64,000 bases of DNA from Oceanibacterium hippocampi (GTDB lineage: Bacteria > Pseudomonadota > Alphaproteobacteria > Sneathiellales > Sneathiellaceae): contig NZ_FWFR01000004.1 of the NCBI RefSeq assembly GCF_900172325.1, positions 186,001-250,000 on the forward strand. The letters are read 5' to 3'. How positions within the stretch are numbered: position 1 is the first letter of the stretch; each line of letters begins with the position of its first letter. This document shows positions 1 through 64,000 of this stretch, piece after piece. Made by a program: the position numbers and the translations under genes. The notes below the pieces were generated by a model. It saw only the letters and a list, made by a program, of their open reading frames with translations. It searched no databases and had not been told where the DNA came from.

Positions 1-2
1 TC

Positions 3-752
3 GACGGGACCGACAACGTCCCGATACTCCGGGGCCGCTCGCTCCCGGCCGCCCTCGAACAGCGGTTCGGCCTCCCCGCCTTCGCCCAGAATGACGGCGT
101 CGCCGCGACACTTGGCGAGCGTCTCTTCGGCGCCGGCCGCGCGTTCGAGAATTTCCTGATGCTCACCATCGGCACCGGGATCGGTGGCGGCCTCGTGCTC
201 GACGGGCGGCTGGTCATCGGCGCGCGTGGCGAGCCGCCGGAATTCGGTGCCATGGTTCTCGATGCCGAGGGACCGATGAATTACAGCGGCATTGCCGGCA
301 CGCTGGAAGCGTTCGCCGCGGTTCCCGGGCTCAACCGGGCTTATGGTGGGCAATCGGATCTGCCGGCGAAAGAAATCTTCGGCCGCGCCGCAGCCGGCGA
401 GGCCGCGGCGGCGGCGGCGATCGATGCGGTCTGCCGGCGGATCGCGCAGGCTTGCGGAATCCTGATCAACACCCTCAACCTCGAGGCCTGCGTTCTCGGT
501 GGCGGCGTGTCGAACGCGGGCGAGCCGCTGCTCGACGCGGTGCGCCGGCATCTGCCGGACTTCACCTGGCCGAGGTCGCTGGCCAGGTGCGAGATCTGCC
601 TGGCGGAGAAGCGGAACGAGGCCGGCATCGTCGGGGCAGCGGTTCATGCCGCAGCGATGCTCGGGCGGGCGGCGCGAGCGCGCGATGGCATCGTGCATGA
701 CAGCGCGTCGGGTCACCGGCGAGATGCCGCCGGCGAGGCGATCATCCCGTGA
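3..752 (+). CDS. ROK family sugar kinase/regulator (5' truncated by window edge)
   Basis: The reading frame is open from the first bases of the window, so the N-terminus lies outside it. The visible part contains FAQNDGVAATLGE followed by LTIGTGIGGGLVLDG, the ROK phosphate-binding and active-site core; the Asp of NDG is the expected catalytic base. ROK proteins phosphorylate sugars (glucose, N-acetylglucosamine, N-acetylmannosamine) with ATP. No helix-turn-helix is visible, but the missing N-terminus could carry one. The C-terminal half has the LEACVLGGGVSNAG segment typical of the family. The next gene starts 8 bp after the stop, so the two are probably cotranscribed. The substrate is not deducible, although a sugar ABC operon follows 1 kb downstream. 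Confidence 0.85.
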   Translation, partial: DGTDNVPILRGRSLPAALEQRFGLPAFAQNDGVAATLGERLFGAGRAFENFLMLTIGTGIGGGLVLDGRLVIGARGEPPEFGAMVLDAEGPMNYSGIAGTLEAFAAVPGLNRAYGGQSDLPAKEIFGRAAAGEAAAAAAIDAVCRRIAQACGILINTLNLEACVLGGGVSNAGEPLLDAVRRHLPDFTWPRSLARCEICLAEKRNEAGIVGAAVHAAAMLGRAARARDGIVHDSASGHRRDAAGEAIIP

Positions 753-759
753 CCCGGCA

Positions 760-1686
760 GTGACGCCCATCGCGAAACCGGCCGATCCGGCGCAGGACCC
801 CGGGGCCCGGTTGCTCGCCTACATGCTGCTCGGATTGACGGCGCTGTTCTGGGCCGGCAATGCGATCTCCGGCCGCCTGGCGGTCGGCGAGGTCTCGCCG
901 ATGACGCTGACCTGCGTGCGCTGGGGCGTGATCATCCTCTGCTTCGCGATCTGGCTGCGGCGGCCGCTGCGCGCGGCATGGCCGGTCATCCGTCGCGACT
1001 GGCTGCGCATCAGCCTGATGGGGACCAGCGGCTTCACGCTCTTCACGGCGCTCTTCTATTATGCCGCGCATTATACGAGCGCGATGAACATCCTGATCCT
1101 GCAGGGTGCGATTCCGGTGCTGGTCCTGCTCGGCGCGCGGTTCCTCCAGGGTACGGCGATCTCCTTCCTGCAGGCGGTCGGCATGGCGATCACCACCGTC
1201 GGCGTCGTGCTGATCGCGACCCGGGGGGATCTCGGCGCACTGCTCTCGCTCCGTTTCAACACCGGCGACCTGCTGATGCTCGCCGCCTGCGTCGTCCATG
1301 CCGGCTACACGCTTTCGCTCCGGCGCAAGTCCGGGCTCGATCCCATGGTGCTGTTCTTCGTCATGGCGGCGGCCGGCTTCGTTTCCTCCGCGCCGCTGCT
1401 CGCGCTCGAGATCCAGTCCGGCCTCGCTCGCTGGCCGAGCCCGACCGGCTGGGCCCTGCTCGCCTTCGTCACCATCTTCCCCTCGGCCATCGGCCAGGTC
1501 TTCTTCATCCGCGGCATCGGGCTGATCGGCCCCGGTCGCGCCGGTCTCTTCATCAACCTCGTTCCGGTTTTCGGCGCACTGCTCGCGGTCGTCATCCTCG
1601 GCGAGACGATGGCCGGCTTCCACGTTGCAGCGCTGGCCCTTGTGCTCGGCGGCATATTTCTCGCCGAGATTCGGTCAAGATATTGA
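760..1686 (+). CDS. EamA/DMT-family transporter
   Basis: A protein of about 308 residues with ten hydrophobic segments, the size and layout of drug/metabolite transporter (EamA) permeases built from two five-helix repeats. Diagnostic pieces are ALFWAGNAISGRLAVGEVSP near the N-terminus and a C-terminal LVPVFGALLAVVILGETM, the conserved Pro/Glu region of the second repeat. The GTG at 760 is chosen because it directly follows the ROK gene; the frame stays open further upstream but would overlap that gene extensively. It resides in the inner membrane and probably exports a small metabolite; the substrate is unknown. Confidence 0.85.
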   Translation: MTPIAKPADPAQDPGARLLAYMLLGLTALFWAGNAISGRLAVGEVSPMTLTCVRWGVIILCFAIWLRRPLRAAWPVIRRDWLRISLMGTSGFTLFTALFYYAAHYTSAMNILILQGAIPVLVLLGARFLQGTAISFLQAVGMAITTVGVVLIATRGDLGALLSLRFNTGDLLMLAACVVHAGYTLSLRRKSGLDPMVLFFVMAAAGFVSSAPLLALEIQSGLARWPSPTGWALLAFVTIFPSAIGQVFFIRGIGLIGPGRAGLFINLVPVFGALLAVVILGETMAGFHVAALALVLGGIFLAEIRSRY

Positions 1687-1728
1687 ATTAACAGGGAAAA
1701 CGAGAGGATTGGAAATTTTTTCGATGTT

Positions 1729-1748
1729 GAATACAATCGATTACATTC
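1729..1748. promoter_or_regulatory. LacI-type operator in front of the sugar ABC operon
   Basis: A 20-bp imperfect palindrome with a central AATCGATT and flanking GAAT/ATTC arms; 16 of 20 positions are symmetric. The central CG dyad is the hallmark of LacI/GalR-family operators. It lies 16 bp before the start codon of the binding-protein gene, so bound repressor would block transcription or initiation. The LacI-type gene at 6359 in the same operon is the obvious candidate ligand-sensing repressor. This is inferred from the pattern only. Confidence 0.6.
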
Positions 1749-1764
1749 TGCACGGGAGGAACAC

Positions 1765-2790
1765 ATGAAAAAATTGTCATTAATGGCGCTGACCGCCGCC
1801 GCGACACTCGTCGGCTCGGCCCTTGTCGCCAATGCCGCCGATTACAAGATCGGCCTGTCCAACGGCTGGGTCGGTAGCGAGTGGCGTACCCAGATGATTG
1901 CCGAGGCCGAAGCCGCCGCCGCCAAGTGGAAGGATCGCGGCGTCAACGTCGAGGTCGTGGTCCAGAGCGCCAATGTCGACGTTCCCGGCCAGATCGCCCA
2001 TGTCCGCAACTTCATCAGCGAGGGCGTCGACGCGATCATCATCAACCCGAACAGCCCGACCGCCTTCGATCCAGTCTTCGCCCAGGCCAAGGATGCGGGA
2101 ATCCTGGTGATCTCGACCGATGCCGAGGTCTCCTCGCCCGACGCGCTCTATGTCGGCATCGACCAGAAGGGCTGGGCCGAGGCGAGCGCGAAGTGGCTGG
2201 CCGAGGCGCTCGGAGGCAAGGGCAAGGTCGTGGCGATCAACGGCTTCGCCGGCCATCCGGCCAACGAGATGCGCGTCGCCGGCTATCGCGAGGTCTTCGC
2301 CAAGTATCCGGGCATCGAGATCGTCAACGAGGTCAACGCCAACTGGGACCAGGCGCAGGGCCAGCAGGCGATGCAGAACCTGCTCGCCACCTATCCGGAC
2401 ATCAACGGCGTCTGGGTGCAGGACGGCATGGCGGCGGGCGCCTGGCGCTCGATCATCGACGCCGGCAAGACCGGCGACATCGCGGCGACCGGCGAGATCC
2501 GCAAGGATTTTCTCGATCTCTGGGTCAAGAACAGCTTCAAGTCGGGCGCCTCGGTCAATCCTCCGGGCGTGATGGCGAGCGCGCTGAACGTCGCGGTCCC
2601 CATGCTGGAAGGGCGTGAACTCAAGACCCCGGCCAAGGACGGTGTCTACGGCAACGCGCTTTATCTGCCGATTCCCTTCATCGACGGCGACAATGTCGCG
2701 GCGATCCACGACAAGCTCGGCGGCGAGCCCGGCTACTATTCCTACACGAGTTCGCTCTCGATCGAGCAGGCCGAGGCGCTGTTCAAGTAA
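1765..2790 (+). CDS. Sugar ABC transporter periplasmic substrate-binding protein (ribose-type)
   Basis: 341 residues. It begins with a Sec signal peptide (MKKLSLMALTAAATLVGSALVANA, probable cleavage after ANA), followed by YKIGLSNGWVGSEWRTQM and the segment VDAIIINPNSPTAF, typical of the periplasmic-binding-protein type 1 (RbsB-like) fold. A good Shine-Dalgarno (GGGAGG at 1754-1759) precedes the ATG. It should deliver a simple sugar or polyol to the permeases encoded downstream. The first gene of a five-gene transport unit, it is separated from the ATPase gene by a GC-rich hairpin, as is common where the binding protein is made in excess. The ligand is unknown. Confidence 0.9.
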   Translation: MKKLSLMALTAAATLVGSALVANAADYKIGLSNGWVGSEWRTQMIAEAEAAAAKWKDRGVNVEVVVQSANVDVPGQIAHVRNFISEGVDAIIINPNSPTAFDPVFAQAKDAGILVISTDAEVSSPDALYVGIDQKGWAEASAKWLAEALGGKGKVVAINGFAGHPANEMRVAGYREVFAKYPGIEIVNEVNANWDQAQGQQAMQNLLATYPDINGVWVQDGMAAGAWRSIIDAGKTGDIAATGEIRKDFLDLWVKNSFKSGASVNPPGVMASALNVAVPMLEGRELKTPAKDGVYGNALYLPIPFIDGDNVAAIHDKLGGEPGYYSYTSSLSIEQAEALFK

Positions 2791-2803
2791 GGTCCTTCGC
2801 GGC

Positions 2804-2835
2804 CCGGGGGCGCGGCCTGCGGTCGCGCTCCCCGG
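2804..2835 (+). terminator. Intercistronic hairpin after binding-protein gene
   Basis: Arms CCGGGGGCGCG and CGCGCTCCCCGG pair with one mismatch/bulge around a 9-nt loop. It has no T-tract, so it is more likely an mRNA-stabilising or partial-termination hairpin that raises binding-protein expression relative to the membrane components. Confidence 0.4.
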
Positions 2836-2863
2836 ATGCGTCGTTCGATTTCGGGAAGGAACG

Positions 2864-4384
2864 ATGGCGAAACTCGAGCTGCGAGGGGTCGGCAAGGCCT
2901 ATGGCGCGACTGTGGCGCTGCGGCAGGGCGACCTGGAGATCGAGGCGGGCGAGGTGCACGCGCTGATCGGCGCCAATGGCTCCGGCAAGTCGACACTCTG
3001 CAAGATCGTCGCCGGCAGCGTCCGGCCCGACCGGGGCGAGGTGCTGATCGACGGTCGCGCGGTCACGGTCAGAGGGCCGGAGGCGACGGGGGCCCTTGGC
3101 ATCGGGATCTTCTACCAGGAACTCAGTCTGGCCCGGCACCGCACGGTAGCGGAGAATATCTCGCTGCCCAGGTTGCCGCGAAAGGGCGGCATCTTCGTCG
3201 ATCGCGCAGCGATGGCGGCGATCGCGGATCGCCATATCGCGCTGTTCGCGGGCGTGGCCGGCGCCGGCTTCGGCGCCGACGTTCCGGTCGAACGGCTGCG
3301 CCCCGACCAGGCGCAGCTTGTCGAGATCATGAAGACGCTGGCGAGCGAGGCAGCGATCCTGATCTTCGACGAACCGACCTCGGCGCTCGACCGGGCGCAG
3401 GCCGAACGTTTCTTCGAGATCCTGCGCGAGCGGAAGCGGGCGGGGGTGGGCATCATCTTCATCTCGCACCGCATGGACGAGATCTTCGCCATCGCCGACC
3501 GGGTGACGGTGATCCGCGACGGCGAAACGGTCGGCACTGCCCGTATCGAGGACACCGATCCGACCGCCGTCATCAACCTGATGGTCGGTCGCCACGAGGC
3601 GGCGTCGGCGGACGCGCCACCGGACACGGGCGGGGAGGACGGGCGGGCGAGCCAGTCAGCGGCGCAGGCCGTGCTCGCGGTCCGGGGCTTCTCCGGGCCG
3701 GGCTTCCGCGATATCGGCTTTGCCGTCGCACCGGGCGAGATCCTCGGCTTCGGCGGTCTGCACGGTCAGGGCCAGTCCGCCGTACTGCGGGCAATATTCG
3801 GCGCCCTGCCGGGCGCATCGGGCGAGATCCGCCTGAACGGCGATGCGTTGCAGCCGACCGGGCCGCGCGCCACGATTGCCCGGGGCTGCGCCTATATCTC
3901 CGGCGACCGGAGCCGGGACGGGGTGATTCACGAGCGTCCGATCCTTGAGAACGTGACGCCGATCCATTTCCTGCGGAACCGCCTCGGGCTGGCACATCCC
4001 GCGCGGCTCCGCGACAAGGCGGCGCCGGCGCTGGAGGCGTTGAAGACCAAGTTCGCGGGCTTCGGCCACCCGGTCAGTTCGCTGTCGGGCGGGAACCAGC
4101 AGAAGGTCGTCATTGCCCGCTGGCTGATCGACCGGCCGGCGGTGATCCTGCTCGACGATCCGACCAAGGGCATCGACCTGTCGGCCAAGGCCGATCTGTT
4201 CGCGCTGATCCGCGACCTGGCCGACGAGGGGATCGGGATCGTGCTCTATTCGTCGGAGGACGCGGAACTGCTTGCCAATGCCGACCGCATCCTGGTTTTC
4301 AACGGCGGCCGGGTGACCCGGGTGCTGTCCGGCGCCGAGCGGACCCGGCACAATCTCTACCGCGCCGCCTACGAGGCGGCCTGA
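2864..4384 (+). CDS. Sugar ABC transporter ATP-binding protein (RbsA-type, two nucleotide-binding domains)
   Basis: 506 residues with two fused ATPase domains, as in RbsA/MglA/XylG. Domain 1 has a canonical Walker A (GANGSGKST), Walker B (ILIFDEPTSALD) and an H-loop (ISHRMDE). Domain 2 has the degenerate Walker A typical of the family (FGGLHGQGQSAV), a canonical LSGGNQQKVVIARWL signature and a DDP variant of Walker B. The ATG at 2864 is chosen because it follows GGAAGGA; the frame is open upstream but would run back into the binding-protein gene. The stop codon overlaps the next start by one base, so translation of the permease is coupled. Confidence 0.92.
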   Translation: MAKLELRGVGKAYGATVALRQGDLEIEAGEVHALIGANGSGKSTLCKIVAGSVRPDRGEVLIDGRAVTVRGPEATGALGIGIFYQELSLARHRTVAENISLPRLPRKGGIFVDRAAMAAIADRHIALFAGVAGAGFGADVPVERLRPDQAQLVEIMKTLASEAAILIFDEPTSALDRAQAERFFEILRERKRAGVGIIFISHRMDEIFAIADRVTVIRDGETVGTARIEDTDPTAVINLMVGRHEAASADAPPDTGGEDGRASQSAAQAVLAVRGFSGPGFRDIGFAVAPGEILGFGGLHGQGQSAVLRAIFGALPGASGEIRLNGDALQPTGPRATIARGCAYISGDRSRDGVIHERPILENVTPIHFLRNRLGLAHPARLRDKAAPALEALKTKFAGFGHPVSSLSGGNQQKVVIARWLIDRPAVILLDDPTKGIDLSAKADLFALIRDLADEGIGIVLYSSEDAELLANADRILVFNGGRVTRVLSGAERTRHNLYRAAYEAA

Positions 4385-5373
4385 TGAAGGGCGCTCCCAC
4401 CGCAGCGGCCGCCGGGCCGGCCGGACTGAGACAGTTCCTCGTCCGTTTTCCGTTCCTGCCGGCGCTCTGCATCCTGATCGTGCTGCTCGCCCTGAACGGG
4501 ATCTTCGAGCCGCGCAGCCTGAGCTTTCGTTCGCTGACCGGGATCGTCAGCACCTACCTGGCGCTGATGATGCTCGCCGTCGCCCAGACCTATGTCGTCT
4601 ACGCCGGCGATATCGACCTCTCGGTCGGCGCCATCGTCTCGCTGGTCAATGTCGCGATCGTCGCGCTGCTCCAGCAGATGGGCGGTGGCGGCCTCACGGT
4701 CCTTGCCGTGCTCGGGATCGGCCTTGCCGTCGGTCTCGCCTGCGGCATCGTCAACGGCCTGGTCGTCGCCTGGCTGCGCCTGCAGGCGATCGTCGCGACC
4801 TTTGCAACCAGCATCCTGTTCACCGGGCTCGCGCTCTGGATCATGCCGGTCGCGGGCACCCCGGCGCCGGCCGCGGTCTGGCGCACCTACGGCGGCCGTA
4901 TCCTGGAGATCCCGTTCGTCTTCTGGGCGGTCGCGGCGCTGGCCCTCGTGCTCGCGATCCTCGCCCGGACCCGGCTCACGACCCAGCTTCTCGCCGTCGG
5001 CGACGATGCCGTGCGGGCCTATCAGAGCGGCCTGCCGGTCACCCGGATCCGGATCAGGGGCTATGCGCTGTGCGGGGTCTTCGCCGCGCTTGCCGCCTTC
5101 TGCGTGACCGGTGACACGGCAAGCGGCGATCCGCTGGTCGGCGCGAAGATGACGCTATCGAGCGTCGCCGCCGTCGTCCTCGGCGGCTGTGCGCTGTCGG
5201 GGGGCGTCGGCACGGTGACCGGCTCGGTGCTCGCGGCCGTCATCATCGGCCTGATCAATTCGCTGGTCTATTTCGTCGGCACGCCGTCGGAATGGCAGAA
5301 CCTGGTGCAGGGGCTGGCGATCATCGTCGCGCTGATGGCCGGCGTGCTGGTCACCCGCTGGGCGCGATCATGA
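4384..5373 (+). CDS. Sugar ABC transporter permease 1 (RbsC-type)
   Basis: 329 residues with about eight to ten membrane helices. It contains the BPD_transp_2 family pattern YVVYAGDIDLSVGAIVSLVN and, near the C-terminus, GGCALSGGVGTVTGSVLAA, the cytoplasmic coupling-helix neighbourhood that contacts the ATPase. The start overlaps the ATPase stop by one base and the stop overlaps the next permease start by four (ATGA). With the second permease it probably forms a heterodimeric channel. Confidence 0.92.
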   Translation: MKGAPTAAAAGPAGLRQFLVRFPFLPALCILIVLLALNGIFEPRSLSFRSLTGIVSTYLALMMLAVAQTYVVYAGDIDLSVGAIVSLVNVAIVALLQQMGGGGLTVLAVLGIGLAVGLACGIVNGLVVAWLRLQAIVATFATSILFTGLALWIMPVAGTPAPAAVWRTYGGRILEIPFVFWAVAALALVLAILARTRLTTQLLAVGDDAVRAYQSGLPVTRIRIRGYALCGVFAALAAFCVTGDTASGDPLVGAKMTLSSVAAVVLGGCALSGGVGTVTGSVLAAVIIGLINSLVYFVGTPSEWQNLVQGLAIIVALMAGVLVTRWARS

Positions 5374-6362
5374 GCGCCGTCGACCTGCAGGGCGGCGCGG
5401 GACCGGGTGGCCGGGTGCTGGCGATCGTGACCCAACCGCTTGTCGTCGCCACGCTGCTGATCGTCGGCCTGCTGGTGCTCGGCGAGGCGATATCGCCGGG
5501 TTTCGCATCCGCGCAACAGATCCTCCGACTGCTGATCGTCGCGGCCCTGCTCGGGATCGTCGCGGCGGGTCAGAACCTGGTCATTCTCGGCGGGCGCGAG
5601 GGCATCGACCTGTCGGTCGGCGGGGTCGTCTCGCTGAGCGCCATCGTCGCGGGCAACCTGATGAACGGCCAGGACGGCGGCATCGTCCCGGCGATCCTCG
5701 CCTGCCTCGCGACCGGCGCCTTCTTCGGCCTGCTGAACGGGATCGGCGTCACCCTGCTGCGCATTCCGCCGCTGGTCATGACGCTCGGCATGCTGGGGGT
5801 GCTGCAGGGCCTTCTGGTCGTGATCCGCCAGGGCATACCGTCCGGTCTCGCGGCCCCGGCGCTGAGCGAGTTCGTGACCCGGCCGTTCCTGTTCGGCCTG
5901 CCCGGGATCATCTGGCTCTGGGTCGCGATCGGCCTCGTGATGGCCTTCATGCTGAAGCGCACGGTGTTCGGGCACAGGATCTACGCGATCGGGGCCAACG
6001 AACAGGCGGCCTACATGGCCGGCGTGCCGGTTCGGCGCATGCGGATCGCGCTGTTCATGCTGTCGGGCGCGTTCGCGTCGGTTGCCGGTATCTGCCTGCT
6101 CGGCTATTCCGGATCCTCCTTCGCCAACGTCGGCGAGCAATACATGCTGCCCTCGATCATCGCCGTCGTGTTCGGCGGCACGCCGCTGTCGGGCGGCAAG
6201 GGCGGCTATACCGGGACGATGGCGGGCGCGATCCTGCTGGTGATCCTGCAAAGCATCCTCACGACCGTGAACATCGACGAGTCCGGCCGGCAGATCGTCT
6301 TCGGCATGACGTTGCTGGTCCTGCTGTTGTTCTACGGCCGTGGGCGGGCGATGCGCGCATGA
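5370..6362 (+). CDS. Sugar ABC transporter permease 2 (RbsC-type)
   Basis: 330 residues, hydrophobic throughout. It carries NLVILGGREGIDLSVGGVVS and GGTPLSGGKGGYTGTMAGA, the same two landmarks as permease 1, so the pair are paralogues and likely heterodimerise. The start at 5370 is set by the 4-bp ATGA overlap with the upstream permease; an upstream in-frame ATG at 5292 would overlap the neighbour by 80 bases. The stop overlaps the regulator start by four bases. Confidence 0.92.
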   Translation: MSAVDLQGGAGPGGRVLAIVTQPLVVATLLIVGLLVLGEAISPGFASAQQILRLLIVAALLGIVAAGQNLVILGGREGIDLSVGGVVSLSAIVAGNLMNGQDGGIVPAILACLATGAFFGLLNGIGVTLLRIPPLVMTLGMLGVLQGLLVVIRQGIPSGLAAPALSEFVTRPFLFGLPGIIWLWVAIGLVMAFMLKRTVFGHRIYAIGANEQAAYMAGVPVRRMRIALFMLSGAFASVAGICLLGYSGSSFANVGEQYMLPSIIAVVFGGTPLSGGKGGYTGTMAGAILLVILQSILTTVNIDESGRQIVFGMTLLVLLLFYGRGRAMRA

Positions 6363-7405
6363 CCGGGCGACCCCGTATCAAGGATATCGCGCTCAAGCTC
6401 GGGCTCTCGGCCGCGACCGTCTCGCGCGCGCTCGCCGACAACGACCTGGTCGCCGAGGCGACCCGGAGCCGGGTCCGCGATGCCGCCCAGGCGCTCAACT
6501 ACCGCCCCGACGTGCGGGCGCGGAACCTGCGGACGCGGAAATCGATGGCGGCGCTTCTGGTCGTCCGCGATGTCGGCAACCCGTTCTATCTCGACATCCT
6601 GAAGGGTGTCGAGGCGACCGCGCGTGAAGCCGGCTATTCGATCCTGATGGGCAATACCGAGAACGATCCGGACCGGGAGGCGGAGTATTTCGACATGCTG
6701 CGCGACGGTCATGCGGATGGCATGATCCTGATGACCGGCAAGCTGCCGTCGCGGGGCGCGCAGGCCGAGACATTGCCGGCCGCCCTGCCCGTCGTCGTCG
6801 CCCTCGAACTGATCGAGGATTGCCCTTTTCCCCACGTCCAGATCGACAACGCGGCGGCGGCCCGCACGGCGGTGCGCCATCTGATCGGACTTGGCCACCG
6901 GCGGGTCGCCCATATTTCCGGTCCGGAGCCGGAAATGATGAGCGTTCTGCGCCACCGGGGCTATCGGGAAGCGATGGTGGAGGCGGAACTGGAGATCCCG
7001 GCCGGCTACGAGCAACGAGGCGACTATCAGCTCGAGTCCGGGCAGCGCGCCTGCCGGGCGCTGTTCGAACTGCCCGAGCCACCCTCCGCGATCTTCGTCG
7101 CCAACGATGAAATGGCGTTCGGCGCGATTCACGAGCTTCGCCGGCTCGGTCTCGACGTGCCGGCCGACGTCTCGATCGTCGGCTTCGACGATCTTTATCT
7201 GTCGAAGGCGTTCTTTCCGCCACTCACCACCGTCTGCCAGCCGCGCCAGGAGATCGGCCGCGCCGCCATGGGAATCCTGCTGCGGATGCTTGGCGGCGGC
7301 GGGCGCCCGACCGCGCCGATGGTCATTCCGACGTCGCTCCGCATCCGCGGCTCGACCGCCCCGTACAGACCACAATTACGAAGCAGTAGAGGACATCATC
7401 CATGA
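6359..7405 (+). CDS. LacI-family transcriptional regulator
   Basis: 348 residues. The N-terminal helix-turn-helix RPRIKDIALKLGLSAATVSRALADND is classical LacI, with hinge NYRPDVRARNLRTRKS and a periplasmic-binding-protein-like effector domain (LLVVRDVGNPFYLDILKGVE and later IFVANDEMAFGAI...SIVGFDD). It is embedded in the sugar operon with ATGA overlaps at both ends, so it is cotranscribed with its probable targets. The palindrome at 1729-1748 is the likely binding site, which would make the operon autoregulated. Confidence 0.93.
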   Translation: MTGRPRIKDIALKLGLSAATVSRALADNDLVAEATRSRVRDAAQALNYRPDVRARNLRTRKSMAALLVVRDVGNPFYLDILKGVEATAREAGYSILMGNTENDPDREAEYFDMLRDGHADGMILMTGKLPSRGAQAETLPAALPVVVALELIEDCPFPHVQIDNAAAARTAVRHLIGLGHRRVAHISGPEPEMMSVLRHRGYREAMVEAELEIPAGYEQRGDYQLESGQRACRALFELPEPPSAIFVANDEMAFGAIHELRRLGLDVPADVSIVGFDDLYLSKAFFPPLTTVCQPRQEIGRAAMGILLRMLGGGGRPTAPMVIPTSLRIRGSTAPYRPQLRSSRGHHP

Positions 7406-8646
7406 CCGGTTTTCCGAGAGAACGTCTGCGCGTCGGTTTCGTCGGCACGGGCTTCATCGCCGAGTTCCATCTCCGGGCCATGATCGGCGTGCGCAATGTC
7501 GATGTCACCGGTGTCTACAGCCGCAGCGCCGCGAACCGGGAACGCATCTGCCGGCTCGCCGGCGAGCTCGGCCTCGGACCCTGCCGGAGCCATGAAAGCC
7601 TGGAAGAGCTGGTTCAGGCCGACGATGTCGACGCGATCTGGATCCTCTCGCCGAACGACACCCGGCTCGGCGTCATGCAGGTCATCCACGGCGAGGTGAC
7701 GGCGGGCCGCTCGAAGGTCTTCGCGGTCGCCTGCGAGAAGCCGCTCGCCCGGACCATCGGCGAGGCGCGCGAGATGCTCCGGCTTGCCGAGGACGCCAGG
7801 CTCAATCACGGCTACCTGGAGAACCAGGTCTTCTGCACGCCGGTCATCCGCGGCAAGGAGATCATATGGCGGCGCGCCGCATCGACCACCGGCCGGCCCT
7901 ATCTGGCGCGCGCGGCGGAGGAGCATTCCGGCCCGCACGAGCCCTGGTTCTGGCAGGGCGACCGGCAGGGCGGCGGCGTGCTGTCCGACATGATGTGCCA
8001 CAGCGTCGAGGTCGCCCGTCATCTGCTGACCGCGCCGGATGCGCCGCGGAACTCGCTGCGTGTGAAATCGGTGAACGGCACGGTGGCCAACCTCAAATGG
8101 ACCCGGCCGCACTATGCCGACCAGCTCCGGCAGCGGTTCGGCAACGAGGTCGACTACGGCAATCGCCCTTCGGAGGATTTCGCCCGCGGCAACATCCTGC
8201 TCGAGGACGAGGAGGGCAACGAACTGGTCATCGAGGCGACGACGAGCTGGGCCTATGTGGGCGCCGGATTGCGCATCCAGCTCGAACTTCTCGGCCCGGA
8301 ATACGCGATGGAATTCAACTCGCTGAACACCGGGCTCAAGATCTTCATGTCGCGCGCGGTTACCGGTGCCGAGGGCGAGGACCTGGTCGAGAAGCAGAAT
8401 GCCGAGCAGGGCCTGATGCCGGTGCTGGATGACGAGGCGGGCGTCTATGGCTACACCGACGAGAATCGCCACATGGTCGAATGCTTCCGAACCGCAAGGC
8501 GGCCGCTGGAGAACTTCGAGGATGGCGTTGCCGTGGTCGAGATGCTGATGGGGCTCTACCGGTCCGCCGAGATCGGCCAGACAGTGACTTTCCCGGCGCC
8601 GGAACTGGACGACTACGTGCCGCTGGTGGCCCGTCCGCGTCGCTGA
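7402..8646 (+). CDS. Gfo/Idh/MocA-family NAD(P)-dependent oxidoreductase
   Basis: 414 residues. The N-terminal Rossmann motif GFVGTGFIAEFHLRAM is followed by the EKPLA motif (VACEKPLARTIGEA) characteristic of the family, then a C-terminal substrate domain with WFWQGDRQGGGVLSDMMCHSVE, which includes the conserved Gly-Gly and Asp/His region. Members oxidise a sugar, inositol or sugar acid with NAD(P). It is coupled by ATGA overlap to the LacI gene and is the last gene of the sugar operon, so it probably performs the first oxidation of the imported compound. Substrate identity is inference only. Confidence 0.88.
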   Translation: MTGFPRERLRVGFVGTGFIAEFHLRAMIGVRNVDVTGVYSRSAANRERICRLAGELGLGPCRSHESLEELVQADDVDAIWILSPNDTRLGVMQVIHGEVTAGRSKVFAVACEKPLARTIGEAREMLRLAEDARLNHGYLENQVFCTPVIRGKEIIWRRAASTTGRPYLARAAEEHSGPHEPWFWQGDRQGGGVLSDMMCHSVEVARHLLTAPDAPRNSLRVKSVNGTVANLKWTRPHYADQLRQRFGNEVDYGNRPSEDFARGNILLEDEEGNELVIEATTSWAYVGAGLRIQLELLGPEYAMEFNSLNTGLKIFMSRAVTGAEGEDLVEKQNAEQGLMPVLDDEAGVYGYTDENRHMVECFRTARRPLENFEDGVAVVEMLMGLYRSAEIGQTVTFPAPELDDYVPLVARPRR

Positions 8647-8667
8647 TCGCGCCAGCCGCGGCGTCGC

Positions 8668-10167
8668 TCAGACGGCGACCCGGCCGCCCGTCCAGACCCC
8701 GGCATTGGCGAGAATGAAGTCCGGCTCCTCGAATCGCTCGCGCAGGATCCTTTCGTAGAGCCGGCCCTCCGAATTGCGGTCGACCGGCGGGGCCGTGCCG
8801 AGCAGGCCGGAGAGCGCGGTCTGCAGCGCCTCGACGGTCCCGCTGCCTTCGTCGAACTGCGCCTTCTTGCGCCACAGGAGGGCCGGCGGCAGCAAATCCT
8901 CGCAGGCCTTGCGAAGGATCCATTTCTCGGTGGATCCGCCGTCCGCCTCGCTGTCGGCCTTCATTTTCAGGCTCGCCGGGATCGACTGGGCGAAGGCGAT
9001 CAGGTCCCGGTCGAGGAAGGGCGTGCGCGCCTCCAGTCCCTGGGCCATGGTGATCCGGTCGACGCGCTGCAGGTTGATGTTGTGCATGGTGCCGAGCGAG
9101 CGGGTGATCTCGTCGGCAAGCTGGCGATGCCTGTTTCGGTAGGCATGGTGGTAGCTGTAGCCGGCAAACAGTTCGTCGGCGCCTTCGCCGGTCAGCACCG
9201 CCTTGACGTGGCGGCGCGCCAGCGTGGTCGCGAAATGGGTCGGGAGCGCGCTTCGCACCAGGTCTGTGTCGGCGCTTTCCAGGTGATAGATGACATGCGG
9301 CAGGATTTCGGCCAGGTCCTCGGCCGTGAAGACCAGCTCGTGATGCTCGGCGCCGATATGACGGGCGACGGCGCGTGCGGCGACGAGGTCGGGACTGTCC
9401 GCCATGCCGACCGAGAAGGTCTTGAGCGGCCGGTCGAGCGATTGCGCGGCGATCGCGGCGACGATCGAGGAATCGAGACCGCCGGAGAGGAACGATCCGA
9501 CCTCGACGTCGGCGACCAGCCATTTCCGCACCGCTGCCTCGAGGACCAGCCGAAGCTCGCGCCAGAGCGGCTCCGGGTCTTCGTCGCCGCGCAGGTCGGC
9601 GGCGCCCTGCGGCATCCGGAACCAGCGGCGAACGCCGTGCCGGCTGTCGAACAGCGTGCCGGGCTCGATCGCGGCGATGGTGTCGAGGCCGAGCCCGTCG
9701 AAGGCCTTGAGCTCGGAGGCGAAGGCGAGACCGTCGCCGATCCGCGCCATGAACAGCGGCTTGATACCGAGCGGGTCGCGGCCTGCGACCACCCGTTCCG
9801 GGGTCGCCAGGACGAAGGCGAACATGCCGTCCGGCTCGGCGATCCAGGTCGGCGCGCCGTCGGCGAAGAGATGCAGGATGACCTCGCTGTCGCTGTCGGT
9901 CGCGAAGCGGGCAGGGCCGAGTGCCGCGCGGAGTGCGCGATGATTGTAGATCTCGCCGTTCACGGCCAGCAGCGCGCCTTCGCCCGGGATCGGCTGGCTG
10001 CCATTCTCCGTGCCGATGATCGAGAGCCGGCAGTGGGCCATCACCGCCGGGATGCCAGGCAGGGAATGGATGCCGGTTTCGTCCGGGCCACGATGGGCGA
10101 TCCGGTCGATCATCCGGCGTGCGAGCGCCGCGTCATCGATGTTCCAGAGGCATACGAGGCCGCACAT
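8668..10167 (-). CDS. asnB: Asparagine synthase (glutamine-hydrolysing)
   Basis: 499 residues. Cys2 after the initiator Met (MCGLVC) is the N-terminal nucleophile of the class II glutaminase domain, with RIAHRGPDETG following. The synthetase half has the pyrophosphatase loop SGGLDSSIVAAIA and the GEGADELFAGY motif. The reaction is Asp + Gln + ATP to Asn + Glu + AMP. It is about 50 residues shorter than the E. coli enzyme at the C-terminus, which is not unusual. It lies 104 bp downstream of the DUF1513 gene of the iron cluster on the same strand and might be read through, though a functional link is not evident. Confidence 0.92.
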   Translation of the reverse strand: MCGLVCLWNIDDAALARRMIDRIAHRGPDETGIHSLPGIPAVMAHCRLSIIGTENGSQPIPGEGALLAVNGEIYNHRALRAALGPARFATDSDSEVILHLFADGAPTWIAEPDGMFAFVLATPERVVAGRDPLGIKPLFMARIGDGLAFASELKAFDGLGLDTIAAIEPGTLFDSRHGVRRWFRMPQGAADLRGDEDPEPLWRELRLVLEAAVRKWLVADVEVGSFLSGGLDSSIVAAIAAQSLDRPLKTFSVGMADSPDLVAARAVARHIGAEHHELVFTAEDLAEILPHVIYHLESADTDLVRSALPTHFATTLARRHVKAVLTGEGADELFAGYSYHHAYRNRHRQLADEITRSLGTMHNINLQRVDRITMAQGLEARTPFLDRDLIAFAQSIPASLKMKADSEADGGSTEKWILRKACEDLLPPALLWRKKAQFDEGSGTVEALQTALSGLLGTAPPVDRNSEGRLYERILRERFEEPDFILANAGVWTGGRVAV

Positions 10168-10271
10168 GGTCGTTCCGTCCCGGCAGTCGGCAACTTGTCA
10201 GGGGCAGCCTGCATCGACGGGCAGGGGTGCGGCATGTCCAGTCGCGACGGATAGGCGAACAGGGGCGGCGC

Positions 10272-11405
10272 TCAGGCGGTGGCCAGGTGATTGTCCCAGT
10301 GGCCCGTGTCGAGAACGGTGTCGAGGCCGACGGCCCGTATCGGCGTGACCGTGCCGGTCAATGCGTCGATGCGCGCAACGCCACCCTGTCCGCTGCTGGC
10401 GAGGAATTCCCCGGCGCGCGCGGTCGCAGTGACGCCGCAGCCATCGGGGATCGTGGCGCTGGAGAGCAGCCGGCCGTCCTCCGCGTCCCAGAAGCTCAGC
10501 AGATTGCCGCGCGGCGCCGAGATCGCGAGGATCCGGCCGGTGCGGTCGAAGGCGGCCGAGCCACAATAATGCTTCATGCCCTTCAGCAGGCGTGCCGGTG
10601 CCTCTATCGGGCGGATCTCGGCCGAACCCCGATGGGTGGCGATCAGCGGCACCGGGTCGCCGGCCGGCCCCTGGTACTGCATGGCGATACCGACGCGGGC
10701 GTCGCGGCCGACCGCGATATGGCGGATCGAGAGCTGGTGCAGCTCGGCGGGAAGCCGGAACTCGCCGAGCTTTCGCCCGTCGCGGCGGTCGAGATAGACC
10801 AGCGACGGCGTCATCGTCGGCAGGTTGAGCTTGACCCGGGGCAGCGCCGGATCGGTCAGGATGCCGCCGTTGGCGACGACGAGGGTGGTGCCGTCGGCGA
10901 GCAGGCGGAGTTCATGCGGGCCGATACCGTATGTCGGTATTTCGCCGATCCGGCGATAGCCCTGTTCGCGGTCGTAGATCCCGAGCACTCCGCGACCGGC
11001 CTCATGATCGTTCTCTGTCGCGTAGAGCAGTCTGCCGTCCGGATCGAATACGCCGTGGCCGAAGAAATGCCGCCCGTCGGGGCTGGCGATTTCGTGCGAC
11101 ACCGTGCCCGCATGGAGATCGAGCACGAGCGCGAAGGTTCCCGGGCGGCGGGCGAAGATCACCGCGACCGCGCCGCCCGGCGCACTGGCGAGCGCGTGGC
11201 CCCGGGCGGGGAGCTGCAGGTCGAACGCGGTGTCGCCGTCGGCGCGGAAGCCGCTCACCCGATACTGCCCCTGGTCGTCGAGCCGGCCGCCCAGATAAAG
11301 CGGTCCCCGCGAAGCCGCGGCGAGCGGGCGGGGCAGGATCGGCAGCGCCGCCGCGCCGGCGAGCCCGGCCAGCAGCCGGCGCCGGTCAATCGCCGTCGAG
11401 TGCAT
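10272..11405 (-). CDS. DUF1513 family protein of iron-uptake cluster
   Basis: About 377 residues. The N-terminus (IDRRRLLAGLAGAAALPILPRPLAAA) looks like a twin-arginine or Sec export signal. The rest shows repeating blade-like segments, consistent with a periplasmic beta-propeller: for example HEIASPDGRHFFGHGVFDPDG, ENDHEAGRGVLGIYD and GIGPHELRLLADGTTLVVANGG. The start at 11405 lies 20 bases inside the preceding imelysin gene; the frame extends further upstream but would overlap much more. Imelysin, di-haem oxidoreductase and DUF1513 proteins recur together in proteobacterial iron-regulated operons. Its biochemical role is unknown. Confidence 0.82.
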   Translation of the reverse strand: MHSTAIDRRRLLAGLAGAAALPILPRPLAAASRGPLYLGGRLDDQGQYRVSGFRADGDTAFDLQLPARGHALASAPGGAVAVIFARRPGTFALVLDLHAGTVSHEIASPDGRHFFGHGVFDPDGRLLYATENDHEAGRGVLGIYDREQGYRRIGEIPTYGIGPHELRLLADGTTLVVANGGILTDPALPRVKLNLPTMTPSLVYLDRRDGRKLGEFRLPAELHQLSIRHIAVGRDARVGIAMQYQGPAGDPVPLIATHRGSAEIRPIEAPARLLKGMKHYCGSAAFDRTGRILAISAPRGNLLSFWDAEDGRLLSSATIPDGCGVTATARAGEFLASSGQGGVARIDALTGTVTPIRAVGLDTVLDTGHWDNHLATA

Positions 11406-12507
11406 TGAAGCCTGCCGCGATGTCGATGGCCGGGGCGAGACGGGTCCGGACGATCTGGCGGAGTGCCCGGACCTGCGCCAGAAGCGTTTCAAGCTTCGCC
11501 CGCTCGACCGGGTCGAGGACCGCCTGTTCCAGCGGAAGGGCAATCGATGCGGCGGTCTGCCGCGTCACCCCGAAAGCCTTGCGGAGCAGCGGATCGAGCT
11601 TTGCGTCGTTGCCGTATCTGGTGGCGAGGCTGCTGAACCCGGCCCCGCCATCGCCCAGATAGAGGCCCTCCGCCGCCGCGAGCCCGGCCGCGATATTCGC
11701 CATTGCGCGGCCGCTCGGCTGCGATTCCGCGTAGCCCGGGCGGGCCCTGTCGATCGTCGGACCCAGTACCGGGTTGAGCTTCACGTCGGCGATGAGCTGT
11801 AGCGCCCGATCGAGGCTCTTGAAGAACATCAGGATCGCGTCCCGATCGGTCTCGTAATAGGGGTTGTCCTCGCCCGGCCGGGTCATGGTTCGGGCAAAGC
11901 CCTGCTCGCCATCCTGCCAGGCGGCGAGCACGTTCGCCGCCATGTCGCGCAGGTTGCCGGCAATCGCGACCAGCACGGCGCAGCCGCGTTTTCCCAAATC
12001 GGTGGCCGGGTCTGCCGGTTCGTCACCGAACAGCAGCAGTTCCGCTGCCGGCAGGCCCTGCACGACGATGCTCGCGTTCGGGAAATTCTCCGCCGAAAGC
12101 GCCTCCAAGTCGCCGTCTTCAAGCAGTTCGGCGAGTGCCGCCTTCAGCTTGCCGCGCCCTTCCGGCCAGAAATGGAAGCGGTAACCGCGCATCAGCAACT
12201 CGATCGGGCCGAACCGGAGATGCTCCGCCCGCATCCAGGCATCCATGGTCGCGTCGAAGGAGCGTCTGGCGGCCTCGATTGCGGCCGGCTTGCCGCCGCA
12301 GTAGGCCATGGCGTCATCGGCGAAGCCGGCCGCGGTGTCGGCGAGCCGTCGGTAGCCTGGCAGGACGTGATGCTCGATCAGGTTTCCGGTCACCGTCGTG
12401 TAGGCGCTCTCCGGTACCGGCGATGCCTCGCTTGCCATCACGGCGGGTCCCGTTCGCAGGATCAGCGCGGTGACGGCGAGCGAGGCGAGCAGGGCGAGGC
12501 GGCGCAT
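11386..12507 (-). CDS. Imelysin family protein (second copy, lacks full GxHxxE motif)
   Basis: About 373 residues, with a signal peptide (MRRLALLASLAVTALILRTGPAVMA). Imelysin-type features are WMRAEHLRFGPIELLMRGYRFHFWPEGRGK and the late DRDAILMFFKSLDRALQLI. The imelysin GxHxxE motif seen in the upstream paralogue is not present, as is common for the second imelysin of these clusters. The start at 12507 follows GGGAG and lies 14 bp past the stop of the di-haem gene. It is probably periplasmic or anchored and involved in iron acquisition; peptidase activity is doubtful. Confidence 0.82.
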   Translation of the reverse strand: MRRLALLASLAVTALILRTGPAVMASEASPVPESAYTTVTGNLIEHHVLPGYRRLADTAAGFADDAMAYCGGKPAAIEAARRSFDATMDAWMRAEHLRFGPIELLMRGYRFHFWPEGRGKLKAALAELLEDGDLEALSAENFPNASIVVQGLPAAELLLFGDEPADPATDLGKRGCAVLVAIAGNLRDMAANVLAAWQDGEQGFARTMTRPGEDNPYYETDRDAILMFFKSLDRALQLIADVKLNPVLGPTIDRARPGYAESQPSGRAMANIAAGLAAAEGLYLGDGGAGFSSLATRYGNDAKLDPLLRKAFGVTRQTAASIALPLEQAVLDPVERAKLETLLAQVRALRQIVRTRLAPAIDIAAGFNALDGD

Positions 12508-12520
12508 GGGGGCGAACTCC

Positions 12521-14032
12521 CTACAGCGTGGCAAGGAAGGCGAGCAGGGCGTCGCGCTCCTCGCGGGTCATGGCGACGACCCGATCCTTCGACGCTTCTG
12601 CCTCGCCACCATGCCAGAGGATCGCCTCCAGCGGGCCACGCGCGCGGCCGTCATGCAGAAGTTCCTCCCGGTCATTGACCGTGCGGGTCAGGCCGAGCCC
12701 CCAGAGCGGCGGGGTTTTCCATTCGCGCCCGCTCGCGACGCCTTCCGGGCGGTTGTCGGCAAGGCCCTCGCCCATGTCATGCAGCAGAAGATCGCTGTAG
12801 GGCCAGATGAGCTGGAAGGATTGTTCAGGCCCGATGGAATCCCGCCGCGTCACGAATTTGGGGCGATGGCAGGCGATGCAGCCGGCCTCGTAGAACAGTT
12901 GCTTGCCGGCGAGCACGGCCGGATCGTCGACGTCGCGGCGGGCCGGGACGCCGAGATTGCGGCTGTAGAAGACGAGCGCATCCATCATCGAGGCCGTGAC
13001 CTCGCTGCCCTCAACCGGGTCCTCGCCGTGCGGCGCGCTCCGGCAGTCGGCCTGGCGAGCGGAACAGTCGCCGGCCGGGTCGCGATAGAGCGGCGTCGAA
13101 AGCCCCATGTCGCCCCGGAAGGCGTCGGACGACTGCTGGGCCACGGTCGGCGTGCCGGCCTTCCAGCCGAAGCGGCCGATCCTGACCTCGCCGTGTTCGT
13201 CGCTCCAGACCAGGTTTGGCCGGCCAGAGATGCCGTCGCCGTCCCGGTCGTCCGGATCGCTGGCGGCGAGGAGGTCGGCTTCCGGAATTGCTTCCAGCAG
13301 GCCGGCGCCGATCATCGGCGGTGCGATCCGGGGCGAGATCATGGTGTCGGGATGCATCGGACCGTAAGCGAGGTCGGCGACGCCGTAAACCGGCTTCCGC
13401 AGGGAAACGACCGTGCCGTCGGCGAGCGTCACCGGGCGTTCCTCGTACCGGAGGGTCATACGGCCTTCCGCCTTCAGGCCCTGCACGGAATAATTCTGCA
13501 GTTGCCCGCCATAGGTCGGTTCGGGGATCACGTTCCGCTGGTGGCTCGCGAGCGCCGCGCGTTCGGCCTCGGTCGCGGGAGGAACCGACAGCCGGAGAAA
13601 CAGCGAGACGCCATCCTCGTCCGCCGCGGGCGTGCGGCCGCGACCGTCCTTCACGTGGCAGAGCTGGCAGGCGCGCGCATTGTAGAAGGGGCCGAGACCG
13701 TCCGACGACACGGTCGACGAGGGCGAGGAAACCCAGACCTTGCGGAAGATGCCGTTGCCGACCTTGAAGTCGAGCTCGCGCTCGAACGACATGTTCGCGG
13801 AGGACTGCGAGAAGATATCGCGGTTGATTTCCGTGAAGACGGTGGCGGCACCGCCCGGGCGGGCTTCGAAGGGCTCGGCCTTGCTGAAATCCGTCGTCGG
13901 CCGGGTTACCGCGGCGATCCGCGCCTGTTCGGCCGTCGGCTTGTCGGCGGCGCTGCCGGCCCCGGCCCCGACGGCGGCAAGCGCCGCCGCCGCGATCAGG
14001 ACGATCGTCAGGGTTCGGTTGGTTACGCGCAT
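12521..14032 (-). CDS. Di-haem oxidoreductase family (putative thiol oxidoreductase) protein
   Basis: About 503 residues, exported by a signal peptide (RTLTIVLIAAAALAAVGAGAGSA). It has two c-type haem-binding motifs, CQLCH near residue 120 and CIACH near residue 380, matching the DHOR/cytochrome-c peroxidase-like family found next to imelysins. It probably handles electrons during reductive iron uptake in the periplasm. An in-frame GTG two codons upstream (14038) is an alternative start. It sits between two imelysin genes, 35 bp after the first, consistent with one operon. Confidence 0.87.
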   Translation of the reverse strand: MRVTNRTLTIVLIAAAALAAVGAGAGSAADKPTAEQARIAAVTRPTTDFSKAEPFEARPGGAATVFTEINRDIFSQSSANMSFERELDFKVGNGIFRKVWVSSPSSTVSSDGLGPFYNARACQLCHVKDGRGRTPAADEDGVSLFLRLSVPPATEAERAALASHQRNVIPEPTYGGQLQNYSVQGLKAEGRMTLRYEERPVTLADGTVVSLRKPVYGVADLAYGPMHPDTMISPRIAPPMIGAGLLEAIPEADLLAASDPDDRDGDGISGRPNLVWSDEHGEVRIGRFGWKAGTPTVAQQSSDAFRGDMGLSTPLYRDPAGDCSARQADCRSAPHGEDPVEGSEVTASMMDALVFYSRNLGVPARRDVDDPAVLAGKQLFYEAGCIACHRPKFVTRRDSIGPEQSFQLIWPYSDLLLHDMGEGLADNRPEGVASGREWKTPPLWGLGLTRTVNDREELLHDGRARGPLEAILWHGGEAEASKDRVVAMTREERDALLAFLATL

Positions 14033-14067
14033 TCGCACACCATGGCGCCTTTCGGCCGCAACATTCC

Positions 14068-15339
14068 CTACTGGAAGACCGCTTCCGGCTTGTCGAGGCT
14101 GTCGGAACCCTCGAACGCGATGGGCCGGAGCTTGAGCGTTGCCACGATCCGCTCCAGCGTCTTCGTCTGCGCGGTCAGGGCATCGACGGTCGCCTGGACG
14201 GCCGCGTTTCCTTCCGGGTTGTCCGCGCCAATCATCTGGTCGTAGGCCTCGACCGTCTCGGCGCGCTGCTTCATCGCGCCGGCCGCCGCAACGGTGGCCG
14301 CGAGCTTCGACAGCATCTCGTCGTTCAGCGCCGGCGCGGTTTCGGCCACCAGATCGCGGATCGCCGGTCCGAAGAGCCTGCGTCCGTCGATCCGGGTGTA
14401 GCTGCCCGTATAGACGTTGGCGATGCCCACGGTGTCGAAATAATGGCTGTTGTGGGTATTGTCGGAGAAGCAGTCATGTTCCTCCTCCGGGTCGTGCAGC
14501 ATCAGGCCGAGCTTGATCCGCTCGCCGGCAAGTTCGCCGTAGGACAGGCTGCCCAGACCGGTGAGGATGACCGCGAGCCCGTTGTCGTGGTCGCCGTCGG
14601 TCAATTCCCTGCGGGCAGCGCCGCCCGCCGCCCACTGCGCGGTCATCCAGTCCAGATCGTCGATCAGAAGCGCCGTCGCCGTCTTCAGATAGGCGGCGCG
14701 GCGGTCACAGTTCCCGTTGCTGCAGGCCTCGCCGCTGGCGAAGTCGGTCCAGGGGCGGTCGCCGGCGCCCGGGCCGGTACCGTTCAGGTCCTGGCCCCAG
14801 AGCAGGAATTCGATGGCGTGATAGCCGGTCGCGACATTGGCTTCGACGCCGCCCAGCTCCTGCAGGACATCGGCGAGCAATTCGCGGCTGATGGTGGTGG
14901 CGTCGATCACCTCGGCGCCGAACCTGAGGGAGACTTCGGCGATGACATTCGCGGTATAGCCCGGATTCTCGTCCGAGCTGTTGCCATAGGACGTATCGAC
15001 ATAGTCGATCAGTCCCTCGTCGAGGGGCCAGGCATTCACCTTGCCTTCCCAGTCGTCGACGATCGCGTTGCCGAAGCGGAAGGCCTCGGTCTGCATGTAG
15101 GGAACGCGTGCCGCGATCCAGGCCTTGCGCGCGGCGTCGAGCGTCGCCGCCGACGGCGCGGCGAGAAGCGCGTCGATCCGTTCCTGCAGCCCGCGTGCCG
15201 CGATCAGCGAATCCTCGTAGCCCGCCTGTGCAATGTCGGCGTAGTGCGAGAGCACGGCCCGCTTGTCGACACCGGCGGCGGCGGTTGCCGTCGACAGCAG
15301 CATGGCCCCACCGGCGACGGCCAGGATTGCGCGTATCAT
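14068..15339 (-). CDS. Imelysin family iron-regulated periplasmic protein
   Basis: About 423 residues with signal peptide MIRAILAVAGGAMLLSTATAAAG. The imelysin motif GxHxxE is intact as GYHAIE in the segment VATGYHAIEFLLWGQDLNG. Family members (IrpA, ICMP, EfeM relatives) are periplasmic and linked to iron acquisition. I prefer the ATG at 15339 because GGAG lies 9 bases upstream; an ATG five codons earlier (15354) has no good ribosome site. It is the first gene of the four-gene iron cluster and lies just downstream of two Fur-like palindromes, so iron repression is likely. Confidence 0.9.
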   Translation of the reverse strand: MIRAILAVAGGAMLLSTATAAAGVDKRAVLSHYADIAQAGYEDSLIAARGLQERIDALLAAPSAATLDAARKAWIAARVPYMQTEAFRFGNAIVDDWEGKVNAWPLDEGLIDYVDTSYGNSSDENPGYTANVIAEVSLRFGAEVIDATTISRELLADVLQELGGVEANVATGYHAIEFLLWGQDLNGTGPGAGDRPWTDFASGEACSNGNCDRRAAYLKTATALLIDDLDWMTAQWAAGGAARRELTDGDHDNGLAVILTGLGSLSYGELAGERIKLGLMLHDPEEEHDCFSDNTHNSHYFDTVGIANVYTGSYTRIDGRRLFGPAIRDLVAETAPALNDEMLSKLAATVAAAGAMKQRAETVEAYDQMIGADNPEGNAAVQATVDALTAQTKTLERIVATLKLRPIAFEGSDSLDKPEAVFQ

Positions 15340-15402
15340 CGCTTTGTTCTCCATTGTCTTTTGGCTTTCCTATCCGCGATGCCGGGCGTCCCGCATCGGC
15401 TA

Positions 15403-15419
15403 TTGCGAATAAGTCGCAA
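15403..15419. promoter_or_regulatory. Fur-like box 1 upstream of imelysin operon
   Basis: A palindrome with arms TTGCGA and TCGCAA separated by five bases, 17 bp long. It resembles alphaproteobacterial Fur-type sites (TGCGAAT...TCGCA). It lies about 50-65 bp upstream of the imelysin start codons, in a region divergent to the DUF6152 gene. Assignment to Fur rather than another metal regulator is inferred from the iron-related operon. Confidence 0.55.
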
Positions 15420-15442
15420 CATGACGTGACCATAAATGAGAC

Positions 15443-15457
15443 TGAGAAGCGTTCGCA
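15443..15457. promoter_or_regulatory. Fur-like box 2 upstream of imelysin operon
   Basis: A 15-bp sequence TGAGAAGCGTTCGCA, palindromic except at one symmetric position pair and around the central three bases. It has the GAA...TTC core of classical Fur boxes and lies 23 bp from box 1. Two adjacent boxes of the same style make a regulatory role more likely than chance. Confidence 0.5.
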
Positions 15458-15550
15458 ACAGGAATCTTGCGTGAAGATGCGCACGCGAAGGCGCGGTCGG
15501 ATGTCGCTGAAATGTGACTGTCCAACGACCCCCGTTGGCGGAGTATCCTG

Positions 15551-15573
15551 TCGTCGATCCCCGTTATCGACGA
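15551..15573 (+). promoter_or_regulatory. Perfect hairpin in leader of DUF6152 gene
   Basis: Arms TCGTCGAT and ATCGACGA (8 bp, perfect) enclose a 7-nt loop. The hairpin ends just before the ribosome-binding site ACGGAGG (15575-15581) of the gene at 15587. It could be a repressor operator or an RNA structure controlling translation; the sequence alone does not decide. Confidence 0.4.
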
Positions 15574-15586
15574 AACGGAGGCTGAC

Positions 15587-15958
15587 ATGAAACAGACGCT
15601 TATCGCCGCCGCCGCGTTCCTGGTCTTCCTGGTCACCCTTCCCGGGACCGGATTTGGCCATCACGGCTGGAGTTGGACGACCGGCGGCAACATCGACCTG
15701 ACCGGCGTCATCGTGAAGGCGAGCCTCGGCATGCCGCATGGCGTGCTGCAGGTCGATGCCGAAGGCGAGATTTGGGAGGTCGAGGTCGGCCAGCCCTGGC
15801 GGAACGAACGCGCGGGGCTGAAGGATGGCGACCTCGCCGAGGGCGTCGAGGTTCGGATCATCGGGGAGCCCGCGGCCGATCCGGCCGAGAGGCGGATGAA
15901 GGCGGAACGGATCTACCTGGGCGGGCGGGAATTCATCCTCTATCCAGGCCGCGACTGA
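15587..15958 (+). CDS. DUF6152-type small secreted protein
   Basis: 123 residues with a clear signal peptide (MKQTLIAAAAFLVFLVTLPGTGFG), then HHGWSWTTGGNIDLTGVIVKASLGMPHG and a C-terminal ERIYLGGREFILYPGRD. The HHGW start of the mature protein and the short beta-rich body match the DUF6152 family of periplasmic proteins of unknown function. The following gene begins 4 bp after the stop and encodes a membrane protein of the type usually paired with it. The two exposed histidines could bind metal, but that is speculation. Confidence 0.75.
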   Translation: MKQTLIAAAAFLVFLVTLPGTGFGHHGWSWTTGGNIDLTGVIVKASLGMPHGVLQVDAEGEIWEVEVGQPWRNERAGLKDGDLAEGVEVRIIGEPAADPAERRMKAERIYLGGREFILYPGRD

Positions 15959-15962
15959 CCCG

Positions 15963-16445
15963 GTGGAAGCGCTTCTCGCGGGGCTTGCCGAAACCGGGTT
16001 CGCGGGTGCGGTCCGTCAGTCGCGCTGGCTCTACGCGGCGGTCAACACGCTTCACGTTGCGGGCATTGCGCTCCTCGTCGGCGCGATCGCGCCGCTCGAC
16101 CTCCGGCTGATGGGATGCTGGCGAACGGTACCGGGCGACATGCTCTATCGCGTTCTCGCGCCGGTCGCGGCGGGCGGTCTGACGATCGCGGTGATTGCCG
16201 GCTTCCTGCTCTTCTCGACAAGGGCACCGGAATATGCCGCGCTGTGGCTCTTCCAGGCGAAGATCGCGCTGATCGTGACCGGTGCCGGATCGGCGCTCGC
16301 ACTCCATCGGTCAGTCGGCCGGACGCTCCGCCGCCCCGGCGCGGACGCAGCACCCGGCATGCTGCGTCTCGCCGGATTGCTTTCGCTGCTCTGCTGGGGC
16401 GGTGCGCTCGTCGCCGGGCGGATGATCGCCTTCGTTCGCGATTGA
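15963..16445 (+). CDS. DUF6644-type integral membrane protein
   Basis: 160 residues with four hydrophobic segments: LYAAVNTLHVAGIALLVGAI, VLAPVAAGGLTIAVIAGFLL, LFQAKIALIVTGAGSAL and LRLAGLLSLLCWGGALVAGR. The GTG start is 4 bp after the upstream stop. A histidine in the first helix and the overall size match a family of small four-helix membrane proteins found beside DUF6152 proteins. No enzymatic motif is visible, and the function is unknown. Confidence 0.7.
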   Translation: MEALLAGLAETGFAGAVRQSRWLYAAVNTLHVAGIALLVGAIAPLDLRLMGCWRTVPGDMLYRVLAPVAAGGLTIAVIAGFLLFSTRAPEYAALWLFQAKIALIVTGAGSALALHRSVGRTLRRPGADAAPGMLRLAGLLSLLCWGGALVAGRMIAFVRD

Positions 16446-16475
16446 AACGAGTGGAATCGGGGTGCGGGCGATGCC

Positions 16476-17843
16476 TCAGATGATCTCGAAATAGCGCTGC
16501 AGTTCCCAGTCGGTGATGGCGCGCCGGAACTCCCGTTCCTCCCATTCCCGGGATCCCGCGAAATGTTCCACGAAGGCGTCCGAGAACAGCCCGCGCGCCG
16601 CCTTCGATTTCCGGAGCCGGCCGGCCGCCTCGAAAAGGGTCGCCGGGAAGCGGCGCCTCACCGGGTAGGTCCGGTCGTAGGCATTGCCGGTGATCGGCGC
16701 GTCGGGCTCGATCTCGTTCTCGATGCCCCAGAGGCCGGAACCGAGGGCGGCGGCGAGCGCGATATAGGGATTGATGTCGGCGGCGGCGACCCGGTATTCG
16801 ACCCGCTGCGACTTCGGCCCGCCCGGAATCGCCCGAAGCGCGGTGGTCCGGTTCTCGATCCCCCAGTTCGCCGAAGTCGGCGCCCAGAAGCCGGGGATGA
16901 GCCTGGAATAGGAATTCACCGTGCTTGCGATCATGGCGAGGATCTCGGGCATGAGAACGAGCTGGCCACCGATGAAATGCCGCATCGTGCGGCTGATGTT
17001 GTGCTCGGCGGACGGGTCGTGGAAGGCCGACGTGCCGTCCCTGTTGCCGAGCGAGAGATGGATGTGCCCGCTCTGCCCCGGCCAGTCAGGCGACCATTTC
17101 GCCATGAAGGTCGCCATCCAGTCGCGGCGCTGCGCAAGGATCTTGGTATAGGTCTTGAACAGGGCCGCCCGGTCGGCGGCCTCGACGATCTCGTCGACGG
17201 CGATCGCCGCCTCGAGCACGCCCGGGCCGGTTTCGGTATGCAGGCCCTCGATGTCCATCCGCATCTCGCGGCACATCGACAGCAGGTCCTCGTAGAAATC
17301 GGCATGCACCGAATTCCGCAGCATCGAGTAGCCGAAGAAGCCGGGCGTGATCGTGCGCAGGTCCTGGTAGTTCTTGTCGCGCACCGAGTGCGGCGATTCC
17401 TCGAACAGGAAGAATTCGAACTCGCAGGCCGCCTTGACCGAGAAGCCCATCGCGGCGGCCTTGTCGACGACCCGGCGCAGAACGCCGCGCGGGCAGATCT
17501 CCTCGGCGCGACCGGTGAACTCGGCGAGAAAGAGCAGCATGCCGTTCTCGAAGGGGATCTCGCGGCATGTCCCCGGCAGGATCCGGGCCATCGCGTCCGG
17601 ATAGCCGGTATGCCAGCCGGTATAGGTAACGTTGTCGTAAAGCTGGTCGTTCGAATCCCAGCCGAGCACGACGTCGCAGAAGCCGAAGCCGCCGTCGAGC
17701 GCACTCAGGAACTTGTCGCGGCTCATGTATTTGCCGCGCATCACGCCGTCGGCGTCGAAAAGCCCGACCTTGACGTTCTGGAGGCCGCGCTGTTCGACGA
17801 TCTTGCGCGCATCGGCGGCGGTCTTGACCTGGTCCGGAGTCAT
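16476..17843 (-). CDS. Glutamine synthetase-like protein (gamma-glutamyl-amide ligase type)
   Basis: 455 residues. GS landmarks include KAACEFEFFLFEE, TETGPGVLEAAI, the GQSGHIHLSLGNRDG histidine/ATP segment and the ENRTTALRAIPGG region followed by RVEYRVAAADINPYIALAAAL. The N-terminal part is closer to PuuA/GlnT/FluG-type ligases than to GlnA; these glutamylate amines or amino acids instead of ammonia. The ATG at 17843 is preceded by AAGGGG; longer forms would reach into the terminator region. It is the last gene of a minus-strand set encoding amidase, SDR and a TRAP transporter, so it may act on the nitrogen compound that system imports. Confidence 0.85.
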   Translation of the reverse strand: MTPDQVKTAADARKIVEQRGLQNVKVGLFDADGVMRGKYMSRDKFLSALDGGFGFCDVVLGWDSNDQLYDNVTYTGWHTGYPDAMARILPGTCREIPFENGMLLFLAEFTGRAEEICPRGVLRRVVDKAAAMGFSVKAACEFEFFLFEESPHSVRDKNYQDLRTITPGFFGYSMLRNSVHADFYEDLLSMCREMRMDIEGLHTETGPGVLEAAIAVDEIVEAADRAALFKTYTKILAQRRDWMATFMAKWSPDWPGQSGHIHLSLGNRDGTSAFHDPSAEHNISRTMRHFIGGQLVLMPEILAMIASTVNSYSRLIPGFWAPTSANWGIENRTTALRAIPGGPKSQRVEYRVAAADINPYIALAAALGSGLWGIENEIEPDAPITGNAYDRTYPVRRRFPATLFEAAGRLRKSKAARGLFSDAFVEHFAGSREWEEREFRRAITDWELQRYFEII

Positions 17844-17900
17844 CCGGTTTCCCCTTGAACTGATTGATATTCCGATGGCGATACGCGCGCTCGGGACTGG

Positions 17901-17927
17901 GCCGGCGGGGGCCATGCCCCCGCCGGC
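17901..17927 (-). terminator. Strong GC hairpin between TRAP binding-protein and GS-like genes
   Basis: A perfect 12-bp stem (GCCGGCGGGGGC / GCCCCCGCCGGC) with a 3-nt loop, 17 bases after the stop of the TRAP binding protein. There is no T-run, so partial termination or protection of the upstream mRNA is likely. Confidence 0.55.
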
Positions 17928-17943
17928 ATCGGACTGTTGCGGG

Positions 17944-18996
17944 TCAGCTGTAACGGTAAGGCGGGCCCGCCTTCTTCATGACCGCGTTGTATTCCTTCAG
18001 GATCTTGACGACCTTGGCGCTCCGCGGGCTCTGGGCGGCGATCTCGTCCCAGAATTTCAGCGCCTCGTCCTCGACCGTCTTCCATTCCTCTTCCGGGATC
18101 GAGGTGAGCTCGAGCTTGGTGCCCTGGGTCCGGAGATGCGCCTCGCCGCCCCAGTACCAGTGCTGGCGGTAATAGTGCGAGCTGTCCATGCAGAGCCTGA
18201 AGAGTTCCTTGAGGTGGTCGGGCAGTTCGTTCCAGCGTTCCGAGTTGGCGAAATAGGAGCCGCACCAGGCACCCGAGATATTGTTGGTGAGGAAATAGTT
18301 GGTCACATCCGCCCAGCCGACCGTGTAATCCTCGGTGATACCCGACCAGGCGATGCCGTCAAGCTCGCCGGTCTGCACCGCCACCTCGATGTCCTCCCAC
18401 GGCAGCGTCACCGGCACGACGCCGAAGCGGCTCAGGAACTTGCCGGCGGTCGGGAAGGTGAAGACCCGCTTGCCCTTCAAATCCTCCAGGCTGCGGATCG
18501 GTTCGACGGTGTTGAAGTGGCAGGGATCCCAGGCGCCGGCGCTCAGCCAGGTCACGTTCTCGACCTCGCCATAGGCTTCTTCCCAGATCTCCTTCAGGCC
18601 GTACTGGTTGAACAGCACCGGCACGTCCAGCGAGTACCGGGTGCCGAACGGGAAATAACCGCCGAAGACCGAGACGTCGACCGGCGCGGCGATCGAATCG
18701 TCGTCGCTCTGCACCGCGTCGATGGTGCCGCGCTGCATGGCGCGGAAGAGCTCACCGGTCGGCACCAGCTGGTCAGCGTAATAGAGTTCGATCACCATCT
18801 GCCCGTTCGCCACCTTATTGAAGGCGTCGATCGAGGGCTTGATCACGTGCTCGGCCAGCGCCGCGCCGGCATAGGTCTGCAGCCGCCATTTGATCTGCGA
18901 CTGTGCCTTCACATAGGGCGCCGGGAACGCCGCCGCGGTCGCCGCGCCGGCCGTCACCAGGCCCGCCGTCTTCAGAAAATCGCGTCTCTTGGTCAT
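17944..18996 (-). CDS. TRAP transporter substrate-binding protein (DctP family)
   Basis: 350 residues with a twin-arginine style export signal (MTKRRDFLKTAGLVTAGAATAAAFPAPYVKA). The mature part has IKWRLQTYAGAALAEHVIKPSIDAFNKVANGQMVIELYYADQL and a LKGKRVFTFPTAGKFLSRFG loop, typical of DctP/TAXI-like periplasmic binders of organic acids. An arginine-rich ligand site is expected in the family but cannot be assigned to a ligand here. It is transcribed after the two TRAP permease genes. Confidence 0.9.
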   Translation of the reverse strand: MTKRRDFLKTAGLVTAGAATAAAFPAPYVKAQSQIKWRLQTYAGAALAEHVIKPSIDAFNKVANGQMVIELYYADQLVPTGELFRAMQRGTIDAVQSDDDSIAAPVDVSVFGGYFPFGTRYSLDVPVLFNQYGLKEIWEEAYGEVENVTWLSAGAWDPCHFNTVEPIRSLEDLKGKRVFTFPTAGKFLSRFGVVPVTLPWEDIEVAVQTGELDGIAWSGITEDYTVGWADVTNYFLTNNISGAWCGSYFANSERWNELPDHLKELFRLCMDSSHYYRQHWYWGGEAHLRTQGTKLELTSIPEEEWKTVEDEALKFWDEIAAQSPRSAKVVKILKEYNAVMKKAGPPYRYS

Positions 18997-19114
18997 GCTA
19001 CCTCTCCGTTTTCATGCGTTTATCCGGGTTCTCGTTACGCTCTTGCCTCCCGCTCGTGGGGTCGTGTTTCGGGGCCTCCACCCCGCCGGCCGGATACTCG
19101 AAGAAACCGCACCT

Positions 19115-20437
19115 TCAGCGGCCGTAGTGAAGGTTGGGCAACCACAGGGCAATCTCCGGGAAGGCGGTGACCAGGCCAAGCCCGAACACCATCACCAGGA
19201 CGAAGGGAATGATCGATCGATAGATGTCGCCGAGCGATATCTCGGGTGGCGCCATCGCCCGCATCAGGAACAGGTTGTAGCCGAACGGCGGTGTCATGTA
19301 GGCGATCTGGCAGGTGATCGTGTAGAGCACGCCGTACCAGACCAGGTCGAAGCCGAGCGCGCCGACCAGCGGCACATAGAGCGGCGCGACGATCACCAGC
19401 ATCGCGGTATCGTCGAGGAACATGCCCATCAGGATGTAGGAAAGCTGCATCATGATGAGGATTTCCCACGGCCCGAGTCCGAGCCGGCCGACGAAGAAAT
19501 TCTCGATCGCCCGGACCGCGCCGAGACCGTCGAAGACGGCGCCGAAGGCAAGCGCCGCGAGAATGATCCACATGAACATGCAGGACACGCCGAGCGTCTT
19601 GCGGACCGTGTCGTGGATGACCCTGCGCGTCAGGCGCCGCCGCAGGAGGGCGGCGAGGGTCGCCGATACGGCGCCGACGGCCGAGCTCTCGACCAGGCTG
19701 GTGATGCCCATCAGGAACAGCCCGGTCATGAAGAAGAAGATCAGCAGGGGCAGGATGCCGGCTTGCAGGAGGCGGAACTTGACCGCCCAGCTCACCTGGC
19801 GCTCTTCCTTGGCGAGCGGCGGGCCGAGCTTGGGCTGTAGCCGGCAGCGGACGACGATATAGAGGATGAACAACGCGGCCATCATCAGTCCGGGAAAGAC
19901 CCCGGCGAGCCAGAGCTGGCCGATCGGCTGGCGGGCGATCATGCCGTAGAGCACGAGGACGACGCTCGGCGGCACGAGGATGCCGAGCGAACTGCCGGCC
20001 TGGATGACGCCGGTCACCATGATCTTGTCGTAGCCGCGGCGCAGCAGTTCCGGCAAGGCGATGGTCGCCCCGATCGCCATGCCGGCGACGCTCAGCCCGT
20101 TCATCGCCGAAATCGCGACCATCAGGCCGATGGTGCCGATCGCGAGCCCGCCATGCAGCGATCCCATCCAGACATGGAACATCCGGTAAAGATCGTCGGC
20201 GATCCCCGATTCCGACAGCATGTAGCCCATGTAGATGAACAGCGGCAGGGTCAGAAGCGGATACCATTTCATCAGCTTCATCGAGGCCGAGAAGGCCATC
20301 TCGGCGCCGCCGTCGCCCCACAGGAAGAGGGCGAAGATGACCGCCACGAAGCCGATGGCGCCGAACACGCGCTGCCCGGTCAGCAGCATCAGCATCATTG
20401 TCGAGAACATCAGGATCGCGATGAGTTCGTAGCTCAT
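19115..20437 (-). CDS. TRAP transporter large permease (DctM/DctQM large subunit)
   Basis: 440 residues with about twelve helices. It contains YPLLTLPLFIYMGYMLSESG and GIVLPPS-like repeats (GILVPPSVVLVLYG), plus a C-terminal TPPFGYNLFLMRAM, all typical of DctM. It drives sodium- or proton-coupled uptake of the binding-protein cargo. The start overlaps the small-permease stop by four bases, and the SBP gene follows after 118 bp. Confidence 0.92.
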   Translation of the reverse strand: MSYELIAILMFSTMMLMLLTGQRVFGAIGFVAVIFALFLWGDGGAEMAFSASMKLMKWYPLLTLPLFIYMGYMLSESGIADDLYRMFHVWMGSLHGGLAIGTIGLMVAISAMNGLSVAGMAIGATIALPELLRRGYDKIMVTGVIQAGSSLGILVPPSVVLVLYGMIARQPIGQLWLAGVFPGLMMAALFILYIVVRCRLQPKLGPPLAKEERQVSWAVKFRLLQAGILPLLIFFFMTGLFLMGITSLVESSAVGAVSATLAALLRRRLTRRVIHDTVRKTLGVSCMFMWIILAALAFGAVFDGLGAVRAIENFFVGRLGLGPWEILIMMQLSYILMGMFLDDTAMLVIVAPLYVPLVGALGFDLVWYGVLYTITCQIAYMTPPFGYNLFLMRAMAPPEISLGDIYRSIIPFVLVMVFGLGLVTAFPEIALWLPNLHYGR

Positions 20438-20943
20438 TCGATCGGTTTCCCGAGCGCTTCGGCGAGGTTGCGGAAAAAGGTCGCGAGCACCTGCAGCAGC
20501 ATCAGCATGATCCCGATGCACATGACGATCTTGATCGGCGCCATCTTCGGCGCCCACGCCGAATAGCTCTCCTCACCATACTGAAGCGCGTACTGGGTGC
20601 TGGAGATCCCGCCGAACAGCAGCAGCCCGATGTAGAAGATCAGGAACAGGATCGTGACCGCGTCGACCGTCGCCTGGGTGCGTTTCGACCAGCGGCCGTA
20701 AAGCAAATCCATTCGGACGTGGGAATCGGTCTGCATCGAGTAGCCGCCGCCGAGCAGGTAGTAGGCGGCCATCCCGAATTGCGCCATCTCGAGGGTCCAG
20801 AGCGACGGATCGAAGAAGGTCTTCGAGATCGTCGAGTAGAACAGCACGCCGATCAGCAGGAAGATCAGGTACATGGCGAAATGGCCGACCACCCGGTTCA
20901 CGGCGTCGACATATTTCACGAACACTCGGATCGGCTTCGGCAT
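20434..20943 (-). CDS. TRAP transporter small permease (DctQ-type)
   Basis: 169 residues with four membrane helices; SLWTLEMAQFGMAAYYLLGGGYSM and HVRMDLLYGRWSKRTQATVD match the DctQ signature. The start at 20943 is chosen as the first ATG giving a family-like N-terminus (MPKPIRVFVKYVDAVNRVVGHFAMYL). Coupled by ATGA to the large permease. Confidence 0.9.
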   Translation of the reverse strand: MPKPIRVFVKYVDAVNRVVGHFAMYLIFLLIGVLFYSTISKTFFDPSLWTLEMAQFGMAAYYLLGGGYSMQTDSHVRMDLLYGRWSKRTQATVDAVTILFLIFYIGLLLFGGISSTQYALQYGEESYSAWAPKMAPIKIVMCIGIMLMLLQVLATFFRNLAEALGKPIE

Positions 20944-21108
20944 CTGTCCTGATCGGCCCGGTCTGGCGTCCCGCTCGCGATGGCGTGGCAGAGGCGGATC
21001 GCCACCGACGGCGCATCCTCGATGGCCGTTTGCGGGAGCACCTGCCGCAGTCGCAAAGGCTCGCATGGGACGACCGGGCTGGCAATCTGCTTTTCGGAGG
21101 CGCCCGCG

Positions 21109-21918
21109 TCAGAGCCTGTCGTCGCCGGGTCGCCTGCCGTCGCGCGGCGGGAAAGGCCGGTAATGCGAGGCGCTCCAGCCACCGTCGACGGCGAGGATCT
21201 GGCCCGAGATATAGGCCGCGTCGTCGGAGACGAGGAAGGCGATGGCCCGCGCGACATCGTCCGGCGTCCCGGCCCGTCCGGCCGGCGTGGCCCGCACCAT
21301 CTGGTCGCGGAACCATTCGCTCCGTTCCAGATGCTCGGCCGTCATCGCCGTGGTGATGATGCCGGGTGCGACGGCGTTCACGGTGATCCCGTGGATACCG
21401 CAATCGGAGGCCATTTGCCGGGTGAGGCCGATCACGGCGGCCTTAGAGGTCGAATAGGCGGCGGTACCCGGAAAGCCGCGAAGCCCGAAGATCGAGGCGG
21501 TGTTGACGATGCGCCCGCCGGTCGCCTTCATCGCCCGCACCGCTTCGCGGGACAGCCGGAACAGGCTGCGCAGATTGACGTCGAGGAAATGGTCCCATTC
21601 CTCGTCGCTGGTGGATTCCGCCGTGTGGGCGCCGCCGATTCCGGCGTTGTTGACCAGGATGTCGAAGCCGGAAAAGGTCTGGCGCGCCGTCTTGACGATA
21701 TCCGCTGGCGCGTCGTCGTCGGTCACGTCGCGGACCAGTGTCTCGACCGCGAGACCGCCCGCCCGGGCTTCCTCGCCAAGGCCGGCGAGGTCGTCGACAT
21801 TGCGATCGACGGCGAGCACTCGCGCGCCGTCGCCGGCCAGCCGAAGCACCGTCGCGCGGCCGATCCCGGCGCCGCCGCCGGTGACCACCGCGACCTTTCC
21901 ATCCAGGCGGCCGCTCAC
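21109..21918 (-). CDS. SDR-family NAD(P)-dependent oxidoreductase
   Basis: 269 residues. The cofactor motif TGGGAGIGRATV, NNAG (LVNNAGIGG), and the catalytic Ser-Tyr-Lys in NTASIFGLRGFPGTAAYSTSKAA are all present, with the C-terminal GQILAVDGGWS typical of classical SDRs. The GTG start lies 10 bp after the amidase stop. It probably oxidises or reduces a hydroxy/keto intermediate of the compound handled by the amidase and TRAP system; the exact substrate is unknown. Confidence 0.88.
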   Translation of the reverse strand: MSGRLDGKVAVVTGGGAGIGRATVLRLAGDGARVLAVDRNVDDLAGLGEEARAGGLAVETLVRDVTDDDAPADIVKTARQTFSGFDILVNNAGIGGAHTAESTSDEEWDHFLDVNLRSLFRLSREAVRAMKATGGRIVNTASIFGLRGFPGTAAYSTSKAAVIGLTRQMASDCGIHGITVNAVAPGIITTAMTAEHLERSEWFRDQMVRATPAGRAGTPDDVARAIAFLVSDDAAYISGQILAVDGGWSASHYRPFPPRDGRRPGDDRL

Positions 21919-21928
21919 CGCCCGGCCC

Positions 21929-23383
21929 TCACGCGTAGCCCGGGGGCGGGACGAAGCCCCCGATCTCCGCCGCGAGAAGCCGACAGAATTCGATCGAGGT
22001 GCGGTCCTCGCCATGGGCCGCGACCGCCTGCAGGCCGACCGGCAGGCCGGCATCGGTAAGGCCGGCCGGGGAAACCGTCGACGGCAGATAGACGACGCCG
22101 GAATAACCGGCCCAGAAAAGCTGGTCGGTGGTCGGCTGCTCGCGGCCGTTGACGGTGATCGTCCGGTCGTGACGCTCGCCCGACTGGTCGTGCGGCCAGG
22201 CAGCCGAGGCCGCCGCCGGGCAGAGCAGGATGTCCCAGTCCTCGAAGAAGCGTGCCCAGGCGAGGCGCATGCCTTCGCGTTCGTTGTTGAGCCGTAGCCA
22301 GTCGCGATGGCGCATGATGCTGGCCCGTGCCATGCGCGCCAGGTAGCTGCCGTCGGACGGGTCCAGGCGTGCGGCGACGTCGCCCATCAGGGCGATCCGC
22401 TCATCCGTCATCCGGCCGGAGGTCGCGGCCCTGAGCATCAGTACGTAAAGTTCCATCGCCCGGCCGCTGTCGATCCCGGGGCGGGCGCGATCGCTGACCG
22501 TCGCGCCGGCACGGGCGAGCGCGTCGACGACCGCCTGCAGGCGGTCGCGATAGGGGCCGTCGATCTCGGCGACCGGGTCGTCGAGCATGACGGCGACGCG
22601 GAAATCGCGGAGCGCTTTATGGCGCGGCGCCGGCAGGTCGAGCTTCCAGGCGGCCGCCGCGATCGCGTCCGGCCCGGCCATGACGTCGAGGGCGAGCGAG
22701 AGGTCCTCGGCGCTTCTCGCCATTGGGCCGACCACGGATATATCGGCCGCCGCCAGCACGCCCGGGCGCGCCTGGCCACGCGGCGGCACGATGCCGTAGG
22801 TCGGCTTGTGCCCGAAGACGCCGCAATAATGGGCCGGGTTGCGGATCGAGGCGCCGATATCGCTGCCGGCTTCGAGCCCGGTCAGGCCGGCGGCCAGCGC
22901 CGCCGCCGAGCCACCGGACGAGCCGCCCGGCGTCAGCGCGTGGTTCCAGGGGTTGTTGGTGGTGCCGTAGACCGCGTTGAAGGATTGCCAGTCGGCCAGG
23001 TCGAGCGGCACGTTGGTCTTGCCGAAGACGATGGCGCCGGCCTTCTTCAGGCGTTCGACGACCGTCGAATCGGTGTCCCGGATGTTGTCCTTCAGTGCCG
23101 GATCGCCCCAGGTGGTGGGGCTGCCGGCCAGGTCGTAGGATTCCTTCACCGTCATCGGCAGGCCGTGCAGCGGTCCCCAGTCCTCGCCCCGGGCGAGCGC
23201 CGCGTCGGCCGCTTCGGCGCGTGCGCGGGCGGCGGCCGGATCGCTCCAGATGACCGCATTGAGCGCCGGGTTGTGGGTCTCGATACGGTTCAGGAAATGA
23301 TCCAGCAACTCGCGCGCGCCGATCTTCTTCGCCTTGATCCGGGCAACCAGTTCGTGGGCGGGGGCATAATGCAACTCGGTCAT
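21929..23383 (-). CDS. Amidase (amidase signature family)
   Basis: 484 residues. The amidase-signature core is intact: catalytic Lys in PMTVKESYDLAG, the Ser-rich loop TPGGSSGGSAAALAAG containing the cis-Ser and nucleophile, then GSDIGASIRNPAHYCGVFGHKPT. It hydrolyses a C-N amide bond. The start at 23383 (MTELHYAPAHELVARIKAKK) is family-like; upstream ATGs would cover the regulatory palindrome side of the intergenic region. It is the first gene of the minus-strand amidase-SDR-TRAP-GS unit. Confidence 0.9.
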   Translation of the reverse strand: MTELHYAPAHELVARIKAKKIGARELLDHFLNRIETHNPALNAVIWSDPAAARARAEAADAALARGEDWGPLHGLPMTVKESYDLAGSPTTWGDPALKDNIRDTDSTVVERLKKAGAIVFGKTNVPLDLADWQSFNAVYGTTNNPWNHALTPGGSSGGSAAALAAGLTGLEAGSDIGASIRNPAHYCGVFGHKPTYGIVPPRGQARPGVLAAADISVVGPMARSAEDLSLALDVMAGPDAIAAAAWKLDLPAPRHKALRDFRVAVMLDDPVAEIDGPYRDRLQAVVDALARAGATVSDRARPGIDSGRAMELYVLMLRAATSGRMTDERIALMGDVAARLDPSDGSYLARMARASIMRHRDWLRLNNEREGMRLAWARFFEDWDILLCPAAASAAWPHDQSGERHDRTITVNGREQPTTDQLFWAGYSGVVYLPSTVSPAGLTDAGLPVGLQAVAAHGEDRTSIEFCRLLAAEIGGFVPPPGYA

Positions 23384-23547
23384 GATCGGATTCCGTCCCT
23401 GGCTCGGCGTCCGCTCCGGCATCGTCGCGGGCGGCGTCCGCGAATGGCGCATCATGTCAGCGCCGGCACGGCGCGCGCAACATCTCTCGCCGGTCCGGCA
23501 ACGTTCGATTGGCGTCCCGTTCGCGGCTCGCGGAACTCTGGCCGAGA

Positions 23548-23569
23548 TTGACGTTTACGTTAACGTCAA
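23548..23569. promoter_or_regulatory. LiuR-like (MerR-family) operator between amidase and diiron genes
   Basis: A 22-bp inverted repeat whose arms read TTGACGTTTAC and, on the opposite strand, TTGACGTTAAC; 10 of 11 positions match. The core ACGTTTACGT/ACGTTAACGT is like operators described for LiuR-type MerR regulators of branched-chain and acyl-CoA catabolism. It lies between divergent operons, so it could control either or both. No MerR gene is present in the window. Confidence 0.5.
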
Positions 23570-23625
23570 GTACGCTTCGCGCCTGATACGGTACCCTGGG
23601 CTCTTGGCAAGGGGAGGTTGTCCCG

Positions 23626-24741
23626 ATGGCGGACCACATTACCAGCGATCAGGTTTACCAGACCGTCGACCGCGTCGATTTCCGCGCGATGATCGAGGTC
23701 GATCGCTACGGCGACCGCACCGATGCCTTCGACGGCATCATCTCCGCGACACACGATCATTTCTGGGATCCGCTCGACAACGCCTATATCGATTTCTCGA
23801 TGCCGTTCGACGTCAACAGTCAGCTCATCATGCCGGTCGAGCAGATCGTCGAGTTGAATTCGGCCGTCGCGGACCGGCTTGACGAGGGCCAGCAGATCCG
23901 GCTCGGCAACGAGATCATGCGCTGGAGCCTGTCCTCGATCCTGCACGGCGAACAGGGTGCGCTCTCGCTCAGCGCCAGCCTCTGCCATATCCTGAAGGAC
24001 CCGGGCGCGCAGGAATATGCCGGCAATCAGGCGCGCGAAGAGGCCCGACACGTTAGCGCCTTCAGCCGCTATATCGGCCTGCGCTGGAAGACGCCGCTGC
24101 CGGTCGGGGAATGCCTCGGCGACCTGCTCGAGGAACTCGTGCTCGCGCCCGAGGTCTACAAGAAGCTTGTCGGCATGCAGATGCTGGTCGAGGGGCTGGC
24201 CATGGGCGCCTTCGCCAACCTGCACCGCCATACCAGCGATCCGGTTCTGAAGCGGCTCGTCCAGCTGGTCATGACGGACGAGGCGTTTCATCACAAGTTC
24301 GGCAAGATCTGGGCCGACCGGACGATCGGCAAGCTGAGCGCCGACGAACATCGCCGGGTCGAGGAATGGGCCGCGCGCTGCTTCGAGATCCTGCTCTTCA
24401 ATCTCTCCAACATCCGGCAGCGCCACCATATCTACGAGGCGTTCGGGCTCGACTGGGAATGGGTCCGGGACGCCTGCCGGGAAGTCTACGGTGAAACCGA
24501 GCGGCGCAATTCGCTGACCCAGCAGACCAACATCTTTCGCGTGCTCATCAAGACCCTGCTGCAGGCCGGCATCATCACCGACCGGACCCGCCATGTCTAT
24601 GCCGCCTGGGTCGACATGGAGGAGCTGCAGGGCGAGGGCGACTTCATGGTCGGCGACGCGGTTGCCGCCGAGGGCATCGAAACGCTCCGCGAGATCAACG
24701 CCCGCCGGCGGGTGATCGGCCAGAAGCCGACCGCCGCCTGA
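23626..24741 (+). CDS. Ferritin-like diiron-carboxylate protein (R2/AurF-like), function unknown
   Basis: 371 residues, helical. A complete diiron ligand set is visible in order: E109 (HGEQG), E139-x-x-H142 (EEARH), E189 (MLVEGLAMG) and E219-x-x-H222 (DEAFHH). This is the E/ExxH/E/ExxH arrangement of ribonucleotide-reductase R2-like and ferritin-like oxygenases. It could be an N-oxygenase, fatty-acyl/aldehyde oxygenase or desaturase-like enzyme; I cannot assign the substrate. It is transcribed away from the amidase operon, 114 bp before a GMC oxidoreductase on the same strand, with a LiuR-like palindrome 57 bp upstream. Confidence 0.8.
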   Translation: MADHITSDQVYQTVDRVDFRAMIEVDRYGDRTDAFDGIISATHDHFWDPLDNAYIDFSMPFDVNSQLIMPVEQIVELNSAVADRLDEGQQIRLGNEIMRWSLSSILHGEQGALSLSASLCHILKDPGAQEYAGNQAREEARHVSAFSRYIGLRWKTPLPVGECLGDLLEELVLAPEVYKKLVGMQMLVEGLAMGAFANLHRHTSDPVLKRLVQLVMTDEAFHHKFGKIWADRTIGKLSADEHRRVEEWAARCFEILLFNLSNIRQRHHIYEAFGLDWEWVRDACREVYGETERRNSLTQQTNIFRVLIKTLLQAGIITDRTRHVYAAWVDMEELQGEGDFMVGDAVAAEGIETLREINARRRVIGQKPTAA

Positions 24742-24855
24742 CGGCAGCCTCCCCGCCGGTCCTCTGCCGCATGGCGTAACGCCGATTGAATTCCGCCCGA
24801 CGATGGAGAAGACTGACCGTCAACGGGATGGAAATCAGCGAGCGGCGAGGCAAAC

Positions 24856-26490
24856 ATGCCCTCCGGTGAACGACGGGATGGCGGCGAGTTCGATTACGTG
24901 ATCGTCGGGGCGGGCTCGGCCGGCTGCGTGCTTGCCAACCGGCTGAGCGCCGATCCGGCGGTTCGTGTGCTGCTGCTGGAAGCGGGCGGGCGCGATACCT
25001 ATCCGTGGATCCATATTCCCGTCGGCTATCTCTACTGCATGGGCAATCCGCGCACCGACTGGTGCTTCAGGACGGTGGCGGAGCCCGGCCTGAACGGCCG
25101 CGCGCTCGATTATCCGCGCGGCAAGGTGCTCGGCGGCTGCTCCTCGATCAACGGCATGATCTACATGCGCGGCCAGGCCCGCGACTACGACCAGTGGCGG
25201 CAGCTCGGCAATACGGGCTGGGGCTGGGACGACGTGCTGCCCTACTTCCGGCGCTCCGAGGACCATTACGAACGCGACGACGACAGCCATGGCCAGGGCG
25301 GCGAATGGCGGGTCGAGAAGCAGCGGCTGTCCTGGCCGATCCTCGACGCGATCTGCGAGGCGGCCGCCGAACTCGGCATTCCCCGGGTCGCCGATTTCAA
25401 TGACGGCGACAACGAGGGGGTCGGCTATTTCCAGGTTAACCAGCGCGGCGGCGTGCGCTGGAGCACCGCCAAGGCCTTCCTCCGCCCGGCCCTGTCGCGT
25501 CCCAACCTGACCGTCGTGACCGGGGCCCACGCCGAACGCCTGGTGATCGACGGGCGGCGCGTGCGCGGCATCGACTACCGGGTCGGCGAGGCCGGCTGGC
25601 GGGCGCGCGCCGGCGGCGAAGTGGTGCTGGCGGCGGGGGCGATCGGCACGCCGCAACTCCTTCAGCTGTCCGGCGTCGGGCCGGGTGCGCTGCTCGGCCG
25701 GCACGGCATTGCGGTCGAACTGGATCAACCAGGGGTCGGCGCGAACCTCCAGGATCATCTCCAGATCCGCACGATCTTCCGCGTGTCGGGAACCCGGACG
25801 CTGAACGAGCGGGCGAATTCCCTGCTCGGCAAGGCCGGGATCGGCCTCGAATACCTGCTGAACCGGTCCGGGCCCATGGCGATGGCGCCGAGCCAGCTCG
25901 GCATCTTCACCCGTTCGGACCCGTCATACGAGACCGCCAACATCGAGTATCACGTGCAACCGCTGTCGCTCGACCGCTTCGGCGAACCGCTGCACGATTT
26001 TCCGGCGATCACCGTGTCGGTCTGCAACCTGCGCCCGGAAAGCCGCGGCGAGGTGACGATTTCCGGCAGCGATCCAGGCGCCAAGCCGATCATCCGCCCG
26101 AACTATCTCTCGACCGACCGGGACCGGCTCGTCGCGGCGCAGTCGATCCGCCATGCCCGTTCGCTGATGGCGACCGGAAGGATGCAGGAATTCCGCCCCG
26201 TCGAGATCAAGCCGGGTCCGGAGATCGCGAGCGACGAGGAACTGGCGCATGCCGCCGGCGACATCGCGACGACGATCTTCCATCCGGTCGGCACCGCGCG
26301 GATGGGTCCGGACGATCAGGCGGTCGTCGACATCCGGCTCCGCTTCCGCGGACTGGAGGGCCTGCGCATCGCCGACGCTTCTGTCATGCCGACGATCACC
26401 TCGGGCAACACGAATTCGCCAGTCATCATGATCGCCGAGAAGGCCGCCGACATGATCCGCGAGGATGCGAAGCGCCGCAGGGCGGCATGA
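24856..26490 (+). CDS. GMC-family FAD-dependent oxidoreductase (choline/alcohol dehydrogenase-like)
   Basis: 544 residues. FAD-binding motif DYVIVGAGSAGCVLANRLS, the GMC signature region GKVLGGCSSINGMIYMRG, the second signature AAGAIGTPQLLQLSGVG and the C-terminal catalytic histidine segments TTIFHPVGTARMG and SGNTNSPVIMIAEKAADMI are all present. It oxidises an alcohol, possibly to an aldehyde. It belongs with the diiron protein upstream and overlaps the TRIC-type channel gene by four bases. Confidence 0.92.
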   Translation: MPSGERRDGGEFDYVIVGAGSAGCVLANRLSADPAVRVLLLEAGGRDTYPWIHIPVGYLYCMGNPRTDWCFRTVAEPGLNGRALDYPRGKVLGGCSSINGMIYMRGQARDYDQWRQLGNTGWGWDDVLPYFRRSEDHYERDDDSHGQGGEWRVEKQRLSWPILDAICEAAAELGIPRVADFNDGDNEGVGYFQVNQRGGVRWSTAKAFLRPALSRPNLTVVTGAHAERLVIDGRRVRGIDYRVGEAGWRARAGGEVVLAAGAIGTPQLLQLSGVGPGALLGRHGIAVELDQPGVGANLQDHLQIRTIFRVSGTRTLNERANSLLGKAGIGLEYLLNRSGPMAMAPSQLGIFTRSDPSYETANIEYHVQPLSLDRFGEPLHDFPAITVSVCNLRPESRGEVTISGSDPGAKPIIRPNYLSTDRDRLVAAQSIRHARSLMATGRMQEFRPVEIKPGPEIASDEELAHAAGDIATTIFHPVGTARMGPDDQAVVDIRLRFRGLEGLRIADASVMPTITSGNTNSPVIMIAEKAADMIREDAKRRRAA

Positions 26491-27113
26491 ACCCGGTTCT
26501 CGTTCACCTGCTCGACCTCGTCGGCGTGGCGGTCTTTGCCGCCTCGGGCGCCCTGGTCGCCAGCCGCAAGAAAATGGACGTGATCGGCTTCGCGTTGCTC
26601 GCCACCCTGACCGGGATCGGCGGCGGCACGGTCCGCGACCTGATCATCGACCGGCCGGTCTTCTGGCTGCTCGACCAGAGCTACCTCGCGGTCTGCGTTG
26701 CCATCGCGCTGGCGAGTTTCTTCCTCGCCCACCTGATCGGCCGGCGCTACATCGTGCTGCTCTGGGCCGACGCGATCGGGCTCGCCGCCTATGGCGTGCT
26801 CGGCGCCCATATCGCGCGCTCGGCGGGGGCCGGGGTACTGCCGGCCATTGCGCTCGGCATGATGACGGCGACCTTCGGCGGCCTGTTGCGCGACGTGGTC
26901 AGCCGCGAACTGCCGCTGATCCTGAAGACCGAGGTCTATGCGACCGCGGCGCTGGTTGCCGCCGGCCTGTTCGTGGGCGCCCGGGAACTCGGCCTCGAGG
27001 CGGTCCCGGCCGCCGCCATCGGCTTCGCCGGTGGCTTCGCGGTCCGCGCCGGCGGCATCATCTGGCACTGGTCGCTGCCCCGCTACCGGCCGCGCGAGGG
27101 TCGGGAATACTGA
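26487..27113 (+). CDS. Trimeric intracellular cation channel (TRIC/UPF0126) family protein
   Basis: 208 residues with about seven helices arranged as two internal repeats. The repeat landmark VASRKKMDVIGFALLATLTGIGGGTVRDLI recurs as AIALGMMTATFGGLLRDVVSRELPLIL, containing the Gly-rich kink and the GG...RD motif of bacterial TRIC channels. It probably conducts monovalent cations in the inner membrane. The start overlaps the GMC gene stop (ATGA), so it is translated from the same message. Confidence 0.88.
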   Translation: MNPVLVHLLDLVGVAVFAASGALVASRKKMDVIGFALLATLTGIGGGTVRDLIIDRPVFWLLDQSYLAVCVAIALASFFLAHLIGRRYIVLLWADAIGLAAYGVLGAHIARSAGAGVLPAIALGMMTATFGGLLRDVVSRELPLILKTEVYATAALVAAGLFVGARELGLEAVPAAAIGFAGGFAVRAGGIIWHWSLPRYRPREGREY

Positions 27114-27124
27114 GGAGCGGGCGA

Positions 27125-27150
27125 CACCGGGGCCGATCGCGGCCCCGGTG
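27125..27150. terminator. Bidirectional terminator hairpin between convergent genes
   Basis: A perfect 10-bp stem CACCGGGGCC / GGCCCCGGTG with a 6-nt loop, centred in the 46-bp gap between the convergent TRIC-type and VOC genes. It serves both directions by position; no clear T-tract. Confidence 0.6.
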
Positions 27151-27159
27151 CATGCCCGG

Positions 27160-27546
27160 TCAGGCGGACTGGGACTCGTAGGTGATCAGTGCCAGGACCG
27201 CGCCCGCCGGATCGGCGAAATGTGCCATCCGTCCGACGCCGGGCACGGAGAACGGCTCCATCAGTGGCTTCGCCCCCGCGGCGACCGCCTTCTTGAAGCG
27301 GGCATCCACGTCGTCGACCGTGATGTAGCTGACCCAGCTGCCCCGGTCCGCCGGCATCGGCGAGAAGCCGCCGATCGGGTGCTCGCCGACCATGATCCCG
27401 TAATAGGTGGCGCCATCCTGCATCGGCAGTTCGGCGATCTTCCAGCCGAGCACCTTCTCGTAGAAGGCGCGGGCGGCGGCGCCGTCCTTCGCGTGATGCT
27501 CGATCCAGCTCGGTGCGCCGTGCGTCATCATCGGTTCGCTGCTCAT
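27160..27546 (-). CDS. VOC family (glyoxalase/bleomycin-resistance-like) protein
   Basis: 128 residues with two half-repeats of the vicinal-oxygen-chelate fold: PSWIEHHAKDGAAARAFYEKVLGWKI and SYITVDDVDARFKKAVAAGAK...GRMAHFADPAGAVLALI. Small metal-dependent or metal-free ring-opening/resistance proteins share this fold. It is the downstream neighbour of the ECF42-type sigma gene but starts from its own promoter, which matches the sigma operon promoter, so it is probably a regulon member. Substrate unknown. Confidence 0.85.
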   Translation of the reverse strand: MSSEPMMTHGAPSWIEHHAKDGAAARAFYEKVLGWKIAELPMQDGATYYGIMVGEHPIGGFSPMPADRGSWVSYITVDDVDARFKKAVAAGAKPLMEPFSVPGVGRMAHFADPAGAVLALITYESQSA

Positions 27547-27593
27547 GTCTCGTCCTCCTGTCGCGTTTCGCCGCTTGATGCGGTTGAACAGAG

Positions 27594-27620
27594 GACGCGC
27601 CAGCGCCGAGCGAACCGACA
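27594..27620 (-). promoter_or_regulatory. ECF42-type promoter of the VOC gene
   Basis: Read on the minus strand: -35 TGTCGG, 17-bp spacer, -10 CGTC, continuing as CGTCCTCTGT. The same 12 bases (ACAGAGGACGCG on the plus strand) occur at the -10 region of the YciI-sigma operon promoter. The reported ECF42 consensus is TGTCGA ... CGA/TC. The promoter starts about 50 bp before the VOC ATG and immediately follows the sigma gene. Confidence 0.65.
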
Positions 27621-27636
27621 GGGCAGGGAAAAAAAC

Positions 27637-28878
27637 TCAGAGGGCGGCGAGACGGGCCTCGAGATGCTGCCGTTCGGCGGCGGTCGCGGCGAGTCCGAGG
27701 GCGCAGGTGATCGCCTCCCGCGCCGCTTTCAGGTCGCCGATCTCGGCAAGCAGCGCGCCCCGGACCCCATGGTAATAGAGATAGCCCTGGAGCGCGTCGC
27801 CGAGACCGTCGACAAGCGCGAGGGCGGCTTCCGGACCCGCCACCTTTGCCCGCGCGACCGCCCGGTTGAGGGTCACCACCGGCGACGGCTGAAGGCTCTC
27901 CAGGGCGCCGTAAAGCCGGTCGATCTCGGCCCAGTCGGTGTCGGCGGCGCATGGCGCGGCGCAATGGACGGCGGCGATGGCGGCCTGGACCTGGTACGGG
28001 CCGGGGCGGTGCTTGCGGAGTGCCTTCTCCAGCAGGACCCGGCCTTCGTCGATCAGCGTCCGGTTCCAGAGGCCGCGGTCCTGTTCGTCCAGCAGGATGA
28101 TGTTGCCGTCCGGATCGAGTCGGGCCCGGGCCCGGGAATGCTGGAACAGGCAAAGCGCGAGCAGGCCCATGATCTCGCTCTGGGCGGGAAAGAGCCTGAG
28201 CAGCAGGCGGATCAGGCGGATCGCCTCCTCGCAGAGCGGCGCGCGGATATGCGCGCCCTCGCCGGCCGAGGCGTAGCCTTCGTTGAACATCAGGTAGAGA
28301 TGGCCCGACACGGTGCCGAGCCGCTCCGCCCGTTCGGCGAGCGAGGGCGTGGCGAAGGGAATACCCGCGTCCGCGACCTTCCGCTTGGCCCGGGTGATCC
28401 GTTGTTCCATCGCCTTCCGGGTGACCAGGAAGGCGCGTGCGATCTCGCGCACGGAGAGCCCGGCAACGACCTTGAGCGCCAGCGCCATCTGGTCGGACTG
28501 CGGGATCGCCGGATGACAGCAGATGAACAGCAGGCGAAGAATGTCGTCGCGATAATCGTCGAGTTCGATGCGCTCCAGGGCGGCTTCCTCGCTGTCCAGG
28601 CCGTCGCTGATCTGGTCGGTGTCGAGTGGAACCGTGCGCCGGTTGCGGCGTATCGCGTCGATCCCCGCATTGCGCCCGGCGAGGATCAGCCAGGCGACCG
28701 GATCGTCGGGCAGGCCACGTTCCGGCCAGGACCCCAACGCGCGGAGCGAGGCCGTCTGGAACGCGTCTTCGGCGCGGTCGAGATCGCGGAAATAGCGGGT
28801 CAGCGCGCCGACGACCCTGGGCCGGGCCGAGCCGAGAACGGCGGCGAAACGGTCTTCACGGCAGAGTCTTCCCGTCAT
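27637..28878 (-). CDS. ECF42-type RNA polymerase sigma factor with long C-terminal helical extension
   Basis: 413 residues. Sigma region 2 covers about residues 10-75 (RFAAVLGSARPRVVGALTRYFRDLDRAEDAFQTASLRAL) and region 4 about 110-175 (LSVREIARAFLVTRKAMEQRITRAKRK). A C-terminal DUF6596/TPR-like extension follows (HLYLMFNEGYASAGEGAH; ALEIGDLKAAREAITCALGLA-like repeats). That extension is diagnostic of group ECF42, where it is thought to control activity. The start is set by the ATGA overlap with the YciI gene, the hallmark ECF42 partner. No anti-sigma factor is seen. Confidence 0.9.
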   Translation of the reverse strand: MTGRLCREDRFAAVLGSARPRVVGALTRYFRDLDRAEDAFQTASLRALGSWPERGLPDDPVAWLILAGRNAGIDAIRRNRRTVPLDTDQISDGLDSEEAALERIELDDYRDDILRLLFICCHPAIPQSDQMALALKVVAGLSVREIARAFLVTRKAMEQRITRAKRKVADAGIPFATPSLAERAERLGTVSGHLYLMFNEGYASAGEGAHIRAPLCEEAIRLIRLLLRLFPAQSEIMGLLALCLFQHSRARARLDPDGNIILLDEQDRGLWNRTLIDEGRVLLEKALRKHRPGPYQVQAAIAAVHCAAPCAADTDWAEIDRLYGALESLQPSPVVTLNRAVARAKVAGPEAALALVDGLGDALQGYLYYHGVRGALLAEIGDLKAAREAITCALGLAATAAERQHLEARLAAL

Positions 28879-29264
28879 CCGCTCTGTTCGGCGGCCTTGG
28901 CGCCGGCGAGGTCGCCGGTACCGAAATAGCGGATCGGCCGGATCTCGATGGAGCCGATGTCTGTGGGCAGCAGGCTGGCCGCCGCCACGGCCTCGTCGAG
29001 GTTGTCGCATTCGATCAGGTAGAGCCCGAGCAGCTGTTCCTTCGTCTCGGCGAAAGGCCCGTCGATCACCAGGGGCTTGCCTTCTCCCGGCTTGATCGTC
29101 ACGGCCGCGCTTGTCGACATCAGCCGGGCAAAGGGGCCGAGCCCGCCCGAAGCCCGCATGTGACTCTGCAGGACACCGTGGCGGGCCAGGATCGCTTCTT
29201 CGGCCTTCTGGTCGAGCTGGTCTAGTTCCGCCTCGGCGGCGTAAATCAGAATGGAATAGAGCAT
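28875..29264 (-). CDS. YciI/DGPF-domain protein, partner of ECF42 sigma factor
   Basis: 129 residues. It contains the DGPF motif (LVIDGPFAETKEQLLGLYLIEC) and the ferredoxin-like fold pattern of YCII proteins, ending with EIRPIRYFGTG. DGPF proteins are the conserved neighbours of ECF42 sigma factors, and the two genes overlap by four bases here. Some YciI proteins are small dehalogenase-like enzymes with a His-Asp pair; the role in signalling is not established. Confidence 0.88.
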   Translation of the reverse strand: MLYSILIYAAEAELDQLDQKAEEAILARHGVLQSHMRASGGLGPFARLMSTSAAVTIKPGEGKPLVIDGPFAETKEQLLGLYLIECDNLDEAVAAASLLPTDIGSIEIRPIRYFGTGDLAGAKAAEQSG

Positions 29265-29302
29265 CGACGTGTCTCCCCCGCTTGGTTGCCGTCATGACAG
29301 AG

Positions 29303-29329
29303 GACGCGGCAGGTCGTCGTCATCCGACA
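29303..29329 (-). promoter_or_regulatory. ECF42-type promoter of the YciI-sigma operon
   Basis: Minus-strand -35 TGTCGG, 17-bp spacer and -10 CGTC, followed by CTCTGT, about 40 bp before the YciI start codon. Near-identical in design to the VOC promoter at 27594-27620, implying autoregulation of the sigma factor. Confidence 0.65.
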
Positions 29330-29476
29330 TCCCGACAAGAGAATACCGCCCGGCAAGCCATTTCAGGGAATTTTCGCGACGCAAGCCTGTTCGATCGGTT
29401 GGACTTGTCGCCGTCATGCGCGCGTTGCGCGTGGCCGCTGTCAGAACGATCTCCGGCGCACTACAATGCGGTAACC

Positions 29477-29502
29477 TGTCGATTCGGACGTGCGAACGCG
29501 TC
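29477..29502 (+). promoter_or_regulatory. ECF42-type promoter of the GNAT gene
   Basis: -35 TGTCGA (an exact match to the reported ECF42 element), 16-bp spacer, -10 CGTC, 57 bp before the ATG at 29560. It is divergent to the YciI-sigma promoter. Confidence 0.55.
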
Positions 29503-29559
29503 GAACCGTGGGCGAGGTGGCAGACGGTACATCATTCACGACCGCAAGGGCGGACAGGT

Positions 29560-30054
29560 ATGCGAGTAGACATTCGCGACGAAGCGACGGCCGACCGGGC
29601 AGCGGTCCGGTCGGTGGTGACCCAGGCATTCGGGCGGCCGGCGGAAGCGGACCTGGTCGAGCGGTTGCGCGCCGACGGCGATGTCGAGATCGCGTTGGTC
29701 GCGTTCGACCGGGCCGGCCGCATTGTCGGCCATGTCCTGTTCTCGCCGATGACGGCGCCCTTCAGGGCGCTTGGCCTCGCCCCCGTTGCGGTCCTGCCGG
29801 AATGCCAGCGTTCCGGTATCGGCGGCCAACTGATCCGTGCCGGCATCGCGCGCGCCGCCGCCGCCGGATGGGCCGGCATCTTCGTGCTCGGCGAACCGGA
29901 ATATTACCAGCGCTTCGGTTTCCGGCCCGAGACCGCGGCGGGCTTCACCTCGCAGCATGCGGGGTCGTGGCTGATGGCGCTGGCGCTGAACGGATCGCTG
30001 CCGGCGACGACCGGACAGGTCGACTACGCACCCGCGTTCGCAGACCTGGAATGA
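29560..30054 (+). CDS. GNAT-family N-acetyltransferase (YhbS-like)
   Basis: 164 residues. The acetyl-CoA loop lies in LAPVAVLPECQRSGIGGQLIRAGIARA (R/Q-x-x-G-x-G/A pattern), and GIFVLGEPEYYQRFGFRPE is the YhbS-type C-terminal signature. It transfers an acetyl group from acetyl-CoA to an unknown amine. The start at 29560 follows AAGGGCGGACAGG and is the first Met that leaves the promoter region free. A matching ECF42 promoter upstream suggests it belongs to that regulon. Confidence 0.88.
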   Translation: MRVDIRDEATADRAAVRSVVTQAFGRPAEADLVERLRADGDVEIALVAFDRAGRIVGHVLFSPMTAPFRALGLAPVAVLPECQRSGIGGQLIRAGIARAAAAGWAGIFVLGEPEYYQRFGFRPETAAGFTSQHAGSWLMALALNGSLPATTGQVDYAPAFADLE

Positions 30055-30081
30055 CCGGCCGCGAAAAAGATGCCTCCGCGA

Positions 30082-30109
30082 TGTCACGCCAGATCAGTGC
30101 CGTTCCGTC
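30082..30109 (+). promoter_or_regulatory. ECF41-type promoter upstream of the AhpD-like/sigma operon
   Basis: -35 TGTCACG and -10 CGTC separated by 17 bp; ECF41 sigma factors are reported to use TGTCACA ... CGTC. It lies 29 bp before the ATG at 30139, leaving room for the ribosome site GGAGATGAGAG. The downstream operon encodes an ECF41 sigma factor, so autoregulation is likely. Confidence 0.55.
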
Positions 30110-30138
30110 TTGATGTCACAGTCGCATGGAGATGAGAG

Positions 30139-30600
30139 ATGACGTTGGAATCGCGTTTGAATTATCGCGAGGAGAATCCGAAGGCGGTCGAGGCAATGCT
30201 TGCCCTTGAAGGCTATGTCCGGGGATGCGGCCTCGAACACAGCCTGATGGAACTGGTCAAGACGCGGGCCTCGCAGATCAACGGCTGTGCCTTCTGCGTG
30301 CACATGCATACCCGTGACGCCCGCGCCGCCGGGGAGACCGAGGAACGTCTCTACCTGCTGTCGGCCTGGCGGGAATCGCCGCTTTACTCGGCGCGGGAAC
30401 GGGCCGCACTCGCCTGGACGGAGGCGCTCACCCGTGTGGCGGACGGGGCGCCGAGCGACGAGGACTATGCCGAACTGGCCCGCCGTTTCTCGCCGAAGGA
30501 GCAGGTTGACCTCGGCTTCCTGATCGGCGCGATCAATGTCTGGAACCGGATCTGCGTCGGCTTCCGCGTGATCCATCCGGTCGACCAGCGGGCGGCCTGA
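30139..30600 (+). CDS. Carboxymuconolactone decarboxylase/AhpD-like protein
   Basis: 153 residues. The AhpD-type redox motif C50-x2-C53-x3-H57 sits in INGCAFCVHMHTRDA, and the helical CMD fold continues to VWNRICVGFRVIHP. Such proteins reduce peroxides or act as alkylhydroperoxidase partners. Genes of this family are the standard targets and neighbours of ECF41 sigma factors. The sigma gene starts 4 bp after the stop, so the pair form one operon. Confidence 0.9.
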   Translation: MTLESRLNYREENPKAVEAMLALEGYVRGCGLEHSLMELVKTRASQINGCAFCVHMHTRDARAAGETEERLYLLSAWRESPLYSARERAALAWTEALTRVADGAPSDEDYAELARRFSPKEQVDLGFLIGAINVWNRICVGFRVIHPVDQRAA

Positions 30601-30604
30601 GCGG

Positions 30605-31522
30605 ATGGGCGAGGCGGCACAGGGCGAGGCGCTGCGACCCGATTCCCCCGCGCTTGCCGCGTTCGAACGGCATCGCGGCTATCTGCGGCACGTGGCCTAT
30701 CGCATGCTCGGATCGCTGGCCGATGCGGAGGACGTCCTGCAGGATGCCTACCTGCGCTGGCATCACGCCGACCGCGAGGCGGTCCGGAACGAGAAGGGCT
30801 ATCTTTCGAGCGTCGTGACCCGGCTCTGCCTGGATCACCTGGGATCGGCCCGGGTCCGGCGCGAGCAATATGTCGGGGCGTGGTTGCCCGAGCCGCTGAT
30901 CGACTCCGCCGACGACGCCGATGGGCCCGATGCCAGCGTCGAGTTCGGCTATGCTCTGATGCTGGCCCTGGAGCGGCTGTCGCCGCTTGAACGCGCGGCC
31001 TTCCTGCTGCACGACATCTTCGACATGAGCTTTACCGAGGTCGCCCGGTCGATCGGCCGGGACGAGGCGGCCTGCCGCCAGCTCGCCCTGCGGGCACGCC
31101 GCCATGTGCGCGAATCCCGGCCGCGCTTCCCGGTCCCTGCGGCGGAAGGTCGTGCGATCGCGGAAGCCTATTTCCGGGCCAGCCGGGATGGCGATATCGC
31201 ATCGCTGGAAAGCCTGCTCGCCGAACATGCGGTCATGGTTCACGATGGCGGCGGCCGCAAGCCGGCGGCCCTGAACCCGATCCGCGGGCGTGATCGGGTG
31301 CTGCGATTCAAGCAGGGGATCGCGCGCAAGCAGGGCAGAACGCCGTCGCGCCTGCTTCATCTCGGCCCGGTCGACGGGTTGCCGGGCCTCGTCACGATGG
31401 AACATGGCGAAACCCTCCAGGCAACCGCGCTGGTTATAGAGGAGGGGAGAATCGTCGCGATCTACGTGATCCGCAATCCGGACAAGCTGGCCCATATCGA
31501 CATGCCCGGCGCGCGCGCCTGA
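30605..31522 (+). CDS. ECF41-type RNA polymerase sigma factor with SnoaL-like C-terminal domain
   Basis: 305 residues. Region 2 (FERHRGYLRHVAYRMLGSLADAEDVLQDAYLRWH) and region 4 (LSPLERAAFLLHDIFDMSFTEVARSIGRDEAACRQLALRARRHVRE) are followed by a fused NTF2/SnoaL-like domain. All three ECF41 hallmarks are present: WLPEPL in the linker (93-98), DGGGR (214-218) and NPDKL near the C-terminus (291-295). The C-terminal domain acts as a built-in regulator, replacing an anti-sigma factor. It is cotranscribed with the AhpD-like gene. Confidence 0.93.
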   Translation: MGEAAQGEALRPDSPALAAFERHRGYLRHVAYRMLGSLADAEDVLQDAYLRWHHADREAVRNEKGYLSSVVTRLCLDHLGSARVRREQYVGAWLPEPLIDSADDADGPDASVEFGYALMLALERLSPLERAAFLLHDIFDMSFTEVARSIGRDEAACRQLALRARRHVRESRPRFPVPAAEGRAIAEAYFRASRDGDIASLESLLAEHAVMVHDGGGRKPAALNPIRGRDRVLRFKQGIARKQGRTPSRLLHLGPVDGLPGLVTMEHGETLQATALVIEEGRIVAIYVIRNPDKLAHIDMPGARA

Positions 31523-31638
31523 CGGCCCGAGGCCCTGTGAGCCATTCTTAATCTTTGCCCGGATAATGTTCCCGGCAGTGATCGCTGGATAATCGGGCGA
31601 GGCGGACGCATACTATCGTACGTTGTGGTGGGTGCAGG

Positions 31639-31657
31639 GTTCGCGCTGCCCGCGAAC
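31639..31657 (+). terminator. Hairpin in the gap before the polysaccharide deacetylase gene
   Basis: Arms GTTCGCG and CGCGAAC with a 5-nt loop, 117 bp after the ECF41 gene and 32 bp before the next start. It lacks a T-tract; it could end the sigma transcript or sit in the leader of the next gene. Confidence 0.3.
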
Positions 31658-31688
31658 GGTCCGTGGCGTCGTGTGAGAGGCATCGGTC

Positions 31689-32591
31689 ATGGCACTCAGA
31701 CTGAGCATGTGGGAAAAGAACTGGCCCGAGGTAGGCGCCGCATTGCGTGGTGGCGCGCCCGGTTTCCTGTTCATGCGGAAGCCGCAGGACATCGGCAACA
31801 ATGTCCCGGTCTTCTGCTATCACACCGTCGAGCGGGAGGCCTTTGTGGCCGATCTCGACTTTCTCGCCGCGAACGGCTACCGGACGATGTCCGCCGACGG
31901 TCTGCTCAGCCACATGATGGGCGAGGAACCGGCGCCCGCGCGATCCGTCGTGCTCACCTTCGACGACGGCGCCCGCAACCTTTACGAGGTTGTCTACCCG
32001 GCGCTGAAGCAGCGCGGCATGGTCGGTGTCGCCTTCGTCTGCGCCGGCCTGCACAAGGAACCGGGCGAGCAGGCGGCGATCATCAACGGCCATGCGGGCA
32101 TCGTGCCGCCGCTAGACTGGGTGCAGATGCGCGAGATGCACCGGGACGGCGTCATCGACTTCCAGTCGCACGGCCTTCGCCATGCGCCGGTCCCCGACTG
32201 GCCGGAGCAGGCGACCCTGCTCGGTGTCTCTGACGACTGGATCGAACTGGTCGAACTGCCCGAGACCTCGGTCCGGGATGAATTCGCCAGAGCCCGGGCG
32301 ATCCTCGAGGAGAAGCTGGACAAGACCGTCCTGCATCTCGCCTTCCCCTGCTACAAGGGCACCGAGGAGGGGCTGCGCATCGTCGCCGATTGCGGCTATC
32401 GCGCCGCCTGGTGGGGCGTGATGGCGGGCCGCGCCTTCAACCGGCCGGGCGATTCCCCCTGGCAGGTGACGCGCTGGAGCGGCGAGTTCGTTCGCCGGCT
32501 GCCCGGCGAGGGGCGGCGTCCGCTCGACCGCATTCTCTGGGACCGCTACGGCGGGACCCTTGACCGGGTGCTCGGCACAGTGCGGAAATAG
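31689..32591 (+). CDS. Polysaccharide deacetylase (NodB-homology) family protein
   Basis: 300 residues. The first NodB motif is complete (VLTFDDGARNLYEVVYPAL, catalytic Asp pair) and the second metal-binding motif is FQSHGLRHA (His-x3-His). No signal peptide is visible, which suggests a cytoplasmic location. A GGAFPCYKG-like segment (LHLAFPCYKGTEEGLRI) corresponds to motif 3. Family members remove acetyl groups from N-acetylated sugars. The NagA gene follows 49 bp downstream, suggesting amino-sugar metabolism, though the link is only positional. Confidence 0.85.
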   Translation: MALRLSMWEKNWPEVGAALRGGAPGFLFMRKPQDIGNNVPVFCYHTVEREAFVADLDFLAANGYRTMSADGLLSHMMGEEPAPARSVVLTFDDGARNLYEVVYPALKQRGMVGVAFVCAGLHKEPGEQAAIINGHAGIVPPLDWVQMREMHRDGVIDFQSHGLRHAPVPDWPEQATLLGVSDDWIELVELPETSVRDEFARARAILEEKLDKTVLHLAFPCYKGTEEGLRIVADCGYRAAWWGVMAGRAFNRPGDSPWQVTRWSGEFVRRLPGEGRRPLDRILWDRYGGTLDRVLGTVRK

Positions 32592-32640
32592 CGCCTCTCG
32601 ATCCGAAACGCTGCGGCCGGGGCCGCGACCGGTACATGTG

Positions 32641-33792
32641 ATGACGTCGAGCCTTGTCGCCTATCCAGCCGCGGAGATCTTCGACGGCGAACGTTTCCTG
32701 CGCGACGCGGCCCTTCTGGTGGTCGACGGCCGGGTCGAGGGGGTCGTCCCGCTGTTCGGCATTCCGTCGGCGGCCGAACGGATCGATCTCGGAACCCGGC
32801 TGATCGCCCCGGGGTTCATCGACTGGCAGGTCAATGGCGGCGGCGGCGTTCTGTTCAACGACGCGCCGACCGTCGACACGCTCCGACGGATCGCCGCCGC
32901 CCATGCGGCCTTCGGCACGACCAGCCTTCTCCCGACCCTGATCAGCACCGACCCGGAAACGACGAAAGATGCCGCCGACGCGGTCGGCGCGGCGCTCGCC
33001 GAAGGGCTGCCGGGGATCGCCGGCATCCATTTCGAGGGCCCGCATCTGAATCCGCGCCGCGCCGGCGCCCATCCGACAGCGGCGTTGCGGCCGATGGATG
33101 CCGCCGACCGTGCGCTCTATGGCCGCGCCGGTCTCGGGCGGGTCGTGGTCACCGTGGCGCCGGAAATCGTCTCGCCCGACGACATTGCGGCGCTTGCCGC
33201 CGCCGGCGTCGTCGTGAGCCTGGGTCACAGCGACGCTTCGGCGGAACAGGCGATGACAGCGTTCGGCGCCGGGGCCCGCGCCGTCACCCATCTGTTCAAC
33301 GCCATGTCGCCCTTCGGTCACCGGCAACCGGGCCTGCCCGGCGCCGCGATCGATTGCCCCGATATCGTCTGTGGCCTGATCGCCGACGGCCATCACGTCC
33401 ATCCGGCAACCCTGCGGACCGCGCTCCGCGCGCTCGGCCCGGGGCGCGCCACACTGGTTACCGATGCGATGGCGACGGTCGGCACGGCCGCCGACCGCTT
33501 CCGCCTCGGCGGGCGCGAGGTCAGACGGATCGAGGGGGCGCTCCGTCTCGATAACGGGACGCTCGCGGGCTCCGACCTCGACATGGCGGCGGCCGTCCGT
33601 TTCGCGGTCGAGCAACTCGACCGGCCGCGGGACGAGGCGCTCCGCATGGCCTCGCTCTATCCGGCCCGATTGCTTGGCCTCGGCGACCGGGGACGGCTCG
33701 TTGCCGGCGTGCGGGCCGATTTCATCGCCCTCGACGAAGGGCTTGTCGTGCGGGCCGTGAGAATCGGCGGACGGGCGCCCGCAGTTCCCTGA
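32641..33792 (+). CDS. nagA: N-acetylglucosamine-6-phosphate deacetylase
   Basis: 383 residues. Metal and substrate motifs are recognisable in order: PGFIDWQVNGGGG, HFEGPHLNPRRAGAH, SLGHSDASAEQ, THLFNAMSPFGHRQPG, and LVTDAMATVG with the catalytic Asp. It converts GlcNAc-6-P to GlcN-6-P plus acetate. The ATG at 32641 is the simplest start; GTG at 32638 is one codon earlier. No nagB or nag transporter is adjacent; it follows a deacetylase-family gene. Confidence 0.9.
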   Translation: MTSSLVAYPAAEIFDGERFLRDAALLVVDGRVEGVVPLFGIPSAAERIDLGTRLIAPGFIDWQVNGGGGVLFNDAPTVDTLRRIAAAHAAFGTTSLLPTLISTDPETTKDAADAVGAALAEGLPGIAGIHFEGPHLNPRRAGAHPTAALRPMDAADRALYGRAGLGRVVVTVAPEIVSPDDIAALAAAGVVVSLGHSDASAEQAMTAFGAGARAVTHLFNAMSPFGHRQPGLPGAAIDCPDIVCGLIADGHHVHPATLRTALRALGPGRATLVTDAMATVGTAADRFRLGGREVRRIEGALRLDNGTLAGSDLDMAAAVRFAVEQLDRPRDEALRMASLYPARLLGLGDRGRLVAGVRADFIALDEGLVVRAVRIGGRAPAVP

Positions 33793-33830
33793 AGCGCCAT
33801 GCGCGGGCGTCCGCGCCCACCGCCCAAAAA

Positions 33831-33860
33831 TTGAGGCATTGTCAAATTCATTGATATAGT
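33831..33860 (+). promoter_or_regulatory. Candidate sigma-70 promoter for uraH-xdhABC
   Basis: TTGAGG at 33831-33836, an 18-bp spacer and TATAGT at 33855-33860, in the 164-bp AT-richer gap before uraH. No clear operator palindrome was recognised here. Confidence 0.35.
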
Positions 33861-33956
33861 CGGGATGGTTTTCTCGAATATCATGACGATAAGAACGGGG
33901 TCGAAACCACCGTTCCTGGGGAGGTTCGGACACTTTACGAGGGGGTTGAGCGGCAA

Positions 33957-34310
33957 ATGGGTCGCCTCACGACGCATGTCCTCGATACCGCGCGCGGCAT
34001 GCCCGCGGCCGGCCTGCGGATCGAGCTGTTCGGACTCGACGGCGCTCTGCGGCACGCGCTCGGCGCGGCTGTCACCAACGCTGACGGGCGCTGCGACGCT
34101 CCCTTGCTCTCGGACGACTCATTCCGCGTCGGGGATTACGAGCTCCTGTTCCATGCCGGCGCCTATTTCGACGGCCTCGGGGTTGACCTTCCGACACCCA
34201 AGTTCCTCGACATCGTGCCGATCCGCTTCGGGATCGCGGACCCGGCGGCGCATTACCATGTGCCGCTGCTGCTCTCGCCGTTCGGCTATTCGACCTATCG
34301 CGGCAGCTAA
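33957..34310 (+). CDS. uraH: 5-hydroxyisourate hydrolase
   Basis: 117 residues, transthyretin-like. It begins with the active-site histidine motif [17 protein letters not shown] and ends with the invariant YRGS tetrapeptide, the feature separating these enzymes from transthyretins. The second histidine is in [19 protein letters not shown]. It hydrolyses 5-hydroxyisourate to OHCU in urate breakdown. It is the first gene of a plus-strand purine operon, 9 bp before xdhA; the partner enzymes UraD and PuuD lie at 50-53 kb. Confidence 0.95.
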
Positions 34311-34319
34311 GAGGGACCC

Positions 34320-35783
34320 ATGCGCCGTCATATCCGGTTCCATCTGAACGGCGAGGCGCGGGAGCTCGAGGCGGCGCCGCCGACACTGACACTGTTGCAA
34401 TATCTGCGCGAGCACGAAGGACTCGTCGGCACCAAGGAAGGCTGCGCCGAGGGCGATTGCGGAGCCTGCACCGTCACCGTTGGCGAGCTGGTCGACGGCG
34501 CCGTGCAATACCGCGCGCTGAATGCCTGCATCCTGTTCATCGGCGCCCTCGACGGCAAGTCGGTGACCACGGTCGAAGGCGTCCGTGCCGCCGATGGCGC
34601 GCTGCATCCTGCGCAGGCCGCGCTGGTCGAGCGACACGGCTCGCAATGCGGCTTCTGCACGCCGGGCTTCGTGATGTCACTTTATACGGCCTACCGCCAG
34701 GGCGGGGTCGCCGACCGGGCCGCGGTCAACGACCTGCTTGCCGGCAATCTCTGCCGCTGCACCGGCTACGGCCCGATCATCGACGCGGCGCTCGAGATGC
34801 GGGGGCGCCCCGCGCCGGCCGGCGAGGCGGAGCGGGCGGCGGCCGAGAAGGCCGCGCTTGAAGCGATGGCGGATGACCAGACACTGGCCACCGAGGCGCC
34901 CGAGGGCCGCTTCTTCGCCCCGGCCAGCGCCGACGAACTGGCGCGGCTCTATGGCGAGCATCCGGAGGCGGTGATCGTCGCCGGGGCGACCGACGTGGGG
35001 CTCTGGGTCACCAAGCTGCATCGCCGGCTGGAGACCGTGCTCTATCTCGGCCGGGTCCGGGAACTGAAGGACATTTCCGTCCGTGACGGCCGCCTCGAGA
35101 TCGGCGCCGGCGTCACCTACGCGGACGCCCACGCGGTTCTCGCCGAGCACTTTCCCGATTTCGGCGAACTGATACGCCGCCTCGGCGCCCGCCAGGTACG
35201 GGAAGCGGGCACGATCGGCGGCAATATCGCCAACGGTTCGCCGATCGGCGACAGCCCGCCGGCGCTGATCGCGCTGGGGGCGACGCTGGTCCTGCGGAAG
35301 GGCGCGGCGCGCCGCGAGATACCACTCGAGTCCTTCTTCATCGATTACGGCAAGCAGGACCGGGCACCGGGCGAGTTCGTCGAACGGATCCGTGTGCCGC
35401 TGGACGGGGCGGGCGAGCGGCTGCGCTGCTACAAGCTCTCGAAGCGCTTCGACCAGGACATCTCGGCGGTATGCGGCTGCTTCAATATCGCCATTGTCGA
35501 CGGCCGGGTGACCTCGGCCCGGATCGCCTATGGCGGCGTCGCGGCGGTCCCCAAGCGGGCCCGCGCGGTCGAGGCGGCGCTGGAGGGCGCGGCCTGGAAC
35601 GAGGCCACCATCGAGGCTGCGGTCGCTGCATACGACCGGGATTTCAGCCCGATCAGCGACATGCGGGCGACCGCCGGATACCGGCTGCTGGCGGCGAAGA
35701 ACATGCTGCGCCGCTGCTGGCACGAGAGCCACGCGCCGCTCGCCGAGACACGACTCGTCGGACGGGGAGCGGCCGTCGCATGA
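34320..35783 (+). CDS. xdhA: Xanthine dehydrogenase small subunit (FeS and FAD)
   Basis: 487 residues. The N-terminal [2Fe-2S] ferredoxin motif is [10 protein letters not shown], the second cluster is in [12 protein letters not shown] and [10 protein letters not shown]. The FAD domain follows from about residue 195 ([18 protein letters not shown]-like region [35 protein letters not shown]). It transfers electrons from the Mo centre of XdhB to NAD+. The stop overlaps xdhB by four bases. Confidence 0.95.
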
Positions 35784-38137
35784 AACCGATCGCCAAGCCG
35801 GGAAACGCGGAGAGGATCGAGGGCGGCGTCTCGACCGCGCTCCGCCACGACAGCGGCCACAAGCATGTGACGGGCGAGGCCGTCTATGTCGACGACATTC
35901 CGGTTCCGGCCAACTGCCTTGCGGTGCATATCGCGCAGAGCGAGAAGGCCCATGCGCGCATTCTCCGCGCCGATCTCTCGGCGGTGCGCGCCGCGCCGGG
36001 TGTGGTGCTCGTGGTCACGGCCGACGATATTCCGGGCGTCAACGATGTCAGCCCCGTCGCCGGTGACGATCCGATGTTTGCGGTCGGGTCGGGTCCCGGC
36101 ACCGGGCTGGTCGAGTATGCCGGGCAGTCGCTGTTCGCCGTCGCCGCCGCCGATATCGCGACGGCGCGGGCCGCGGCGTCGCTCGCCGTCATCGAATACG
36201 AGGAACTGCCGGCGCTGATCACCGTCGATCAGGCGATGGAGGCGAACGCGCTGCTGGAGCCGCCCTATACCATGGCCCGGGGCGATGCCGAGGCGGCGAT
36301 CGAGAAGGCACCGCGCCGGTTGTCGGGCCGGGTCCGCGTCGGCGGGCAGGAGCATTTCTATCTGGAAGGGCAGGTGGCGCTGGCGCGGCCGGGCGAGGAT
36401 CACGAGATGTTCGTCCAGTGTTCGAGCCAGCATCCGACCGAGATCCAGCATGTGGTGGCCCGCGTGCTCGACCTTGCCAATCACGATGTCACGGCCGAGG
36501 TCCGGCGCATGGGCGGCGGTTTCGGCGGCAAGGAGAGCCAGGGCAACCTGCCGGCGGCGGCGGCGGCGCTTGTCGCCCGCATGACCGGGCGTCCGGCCAA
36601 GGTCCGCTACGACCGTGACGTCGACATGACGATCACCGGCAAGCGGCACGATTTCCGGATCGACTACCGGGTCGGCTTCGACGACGAGGGACGAATTCTC
36701 GGCATCGCCTTCGATCAGGCAGTGCGCTGCGGCATGTCGCACGACCTGTCCGGTGCGATCGCCGACCGGGCCATGTTCCATGCCGACAATTGCTATTATC
36801 TGCCGAACGCCCGCATCACCTCATACCGCTGCAAGACGCACACCGTCTCGAACACCGCCTTCCGGGGGTTCGGCGGGCCGCAGGGAATGGTCGGGATCGA
36901 GCGGGTGATCGACGAGATCGCACACAGCCTTGGCCGCGATCCGCTGGCCGTTCGTCGCGCCAACTTCTACGCACCGGCGGGCGCCCGGTCCGATCGCACC
37001 GTCACGCCCTATCACATGACGGTCGAGGATTGCGTGATCCAGCCGATCGTGGACGCGCTTGTCGACAGCGCCGACTACGAGGCGCGCCGAGCCGAGATCC
37101 GCGAGTGGAATCGCGCGAACCCGATCATCAGGCGCGGCATCGCGCTGATGCCGGTGAAATTCGGCATTTCCTTCACCACGTCCCATCTCAACCAGGCCGG
37201 CGCGCTGGTCCATATCTACAATGACGGCTCGATCCGTCTCAATCACGGCGGCACCGAGATGGGACAGGGCCTGTTCACCAAGGTCGCCCAAGTGGTTGCC
37301 GAGGAATTCCAGGTCGATATCGGCCGCGTCCGGATCACCGCGACCGATACCGCGAAGGTGCCGAACACCTCGGCGACGGCGGCATCGTCGGGCTCGGACA
37401 TGAACGGGATGGCGGCACGCAACGCCTGCCGGACGATCCGCGAGCGCCTTGTCGCCTTTGCCGCCGAACGCTGGCAGACGACCCCGGACGAGGTCGCTTT
37501 CCTGCCCGGCCGGGTCCGGGTCGGCGGCGAGGAGATCGCCTTCGACAGCCTGATCCACGAGGCCTGGCTGGCGCGGGTGTCGCTGTCGGCGACCGGCTTC
37601 TACGCGACGCCCAAGATCCACTGGGATCGGGTCGCGGCGCGCGGCCGGCCTTTCCTCTATTTCGCCTATGGCGCGGCGGTCTCGGAAGTGGCGGTCGATA
37701 CGCTGACCGGCGAGAACCGGATCCTCCGTGTCGATATCCTGCACGATGTCGGCCGCTCGCTGAATCCAGTCATCGATCTCGGCCAGATCGAAGGCGGCTT
37801 CGTCCAGGGCGCCGGCTGGCTGACCATGGAGGAACTGTTCTGGGACGACGCCGGCAGGCTGCGCACGCATGCGCCGTCGACCTACAAGATCCCGACGTGC
37901 GGTGACCGGGCGCCCGACATGCGCATGGCCATCTGGGACGGGGGCGACAACCGGGAAGACACGATCTATCGTTCCAAGGCGGTCGGCGAACCGCCGCTGA
38001 TGCTCGGCATTTCCGTCCTGATGGCGCTTTCGAACGCGCTCGAGACCGAGGGCGGGGCCTATCCGGCGCTCGATGCACCGGCGACGCCGGAACGTCTGCT
38101 GATGACGGCCGAGCGCCTGAAACGGGCGGCTCGTTGA
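35780..38137 (+). CDS. xdhB: Xanthine dehydrogenase molybdopterin-binding subunit
   Basis: 785 residues. The cofactor and substrate regions match Xdh[67 protein letters not shown] and the C-terminal [14 protein letters not shown], where the Glu is the catalytic base of the family. It hydroxylates hypoxanthine and xanthine to urate. The start at 35780 is fixed by the ATGA overlap with xdhA; an open frame further upstream runs through xdhA and is not coding. Confidence 0.95.
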
Positions 38138-39183
38138 GCCGGCTCTTCCAGGAAATCGCGAAGGCAGCCGCGGGCGGCTGGGCGGTCCGCGTGACCGTGA
38201 TCCGGGCCGAGGGCTCGGCCCCGCGCGGGCCGGGCGCCGGGATGACAGTGACGGCGACGGGGCTCGACGGCACGGTCGGCGGTGGCGCGCTCGAATTCGA
38301 TGCAATCGCCGAGGCGCGCAAGATCGGCGCGGCGGGCGAGGGCGCCTGGCCGCGCGCCGTCCGGACCTACCCGCTCGGACCACGCCTCGGGCAATGCTGC
38401 GGCGGTTCGGTCCGGCTGCTGTTCGAACGCTACGCGGGCACCGACGCACTGGCGCTGGACGACGCTTCGGGCCAAGACGACCTGGACGGCGGGCTGATCG
38501 TTCGCCCGCTCGACGGCGGCACCCCGCCGATCATCCTGCGCGACCGGAAGCAGATCGGGCGCGACTGGCCGCTGTCGCTCAGCCGCGCGGTCAAGGACAT
38601 GCTGTCAGGCGCCCGGCGGCGCGAGGCCGCGCTCGTCCCCGGAGGCAAGGGCCGGCCCGACTGGTTCGTCGAGCCGCTCGCTCCGGGCGCGATCCCGCTA
38701 TATCTCTACGGCGCCGGCCATGTCGGGCGCGCCATCGTTGCGGTCATGCGGGGATTGCCGTTCCGGATCATCTGGGTCGATACCGCCGCCGAGCGATTTC
38801 CGGACGACGTGCCCGAGGATGTGACGCGGCTCGTTGCGGCGCAGCCCGAGACGGTCGCGGCCGGTGCGCCGGCCGGCGCATTTCACGCGGTGATGACCTA
38901 TTCCCATCCGCTCGATCTCTCGATCTGTCACGCGGTGCTGGCGCGGGGCGTGTTCGGCTATCTCGGACTGATCGGCTCGGCGACCAAGAAGACGCGTTTC
39001 GTTCGCCGGCTTTCCGAACTCGGCATCGCCGACGCGACGATCGCCCGGATGACCTGTCCGATCGGAATTGCCGGCATCGCCGGAAAGGAGCCGGCGGTGA
39101 TCGCCGTCGGTTTCGTCGCCCAGATCCTGCAGATCGCCGCGGCGCGCGATAGCACATGCACGGCACGGAAAAATAGTCTGTAA
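38134..39183 (+). CDS. xdhC: Xanthine dehydrogenase maturation protein
   Basis: 349 residues. XdhC binds and sulfurates the molybdenum cofactor before insertion into XdhB. Typical segments are VTVIRAEGSAPRGPGAGM, LGPRLGQCCGGSVRLLFE (cofactor-linked cysteines) and the Rossmann-like YLYGAGHVGRAIVAVM, plus YLGLIGSATKKTRFVRRL. The start is a TTG overlapping the xdhB stop by four bases (TTGA), which fits translational coupling. It ends the uraH-xdhABC unit, 51 bp before the transporter genes. Confidence 0.93.
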   Translation: MSRLFQEIAKAAAGGWAVRVTVIRAEGSAPRGPGAGMTVTATGLDGTVGGGALEFDAIAEARKIGAAGEGAWPRAVRTYPLGPRLGQCCGGSVRLLFERYAGTDALALDDASGQDDLDGGLIVRPLDGGTPPIILRDRKQIGRDWPLSLSRAVKDMLSGARRREAALVPGGKGRPDWFVEPLAPGAIPLYLYGAGHVGRAIVAVMRGLPFRIIWVDTAAERFPDDVPEDVTRLVAAQPETVAAGAPAGAFHAVMTYSHPLDLSICHAVLARGVFGYLGLIGSATKKTRFVRRLSELGIADATIARMTCPIGIAGIAGKEPAVIAVGFVAQILQIAAARDSTCTARKNSL

Positions 39184-39234
39184 TATCGAAGATCCCGGAG
39201 CAGAATCGGGACGCGATAACAGGGGGTTTGAGTT

Positions 39235-40779
39235 TTGGAGAACAACGCGGTCGCTCTGCTCGAGCTTCGGGGAATCAGCAAGCGGTTTCCGGGAGTCCTG
39301 GCGAACGACGCCGTCACCTTCTCGGTCGGCCATGGCGAGATCCATGCGCTGCTGGGCGAGAACGGGGCCGGCAAGTCGACGCTGGTGAAGATGATCTACG
39401 GCGTCATGCGACCCGACGAGGGCGACATGATGCTGGGTGGCGCCCATTACGCGCCGGCCCGGCCGTCGGAGGCCCGGAGTCATGGCGTCGGCATGGTGTT
39501 CCAGCATTTCTCGCTGTTCGAGGCTTTGACGGTCGCCGAGAATGTCGCCCTCGGCATGGAGCGGGAGGCCGCCTCCGGCGATCTCAACCAGAAGATCATC
39601 GACATCTCGAAGGCTTACGGATTGCCGCTCGATCCGACGCGCTATGTCGGCGCGCTCTCGGTGGGCGAGCGCCAGCGGGTCGAGATCGTGCGCTGCCTGC
39701 TGCAGAATCCGCGGCTCCTGATCATGGACGAGCCGACCTCGGTCCTGACCCCGCAGGAAACCGAGCTGCTGTTCGACACCTTGCGGGCGCTCGCGCGGGA
39801 GGGCTGCTCGATCCTCTATATCTCGCACAAGCTCGAGGAAATCCGGGCGCTCTGCGAATCCGCGACCGTGCTGCGCGGCGGCCGGGTGGTCGCCACCTGC
39901 GATCCGCGCAACGAGACCGCGAAGAGCCTGGCCGAGATGATGATCGGCAGCGAGCTTGCAGCACCACCGGCGCGCGATACCGTGCCGGGCGAGGTCCGCC
40001 TCGCCGTGAACGGCCTGACGCGGGCGAGCGACGATCCGTTCGGCGTCGATCTCAAGGACATCGGCTTCGAGGTCCGCGCCGGCGAGATTCTCGGCATCGC
40101 CGGGGTCGCGGGGAACGGCCAGGAAGAGCTGATGGCGGCCCTGATCGGCGAAAGCCGCAGCGAGCAGGCCGCGACCATCGTCGTCGACGGCACCCCGGTC
40201 GGCTGCGACGGCCCGACCGTGCGGCGCGCGCAGGGCATGTGCTTTGTGCCGGAGGAACGGCTTGGCCATGGCGCCGTTCCCGACATGTCGCTCTGGGAGA
40301 ATACCCTGGTATCGGCGCGCACGCGGATGGGCCTCTCGATCAACGGCTTCCTGAAGAACGGCTCGGCCCAGGCCTTCGCGACCCAGGTCGTTGCCGCGTT
40401 CAAGGTCAAGACCTCGGGTATCGAGCACAGCGCGGCCAGCCTGTCCGGCGGCAACCTGCAGAAATTCATCGTCGGCCGCGAGGTGCTGCAGGCGCCCGGC
40501 GTGCTGATCGCGGCGCAGCCGACATGGGGCGTCGATGCCGGCGCCGCCGCCGACATCCACCAGGCCCTGCACGACCTGATGAAGAAGGGAACGGCGATCC
40601 TGGTGATCTCGCAGGATCTCGACGAGCTGATGGCGATCTCGACCCGCTTCGCGGTCATTGCCAACGGCCGGCTTTCGACGCCACGCCCGGTCGGCGAGGT
40701 CTCGATCGAGGAGATCGGCCTGCTGATGGGCGGCGTGCATTCGGATGCCGTGCCGGCCTCGGAGGCCGCCCATGCTTAG
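39235..40779 (+). CDS. Purine nucleoside/base ABC transporter ATP-binding protein
   Basis: 514 residues, two fused ATPase domains. Domain 1 has Walker A GENGAGKST, the FQHFSLFEALTVAENV Q-loop region, and Walker B LLIMDEPTSVLTP. Domain 2 has a degenerate Walker A (AGVAGNGQEELMAAL), an intact LSGGNLQKFIVGRE signature and a Walker B in which the usual DEP is replaced (VLIAAQPTWGVDAG). This pattern matches the BMP-type nucleoside importers (YufO/NupO). The start is TTG, preceded by GGGGG. The two permeases and the BMP protein follow. Confidence 0.92.
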   Translation: MENNAVALLELRGISKRFPGVLANDAVTFSVGHGEIHALLGENGAGKSTLVKMIYGVMRPDEGDMMLGGAHYAPARPSEARSHGVGMVFQHFSLFEALTVAENVALGMEREAASGDLNQKIIDISKAYGLPLDPTRYVGALSVGERQRVEIVRCLLQNPRLLIMDEPTSVLTPQETELLFDTLRALAREGCSILYISHKLEEIRALCESATVLRGGRVVATCDPRNETAKSLAEMMIGSELAAPPARDTVPGEVRLAVNGLTRASDDPFGVDLKDIGFEVRAGEILGIAGVAGNGQEELMAALIGESRSEQAATIVVDGTPVGCDGPTVRRAQGMCFVPEERLGHGAVPDMSLWENTLVSARTRMGLSINGFLKNGSAQAFATQVVAAFKVKTSGIEHSAASLSGGNLQKFIVGREVLQAPGVLIAAQPTWGVDAGAAADIHQALHDLMKKGTAILVISQDLDELMAISTRFAVIANGRLSTPRPVGEVSIEEIGLLMGGVHSDAVPASEAAHA

Positions 40780-41851
40780 GCTCGAACTGCGCAAGGAGCC
40801 GTCGCGCGCGATGCGCTACGCGACGCCGGTGCTGGCGGTCCTGCTGACCATCCTCGCTGGCGGGATCATGTTCGCCCTCATGGGCAAGGATCCGGTCGAG
40901 GCGCTCCACGTCTTCTTCATTTCCCCGCTCTCGGACCTGTTCAGCATCACCGAACTGATGGTGAAGGCCTCGCCGCTGATCCTGATCGCGGTCGGGCTCT
41001 CCTTCGGCTTCCGCGCCGGGGTCTGGAATATCGGCGCCGAGGGCCAGTTCACCGTCGGCGCTCTGACCGGCGGCGTGGTCGCGCTGATCTTCTACAATGT
41101 CCCCGGCATCTGGCTGCTGCCGATGATGACGATCGCCGGCGTCCTCGGCGGCATGGCCTGGGCGGCGATCCCCGCCTTCCTGCGAACCCGCTACAATGCC
41201 AACGAGATCCTCGTCAGCCTGATGCTCACCTACGTGGCGATCCTGCTGCTGAGCGTTCTCGTGCATGGCCCGCTGCGCGACCCGGAGGGACTGAATTTCC
41301 CGGAAAGCCGGATGTTCCACGATTCCGCGACCTTGCCGATCCTGATCGCCGGGACCCGCGCCAATATCGGCTTCGTGGTGGCGATCCTGGTCGCGATCAC
41401 CGCCTGGATCGTCATGGCCCGCCATGTCATCGGCTTCCAGGTCCGGGTCATGGGCGAGGCGCCGCTCGCCGCTCGTTTTTCCGGCTTCCTCGAATCCCGG
41501 ATCGTCTGGCTCTGCCTGATGATCTCGGGCGGTCTTGCCGGCATGGCGGGCCTGTTCGAGGCGGCGGGTTCTGTCGGCCAGCTGGTTCCCATGCTGCCCG
41601 TCGGTTACGGCTTCACGGCGATCATCGTCGCCTTTCTCGGGCGTCTCAACCCGATCGGCATCGTCGCTGCCGGACTGGTCATGGCGGTCACCTATATCGG
41701 CGGCGAAGCGGCGCAGATCGAGCTCGGCCTGCCGAGCGCGGTGACCGGGGTCTTCCAGGGGATGCTGCTGTTCTTCCTGCTCGGGATCGACGTGCTGGTG
41801 CATTACCAGATCAAGTCGCGGCGCCCGTCCGCGGTCGCGGCAAAGAGCTGA
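40772..41851 (+). CDS. Purine nucleoside/base ABC transporter permease 1
   Basis: 359 residues, hydrophobic, BPD_transp_2 family. Landmarks include LSFGFRAGVWNIGAEGQFTVGALTGG, ARHVIGFQVRVMGEAPLAARFSGF and YGFTAIIVAFLGRLNPIGIV, as in YufP/NupP. The start at 40772 overlaps the ATPase gene by eight bases. It pairs with the shorter permease downstream. Confidence 0.92.
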   Translation: MLRLELRKEPSRAMRYATPVLAVLLTILAGGIMFALMGKDPVEALHVFFISPLSDLFSITELMVKASPLILIAVGLSFGFRAGVWNIGAEGQFTVGALTGGVVALIFYNVPGIWLLPMMTIAGVLGGMAWAAIPAFLRTRYNANEILVSLMLTYVAILLLSVLVHGPLRDPEGLNFPESRMFHDSATLPILIAGTRANIGFVVAILVAITAWIVMARHVIGFQVRVMGEAPLAARFSGFLESRIVWLCLMISGGLAGMAGLFEAAGSVGQLVPMLPVGYGFTAIIVAFLGRLNPIGIVAAGLVMAVTYIGGEAAQIELGLPSAVTGVFQGMLLFFLLGIDVLVHYQIKSRRPSAVAAKS

Positions 41852-41861
41852 GGGGGCGGCC

Positions 41862-42782
41862 ATGGACCTCACAATCCTGATCCTGCAGGGCATCATCGTC
41901 GCCGCGACGCCGCTGCTGTTCGCGGCCATCGGCGAACTCGTCGTGGAGAAATCCGGCGTTCTCAATCTCGGTGTCGAGGGCATGATGATCGTCGGCGCCA
42001 TCGCCGGGTTCGCGATGACCATCGAAAGCGGCTCGCATCTCCTCGGGCTGGTCGCGGCGGCGACCGCCGGGGCAGCGACGGCGGCGATCTTCGCCGTGCT
42101 GACCCAGTTCCTGATGTCGAACCAGGTGGCGACTGGCCTCGCGCTCACGATCTTCGGGCTCGGCGTCTCCGCACTCTGGGGGCAGGGTTATTCCGGCCAG
42201 TCGACGGCGCCGCTGGCGAGGCTCCATATCCCGGTTATCTCCGACCTGCCGATCGTCGGGCCGCTGCTGTTCAGCCACGATATCCTGGTCTATCTCTCGG
42301 TCGCGCTGGTCGTCGGCGTCGCCTGGTTCCTCAACCGGACCCGGGCCGGACTGATTCTCCGCGCCGTCGGCGAAAGCCACAGTTCCGCCCATGCGATCGG
42401 CTATCCGGTGGTCAAGGTGCGCTTTCTCGCGCTGCTGTTCGGCGGTGCCTGCGCGGGCCTCGGCGGGGCCTACCTGTCGCTCGTCCAGACGCCGCTCTGG
42501 GTCGAGGACATGACCGCCGGGCGCGGCTGGATCGCGCTTGCCATCGTCGTCTTCGCGACCTGGAAGCCGGGCAGGGCTTTCGCCGGGGCCTACCTGTTCG
42601 GCGGCGTCACGGTCCTGCAGCTTCATGCCCAGGGATTTGGCGTCGGCATCGATGCGCAGTATCTTTCGATGCTGCCCTATGTCACGACGGTGGTCGTGCT
42701 GGTCATCATTTCCCGGGACAAGGCGCGCGTCAGCCTCAATGCGCCGGCCTGTCTCGGCAAGCCGTTCTACGCATCGTCCTGA
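41862..42782 (+). CDS. Purine nucleoside/base ABC transporter permease 2
   Basis: 306 residues, with about eight to nine helices. LFAAIGELVVEKSGVLNLGVEGMMIVGA near the N-terminus and RAVGESHSSAHAIGYPVVKVRFLALLFGGACAGLGGAYLSL are diagnostic of the second nucleoside permease (YufQ/NupQ). It begins 10 bp after permease 1. Confidence 0.92.
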   Translation: MDLTILILQGIIVAATPLLFAAIGELVVEKSGVLNLGVEGMMIVGAIAGFAMTIESGSHLLGLVAAATAGAATAAIFAVLTQFLMSNQVATGLALTIFGLGVSALWGQGYSGQSTAPLARLHIPVISDLPIVGPLLFSHDILVYLSVALVVGVAWFLNRTRAGLILRAVGESHSSAHAIGYPVVKVRFLALLFGGACAGLGGAYLSLVQTPLWVEDMTAGRGWIALAIVVFATWKPGRAFAGAYLFGGVTVLQLHAQGFGVGIDAQYLSMLPYVTTVVVLVIISRDKARVSLNAPACLGKPFYASS

Positions 42783-42844
42783 ACGGCGCCGGGCGCGCCG
42801 CGACGGGAGAAGGATCAGAAATGTCGGATAACAGGAGGTAATTC

Positions 42845-43927
42845 ATGCGACGTCTTTCGAATGCCCTGGTCGCGATGGTCGCGGCCGTCGGCCTGCTGGC
42901 CGCGGCCGGGACAGCCGGCGCGGCCGATAAGGTCAAGGTCGGCTTCATCTTCGTCGGGCCGATCGGCGATCACGGCTGGTCCTACGAACACAACCAGGGC
43001 CGTCTCGCGATCGAGAAGGAATTCGGCGACAAGGTCGAGACGACCTATGTCGAGAATGTCTCCGAGGGCCCGGACGCCGAGCGCGTCATACAGCGCCTCG
43101 CGCAAGGTGGATCTGACATCATCTTCACCACCTCGTTCGGCTTCATGAACCCGACGATCAAGGTCGCCAAGCGCTTCCCGAAAGTGAAGTTCGAGCATGC
43201 GACCGGCTTCAAGCGCGATGCCAATGTCTCGACCTATTCCTCGCGCTTCTACGAGGGTCGCCATGTCATCGGCCTGATCGCCGGCAAGATGACCAAGACG
43301 AACACCATCGGCTACATCGCCTCGTTCCCGATTCCGGAAGTTGTCCGCGGCATCAACGCCGCCTATCTGGCGGCCAAGAGCGTCAATCCGGACATCAAGT
43401 TCAAGGTCGTCTGGGTTTCCACCTGGTTCGATCCGGGCAAGGAAGCCGACGCCGCCAAGGCGCTCATCGACCAGGGCGCGGACATCCTGATGCAGCATAC
43501 CGATTCGCCGGCGGCGATGAAGATTGCCGAGGAGGCGGGCATCTTCGCCTTCGGCCAAGCCTCGGACATGCACCGTTTCGGCCCGAATGCCCAGCTCACC
43601 TCGATCGTCGATGCCTGGTCGCCCTATTACATTTCGCGCGTCAAGGCGGTGATGGACGGCACGTGGGAGTCGACCGACACTTGGGGTGGTTTTGACAGCG
43701 GCATGGTCCTGCTGTCGGATTATTCCGACAAGATCCCGGCCGATGTCCGTGAGATGGCCGAGAAGGCGCATGACGCGATCAAGGCCGGCACGCTCCATCC
43801 CTTTACCGGCCCGATCAACAAGCAGGACGGCAGCGTCTGGCTGAAGGCCGGCGAAACCGCGCCCGACGGCGATCTGCTCGGCATGAACTTCTATGTCGAG
43901 GGCGTCGAGGGCAGCCTGCCCAAGTAA
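42845..43927 (+). CDS. BMP-family purine-binding protein of ABC transporter
   Basis: 360 residues. A Sec signal peptide (MRRLSNALVAMVAAVGLLAAAGTAGA) without a lipobox cysteine implies a soluble periplasmic protein. The mature part starts VGFIFVGPIGDHGWSYEHNQGR, and FTTSFGFMNPTIKVAKRFPKVKFEHATG and DILMQHTDSPAAMKIAEEAG are typical of BMP proteins that bind nucleosides or xanthine/hypoxanthine-like bases. A strong AGGAGGT site precedes the ATG. A stable hairpin follows the stop. Confidence 0.92.
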   Translation: MRRLSNALVAMVAAVGLLAAAGTAGAADKVKVGFIFVGPIGDHGWSYEHNQGRLAIEKEFGDKVETTYVENVSEGPDAERVIQRLAQGGSDIIFTTSFGFMNPTIKVAKRFPKVKFEHATGFKRDANVSTYSSRFYEGRHVIGLIAGKMTKTNTIGYIASFPIPEVVRGINAAYLAAKSVNPDIKFKVVWVSTWFDPGKEADAAKALIDQGADILMQHTDSPAAMKIAEEAGIFAFGQASDMHRFGPNAQLTSIVDAWSPYYISRVKAVMDGTWESTDTWGGFDSGMVLLSDYSDKIPADVREMAEKAHDAIKAGTLHPFTGPINKQDGSVWLKAGETAPDGDLLGMNFYVEGVEGSLPK

Positions 43928-43944
43928 GCTTCCCGGATCTCGGT

Positions 43945-43973
43945 GGGTGCCGGCATCGGATTTGCCGGCACCC
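43945..43973 (+). terminator. Hairpin after the BMP gene
   Basis: A perfect 10-bp stem GGGTGCCGGC / GCCGGCACCC with a 9-nt loop, 18 bases after the BMP stop. No T-tract. It probably reduces read-through into guaD or stabilises the abundant binding-protein message. Confidence 0.55.
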
Positions 43974-44016
43974 GTCGTTCCCGGTCCCTCCAGGTCCGAA
44001 CGCACGGAAGGTCGCG

Positions 44017-45327
44017 ATGCCGGATGCGCGCATCCTCAAGGGCCAGACCCTGTCGTTCCGCGACGACCCGTTCCGGGTAGCCCCGGCGGAATCAATCGTT
44101 CACGAGAGCCACGGCGCCGTGCGGATCGAGGACGGCCGCATCGCCGCGGTCGGACCAGCCGACCGGATCCTTGCCGAAGCCGGCGACATCGCGGTCGAGG
44201 ATCACGGCCGGTCGCTGATTATGGCCGGCTTCGTCGACTGCCACGTCCATTATCCGCAGACGCCGATCATCGCGTCCTATGGTGCCCAGCTCCTCGACTG
44301 GCTGAACACCTATACCTTTCCGGCGGAAGCCCGTTTCGCCGACCCGGCGGTCTGCAGGGCGGTCGCGGAGACCTTCCTCGACGAGATACTCAGGAACGGC
44401 ATCACCAGCGCCGCCGTATACGGCACGGTCCATCCGCAATCGGTCGACGGCTTTTTCGAGGCGGCGGCCGCGCGCGGTCTGCGGATGGCGGCGGGTAAGG
44501 TCTGCATGGACCGGCACGCGCCCGATGAACTGACCGACGACGCAACCCGTGCGTACGACGAATCGAAGGCGCTGATCGAACGCTGGCACGGCCGCGACCG
44601 ATCCGGCTACATCCTCACGCCGCGCTTCGCGCCGACCTCGACCGCCGACCAGCTCGCGGCGCTCGGCGCGCTATGGCGTGAATTCCCCGATGTGCTGATG
44701 CAGACGCATCTGTCGGAGAATCGCGACGAGATCGCCTGGGTGAAGCGCCTGTTTCCCCAGGCGCGCGACTATCTCGGTGTCTACGAGGCGTTCGGCCTGA
44801 TCGGCCCGGGGGCGATCTTCGGGCACGGCATCTGGCTCGAGGAACGCGAGCGCGCGCTGCTGCGGGAGCGCGGCGCGGCGCTGGCGCACTGCCCGACCTC
44901 CAATCTCTTCATCGGTTCGGGCCTGTTCGACATGGCCGGCTTGCGCGCCGGGGCGGCGCCGGTCTGCGTCGGTCTCGGCACCGACGTGGGCGGCGGTTCC
45001 TCTTTCTCGATGTTCGCGACCATGAAGGCGGCTTACGAGATCGCGCAGCTCGGCGGCTACAGCCTGCACCCGATCGCCGCCTACTGGCTCGCCACCGTCG
45101 GCAGCGCCCGAACGATGCGGCTCGACGACCGGATCGGCAACCTCGCGCCCGGCTACGAGGCCGACCTCGTCGTCATCGACCTGACATCGCGGCCGGTCAT
45201 CGAGCAACGCATGCGCACGGTCGAGGATATCGGCGAGGCGCTGTTCGTGCAGCTTATACTGGCCGACGACCGGGCGATTGCCGCGACCTACTCGGGCGGT
45301 CGCAAGGTGCATGAACGGGCCGTCTGA
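44017..45327 (+). CDS. guaD: Guanine deaminase
   Basis: 436 residues, amidohydrolase superfamily. Zinc and active-site motifs: MAGFVDCHVHYPQTPIIASYG, the guanine-deaminase segment TFPAEARFADP, LMQTHLSENRDEI, IFGHGIWLEE and GLGTDVGGGSSFSM with the catalytic Asp. It converts guanine to xanthine, feeding XdhABC. The start is preceded by GGAAGG. It follows the transporter genes and precedes adenine deaminase. Confidence 0.94.
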   Translation: MPDARILKGQTLSFRDDPFRVAPAESIVHESHGAVRIEDGRIAAVGPADRILAEAGDIAVEDHGRSLIMAGFVDCHVHYPQTPIIASYGAQLLDWLNTYTFPAEARFADPAVCRAVAETFLDEILRNGITSAAVYGTVHPQSVDGFFEAAAARGLRMAAGKVCMDRHAPDELTDDATRAYDESKALIERWHGRDRSGYILTPRFAPTSTADQLAALGALWREFPDVLMQTHLSENRDEIAWVKRLFPQARDYLGVYEAFGLIGPGAIFGHGIWLEERERALLRERGAALAHCPTSNLFIGSGLFDMAGLRAGAAPVCVGLGTDVGGGSSFSMFATMKAAYEIAQLGGYSLHPIAAYWLATVGSARTMRLDDRIGNLAPGYEADLVVIDLTSRPVIEQRMRTVEDIGEALFVQLILADDRAIAATYSGGRKVHERAV

Positions 45328-45357
45328 ATGCCGCCGGCGGCGGAGTGGGAGAACGCG

Positions 45358-46380
45358 ATGCGAGACCTGATCGATGCCCTTCCGAAGGCGGAACTGCACC
45401 TGCATATCGAGGGCAGCTTCGAGCCCGAGCTGATGTTCGAGATCGCCCGCCGCAACCGTGTCGCGATCCCGTTCGCCAGCGTTGAGGAGGTTCGCGCCGC
45501 CTATCGCTTCGGCAACCTGCAGGATTTCCTGGATATCTACTACCAGGGCATGAACGTGCTTCGCGAGCCGGAGGATTACCGCGAGCTGGCCGGCGCCTAT
45601 CTCGCCCGGGCAAGGGCTGACAACCTACGCCATGTGGAGATGTTCTTCGATCCGCAGGCCCATACCGGACGCGGCGTCCCGCTTGCCGTGGTCGTCGACG
45701 GGTTGCGCGCGGCGGCCGCGGAGGCGGCCGCGTCAGGCGGCCCGAGCGTCTATCTGATCCCCTGCTTCCTGCGCCATCTGAGTGAGGCGGAGGCGCTGGA
45801 GACCCTCGATGCGCTGGACCCGATGGCCGGGCATTTCGTCGGCGTCGGTCTCGATTCCTCCGAGCGCGGCCATCCGCCGTCCAAGTTCGCGCGTGCCTTC
45901 GCGCGCGCCCGTGAGATGGGCTTCAAACTCTGCGCCCATGCCGGGGAGGAGGGGCCGCCCGCCTATATCCGGGAAGCGCTGGACATACTCAAGGTCGACC
46001 GGATCGATCACGGCAATTCGGCGATCGGGGACGAGCGGTTGCTGGGCGAGCTGGCGGCGCGCGGGATCACGCTCACCAATTGCCCGCTCTCCAACCTTCG
46101 GCTCGGCGGCATCGCCAGCCTCGCCGAAAGTCCTGTCCAGGCGATGCTCGAGCGCGGCATCCGGGTCACCGTCAATTCCGACGACCCGGCCTATTTCGGC
46201 GGCTATGTGAACGACAACTTCGAGGCCCTGGCCGGGGCCCAGTCGCTCGGCGCCACGGAACTCGGCGATCTCGCCCGGAACAGCTTCGCCGGCTCGTTCC
46301 TGCCGGACGACGAGAAGGCCCGGCATATCGCCGCGGTCGACCGCGCGCTCGCCGATTTCACCGGCCGCCACAGGCTCTGA
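45358..46380 (+). CDS. Adenine deaminase (adenosine-deaminase-like fold)
   Basis: 340 residues. Zinc motif HLHIEGSFEPELMF, then GLDSSERGHPPSKFARAFARA, CAHAGEEGPPAYI, RIDHGNSAI and VTVNSDDPAYFGGYV. The GLDSSE...GHPPSKF segment distinguishes bacterial/fungal adenine deaminases from adenosine deaminases, so adenine to hypoxanthine (EC 3.5.4.2) is the likely reaction. The ATG at 45358 is preferred because GGGAG lies 10 bases upstream; another ATG at 45328 directly abuts the guaD stop. Context with XdhABC supports base rather than nucleoside deamination. Confidence 0.88.
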   Translation: MRDLIDALPKAELHLHIEGSFEPELMFEIARRNRVAIPFASVEEVRAAYRFGNLQDFLDIYYQGMNVLREPEDYRELAGAYLARARADNLRHVEMFFDPQAHTGRGVPLAVVVDGLRAAAAEAAASGGPSVYLIPCFLRHLSEAEALETLDALDPMAGHFVGVGLDSSERGHPPSKFARAFARAREMGFKLCAHAGEEGPPAYIREALDILKVDRIDHGNSAIGDERLLGELAARGITLTNCPLSNLRLGGIASLAESPVQAMLERGIRVTVNSDDPAYFGGYVNDNFEALAGAQSLGATELGDLARNSFAGSFLPDDEKARHIAAVDRALADFTGRHRL

Positions 46381-46474
46381 TCCGGCCAAGCGGGCGGGCC
46401 TTGCGTGACGCTCGTTTCCGGCACAAACTGCGTCCGATCGGCGGGTTCCGGTCGGTTGGCCTCCGGTTGTGTCG

Positions 46475-46491
46475 GCCGCTACAAGAGCGGC
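46475..46491 (+). terminator. Small hairpin after adenine deaminase
   Basis: Arms GCCGCT and AGCGGC with a 5-nt loop in the 168-bp gap before the adenylate cyclase gene. It is a possible end of the purine transport/deaminase transcript; weak evidence. Confidence 0.3.
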
Positions 46492-46548
46492 TGCGGAGTA
46501 TTGCCATGAACCGGTGACGCATCGTATTTCCCCGGCGCTTGGTCGCGA

Positions 46549-47838
46549 ATGGCGACATCATCAACCGGACATATAGCGATGACTGGGTTGCGGAACTGGT
46601 ATCCGATGACCTTCGAGGCCGCCGTCGAACGGGCCTATCAGAAGCGGATGCACGGGCGGTTCATTCCGCTGGGCCGGTTGGCGCTTGTCACGGGAATGGC
46701 TGCCTTTGTCGGGTTCCTGGCCTGGGACGTCCTGCTCGACCCGTCGGCGCTGGCGAGAACCGCACCCATCCGGCTCGGCACCGTGCTCTACATGGCAGCG
46801 ATCTTCGGGATGACCTTCCTGCCGACTGTCCGCAGGGTCCCGGCCATGTGGCCGTACATCGTGCTTTGTACCTATATCGGTGTCGCCGCCGGCTCGACGC
46901 TGGCGCTGGCGGAATTGCCCGGCGGCTTTCTCGCCGGCAGCGGCAGTCTCGTCCTCGGCATGATCTTCGTGCCGGCTCTGGTCAGCGGCGCCGTGCAGGC
47001 CAGCATCGTACTCCTGCCCTATCTCGGTGTCTCGTTGCTGGTGATCTGGTTCTCCGGCGGAACCCGCTTCGAGATGATCAACGCATTCGCGTGGTCGGGC
47101 GGCGGTATCGTCTTTTCGCTCGGTTTCACCTATCTGCTCGACATCATCAACCGGCGCCGTTTCGACCTCGAGCGGCAGCTCGAGACGGAAAAGCAGCGCT
47201 CCGACGCGCTGTTGCTGAACATCCTGCCGGCACAGATCGCGTCGCGGCTGACGGATAGCGAGGAACCGCTCGTCGATAATCACGAGAATGTCTCGGTGCT
47301 CTTCGCCGATATCGCCGGTTTCACCCGGTTGTCGCGGGACATTCCGGCGGCCGATCTGCTGGCCCTGCTGAACGACCTGTTCTCCCGTTTCGACCGGCTG
47401 GTGGAACAGCACGGGGCCGAGAAGATCAAGACGATCGGTGACGCCTACATGGTGGCGACCGGGCTCTCCGGCGGGGTCGCCGATCATGCCGCCGAGATCG
47501 CCGACCTGGCGCTGGCGATGCGGCAGGCCTTCGCCGAGTTTCGCGAGCAGAACCGCGTCGATCTCAAGCTCCGGATCGGCGTGCATTCCGGCGCGGTCAT
47601 CGCTGGCGTGATCGGCCGGAAGAAGTTCGCCTACGATCTGTGGGGCTACACGGTCAACGTGGCGAGCCGGATGGAATCCGAGGGCGTTCCCGACCGGATC
47701 CAGATCTCTGCGGAGACCAAGAAGATGCTGTCGGGGCGTTATCGCACGGCGCCGCGCGGCGAGATCGAGATCCGCGGTCACGGACCGAGAAAGACCTATT
47801 TCCTGGAAGGCCGGACGTCGCTCGACGCGGCCGCTTAG
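46549..47838 (+). CDS. Membrane-bound class III adenylate cyclase
   Basis: 429 residues. The first ~210 residues hold about six hydrophobic helices (MASE-like sensor of unknown ligand). A helical linker (RFDLERQLETEKQRSDALLLNILPAQIASRL) and a class III catalytic domain follow. Catalytic features: metal-binding Asp in VLFADIAGFTRLS and the second metal site downstream (EKIKTIGDAYM), the adenine-selecting Lys of EKIKTIGD, and transition-state Asn/Arg in DLWGYTVNVASRMES. Substrate-specifying residues favour cAMP over cGMP. It sits inside the purine island and converges with the LysR gene. An alternative start is the ATG at 46579. Confidence 0.88.
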   Translation: MATSSTGHIAMTGLRNWYPMTFEAAVERAYQKRMHGRFIPLGRLALVTGMAAFVGFLAWDVLLDPSALARTAPIRLGTVLYMAAIFGMTFLPTVRRVPAMWPYIVLCTYIGVAAGSTLALAELPGGFLAGSGSLVLGMIFVPALVSGAVQASIVLLPYLGVSLLVIWFSGGTRFEMINAFAWSGGGIVFSLGFTYLLDIINRRRFDLERQLETEKQRSDALLLNILPAQIASRLTDSEEPLVDNHENVSVLFADIAGFTRLSRDIPAADLLALLNDLFSRFDRLVEQHGAEKIKTIGDAYMVATGLSGGVADHAAEIADLALAMRQAFAEFREQNRVDLKLRIGVHSGAVIAGVIGRKKFAYDLWGYTVNVASRMESEGVPDRIQISAETKKMLSGRYRTAPRGEIEIRGHGPRKTYFLEGRTSLDAAA

Positions 47839-47856
47839 GTCCGTGCCGGCCCCGTC

Positions 47857-48792
47857 TCAGGAGGCCCTCGGCAGCTGGCCCGGCTCCGTCAGGCGTGCCA
47901 CCGGATGATCGCGGAAGGCGCGGACCAGATAGTCGATGAAGGCGCGGGTCTTGGCCGGCGGCTGCGGCCGCGGCGGCATCAGCGCCTGCAGCGACAGACC
48001 ACGTGGCCAGTAGGGTTCGAGGACCGTCACCAGCGCCCCCGATTGAAGGTGCGGACTGACGTCCCACACGGATTTCATGATCAGCCCGGCGCCCTGCAGG
48101 GCCCAGTCGATCAGCACGTCCGAGGAATCGCTGTCAAGGGCGCCGGAGACCGGGAGGTTGCCGACGCTGCCGTCCTTGAGGAACTGCCAGGAATAGCGGC
48201 GCGAGCCAGGGAAGCGGAGCAGCAGGCAGTTGTGGCTCTTCAGGTCTTCCGGCTGGCGCGGGATGCCGTGGCGCTCGAAATAGCCGGGCGCGCCGCAAAC
48301 GACGCGCAGGTCCGGCGCGATGCGGCGGACGATGTCGGCGGACGAGGGGAGGACGCCCTTCCGGATCGCCACGTCGACATTCTCTTCCACCAGGTTGACG
48401 ACCCGGTCGGTGATCTGCAAGCGGGCCTGCACGTCCGGATTTCGGTCGACGAAATCGGGGATCATCGGCGCGATATGCAGGCGGCCGAGCGCGACCGGCG
48501 CCGAGATGCAGAGCGCCCCGGCGGGGCGTCGCTTGATTTCCGCGAGGCGCTGGTCGACCTCCTGGATGTCGGCGAGCACGCGCTGGCAATGCTCGTAATA
48601 GATCTGCCCTTCCTGGGTCAGGCCGACGCGCCGGGTGGTGCGGTTGAGCAGGCGATGGCCGAGCCGCTGTTCGAGCTTGGCGATGCGGCTGGAAACGACC
48701 GCCGTGGTCATGCGGAGCTCGCGCCCGGCGGTGGAGAACCCCTGCCGGTCAACGACGCGGACAAAGATCGTCATGTCGTCGACGGGATGCAT
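47857..48792 (-). CDS. LysR-family transcriptional regulator
   Basis: 311 residues. N-terminal helix-turn-helix DMTIFVRVVDRQGFSTAGRELRMTTAVVSSRIAKLEQRLGHRLLNRTTRRVGLT, then a LysR substrate-binding domain. The ATG at 48792 starts exactly at the family N-terminus. It is transcribed after puuD and 8-oxoguanine deaminase, with a 97-bp gap. It is a candidate regulator of the puuD/puuE divergent promoter; the effector (urate, allantoin or similar) is not known. Confidence 0.92.
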   Translation of the reverse strand: MHPVDDMTIFVRVVDRQGFSTAGRELRMTTAVVSSRIAKLEQRLGHRLLNRTTRRVGLTQEGQIYYEHCQRVLADIQEVDQRLAEIKRRPAGALCISAPVALGRLHIAPMIPDFVDRNPDVQARLQITDRVVNLVEENVDVAIRKGVLPSSADIVRRIAPDLRVVCGAPGYFERHGIPRQPEDLKSHNCLLLRFPGSRRYSWQFLKDGSVGNLPVSGALDSDSSDVLIDWALQGAGLIMKSVWDVSPHLQSGALVTVLEPYWPRGLSLQALMPPRPQPPAKTRAFIDYLVRAFRDHPVARLTEPGQLPRAS

Positions 48793-48889
48793 GGGACTCG
48801 GGCGAGGCTCGCGATTGTTCGGAACTTGACGACAAACGCGGCGATTGTCGCGCAAAAGACCTGTCCGCGCCAGCGGCCAGTCGGGCCGC

Positions 48890-50242
48890 TCAGGCGCCGT
48901 CGACCAGGCGCCGCGTACGCGCCCGGTGCTGGCGCAGCGCCGCCTCGAGATCGATCGTCTCGAGCCGGCCCTCACGGACCACGACGCGGCCCTCGACGAC
49001 GGTGTAATTCGCCTTGCCGGGCGCGCAGAGGACGAGGGCGGCAACCGGGTCCCAGGCACCGGCCATGCCGGGTCCGGCGATAGCGAAGGCGGCGAAGTCG
49101 GCCCGCTTGCCCCGCTCCAGGCTGCCCAGGTCGTCGCGTCCGAGGGTCCGTGCCCCGCCCAGGGTGGCGATTTCCAGCGCCTCGCGGGCACTCATCGCGT
49201 CGGCGCCCAGCGCGACCCTTTGCAGCAGCATCGCCTGGCGGGCCTCGTTCAGGAGATCGGCTGCATCGTTGGACGCCGAGCCGTCGACGCCGAGGCCGAC
49301 CTTGACGCCGGCGTCGCGCATCCGGCGAACAGGCGCGATGCCGCTGCCGAGGCGCATGTTCGAGCAGGGGCAATGGGCGACGCCGGTGCCGCTGCGGGCG
49401 AACAGGTCGATCTCGCCTGCGTCCAGCCGGACCGCGTGGGCGTGCCAGACATCGTCGCCCGTCCAGCCAAGCTGCTCGGCATAGAGGCCCGGACGGCAGC
49501 CGAACTGGGCCCGCGAATAGGCGACATCCTCCTCGTTCTCGGCCAGGTGGGTATGCAGCATGACACCGAGTTTGCGGGCAAGCAGGGCGGTGTCGCGCAT
49601 CAGTTCGCGGCTGACCGAGAAAGGCGAGCAGGGAGCGAGCGCAATCCGGACCATCGCCCCGGGCCGGCTGTCGTGGAAGGCGCCGACGACGCGTTCGCAA
49701 TCCTTCAGGATCCTGGCTTCGGGCTCGACGAGGCTGTCGGGCGGCAGGCCGCCGGCGCTTTCGCCGATGCTCATCGCGCCCCGCGTCGCATGCAGGCGGA
49801 GGCCGATCTCGAGCGCCGCCTCGATCTCGTCGTCCAGGCGGCTGCCGTTCGGGAACAGGTACAGGTGATCGGCGCTGGTCGTGCAGCCGGACAGCGCCAG
49901 TTCGGCAAGCCCGACGGTCGCCGAAACGCGGATATCGTCAGGCACCATCCGCGCCCAGACCGGGTAGAGCGCGCGCAGCCAGCCGAACAGCAGGGCATCC
50001 TGCGCTGCCGGTACGGCGCGGGTCAGGTTCTGGTAGAGATGGTGGTGCGTGTTGACGAGGCCGGGCACGACCACATGGCCGGAGAGGTCGATGACCTCGT
50101 CCGCGTCGCGGGGCAGCGAGTCGCTCGGGCCGACCTGCTCGATCATCCCGTCGCGGGCGAACAGTCCGCCGCCGGCGATTTCCCGGCGCGTGCCGTCCAT
50201 GGTGACGAGGCGTTCGGCATTGCGCGCCAGCAAGGTTGCCAT
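48890..50242 (-). CDS. 8-oxoguanine deaminase (amidohydrolase superfamily)
   Basis: 450 residues. Zinc motif VNTHHHLYQNLTRAVPA, then SGCTTSADHLYLFPNG, MLHTHLAENEEDVAYS, DVWHAHAVRLD, GVAHCPCSNMRLGSG and the catalytic Asp in GLGVDGSASNDA. The YQNLTRA variant and SADHLYLFP match the enzymes annotated as 8-oxoguanine/hydroxydechloroatrazine-type deaminases rather than GuaD. It would convert 8-oxoguanine to urate, entering the pathway downstream of xanthine. It starts 18 bp after puuD stops. Confidence 0.87.
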   Translation of the reverse strand: MATLLARNAERLVTMDGTRREIAGGGLFARDGMIEQVGPSDSLPRDADEVIDLSGHVVVPGLVNTHHHLYQNLTRAVPAAQDALLFGWLRALYPVWARMVPDDIRVSATVGLAELALSGCTTSADHLYLFPNGSRLDDEIEAALEIGLRLHATRGAMSIGESAGGLPPDSLVEPEARILKDCERVVGAFHDSRPGAMVRIALAPCSPFSVSRELMRDTALLARKLGVMLHTHLAENEEDVAYSRAQFGCRPGLYAEQLGWTGDDVWHAHAVRLDAGEIDLFARSGTGVAHCPCSNMRLGSGIAPVRRMRDAGVKVGLGVDGSASNDAADLLNEARQAMLLQRVALGADAMSAREALEIATLGGARTLGRDDLGSLERGKRADFAAFAIAGPGMAGAWDPVAALVLCAPGKANYTVVEGRVVVREGRLETIDLEAALRQHRARTRRLVDGA

Positions 50243-50259
50243 CGGCCTGGCCGCCAGCG

Positions 50260-51456
50260 CTATTCGTCCGGCATGCCGGCGCGGATCCAGGCGCCGAGCC
50301 GGGCCCGCTCCTCGTCCGTCATGGCGGTCTTGTTGCCGAGCGGCATGGCCTTGGAGAGCACGGCCTGGGCGAGGATCTTCTGGGCCCGCGCCTTGACCTG
50401 GTCGGCCGTCTCGAAGATCGCGCCACCCGGCGCCTCGTCGAAATCCTCGTCGCTCGGATTGGTCGCGTGACAGGAGAGGCAGCGGGTCTGCACGATCGCC
50501 ACCGCCTCCGGCGTCAGGACCTCGTCCTCGACGACGATCTCGCCGCCGGGCTTCCAGGCGGTGAAGGCGATCAGGGCGATCGTCAGGATCGTCGCCGCCG
50601 GCCATTGCCAGGCGAGCGCGGAGCCGCGGCCGCCCGCATTCCTGACATTGAAATAGTTGCGGATGATGGCGCCGGCGGCCAGCACCAGCGCGACGATGGC
50701 CCAGTTCCACTCATGCCCGAAGGTCATCGGGTAGTGGTTCGAGATCATCATGAACAGGACCGGGAGGGTCAGGTAGTTGTTGTGCGTCGAACGGAGCTTC
50801 GCGGCGGCGCCGAGCGCCGGGTCCGGCGTCCGCCCCGCGACCAGGTCGGCGACGACGATCTTCTGTTTCGGGATGATGATCATGAAGACGTTGGCGGTCA
50901 TCATGGTCGCGATCATCGCGCCGACATGCAGGAATGCGGCGCGGCCGGAGAAGACCAGCCCGTAGCCGTAGGCGGAAGCGACGATGAACACGAACAGGAC
51001 CGCGAACATCGCCGTCTGGTTCGATTTCAGCGGCGAATGGCAGAGCAGGTCGTAGACGACCCAGCCGACGGCAAGCGATGCGACCGAGATCGCGATCGCC
51101 GTCGCCGGTCCGATGTCGAGCACCGATCGGTCGATCATGTAGCTCTCGGCGCCCCAGTAATAGACGATCGCGAGCAGGGCAAAGCCGGAAATCCACGTCA
51201 TGTAGGATTCCCACTTGAACCAGTGCAGCTCGTCGGGCATCCGCTCGGGCGCGACCATGTATTTCTGCACATGGTAGAAACCGCCGCCGTGGACCGCCCA
51301 GCTTTCGCCGTTGACCCCTTTCGCCATTCCCTCGCGCTTGCGGAGCGACAGGTCGAGCCACACGAAGTAGAAGGAGGAGCCGATCCAGGCGATGCCGGTG
51401 ATGATATGCAGCCAGCGTACGAGCAGGCTCAGCCAGTCGTGGAGCAACGCGTCCAT
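50260..51456 (-). CDS. puuD: Urate hydroxylase/oxidase, membrane cytochrome type
   Basis: 398 residues. About eight membrane helices starting WLSLLVRWLHIITGIAWIGSSFYFVWLDLSLR, with the urate-oxidase-N segment GESWAVHGGGFYHVQKYMVAPERMPDELHWFKWESYMTW. A C-terminal c-type haem motif follows (TRCLSCHATNP). PuuD oxidises urate to 5-hydroxyisourate and passes electrons to a cytochrome chain. The start at 51456 is the family-like MDALLHDWL; an upstream in-frame ATG at 51549 would extend into the regulatory gap. It is divergent to puuE. Confidence 0.95.
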   Translation of the reverse strand: MDALLHDWLSLLVRWLHIITGIAWIGSSFYFVWLDLSLRKREGMAKGVNGESWAVHGGGFYHVQKYMVAPERMPDELHWFKWESYMTWISGFALLAIVYYWGAESYMIDRSVLDIGPATAIAISVASLAVGWVVYDLLCHSPLKSNQTAMFAVLFVFIVASAYGYGLVFSGRAAFLHVGAMIATMMTANVFMIIIPKQKIVVADLVAGRTPDPALGAAAKLRSTHNNYLTLPVLFMMISNHYPMTFGHEWNWAIVALVLAAGAIIRNYFNVRNAGGRGSALAWQWPAATILTIALIAFTAWKPGGEIVVEDEVLTPEAVAIVQTRCLSCHATNPSDEDFDEAPGGAIFETADQVKARAQKILAQAVLSKAMPLGNKTAMTDEERARLGAWIRAGMPDE

Positions 51457-51535
51457 GGGCTTCTTCTTCCGCCGGTTGATCAGTGACAGCGCCGACAGCG
51501 TAGCGTGACCGGGTGCCTGGGCGAAATTGCGATTT

Positions 51536-51553
51536 GGCGAATGTTGCATCGCC
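51536..51553. promoter_or_regulatory. Candidate operator in the puuD-puuE divergent promoter
   Basis: Inverted repeat GGCGA-N8-TCGCC, nested in a region with further GCGAT/ATCGC half-matches. Its position between divergent purine genes and the LysR gene in the same operon suggest a binding site. The motif is not diagnostic. Confidence 0.35.
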
Positions 51554-51559
51554 GATTTT

Positions 51560-51589
51560 TTGATAATGCCGCCGATTGTCCTGAATTAT
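51560..51589 (+). promoter_or_regulatory. Candidate promoter of puuE operon
   Basis: TTGATA, 18-bp spacer, AATTAT. Placing the -10 at 51584-51589 argues that the ATG at 51588 is not the start of puuE and supports 51627. Confidence 0.35.
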
Positions 51590-51626
51590 GCTGCGAGTGA
51601 ACGATCGGGACAGGCTGGGGGAAGGA

Positions 51627-52541
51627 ATGACATACCCGCGCGACATGATCGGCTATGGCGGGCATCCGCCCGATCCGCGCTGGCCGGGAAAGGCCCGGAT
51701 CGCGCTGCAGTTCGTCCTCAACTACGAGGAGGGCGGCGAGAATGCCGTCCTGCACGGCGATCCGGCCTCGGAAATCTTCCTGTCGGAGATCGTCGGCGCC
51801 CAGCCGTTCGAAGGCGCCCGCCATATGTCGATGGAATCGCTGTACGAATACGGTTCGCGGGCCGGCGCCTGGCGGATCCTCGACCTGTTCCGTTCGCGCG
51901 GCCTGCCGCTCACGGTCTTTGCCGTCGCCATGGCAGCCGAGCGCAACCCGGCGGTGATCGAGCGGGCGCTGAAGGACGGCCACGAGATCGCCAGTCACGG
52001 CTATCGCTGGATCAATTACCACGGCATGCCGGAGGCGCTCGAGCGCGAGCATATGGAACGCGCGATGGAGATCCTGACGCGGATCACCGGGACCCCGCCC
52101 GAGGGCTGGTATACCGGCAGGACGAGCGAGAATACCCGTCGGCTGGTCGCCGAACATGGCGGCTTTCTCTACGACGCCGACGATTATTCCGACGATCTGC
52201 CGTTCTGGAGCCGGATGGTCGAGACGCCGCACCTGGTGGTGCCATACACGCTCGATACGAATGACATGCGTTTCGCCACGCCGCAGGGGTTCAATTCGGG
52301 GGAGCAGTTCTTCGCCTATCTTCGCGACGCTTTCGACGCGCTCTACGAGGAGGGGGCGGAACATCCGAAAATGCTCTCGGTCGGCCTTCACTGCCGGTTG
52401 ATCGGCCGTCCTGCCCGGATCGTCGCGCTCCGGCGCTTTCTCGATCATGTCGCGCGCCATGACCGTGTCTGGATCTGCCGGCGCGTCGACATCGCCCGCC
52501 ACTGGCGGGAACATCACCCCTGGCGGGGAGAGGCGCGATGA
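51627..52541 (+). CDS. puuE: Allantoinase, PuuE type (polysaccharide-deacetylase fold)
   Basis: 304 residues. The NodB-like domain shows YPRDMIGYGGHPPDPRWPGKARIALQFVLNYEEGGENAVLHGD, a segment characteristic of PuuE, and GHEIASHGYRWINYHGM with the metal-type histidine. It hydrolyses allantoin to allantoate without the dinuclear metal centre of AllB. A ribosome site GGGGAAGG lies immediately before 51627. It overlaps uraD by four bases. Confidence 0.94.
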   Translation: MTYPRDMIGYGGHPPDPRWPGKARIALQFVLNYEEGGENAVLHGDPASEIFLSEIVGAQPFEGARHMSMESLYEYGSRAGAWRILDLFRSRGLPLTVFAVAMAAERNPAVIERALKDGHEIASHGYRWINYHGMPEALEREHMERAMEILTRITGTPPEGWYTGRTSENTRRLVAEHGGFLYDADDYSDDLPFWSRMVETPHLVVPYTLDTNDMRFATPQGFNSGEQFFAYLRDAFDALYEEGAEHPKMLSVGLHCRLIGRPARIVALRRFLDHVARHDRVWICRRVDIARHWREHHPWRGEAR

Positions 52542-53071
52542 GCATGCATCCCTTTCGCGTGGCGCCGCCGAGCGCGCTCGACCGCGCCGGGTTCGTTGCC
52601 CGCTATGGCGGCGTCTACGAGCATTCGCCGTGGATCGCCGAACGCGCCCATGACGGCGGGCTCGGCGCCGAGGCCGACCATGCCGAGGGACTGTCGGCGG
52701 CGCTTCGCGCGGTTGTCGAGGCGGCCGGGCGCGAGCGTCAGCTCGCCCTTCTCCGCGCCCATCCGGATCTTGCCGGCCGGCTCGCGGTTGCCGGCGCGCT
52801 GACCGCCGAGAGCACGTCCGAGCAGGCCGGGGCCGGGCTCGACCGCTGCACGGCCGAGGAATTCGCCCGTTTCCAGTCGCTTAACGACCGCTATACAGGG
52901 ACGTTCGGTTTTCCCTTCATCATGGCGGTGAAGGGATACGACCGGCGTGCGATCCTCGGGCAGTTCGAGACGCGGGTCGGAAACGATCCGGAGACCGAGT
53001 TCCGGACAGCGCTCGACCAGGTTCACCGGATCGCGCTGCTACGCCTGATCGCCATCGCCGAGGAGGCCTGA
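52538..53071 (+). CDS. uraD: OHCU decarboxylase
   Basis: 177 residues, all-alpha. The family hallmarks are LLRAHPDLAGRLA (catalytic His), SEQAGAGLD, FQSLNDRYTGTFGFPFIMAVKG and ILGQFETRVGNDPETEF. It decarboxylates 2-oxo-4-hydroxy-4-carboxy-5-ureidoimidazoline to S-allantoin. Its partner UraH lies at 33957. It is coupled by ATGA to puuE. Confidence 0.95.
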   Translation: MSMHPFRVAPPSALDRAGFVARYGGVYEHSPWIAERAHDGGLGAEADHAEGLSAALRAVVEAAGRERQLALLRAHPDLAGRLAVAGALTAESTSEQAGAGLDRCTAEEFARFQSLNDRYTGTFGFPFIMAVKGYDRRAILGQFETRVGNDPETEFRTALDQVHRIALLRLIAIAEEA

Positions 53072-53076
53072 GACCC

Positions 53077-54087
53077 GTGACAACGACCGATACCAACCTG
53101 CCGGATTTCGCGACCCGGATGGTCAACCTCGCCTCGCCGCGCCTCGGCACCGTGGCCGTCCGCGCCTCCGATGAATTCTTTGCCGCGAAGGAACGGATGC
53201 TGGCCGACAGCGAGCCGGTCTTCATCGCCGACAAGTATGACGACCACGGCAAGTGGATGGACGGCTGGGAGAGCCGCCGGCGGCGCGACGGTGGCGAGGA
53301 CTGGTGCCTGATCCGGCTCGGCGTCGCCGGGATGATCCATGGCGTCGATATCGATACCCGTCACTTCACCGGCAACTATCCGCCGGCCGCCTCGATCGAG
53401 GCCTGCGCCGGCGAGGCGGAGCCGGGGCCCGACGCGGTCTGGACGCGGATCGTCGCGCCGACCGCGCTCGGGCCGGGCGCCCGGCATTTCGTCGCCGTCG
53501 CCGAGCAGGGCCCGTGGAACTGGGTGCGCGTCACCATGCACCCGGACGGCGGGATCGCGCGGCTCCGTCTCTATGGCCAGCCCGTGCGCGACTGGTCGAC
53601 GGCGAAGCCGGACGAGGAGGTCGAATTGTCCGCGTTGCGTAACGGTGGCCGGGTGGTCGCCTACAACAATGCCCACTACGGCAATGTCTGGGCGCTGCTG
53701 ACCGAAGGCCGCGGCCGCGACATGGGGGACGGATGGGAAACCCGGCGCCGGCGCGAGCCCGGCAATGACTGGCTGATCGTCGCCCTCGGCACGCCGGGCG
53801 TGATCACTCGGATCGAAGTCGACACGGCACATTTCAAGGGCAATTTCCCCGATCGCTGTTCGCTGCAGGCGGCGCTGGTCAAGGACGGGCTGCCCGACAG
53901 CGCGGTAGTCACCCAGGCGATGTTCTGGCCGGGACTTGTCGACGAACGGAAACTCCGGGCGGACAGCATTCACGGTTTCGATGGGGCGGACATTGCCGCC
54001 CTCGGGCCGGTCAGCCATGTGAAGCTCAACATCCATCCGGACGGCGGGGTGAGCCGGCTCCGGATCTTCGGCCGGCCGGCCGGATGA
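53077..54087 (+). CDS. alc: Allantoicase
   Basis: 336 residues from a GTG start. Two internal repeats are visible: GWESRRRRDGGEDWCLIRLG...VDIDTRHFTGNYPPAASIE and GWETRRRREPGNDWLIVALG...VDTAHFKGNFPDRCSLQ. These are the two allantoicase jelly-roll domains. It splits allantoate into ureidoglycolate and urea. The stop overlaps the next gene by four bases. Confidence 0.95.
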   Translation: MTTTDTNLPDFATRMVNLASPRLGTVAVRASDEFFAAKERMLADSEPVFIADKYDDHGKWMDGWESRRRRDGGEDWCLIRLGVAGMIHGVDIDTRHFTGNYPPAASIEACAGEAEPGPDAVWTRIVAPTALGPGARHFVAVAEQGPWNWVRVTMHPDGGIARLRLYGQPVRDWSTAKPDEEVELSALRNGGRVVAYNNAHYGNVWALLTEGRGRDMGDGWETRRRREPGNDWLIVALGTPGVITRIEVDTAHFKGNFPDRCSLQAALVKDGLPDSAVVTQAMFWPGLVDERKLRADSIHGFDGADIAALGPVSHVKLNIHPDGGVSRLRIFGRPAG

Positions 54088-54605
54088 GCGCCCCGGTCAC
54101 CATTCGCCCGCAGCCCCTGACCGATGCGGCCTTTGCCCCCTACGGAACGGTAATCGAGACCGCGGGCGCGGAGGCAATCCCGATCAACCAGGGCACGACG
54201 ACGCGCTTCCACGCACTTGCCGAACTGGACACGGCGGAGGACGGCGGACGGGCGATCCTCTCGGTATTCCGTGCGACGTCACGGCCAGCGCCGATTGCGC
54301 TGCGCCTGATGGAGCGCCATCCGCTTGGATCCCAGGCCTTCGTGCCGCTCGTGCCCCATGACTGGCTGGTCGTGGTCTCGCCCGCCGAACGGCCCGGCCC
54401 GGCGGATCTCGTTGCCTTCCATGCGCGCGGCGACCAGGGCGTGCAATATGCCCGCAATGTCTGGCATCACCCGTTGCTGGTGCTGGTGCCCGAACAGGAT
54501 TTCCTGATCGCCGACCGGGCCGGTCCCGGCGAGAACCTGGAGGAAGTCTGGTTCGCCGATGGGGCGCATGCGGTGCTCGACATCGCGCGGCTGACCGGCA
54601 CGTGA
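54084..54605 (+). CDS. allA: Ureidoglycolate lyase
   Basis: 173 residues, cupin-like. Typical segments are FAPYGTVIE, PINQGTTTRFHAL, SVFRATSRPAPIALRLMERHPLGSQAFVP and ARNVWHHPLLVL. It releases glyoxylate and urea from ureidoglycolate, the last step of the pathway here. No urease gene is present in the window, so urea use must be encoded elsewhere. Confidence 0.94.
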   Translation: MSAPVTIRPQPLTDAAFAPYGTVIETAGAEAIPINQGTTTRFHALAELDTAEDGGRAILSVFRATSRPAPIALRLMERHPLGSQAFVPLVPHDWLVVVSPAERPGPADLVAFHARGDQGVQYARNVWHHPLLVLVPEQDFLIADRAGPGENLEEVWFADGAHAVLDIARLTGT

Positions 54606-54624
54606 GAGCCGCGTCCCGCGCCGT

Positions 54625-55542
54625 TCAGGCGGCGTATTTCGGCACGCCCCCATTGTGGAATTCATAGAAGATGCGACTCTGGCCGATGACCCGGACCGCC
54701 TCCTCCATGCGTTCCAGTTCGCCGCGCCCGCGCTGGGAGAAGGGGATGACCGTTTCCGAACGGTAGCGGGCCCCGGAATCGCTCTCCCCGGTCCAGTTGC
54801 CCTGCCACTGGATCTCGGCGATGCGGTTCACCCGCCGCCATTCCTCGACCCGTTCCGCGACCCAGCCATGGATGCACCAGAAGGTCGGGTTGACGTGACT
54901 GGAATAGGGATCGCCGAGATAGTCGTATTCTGGGTCGTCCCAGTAGGGATCGATCGATTGCGGATCGCTGGCGGACGGATGGGGGCGGATCCCCTCCGGC
55001 TCGTCCGCCCAGCGCAGGTGAAGGACGTTGTGGACGGTCGCCTCGATCAGCGCGCCATACTGGCCGAGGGTCAGCCGGCGAAGGGTCTCGGGCTCGCGAT
55101 AGAAGCCCTCCCAGCTCATCAGCGTGCCGCGATAGAAGGACGCGCTCTTGATGGTGATCAGGTAGAGATTGAAGTCGAAGGATCCGGTCTCCCAGGCGGC
55201 CGGCACCGGGAACTCGGGATCGTCCGGCCAGGGCAGCGAGCGCCAGCAGGGCAGCGCGGCCGGGTGTGGCGTGTTCAGGCCCCGCATCCAGCCGCCGACT
55301 TCCTCGAGCATCAGCCGGTGCATGAACAGGAAATCCTCGCCCGCGTTGTTGTCGAGCAGGAGTTCTCCGTTCGGGCCCTTGGCCGGCCGCGGCGGCTGCC
55401 AGCCCAGCTCGGCAAGCCGCTGTCGGGTGGTCGCCGGGTAGCGGTTCCAGTTGTTGCGGATCTGGTGCCACAGATAGTGGCGGAGGCGGCGGCGGCGTTC
55501 GGCGAGACGCACGGTAATCGCGTGGGGCAGTGAATCCGTCAT
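54625..55542 (-). CDS. Tyrosinase-like (type-3 copper, PvdP-like) protein
   Basis: 305 residues, no signal peptide. CuB-type ligands are clear: H171-x3-H175 (TVHNVLHLRW) and H225 in HVNPTFWCIHGWVAERVEEWR, which aligns with the tyrosinase pattern DPxFWxHHxxxDxxWxxW. The CuA end shows EDFLFMHRLML (H75), equivalent to FLPWHR. The histidine expected nine residues before it is N66, so the CuA site looks incomplete; H22 or H26 could be the first CuA ligand. It could hydroxylate/oxidise phenols, or be a copper protein with altered chemistry. Start at 55542 follows GGAG. It is divergent from a YcaO gene and convergent with allA, from which it is functionally distinct. Confidence 0.65.
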   Translation of the reverse strand: MTDSLPHAITVRLAERRRRLRHYLWHQIRNNWNRYPATTRQRLAELGWQPPRPAKGPNGELLLDNNAGEDFLFMHRLMLEEVGGWMRGLNTPHPAALPCWRSLPWPDDPEFPVPAAWETGSFDFNLYLITIKSASFYRGTLMSWEGFYREPETLRRLTLGQYGALIEATVHNVLHLRWADEPEGIRPHPSASDPQSIDPYWDDPEYDYLGDPYSSHVNPTFWCIHGWVAERVEEWRRVNRIAEIQWQGNWTGESDSGARYRSETVIPFSQRGRGELERMEEAVRVIGQSRIFYEFHNGGVPKYAA

Positions 55543-55666
55543 GTACATTCTCCGGCTCGGGCGGGCCGATACTGGTTGATGGACCCCGCGCGAGGCGGCA
55601 ACGACCGCCCGCGCGTCGCCTGCCGGGCATTGCCGGCTGAGGCTTCCGGGAGTGTTGCAACCGCAA

Positions 55667-55693
55667 CGTGAGCCGAGCGTGAATCGCGCTTGG
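55667..55693. repeat. 11-bp-spaced direct repeats in the tyrosinase-like/YcaO divergent promoter
   Basis: CGTGA occurs at 55667 and 55678, exactly 11 bp apart, with a degenerate third copy (CTTGG) at 55689. SARP regulators bind direct repeats with an 11-bp period, and a SARP-type gene lies at 57270. An adjacent GTTGC/GCAAC inverted repeat (55654-55667) overlaps the edge. Confidence 0.35.
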
Positions 55694-55725
55694 CGGGTTG
55701 CCGGCGCCGCCGCTATCGTCGGGGC

Positions 55726-57168
55726 ATGGAACGTGACGCCGTGCCGGTCTTGAATATCTTCCACATTGCCAGGCGCGTGCTGGCCTTGCTTCAGGGGCGT
55801 GACGGGACCGTCGGGACACTCGCCCGGGCGATCGGGATAGGCCCCGACCTCATCGCTCCGGCCTGCGAACTGCTGGCACTGTTCGGTTACGCCGAGGGTG
55901 ACGGGGCAGGTCGCTATCGCCGGTCATCGGCCCTGGCGCGTCCCGGTTCGCCGGAAACGCTGCTCGCGCTGGCGGCGCGAATGACGCGGCTGTTCCGCCT
56001 GCCGTCCGGCGATATGCCTGGCGGCTTCTTCTTCGGCGCCGAACTCGATCCGGCCGCCTTCAGGATCGGTGCGGCCGGGGACGCTGCCGCCGGGGTTGGC
56101 GGAAAGGGCGATAGTCTGCTCGCCGCCTTCGAGAGCTGTCTCGGGGAAGCGGCCGAACATGTCGCCCTTCACAGTCCTGCGCCGGCGGCAGCCTCGACCC
56201 GGCCGCAGCCGGAATCGGTACCGCCGGACGGCTGGACGGCGGCCAACTGGCGGGCGGCGTATCGCTGGATGCGGGACGGACTGGGGGCCGACCCCACGCG
56301 AATCGAGGCGATGCCCTGGCTCGCCGCCGAAGGCGACGACGGGCGCGCCCTTCCGATCCCGGCACCACTCATTCTCCGGCAATCGGCCGGGGATTGTCAG
56401 GAAGCCGACAGCAGCGGCCTCGCCGCCGGTCCCGATGTCGCCTCGGCGCGGTTGCAGGCGCTGCTTGAGGCGGTGGAACGGGATGCGGTCATGCTCTGGT
56501 GGCATGGCGGACGACCGGCGCCGGCGCTTGTCCTCGACCGCGACAACGCGGCCGCCCTCGACACCTTCGCGACCGAGGCGCGCGGCACCGCGATCCCGGC
56601 CCGGCGGCACTGGTTCCTCGATCTCACGAGCGATATCGCCGTGCCGGTGGTCGCGGCGCTCTCCGCGGGCGCGGACGGCGGGGCGGTTGCCTATGGGTTC
56701 GCCGCCGATCCGGATCCGGCGATCGCCGCGCGGCGGGCATTCATCGAAATGGGACAGTTCGAAATCGCCCGGACGCTGGCCATCATGAAGCGCGCGCAAT
56801 CGGGTGACGCGGCACTCGGCGCGACCGACCGGGCCCATATCGAGGGCGGCGAGCGGCTCAGCCTCGAGGCGTTTCCGAGGTTCGCCCCGAGCGCCCCTGC
56901 AAAGCCGGTCGCGGCGCGTCCGGATTTCGACGGCGACAGCGACGACGACGGGGCGGGACGCTTCGCCATGGTGCGCGATGCGCTTGCCGCCGCCGGATAC
57001 GCGGCATTCTTCGTCGATCTCACTCGACCCGACATCGCGGTCCCGGTGTTCCGTGCCATCGTTCCGGGGCTGCAGTCGGCCAGGGTCGCCTGGCGATCCC
57101 GTCGCCTTGCCCGGGTTCGGAGGGAAACGGGCCCGTCGACGGGCAATATGCCGGCCCTTTTCTACTGA
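55726..57168 (+). CDS. YcaO-domain protein (candidate peptide cyclodehydratase/thioamidation-type ATPase)
   Basis: 480 residues. Residues 1-70 look like a winged helix (IARRVLALLQGRDGTVGTLARAIGIG...GYAEGDGAGRYRR). The YcaO core follows: GGKGDSLLAAFESCLGEAAEH (126-145), SSGLAAG (229-235), ARLQALLEAVERDAVMLWW with metal-type E248 and E251, DLTSDIAVPVV, AARRAFIEMGQFE and PVFRAIVPGLQSAR near the end. YcaO enzymes use ATP to activate backbone amides in azoline/thioamide/amidine formation. No E1-like/ThiF partner or TfuA is nearby, and the C-terminal PxPxP of many azoline YcaOs is absent (it ends MPALFY). The winged helix might serve as a leader-binding element. It is divergent from the tyrosinase-like gene and 101 bp before the SARP gene. 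Confidence 0.72.
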   Translation: MERDAVPVLNIFHIARRVLALLQGRDGTVGTLARAIGIGPDLIAPACELLALFGYAEGDGAGRYRRSSALARPGSPETLLALAARMTRLFRLPSGDMPGGFFFGAELDPAAFRIGAAGDAAAGVGGKGDSLLAAFESCLGEAAEHVALHSPAPAAASTRPQPESVPPDGWTAANWRAAYRWMRDGLGADPTRIEAMPWLAAEGDDGRALPIPAPLILRQSAGDCQEADSSGLAAGPDVASARLQALLEAVERDAVMLWWHGGRPAPALVLDRDNAAALDTFATEARGTAIPARRHWFLDLTSDIAVPVVAALSAGADGGAVAYGFAADPDPAIAARRAFIEMGQFEIARTLAIMKRAQSGDAALGATDRAHIEGGERLSLEAFPRFAPSAPAKPVAARPDFDGDSDDDGAGRFAMVRDALAAAGYAAFFVDLTRPDIAVPVFRAIVPGLQSARVAWRSRRLARVRRETGPSTGNMPALFY

Positions 57169-57269
57169 TATGCAGACAATCGGTGAAATGCGCGGCGGAT
57201 CGCGATAGAGTTACCAAGTATTACAATTCGACGTTGTCAGTCGGTCGCGCCTGAAGGGGAGGTCGCGGT

Positions 57270-59300
57270 TTGGCCGCAGTAACACGTGTACGGGGGGCAC
57301 GGAACGGCATTCTGTTGCGTGTGTTCGACGGCTTTGCCCTCGAATCCACGATCAGCGGCCGTGCCGAAATCAAGAACCGGAAGGCGGCCGCGCTGCTTGC
57401 CTACCTGGCATTGCATCCCGAACGCGCCGAAACGCGCGAGCGGCTGGCCGGCCTGTTCTGGAGCGACAGCAGCGAGGACCAGGCGCGGGGCTCGCTCCGG
57501 CAATGCCTCCGGCAGCTTCGACGAACTTTCACGGAACTCGGTTTCGACGGGTTCGATCCGGCCCGGCAGCGCGTCGCGCTGGTCGCCGACGGCCTCGAGA
57601 CCGATCTGGTGCGGATCTCGACGCAGTTGCGCGACGGGATCATCGATCCCGGTTTGCTGACGGGCACGGTCTCGCCGGATCGCATCCTCTACGGCTACGA
57701 GGGTCTGGACCAGGCATTCGCCACCTGGCTGCAGGTCAACCGCCGGCAATGGCAGGATCAGTTCGTCGAGCAGTTGCAGGTGCTGTTGCGGGCGAGGGGT
57801 CGTGAGCCGGAGTTGCGCGTCCGCGCCGCGCAGGTCCTGACACGGATCGACCCCTCGCACGAGGAGGCGCAGCGCTTCCTGATCCGGACACTGGCGGAAG
57901 AGGGCAATGTCTCGGCGGCGCTCAGGCAGTACAACGAGCTCTACGATCTGCTCGATCGCGACTACGACATGGAGCCGGCGGACGAGACGCAGGCGCTGAT
58001 CGCCGAGATCAAGTCGGGCAGCTTCCGGCCCGAACCGGAAGTCGCCCTCTCGACGGTTCCCGATGGCGGCCTCCGCCCGGTATCCGGCAAGCCGGCGCAT
58101 CTGCCGCGTATCGAGGTCGACCGGTTCCGCCGCGGCGGCCCGGGCATTGACGGTGACTACCGCATCGAGGGGTTCCGTCGCGACATCATCTCGTCGCTGG
58201 TCCGTTTCCGCGAATGGGTGATCGTCGACGGCGAATATGCGGGCGACAACCAGGCGGCCGGCCGGGCCGGCGCCCCGGATTACGTCCTAGATGTCAATTA
58301 CGCCGATGCCGATGCTGCCTTCCGTCTCGTTGTCACGCTCAAGAACCTGCGGAACCAGGAATTCATCTGGAGCGATCGCTACACGCTCGATCTTGGCAAC
58401 TGGCTGGCGACGCAGCAGGAAATCGTCCAGAAGATCGCCGCGGCGCTCGACGTCTATCTGTCTGCCGATCGCATCGGCGGCGCCTGCGAGACGCCGGACG
58501 ACAAGCTCGACGCCTTCGACCTCTGGCTGCGCGGCCAGAGCCTGCTGAACGACTGGCGCCCGGAAACCGAGAAGCAGGCGGAGGAACTGTTCCGCCGCAC
58601 GATCGAGCGCATGCCCGGCTTCGCACCGGCCTACAGCAGCCTCGCGAACATCTACAACAGCCGCCATATCGCGCTGCCAGGCTACCGGCGTCAGAAGGCG
58701 CTCGAACAGGATGCGCTCAGCCTCGGCCGCAAGGCCGTTCAGCTCGACCCGCTCGACGCCCGCGGCCAGCTGACGCTCGGCTGGTCATCGATCCTCGCCG
58801 GCCAGTTCGACCGGGGCGAGTTCCATTTCGACCTCGCCAACCAGTTGAAGCCGGCCGATCCGGCGACGCTGATCTCGTCCGCGCACGGGCTCGCCTATTG
58901 CCATCGCTGGGATACGGCGAAGGAAGGCGCCGACCTGGCCATGCGGCTGACCCCGGCAGTGCCGCCGGTTTTCTGGGGCTATCTCGCCGGCATCCACTTC
59001 CTGTGCGGCGATTTCGAGGGCGCGGTCGCGGCGGCGGAGGAATCCGGCGACGCCCTTTCTATCATCTCCAACGGATGGATGACGGCGGCGCTCGCCCATC
59101 TCGGCCGCTTCGACGAGGCGCGGGCCGCCGGACGACACTTGCTGAAGCGGATCGGCGCGAACTGGCTCGCGCAAGACGAACGGGACGATGCCTCGATGAT
59201 CGCCTGGTTCGTCCATATCTTCCCGTTCCGCAGCGGCCGCGACCGGGAAAGATTGCAAGGCGGGCTCGAGATTGCCGGCCTGCCGGTCCGGCGCGACTGA
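57270..59300 (+). CDS. SARP-type transcriptional regulator (HTH-BTAD with C-terminal TPR region)
   Basis: 676 residues from a TTG start. Domain order: OmpR-like winged helix (about 12-100; LRVFDGFALESTISGRAEIKNRKAAALLAYLALHPE), bacterial transcriptional activation domain (about 105-250; RAAQVLTRIDPSHEEAQRFLIRTLAEEGNVSAALRQYNEL), a middle alpha/beta region (about 280-395; RRDIISSLVRFREWVIVDGEY...YVLDVNYADADAAFRLVVTL) and TPR-like helices to the end (FAPAYSSLANIYNSRH; AGQFDRGEFHFDLANQL). SARP proteins are often cluster-situated activators of natural-product genes. It is positioned between the YcaO gene and the convergent small-protein/peroxidase pair. Confidence 0.85.
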   Translation: MAAVTRVRGARNGILLRVFDGFALESTISGRAEIKNRKAAALLAYLALHPERAETRERLAGLFWSDSSEDQARGSLRQCLRQLRRTFTELGFDGFDPARQRVALVADGLETDLVRISTQLRDGIIDPGLLTGTVSPDRILYGYEGLDQAFATWLQVNRRQWQDQFVEQLQVLLRARGREPELRVRAAQVLTRIDPSHEEAQRFLIRTLAEEGNVSAALRQYNELYDLLDRDYDMEPADETQALIAEIKSGSFRPEPEVALSTVPDGGLRPVSGKPAHLPRIEVDRFRRGGPGIDGDYRIEGFRRDIISSLVRFREWVIVDGEYAGDNQAAGRAGAPDYVLDVNYADADAAFRLVVTLKNLRNQEFIWSDRYTLDLGNWLATQQEIVQKIAAALDVYLSADRIGGACETPDDKLDAFDLWLRGQSLLNDWRPETEKQAEELFRRTIERMPGFAPAYSSLANIYNSRHIALPGYRRQKALEQDALSLGRKAVQLDPLDARGQLTLGWSSILAGQFDRGEFHFDLANQLKPADPATLISSAHGLAYCHRWDTAKEGADLAMRLTPAVPPVFWGYLAGIHFLCGDFEGAVAAAEESGDALSIISNGWMTAALAHLGRFDEARAAGRHLLKRIGANWLAQDERDDASMIAWFVHIFPFRSGRDRERLQGGLEIAGLPVRRD

Positions 59301-59332
59301 GCGCGACGGCCGGCCGGTCCAGGCGGGATTCC

Positions 59333-59719
59333 TCAGCGGCAGAGATTGAGCGTGTATTCCCCGACCCGGAAATAGAAGACCTGTTCCGGCGTCAGCTTGG
59401 TCGAGCCGTTGGCAATCCGCTCATACTCGCCCGGCAGCGGATAGCTGCGCTGCGGGTCCTCCCGGACCGCGTCGAGCGAGGCCTGGACCAGTTCCTTAGG
59501 CGGAATCATGAAATGGACTTCCTCCAGCGTGCTCCGCCGGAAATGGATCTTCTTGAAGTTTTCCGGGACGATGCAATCGAGATGCTCGCGCAGGAAGTCC
59601 GGCCAGTCCTCTGGCCGCTTCGGCGGCGGCGGGCTGACGTTCTTCGGATCGATGGCCATCTTGACGAAATATTCGCCGACCTTCACCAAGTCCCGTGCAA
59701 CGATCTTGCCGTTCTTCAT
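59333..59719 (-). CDS. Small protein with a nitrile-hydratase-leader-like segment (candidate RiPP precursor or accessory)
   Basis: 128 residues, no signal peptide or known domain I can name. Residues 50-75 (IVPENFKKIHF...STLEEVHFMIPP) resemble the conserved leader core of nitrile-hydratase-related (NHLP) precursors, in which a P-x-n-V-x(E/D)-T-x-H-h-h-L/I-P pattern precedes the core peptide. A Pro-rich stretch (29-34) and the C-terminal EYTLNLCR with a single Cys near the end are notable. There is no double-Gly cleavage site. It starts 35 bp after the peroxidase stop with a good GGGGGAG site, so the two are cotranscribed. Alternatives are a peroxidase chaperone or an unrelated orphan. Confidence 0.5.
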   Translation of the reverse strand: MKNGKIVARDLVKVGEYFVKMAIDPKNVSPPPPKRPEDWPDFLREHLDCIVPENFKKIHFRRSTLEEVHFMIPPKELVQASLDAVREDPQRSYPLPGEYERIANGSTKLTPEQVFYFRVGEYTLNLCR

Positions 59720-59754
59720 GTCCAACTCCCCCGTTTGACGTGACGTGGTGCCGT

Positions 59755-61431
59755 TCAGGCGCCGACGAATTTCTTGATGGCGGTCATCGTGTCGGGAATG
59801 TCGCCGTCGAAGACCGCGCGCGCGATGGTCCCGGACACCTGACCAGCTTGTTTCTCGGTCGCAAGCAGGGCGCCGTAGAGGACCTCGGCCAGCAGTATCG
59901 AGCCGAGCGGGCCGAGACATTCGCCGTTGTGCAGATGCTCTGCCTCGAACAGCACGTAGAAAAGCAGCGGCGGATCCTTCGAAAGAGTCTCGACGTCCCT
60001 TGCCGGCAGGGTCGGCGCCTCGCCCACGGTCAGCCGCGCCCGGATCGCCTGGCGCCGGACCTTGCTGTCGGCCAGCGGGTAACCGGCGCAGACCTTATCG
60101 AGCTTGAAGCGGTCGATCAGCGAGGCGACGGTGCGCACCGGATGGATCAGGCTGCGCCGGAAATCCATCTCGAACAGACCGCCGGTGAAGGCGGTGTCGA
60201 CCTGGTGGCGCAGCGGGCCGGCCATGGTCGGCGAGAGCCGGCGGCTCGCATTCACATGCCGGCCGCTGCCGAAGAAACGGTCCCAGTCGATGATCCAGTC
60301 CCGGCGGAGCGGCGCCTGGTTCTCGCCCTCCGCGCCCGAGGCGGCGAGGATGTCGCTCAGCCGGCCGACCGGCTCGATCAGGTTCTCCGTGCCGTGAAAG
60401 CTGTTGAAGTCGTAACCGGCGCGGACCATCGCATGGCCGGCGCGGAGCGCGCCGAGGGTGAACTCGAAGGGGATCAGGAAGCCTTCCTTTCCAAACAGCT
60501 CCGGTCGGAACTCGTCGATCGGCCTGTGCGCGTAGGCCTTGCGAATGGTCTTGTCGAGCAGCCTCGGCAGATAGTCGTGCCGGATCGCGGCGCGGTAACA
60601 GGCAAGCGTGAGCGCCCGGGCGATCTCGAACTGTTCGGCATCGGCCTGCCAGTGGACCAGTCGCGGTGCACTGGCCGGGGCAGCGTAAAGGTCGTCCAGC
60701 CGGTCTATGATGCGATTGTGCAGGCGGTGAAACAGCACCACGAGCTGGCCGACGACCAGGTTGTCCTCGTTCCGTCCATCCGCGATGACCGGATCGTAGC
60801 GGCACTGCATCTGGTCGGATTCGGCCAGGCGTTCGGTCGTCGCGCGCGGCAGGTCGCGAAAATCGTCGGTCAGCGCCGGGCAATGTCCGGCAAGCTGCGC
60901 GCGGCCGATCCGCAGCTTCTTGCGCGGGCGGATCGAATCCCGGGGAATCTCGTAAAGCCAGGGGTTGAGCTCCGGCCCCTCTCCGTAAATGCACTGCAGC
61001 AGCAGCGGACGGGTCCGGATGTTTGTGACCTCATGATGCTCCGGCAGGGTGCGGGGCAGGACACCGCGGGTGAAGGCGATGTCGTGCGCGATCATCTGGC
61101 CGAGATAGGTGAAGCCGGACGGGATCTTCGGATTGTCGGCGCGCTTGCCGGCCGGGATCCGGTTCGTCCCGCCGCCTTTGAGCAGGACGGTGTCGCTGTA
61201 CATGCGGAGCGTCAGGCGTTCCAGCATCCCCGCCAAGGTCGCGCCGTCTGCGAGCGCGCCGAAACGGTCCTTGCCCGAAGGTTCGCCGAAGAAATTGATA
61301 TAGGGCAGTCCCGGCCCGACCCGGGCCGAAGCGACCTCGGCCGTCGCCAGCCCGGCCGCCTGCGCTGCAGTCTCGGATGTCCCTTCGCCGGTCGATCCGA
61401 CGTCGAGCGGAGCCCCCCCACCGTGTCGCAT
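59755..61431 (-). CDS. Animal-type haem peroxidase
   Basis: 558 residues, no signal peptide. The distal-histidine motif is TYLGQMIAHDIAF (H116), and the catalytic-arginine/proximal-histidine region is ADGRNEDN...LVVLFHRLHNRII with the His of HNR (H238) as probable proximal ligand. The body matches the prokaryotic branch of the peroxidase-cyclooxygenase superfamily. It oxidises substrates or halides with H2O2; the haem-linking Asp/Glu cannot be judged here. Start at 61431 follows AGGGGGACGAC; further upstream ATG would begin in the intergenic hairpin side. First gene of a two-gene unit with the NHLP-like protein. Confidence 0.85.
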   Translation of the reverse strand: MRHGGGAPLDVGSTGEGTSETAAQAAGLATAEVASARVGPGLPYINFFGEPSGKDRFGALADGATLAGMLERLTLRMYSDTVLLKGGGTNRIPAGKRADNPKIPSGFTYLGQMIAHDIAFTRGVLPRTLPEHHEVTNIRTRPLLLQCIYGEGPELNPWLYEIPRDSIRPRKKLRIGRAQLAGHCPALTDDFRDLPRATTERLAESDQMQCRYDPVIADGRNEDNLVVGQLVVLFHRLHNRIIDRLDDLYAAPASAPRLVHWQADAEQFEIARALTLACYRAAIRHDYLPRLLDKTIRKAYAHRPIDEFRPELFGKEGFLIPFEFTLGALRAGHAMVRAGYDFNSFHGTENLIEPVGRLSDILAASGAEGENQAPLRRDWIIDWDRFFGSGRHVNASRRLSPTMAGPLRHQVDTAFTGGLFEMDFRRSLIHPVRTVASLIDRFKLDKVCAGYPLADSKVRRQAIRARLTVGEAPTLPARDVETLSKDPPLLFYVLFEAEHLHNGECLGPLGSILLAEVLYGALLATEKQAGQVSGTIARAVFDGDIPDTMTAIKKFVGA

Positions 61432-61488
61432 GTCGTCCCCCTGACCGCTTGTTCTGTTCGTTCGCTCCCTGATCAACGCCCAACCACT

Positions 61489-61520
61489 GTGAATCTTCCG
61501 TGATCGACGGAAGGCTTCAC
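61489..61520 (-). terminator. Hairpin between phnN and the peroxidase gene
   Basis: Inner stem CTTCCGT/ACGGAAG (7 bp) with GATCG loop, extended by GTGAA/TTCAC through a small internal loop. It lies 37 bp after the phnN stop and 58 bp before the peroxidase start, so it may end phnFN transcription or insulate the two units; no T-tract. Confidence 0.45.
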
Positions 61521-61556
61521 TCTATCGGAGCGACACGCGACGGAAAAGGTGGAGAT

Positions 61557-62156
61557 TCAACGTCCGGTGGAATCGGCTTCCCGGTCGCCCGGGGCCGCGC
61601 CGACGAGGGCGAGAAATCCGGTCGTCGCCTCGTCGACGGTGCCGTCGTTGGCGAGACGGAAGACATCCGGTCCGGCAACGTTGAACGCGGCGGCGCGGGC
61701 AAGGCGCTCTTCGACGTTCCGGCCGTTCTCGCGCCCGCGGGCGGCGAGCCGCCGGCGGAGGGTCTCCGTCGCCGCCGTGACCAGGATGATGCGCCGCCGG
61801 GGAAAGCGCTGTCGCGCGACCTCGATGGCCTGGCGGGAGCCGTTCACGATGGTCGTTCGGCCCTGGGCGAGCAGCGTCTCGACAGTTGCCGGGATGCCGT
61901 AGCCGAGCCCGTGCGCCTGCCACCACAGACAATAATCGCCGGCCGCCACGCGTGCCTTGAACTCGGCGTCGCCGATCGGCCTGTGGCGTTCGCCGCCGGC
62001 TTCCGCCGGTCGGGTTATGTCGCGGCGGACGAAGTGAAAGGCACCGTTCTCTCCCAGCCGGGCGCGGGCGCCGTCGATGATCGTGTCCTTGCCGGCGCCG
62101 CTCGGCCCGACCACGAGGATCATCGTGCCCAGAGCCACGCCTGGAAGATCGGTCAT
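61557..62156 (-). CDS. phnN: Ribose 1,5-bisphosphate phosphokinase
   Basis: 199 residues, guanylate-kinase-like. P-loop ILVVGPSGAGKDTIIDGA, then FVRRDITRPAEAGGERHRPI, WWQAHGLGYGIP and VNGSRQAIEVARQRFP are typical of PhnN. It makes PRPP from ribose 1,5-bisphosphate at the end of the C-P lyase pathway. The start overlaps the phnF stop by four bases. Confidence 0.93.
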   Translation of the reverse strand: MTDLPGVALGTMILVVGPSGAGKDTIIDGARARLGENGAFHFVRRDITRPAEAGGERHRPIGDAEFKARVAAGDYCLWWQAHGLGYGIPATVETLLAQGRTTIVNGSRQAIEVARQRFPRRRIILVTAATETLRRRLAARGRENGRNVEERLARAAAFNVAGPDVFRLANDGTVDEATTGFLALVGAAPGDREADSTGR

Positions 62157-62923
62157 TCGTCGGTTGTCCCGCTTTCGACGACCAGCCGGACCCGGTCCGA
62201 GACGAACCGGGCGATGCAGAATTCGACTGGCCGGCCCTCGAGGTCGACATTGACCGCCTCGGTGACGAGGAGCGGTCTTGTCGCCCGGATCCGGAGCAGG
62301 CGGGCCTCCTCCGGTTCGGGCAGGCGGGCGACGACATGGCTGACCGCGCGGCGATAGTCGGTGAGGCCGAAACTCCGGAACGCCAGGGTGATCGAGTTCA
62401 GTTCCCGGTAGCGTCCGGCGAAGCCGGGAAATCGCTTTGATGACAGGAAATGCGTGCCGAGTGTGATGCGTTGCCCGTCCGCGTAGCCGAGCATTTCCAC
62501 GACCTCCACCGCCGCCCCGACCGGGATCCCGAGCCGGGTCGCGATCGTCCGGTCGGCGACACCGTGCGCTGCCCGCAGCAACTCGCTCGATGGCGCGAGT
62601 TGCTGGTCGAAGAGGTTCCGACTGAACCGTGTGCGGACGCCGAGCCGGTAATCGACCATGAGCTCGCGGACGAAGCTGCCCCGGCCCTGCTCGACGTGGA
62701 TCAGGCCGGCCTCGTCAAGGACCGCGAGAGCCCGGCGGACGGTATGGCGGTTGACGCCGAACTCGGCGGCCAGCGCCATCTCGGTCGGCAATTGCTCGCC
62801 CGGCTCGTACTGCCGTTGACCGATCGCGCGCTCGAGCTGGTCGGCGATCTGGCGCCAGACCGCGACACCCCGGCCCCGCTCCGGAATCGTCAGCGCGGCG
62901 TGGCTGCCGTTTTCCGCTGTCAT
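62153..62923 (-). CDS. phnF: Phosphonate-metabolism GntR/HutC-family regulator PhnF
   Basis: 256 residues. GntR winged helix QIADQLERAIGQRQYEPGEQLPTEMALAAEFGVNRHTVRRALAVLDEAGLIHVEQGRGSFV, followed by a UTRA/chorismate-lyase-like effector domain with PLLVTEAVNVDLEGRPVEFCIARF. The start at 62923 overlaps a TGTCATGACA palindrome. It is divergent to phnG-phnH and probably represses them and itself when phosphonate or its metabolites are absent. Confidence 0.93.
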   Translation of the reverse strand: MTAENGSHAALTIPERGRGVAVWRQIADQLERAIGQRQYEPGEQLPTEMALAAEFGVNRHTVRRALAVLDEAGLIHVEQGRGSFVRELMVDYRLGVRTRFSRNLFDQQLAPSSELLRAAHGVADRTIATRLGIPVGAAVEVVEMLGYADGQRITLGTHFLSSKRFPGFAGRYRELNSITLAFRSFGLTDYRRAVSHVVARLPEPEEARLLRIRATRPLLVTEAVNVDLEGRPVEFCIARFVSDRVRLVVESGTTDE

Positions 62924-62927
62924 GACA
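62918..62927. promoter_or_regulatory. TGTC-AT-GACA palindrome at the phnF start
   Basis: A perfect 10-bp palindrome covering the phnF start codon. It shares the TGTC...GACA arms with the site at 63007-63016. It may be an autoregulatory operator or a coincidence. Confidence 0.35.
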
Positions 62928-63006
62928 AGTTCACCGATTTGTCGCCCCGAAACCGCGCTTGCCGCGTTGAACGCCCCACCCGCTTCTAGTAGCTTGCCGA
63001 TCCAGA

Positions 63007-63016
63007 TGTCTAGACA
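63007..63016. promoter_or_regulatory. GntR/HutC-type operator upstream of phnG
   Basis: A perfect palindrome TGTCTAGACA, within the HutC-subfamily pattern GT-N-TA-N-AC. It lies 70 bp before the phnG start and 84 bp before phnF, the usual place for a PhnF operator. Confidence 0.6.
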
Positions 63017-63085
63017 AATTAATCCATCCACTTCGTGCGGCCGAAACGCGCGGGCGTGGAACGGGACTGATGAGACGATGCGCTT

Positions 63086-63562
63086 ATGAGCGATAAAACG
63101 ACTATCGGCGACGCGGCGACCAGGGCGCGGAAGGACTGGCTCGCCGTTCTCGCCCGCGCCGACCGCGAAGATCTCGAGAATGCCTGGGAGGCACTCTCCC
63201 GGAAGCCGGACTACGAGATGCTGCGGAAGCCGGAGTCCGGCCTCGTCATGGTCCGCGGCCGGGCCGGCGGCAACGGCCGCCGTTTCAATCTTGGCGAGAT
63301 GAGCGTCACCCGCTGCGTCGTCGGGCTGGCGGATGGCACGATGGGTGTCGGCTACGTGCCGGGGCGGGATCACCGGAAGGCGGAACTGGTGGCGCTGTTC
63401 GACGGCCTGCTTGCCGAAGGCGACATGCAGGCGACACTGATGGCGGAACTCGTCGAGCCGTTGCGGGCAACGCAGGTCGAGCGGCGGGCCGTGGCCGGCC
63501 GCCGTGCTGCCGCGACGCGGGTCGATTTCTTCACCCTGGTTCGTGGGGACAATCCGGAATGA
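63086..63562 (+). CDS. phnG: Phosphonate C-P lyase subunit PhnG
   Basis: 158 residues. RKDWLAVLARADREDLENAW, VMVRGRAGGNGRRFNLGEMSVTRCVV and GVGYVPGRDHRKAELVALFDGLL are the family hallmarks. PhnG is part of the PhnGHIJ core that cleaves the C-P bond after ribosylation. It overlaps phnH by four bases. Confidence 0.95.
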   Translation: MSDKTTIGDAATRARKDWLAVLARADREDLENAWEALSRKPDYEMLRKPESGLVMVRGRAGGNGRRFNLGEMSVTRCVVGLADGTMGVGYVPGRDHRKAELVALFDGLLAEGDMQATLMAELVEPLRATQVERRAVAGRRAAATRVDFFTLVRGDNPE

Positions 63563-64000
63563 CCAGTCACCTTGCCACGGCCCCACGGGCGCCCGCAGCC
63601 GGCTTTACCGACCCGGTACGCGACGCGCAGGAGGTTTTTCGCGCCGTACTGCAGGCGCAGTCCCATCCCGGCCGCCGGGTCCGCGTGCCTTCCGGTCCGG
63701 CGGCGCCGGCGCCGCTCGGCCGGGCGATGGCGGGGGTGCTGCTGGCGCTCGCCGATCTCGACACGCCGCTGTGGCTGCAACGGGGCGAGGAGGCGGCGCT
63801 TGCCTATCTCCGCTTCCATACGGGCGCGCCGGTTGCTGCCGACCCTGCGGCGGCCGCGTTCGCCATTGTCACCGAGGCGTCCACGATGCCGCCGCTCGAT
63901 TCCTTCCGGGCGGGCGACGCGGACTATCCGGAGGTTGCGGCGACCGTGCTGATCGCCGTCGCCGGCTTCGGCCAGGGGCAGCAGGTGTCGCTTGCCGGAC
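63559..64000 (+). CDS. phnH: Phosphonate C-P lyase subunit PhnH (3' truncated by window edge)
   Basis: At least 147 residues are visible and the frame stays open to the last base. It begins MTSHLATAPRAPAAGFTDPVRDAQEVFRAVL, followed by SHPGRRVRVP, a PhnH-typical segment, and LADLDTPLWLQ. PhnH is a structural subunit of the C-P lyase core complex. Start fixed by the ATGA overlap with phnG. Confidence 0.93.
   Translation, partial: MTSHLATAPRAPAAGFTDPVRDAQEVFRAVLQAQSHPGRRVRVPSGPAAPAPLGRAMAGVLLALADLDTPLWLQRGEEAALAYLRFHTGAPVAADPAAAAFAIVTEASTMPPLDSFRAGDADYPEVAATVLIAVAGFGQGQQVSLAG

Follow-up and report, generated by a model that had tools for sequence, protein, structure and literature searches.

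A recurrent alphaproteobacterial locus of YcaO, haem peroxidase and a SARP-like regulator that may modify the tail of a small protein

A persistent gap in RiPP genome mining concerns the YcaO enzymes for which neither partner nor substrate is recognised. The described systems closest to the one considered here are the LynD-type YcaO systems and the LAP/TOMM class of azol(in)e antibiotic clusters, in which the leader is removed to leave a short azole peptide for export. A further point of comparison is offered by the NHLP precursors MprE7 and MprC, which have a structured leader, a long folded N-terminal part that precedes the modified C-terminal tail (PMC12455567). The open-access papers searched contain no account of a locus that pairs YcaO with a haem peroxidase, nor do they tie animal-type haem peroxidases to YcaO or RiPP biosynthesis. 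The surveys PMC4603692, PMC2887384, PMC8120280 and PMC7136475 make no mention of a peroxidase, and PMC8776678 mentions one in other contexts only.

The locus lies in the window, a stretch of 64,000 nucleotides of Oceanibacterium hippocampi DNA in which a first-pass annotation had picked out five genes, as follows.

54625..55542, minus strand: PvdP-type (type-3 copper) tyrosinase, 305 residues, divergent from YcaO (NF051454, E 3e-45)
55726..57168, plus strand: YcaO ATP-dependent amide-activating enzyme, 480 residues (PF02624, E 2.8e-44)
57270..59300, plus strand: SARP-like regulator (BTAD, middle domain and TPR), 676 residues (PF03704, E 5e-11, plus TPR)
59333..59719, minus strand: small protein, 128 residues, the proposed substrate, convergent with the regulator gene
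59755..61431, minus strand: animal-type haem peroxidase, 558 residues, co-oriented with the small-protein gene and immediately upstream of it (PF03098, E 1e-9)

Open reading frames were confirmed at all five positions, and the labels of SARP/BTAD activator and animal-type haem peroxidase are borne out by the profile matches given above. The flanks are as unrelated as had been described, with a purine operon, whose last gene encodes ureidoglycolate lyase, on the left and phnN, a phosphonate gene, on the right. The allantoicase and phnN flanks were never found adjacent in relatives, and no clean empty site marks the boundary of an insertion.

YcaO, the regulator, the small protein and the peroxidase form a conserved alphaproteobacterial locus. 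The first-pass annotation had treated all five genes as a unit, a proposal that scattered homologues would have contradicted; when co-occurrence was checked, these four were found linked in many alphaproteobacterial genomes, and the tyrosinase fell outside the set. A search of 385 alphaproteobacterial genomes returned three relatives of the YcaO protein at 38-40% identity (G119, G253 and G116). By tblastn, the same regulator and peroxidase lie near the YcaO relative in each, and the gap between these two genes holds, in the same slot, a small protein of approximately 130-155 residues that can be aligned with the 128-residue protein of the window. In three distant genomes the regulator shows 38-43% identity over its full length.

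A scan of 84,980 species genomes, seeded with the C-terminal half of the regulator only (a seed that is uninformative on the other three genes), gave 80 loci, three of them on the same contigs as L028-L030. As judged with HMMs, the four-gene set is complete in 65 of the 80 and three of the four genes are present in 13 more. Among the 15 incomplete loci, three lie at a contig edge (L099, L107 and L113), two carry a divergent small protein (L043 and L044) and the remainder are missing YcaO or the peroxidase nearby. There is no YcaO gene near the small protein and peroxidase in L052, L059, L066 and L067, and the HMM scan found no peroxidase in L051, L063, L069 and L120; neither enzyme is therefore strictly obligatory locally. 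In the usual layout, which is kept across families, YcaO and the regulator occupy one strand and are convergent with the small protein and peroxidase. Plasmid versions with all four genes, sometimes in a different order, occur in Paroceanicella profunda, Phaeobacter inhibens, Paracoccus denitrificans and P. aminovorans, and the Paroceanicella plasmid keeps the convergent arrangement. Across 66 loci the four proteins diverge in parallel (pairwise distances correlate, r 0.90-0.96), which in part reflects shared species history.

The small protein was also used as a starting point, with a profile built from 55 sequences and run on two partly overlapping samples, one of 385 genomes at class level and one of 398 at phylum level. 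Nine genomes were positive, all from one class: the window's own, G116, G119, G253 and five more. All nine carry the small protein inside the locus, one of the five additional genomes having YcaO fragments only. A contig scan seeded with a single YcaO sequence gave no loci, the same-gene-order search matched the small protein in the window's own genome alone, and plasmid searches using the 128-residue protein and two homologues as queries returned no match.

A domain match, the acidic residues of the ATP/Mg site and a fold likeness to LynD and to the archaeal M. jannaschii YcaO place the enzyme within the YcaO superfamily. The ExxER motif at 248-252, E341 and Q344 (ExxQ), E141 and E144 are invariant or at least 90% conserved in 42 homologues, and the AF2 model (pLDDT 89) has LynD as its best PDB match (4v1v, E 6e-19) and matches M. 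jannaschii YcaO at Z 34. A winged-helix domain is predicted at the N-terminus (approximately residues 9-68) in a poorly conserved segment; it matches many wHTH folds (Z 9-10) and could be a candidate recognition domain.

The resemblance to LynD-type systems covers the YcaO fold, the ATP-site residues and a gene for a candidate substrate whose C-terminal part contains Cys and Thr/Ser. Unlike those systems, the locus has no E1/ocin-ThiF partner, usually has no FMN dehydrogenase and carries a haem peroxidase instead, and the small-protein tail is invariant and mostly contains one Cys. It differs from the LAP/TOMM class in having no E1-like/ocin-ThiF partner with an RRE beside YcaO, no SagB-type azoline dehydrogenase in the window's genome (an optional feature of the class) and no hypervariable Cys/Ser/Thr-rich core. 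The earlier description of the YcaO as partnerless agrees with the rest of the genome. SagB dehydrogenase (TIGR03605) is absent from it; TfuA (PF07812) is likewise absent, which sets the enzyme apart from YcaO-TfuA thioamidation; and nothing over the cut-off for the TOMM cyclodehydratase partner (TIGR03882) was found genome-wide, the one weak match lying on a different contig and none among the locus neighbours.

As the genome has no SagB oxidase, the peroxidase is left as the candidate oxidant. It shares with the animal-type haem peroxidases of the myeloperoxidase/cyclooxygenase superfamily a distal Q-x3-H-D motif, a catalytic Arg and a proximal His, and Q112, H116, D117, R220 and H333 are invariant in 30 homologues. 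We take the distal motif, Arg220 and His333 to have the same roles as in myeloperoxidase. There was no match to PDB sequences at E 0.1.

The small protein is, by sequence, a new family. It has no credible match among NCBIfam, Pfam or PDB sequences, and where annotated it is called 'hypothetical protein'. The AF2 model (pLDDT 90) is mainly helical, and Foldseek gave nothing convincing for it (best E 4.9, with no PDB fold among the matches listed), although a missing match to a solved fold is no proof of a new one. The NHLP-like segment reported in the first-pass annotation did not survive comparison with profiles: TIGR03793 does not match the window's protein and is touched by one of 55 homologues, at E 0.14. 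NHLP membership was rejected on these profiles, the AF2 model giving no decisive sign for or against the nitrile-hydratase-alpha-like fold of that family. MprE7 and MprC may still serve by analogy as a working model, with a folded N-terminal part followed by a C-terminal tail.

In the window the protein ends in RVGEYTLNLCR, with Cys127 as the penultimate residue. The motif R-x-[GA]-[DE]-Y-x4-C-x(1-2) stands at the C-terminus of all 80 main-group small proteins, and in 61 of them the tail Cys is the sole Cys. The residue after the tail Tyr is Thr in 57 sequences, Ser in 18, Cys in two, Val in two and Ala in one. P36, R118, Y122 and C127 are invariant among 55 homologues, in which a Y-x2-P-x2-Y block and P73 of a [RKM][LI]PP stretch, both upstream of the tail, are at least 90% conserved. 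Small proteins of the Rhodobacterales end in GDYVLQHCD, GIYATNMCR or GIYITNMCD and keep Y-x4-C-x, and those of more distant clades (LIRSCASC, LIRCCAAC, LLRRCR) keep a terminal or penultimate Cys. Because three of the 80 tails have no Thr, Ser or Cys after the Tyr, and Rhodobacterales have Val, Ala or Ile, the firm sites are the Cys and the Tyr, not the Thr.

Taken together, this looks like an apparently undescribed system, a new variant of the YcaO-dependent (RiPP-like) type that would chemically alter a single small protein at its tail. On balance we favour a YcaO-dependent protein maturation, in which YcaO would activate the tail and the peroxidase would then oxidise the product or the Tyr. 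The regulator presumably turns the locus on. The small protein would be the substrate, as the first-pass annotation had proposed; this fits the universal C-terminal Tyr/Thr/Cys motif, and gene linkage and that motif make the protein a candidate. Its folded N-terminal part would act as a built-in recognition domain, like a structured leader, and the modified part would be the C-terminal tail RxGDYTxxxCx. With ATP, YcaO would activate a backbone amide in this tail, most likely leading to cyclodehydration, to azolines, of the penultimate Cys and of the Thr/Ser that follows the Tyr. The haem peroxidase, with H2O2, would convert azoline to azole, or else oxidise or cross-link the invariant Tyr, and the PvdP-type tyrosinase is possibly an optional extra oxidase here. 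A thiazole/oxazole product is plausible; we infer the reaction order and the biological use of the locus, and draw the chemistry from the enzyme families. It counts against this reading that no leader, RRE or E1/ThiF partner is recognised.

The tail is invariant, not hypervariable, and the loci share no recurring transporter or protease; the product is therefore probably a single conserved protein carrying the modification, or a cofactor-like group, rather than a secreted, diversifying antibiotic. More tentatively, YcaO and the peroxidase might build a protein-bound redox or metal-binding group (an azole- or Tyr-derived cofactor) in the tail, for which there is no described counterpart. The locus supplies a likely YcaO substrate, and its universal tail motif predicts the modified residues. 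It occurs in culturable hosts (Bradyrhizobium, Belnapia and Paracoccus denitrificans), so that the chemistry is directly testable, and if confirmed a haem peroxidase would join YcaO-linked maturation. The tail motif and four profiles permit annotation of the system.

The small protein might alternatively be a fixed partner of the peroxidase (an adaptor, chaperone or redox subunit) whose tail docks into YcaO or the peroxidase, with YcaO acting on the peroxidase or on a small molecule. The small protein is confidently predicted to be a folded domain, its gene almost always adjoins the peroxidase gene on the same strand, and an invariant motif is expected of an interaction tail. Some loci hold it with no YcaO nearby, and the loci that have no YcaO or no peroxidase close by leave room for such a role. 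However, the near-terminal Cys in 80 of 80 sequences and the cyclisable residue after the Tyr in 77 are how a YcaO substrate would be expected to look, and the small protein is retained at the four loci in which no peroxidase was detected. We consider a partner role rather unlikely.

An ordinary LAP/TOMM cluster would account for a YcaO that is nearest to the SagD/LynD-type cyclodehydratases and for the SARP-type activator. It would also suit the Paracoccus denitrificans plasmid, which has two YcaO genes: a SagD-type YcaO ending in PCPHPLA and a SagB dehydrogenase lie directly beside the locus (L168:3743-5837), a pairing that hints at azole chemistry but may be a separate cluster. Such a cluster is nonetheless improbable, given a tail that is neither hypervariable nor rich in Cys, Ser and Thr, the want of a recurring transporter or protease, and a genome in which neither SagB nor TfuA, nor a TOMM E1-type partner above the cut-off, is found. 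That the five genes are unrelated chance neighbours deserves almost no credence, for while the tyrosinase is found in a YcaO-locus setting only here, the other four genes stay together in dozens of genomes belonging to different families, and in nine of nine profile-seeded genomes, which contradicts chance for those four.

The protein first described as type-3-copper-like is, by its match to NF051454 and to the PvdP crystal structures 6rrp and 6eys (E 4e-40, residues 15-239), a PvdP-type tyrosinase. It aligns to the catalytic domain of PvdP, the pyoverdine maturation tyrosinase, and shares its His residues; unlike PvdP, it covers only positions 202-444 of 536 in the profile and sits in a YcaO locus. 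The gene is single-copy in the genome. Its inclusion in the conserved set was rejected, as it was not seen in the other loci scanned and the neighbours of PvdP-like genes on plasmids are unrelated. On a plasmid of Mesorhizobium onobrychidis (L027:9518-13079), a PvdP-like protein adjoins a LodA/GoxA-type CTQ oxidase.

In Bradyrhizobium the tyrosinase slot, divergent from YcaO, is filled by a protein of approximately 180 residues. This family is present in 47 regulator-seeded loci (including L068:7071-7625) at two positions, lying beyond the peroxidase in Belnapia and its relatives, and two members have no Pfam or NCBIfam match. In G664 (L154:10707-11133), YcaO fragments only lie between the regulator and the 180-residue gene, and the genes for the small protein and the peroxidase appear complete. 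Elsewhere the slot holds a second peroxidase copy of the same broad family (L156:12011-13858), or a peroxidase of that family at a locus whose usual peroxidase slot is beyond the contig end (L054:5243-7021). A reasonable reading is that the slot divergent from YcaO may be a place for an optional second oxidase, here the tyrosinase.

The locus showed other variations too. Two Bradyrhizobium genomes have a tandem pair of small-protein genes (L060:11226-12127 and L064:11219-12118). In L051:11689-13458 and L120:11798-13330 the small protein is kept and the peroxidase slot holds an apparently exported protein of 510-589 residues with no Pfam match. A divergent version (L032:2722-6281 and L033:8575-12078) has YcaO and the peroxidase in tandem and a small protein ending in LIRCCAAC or LIRSCASC, and in L033 an adenylate-cyclase/TPR protein replaces the SARP.
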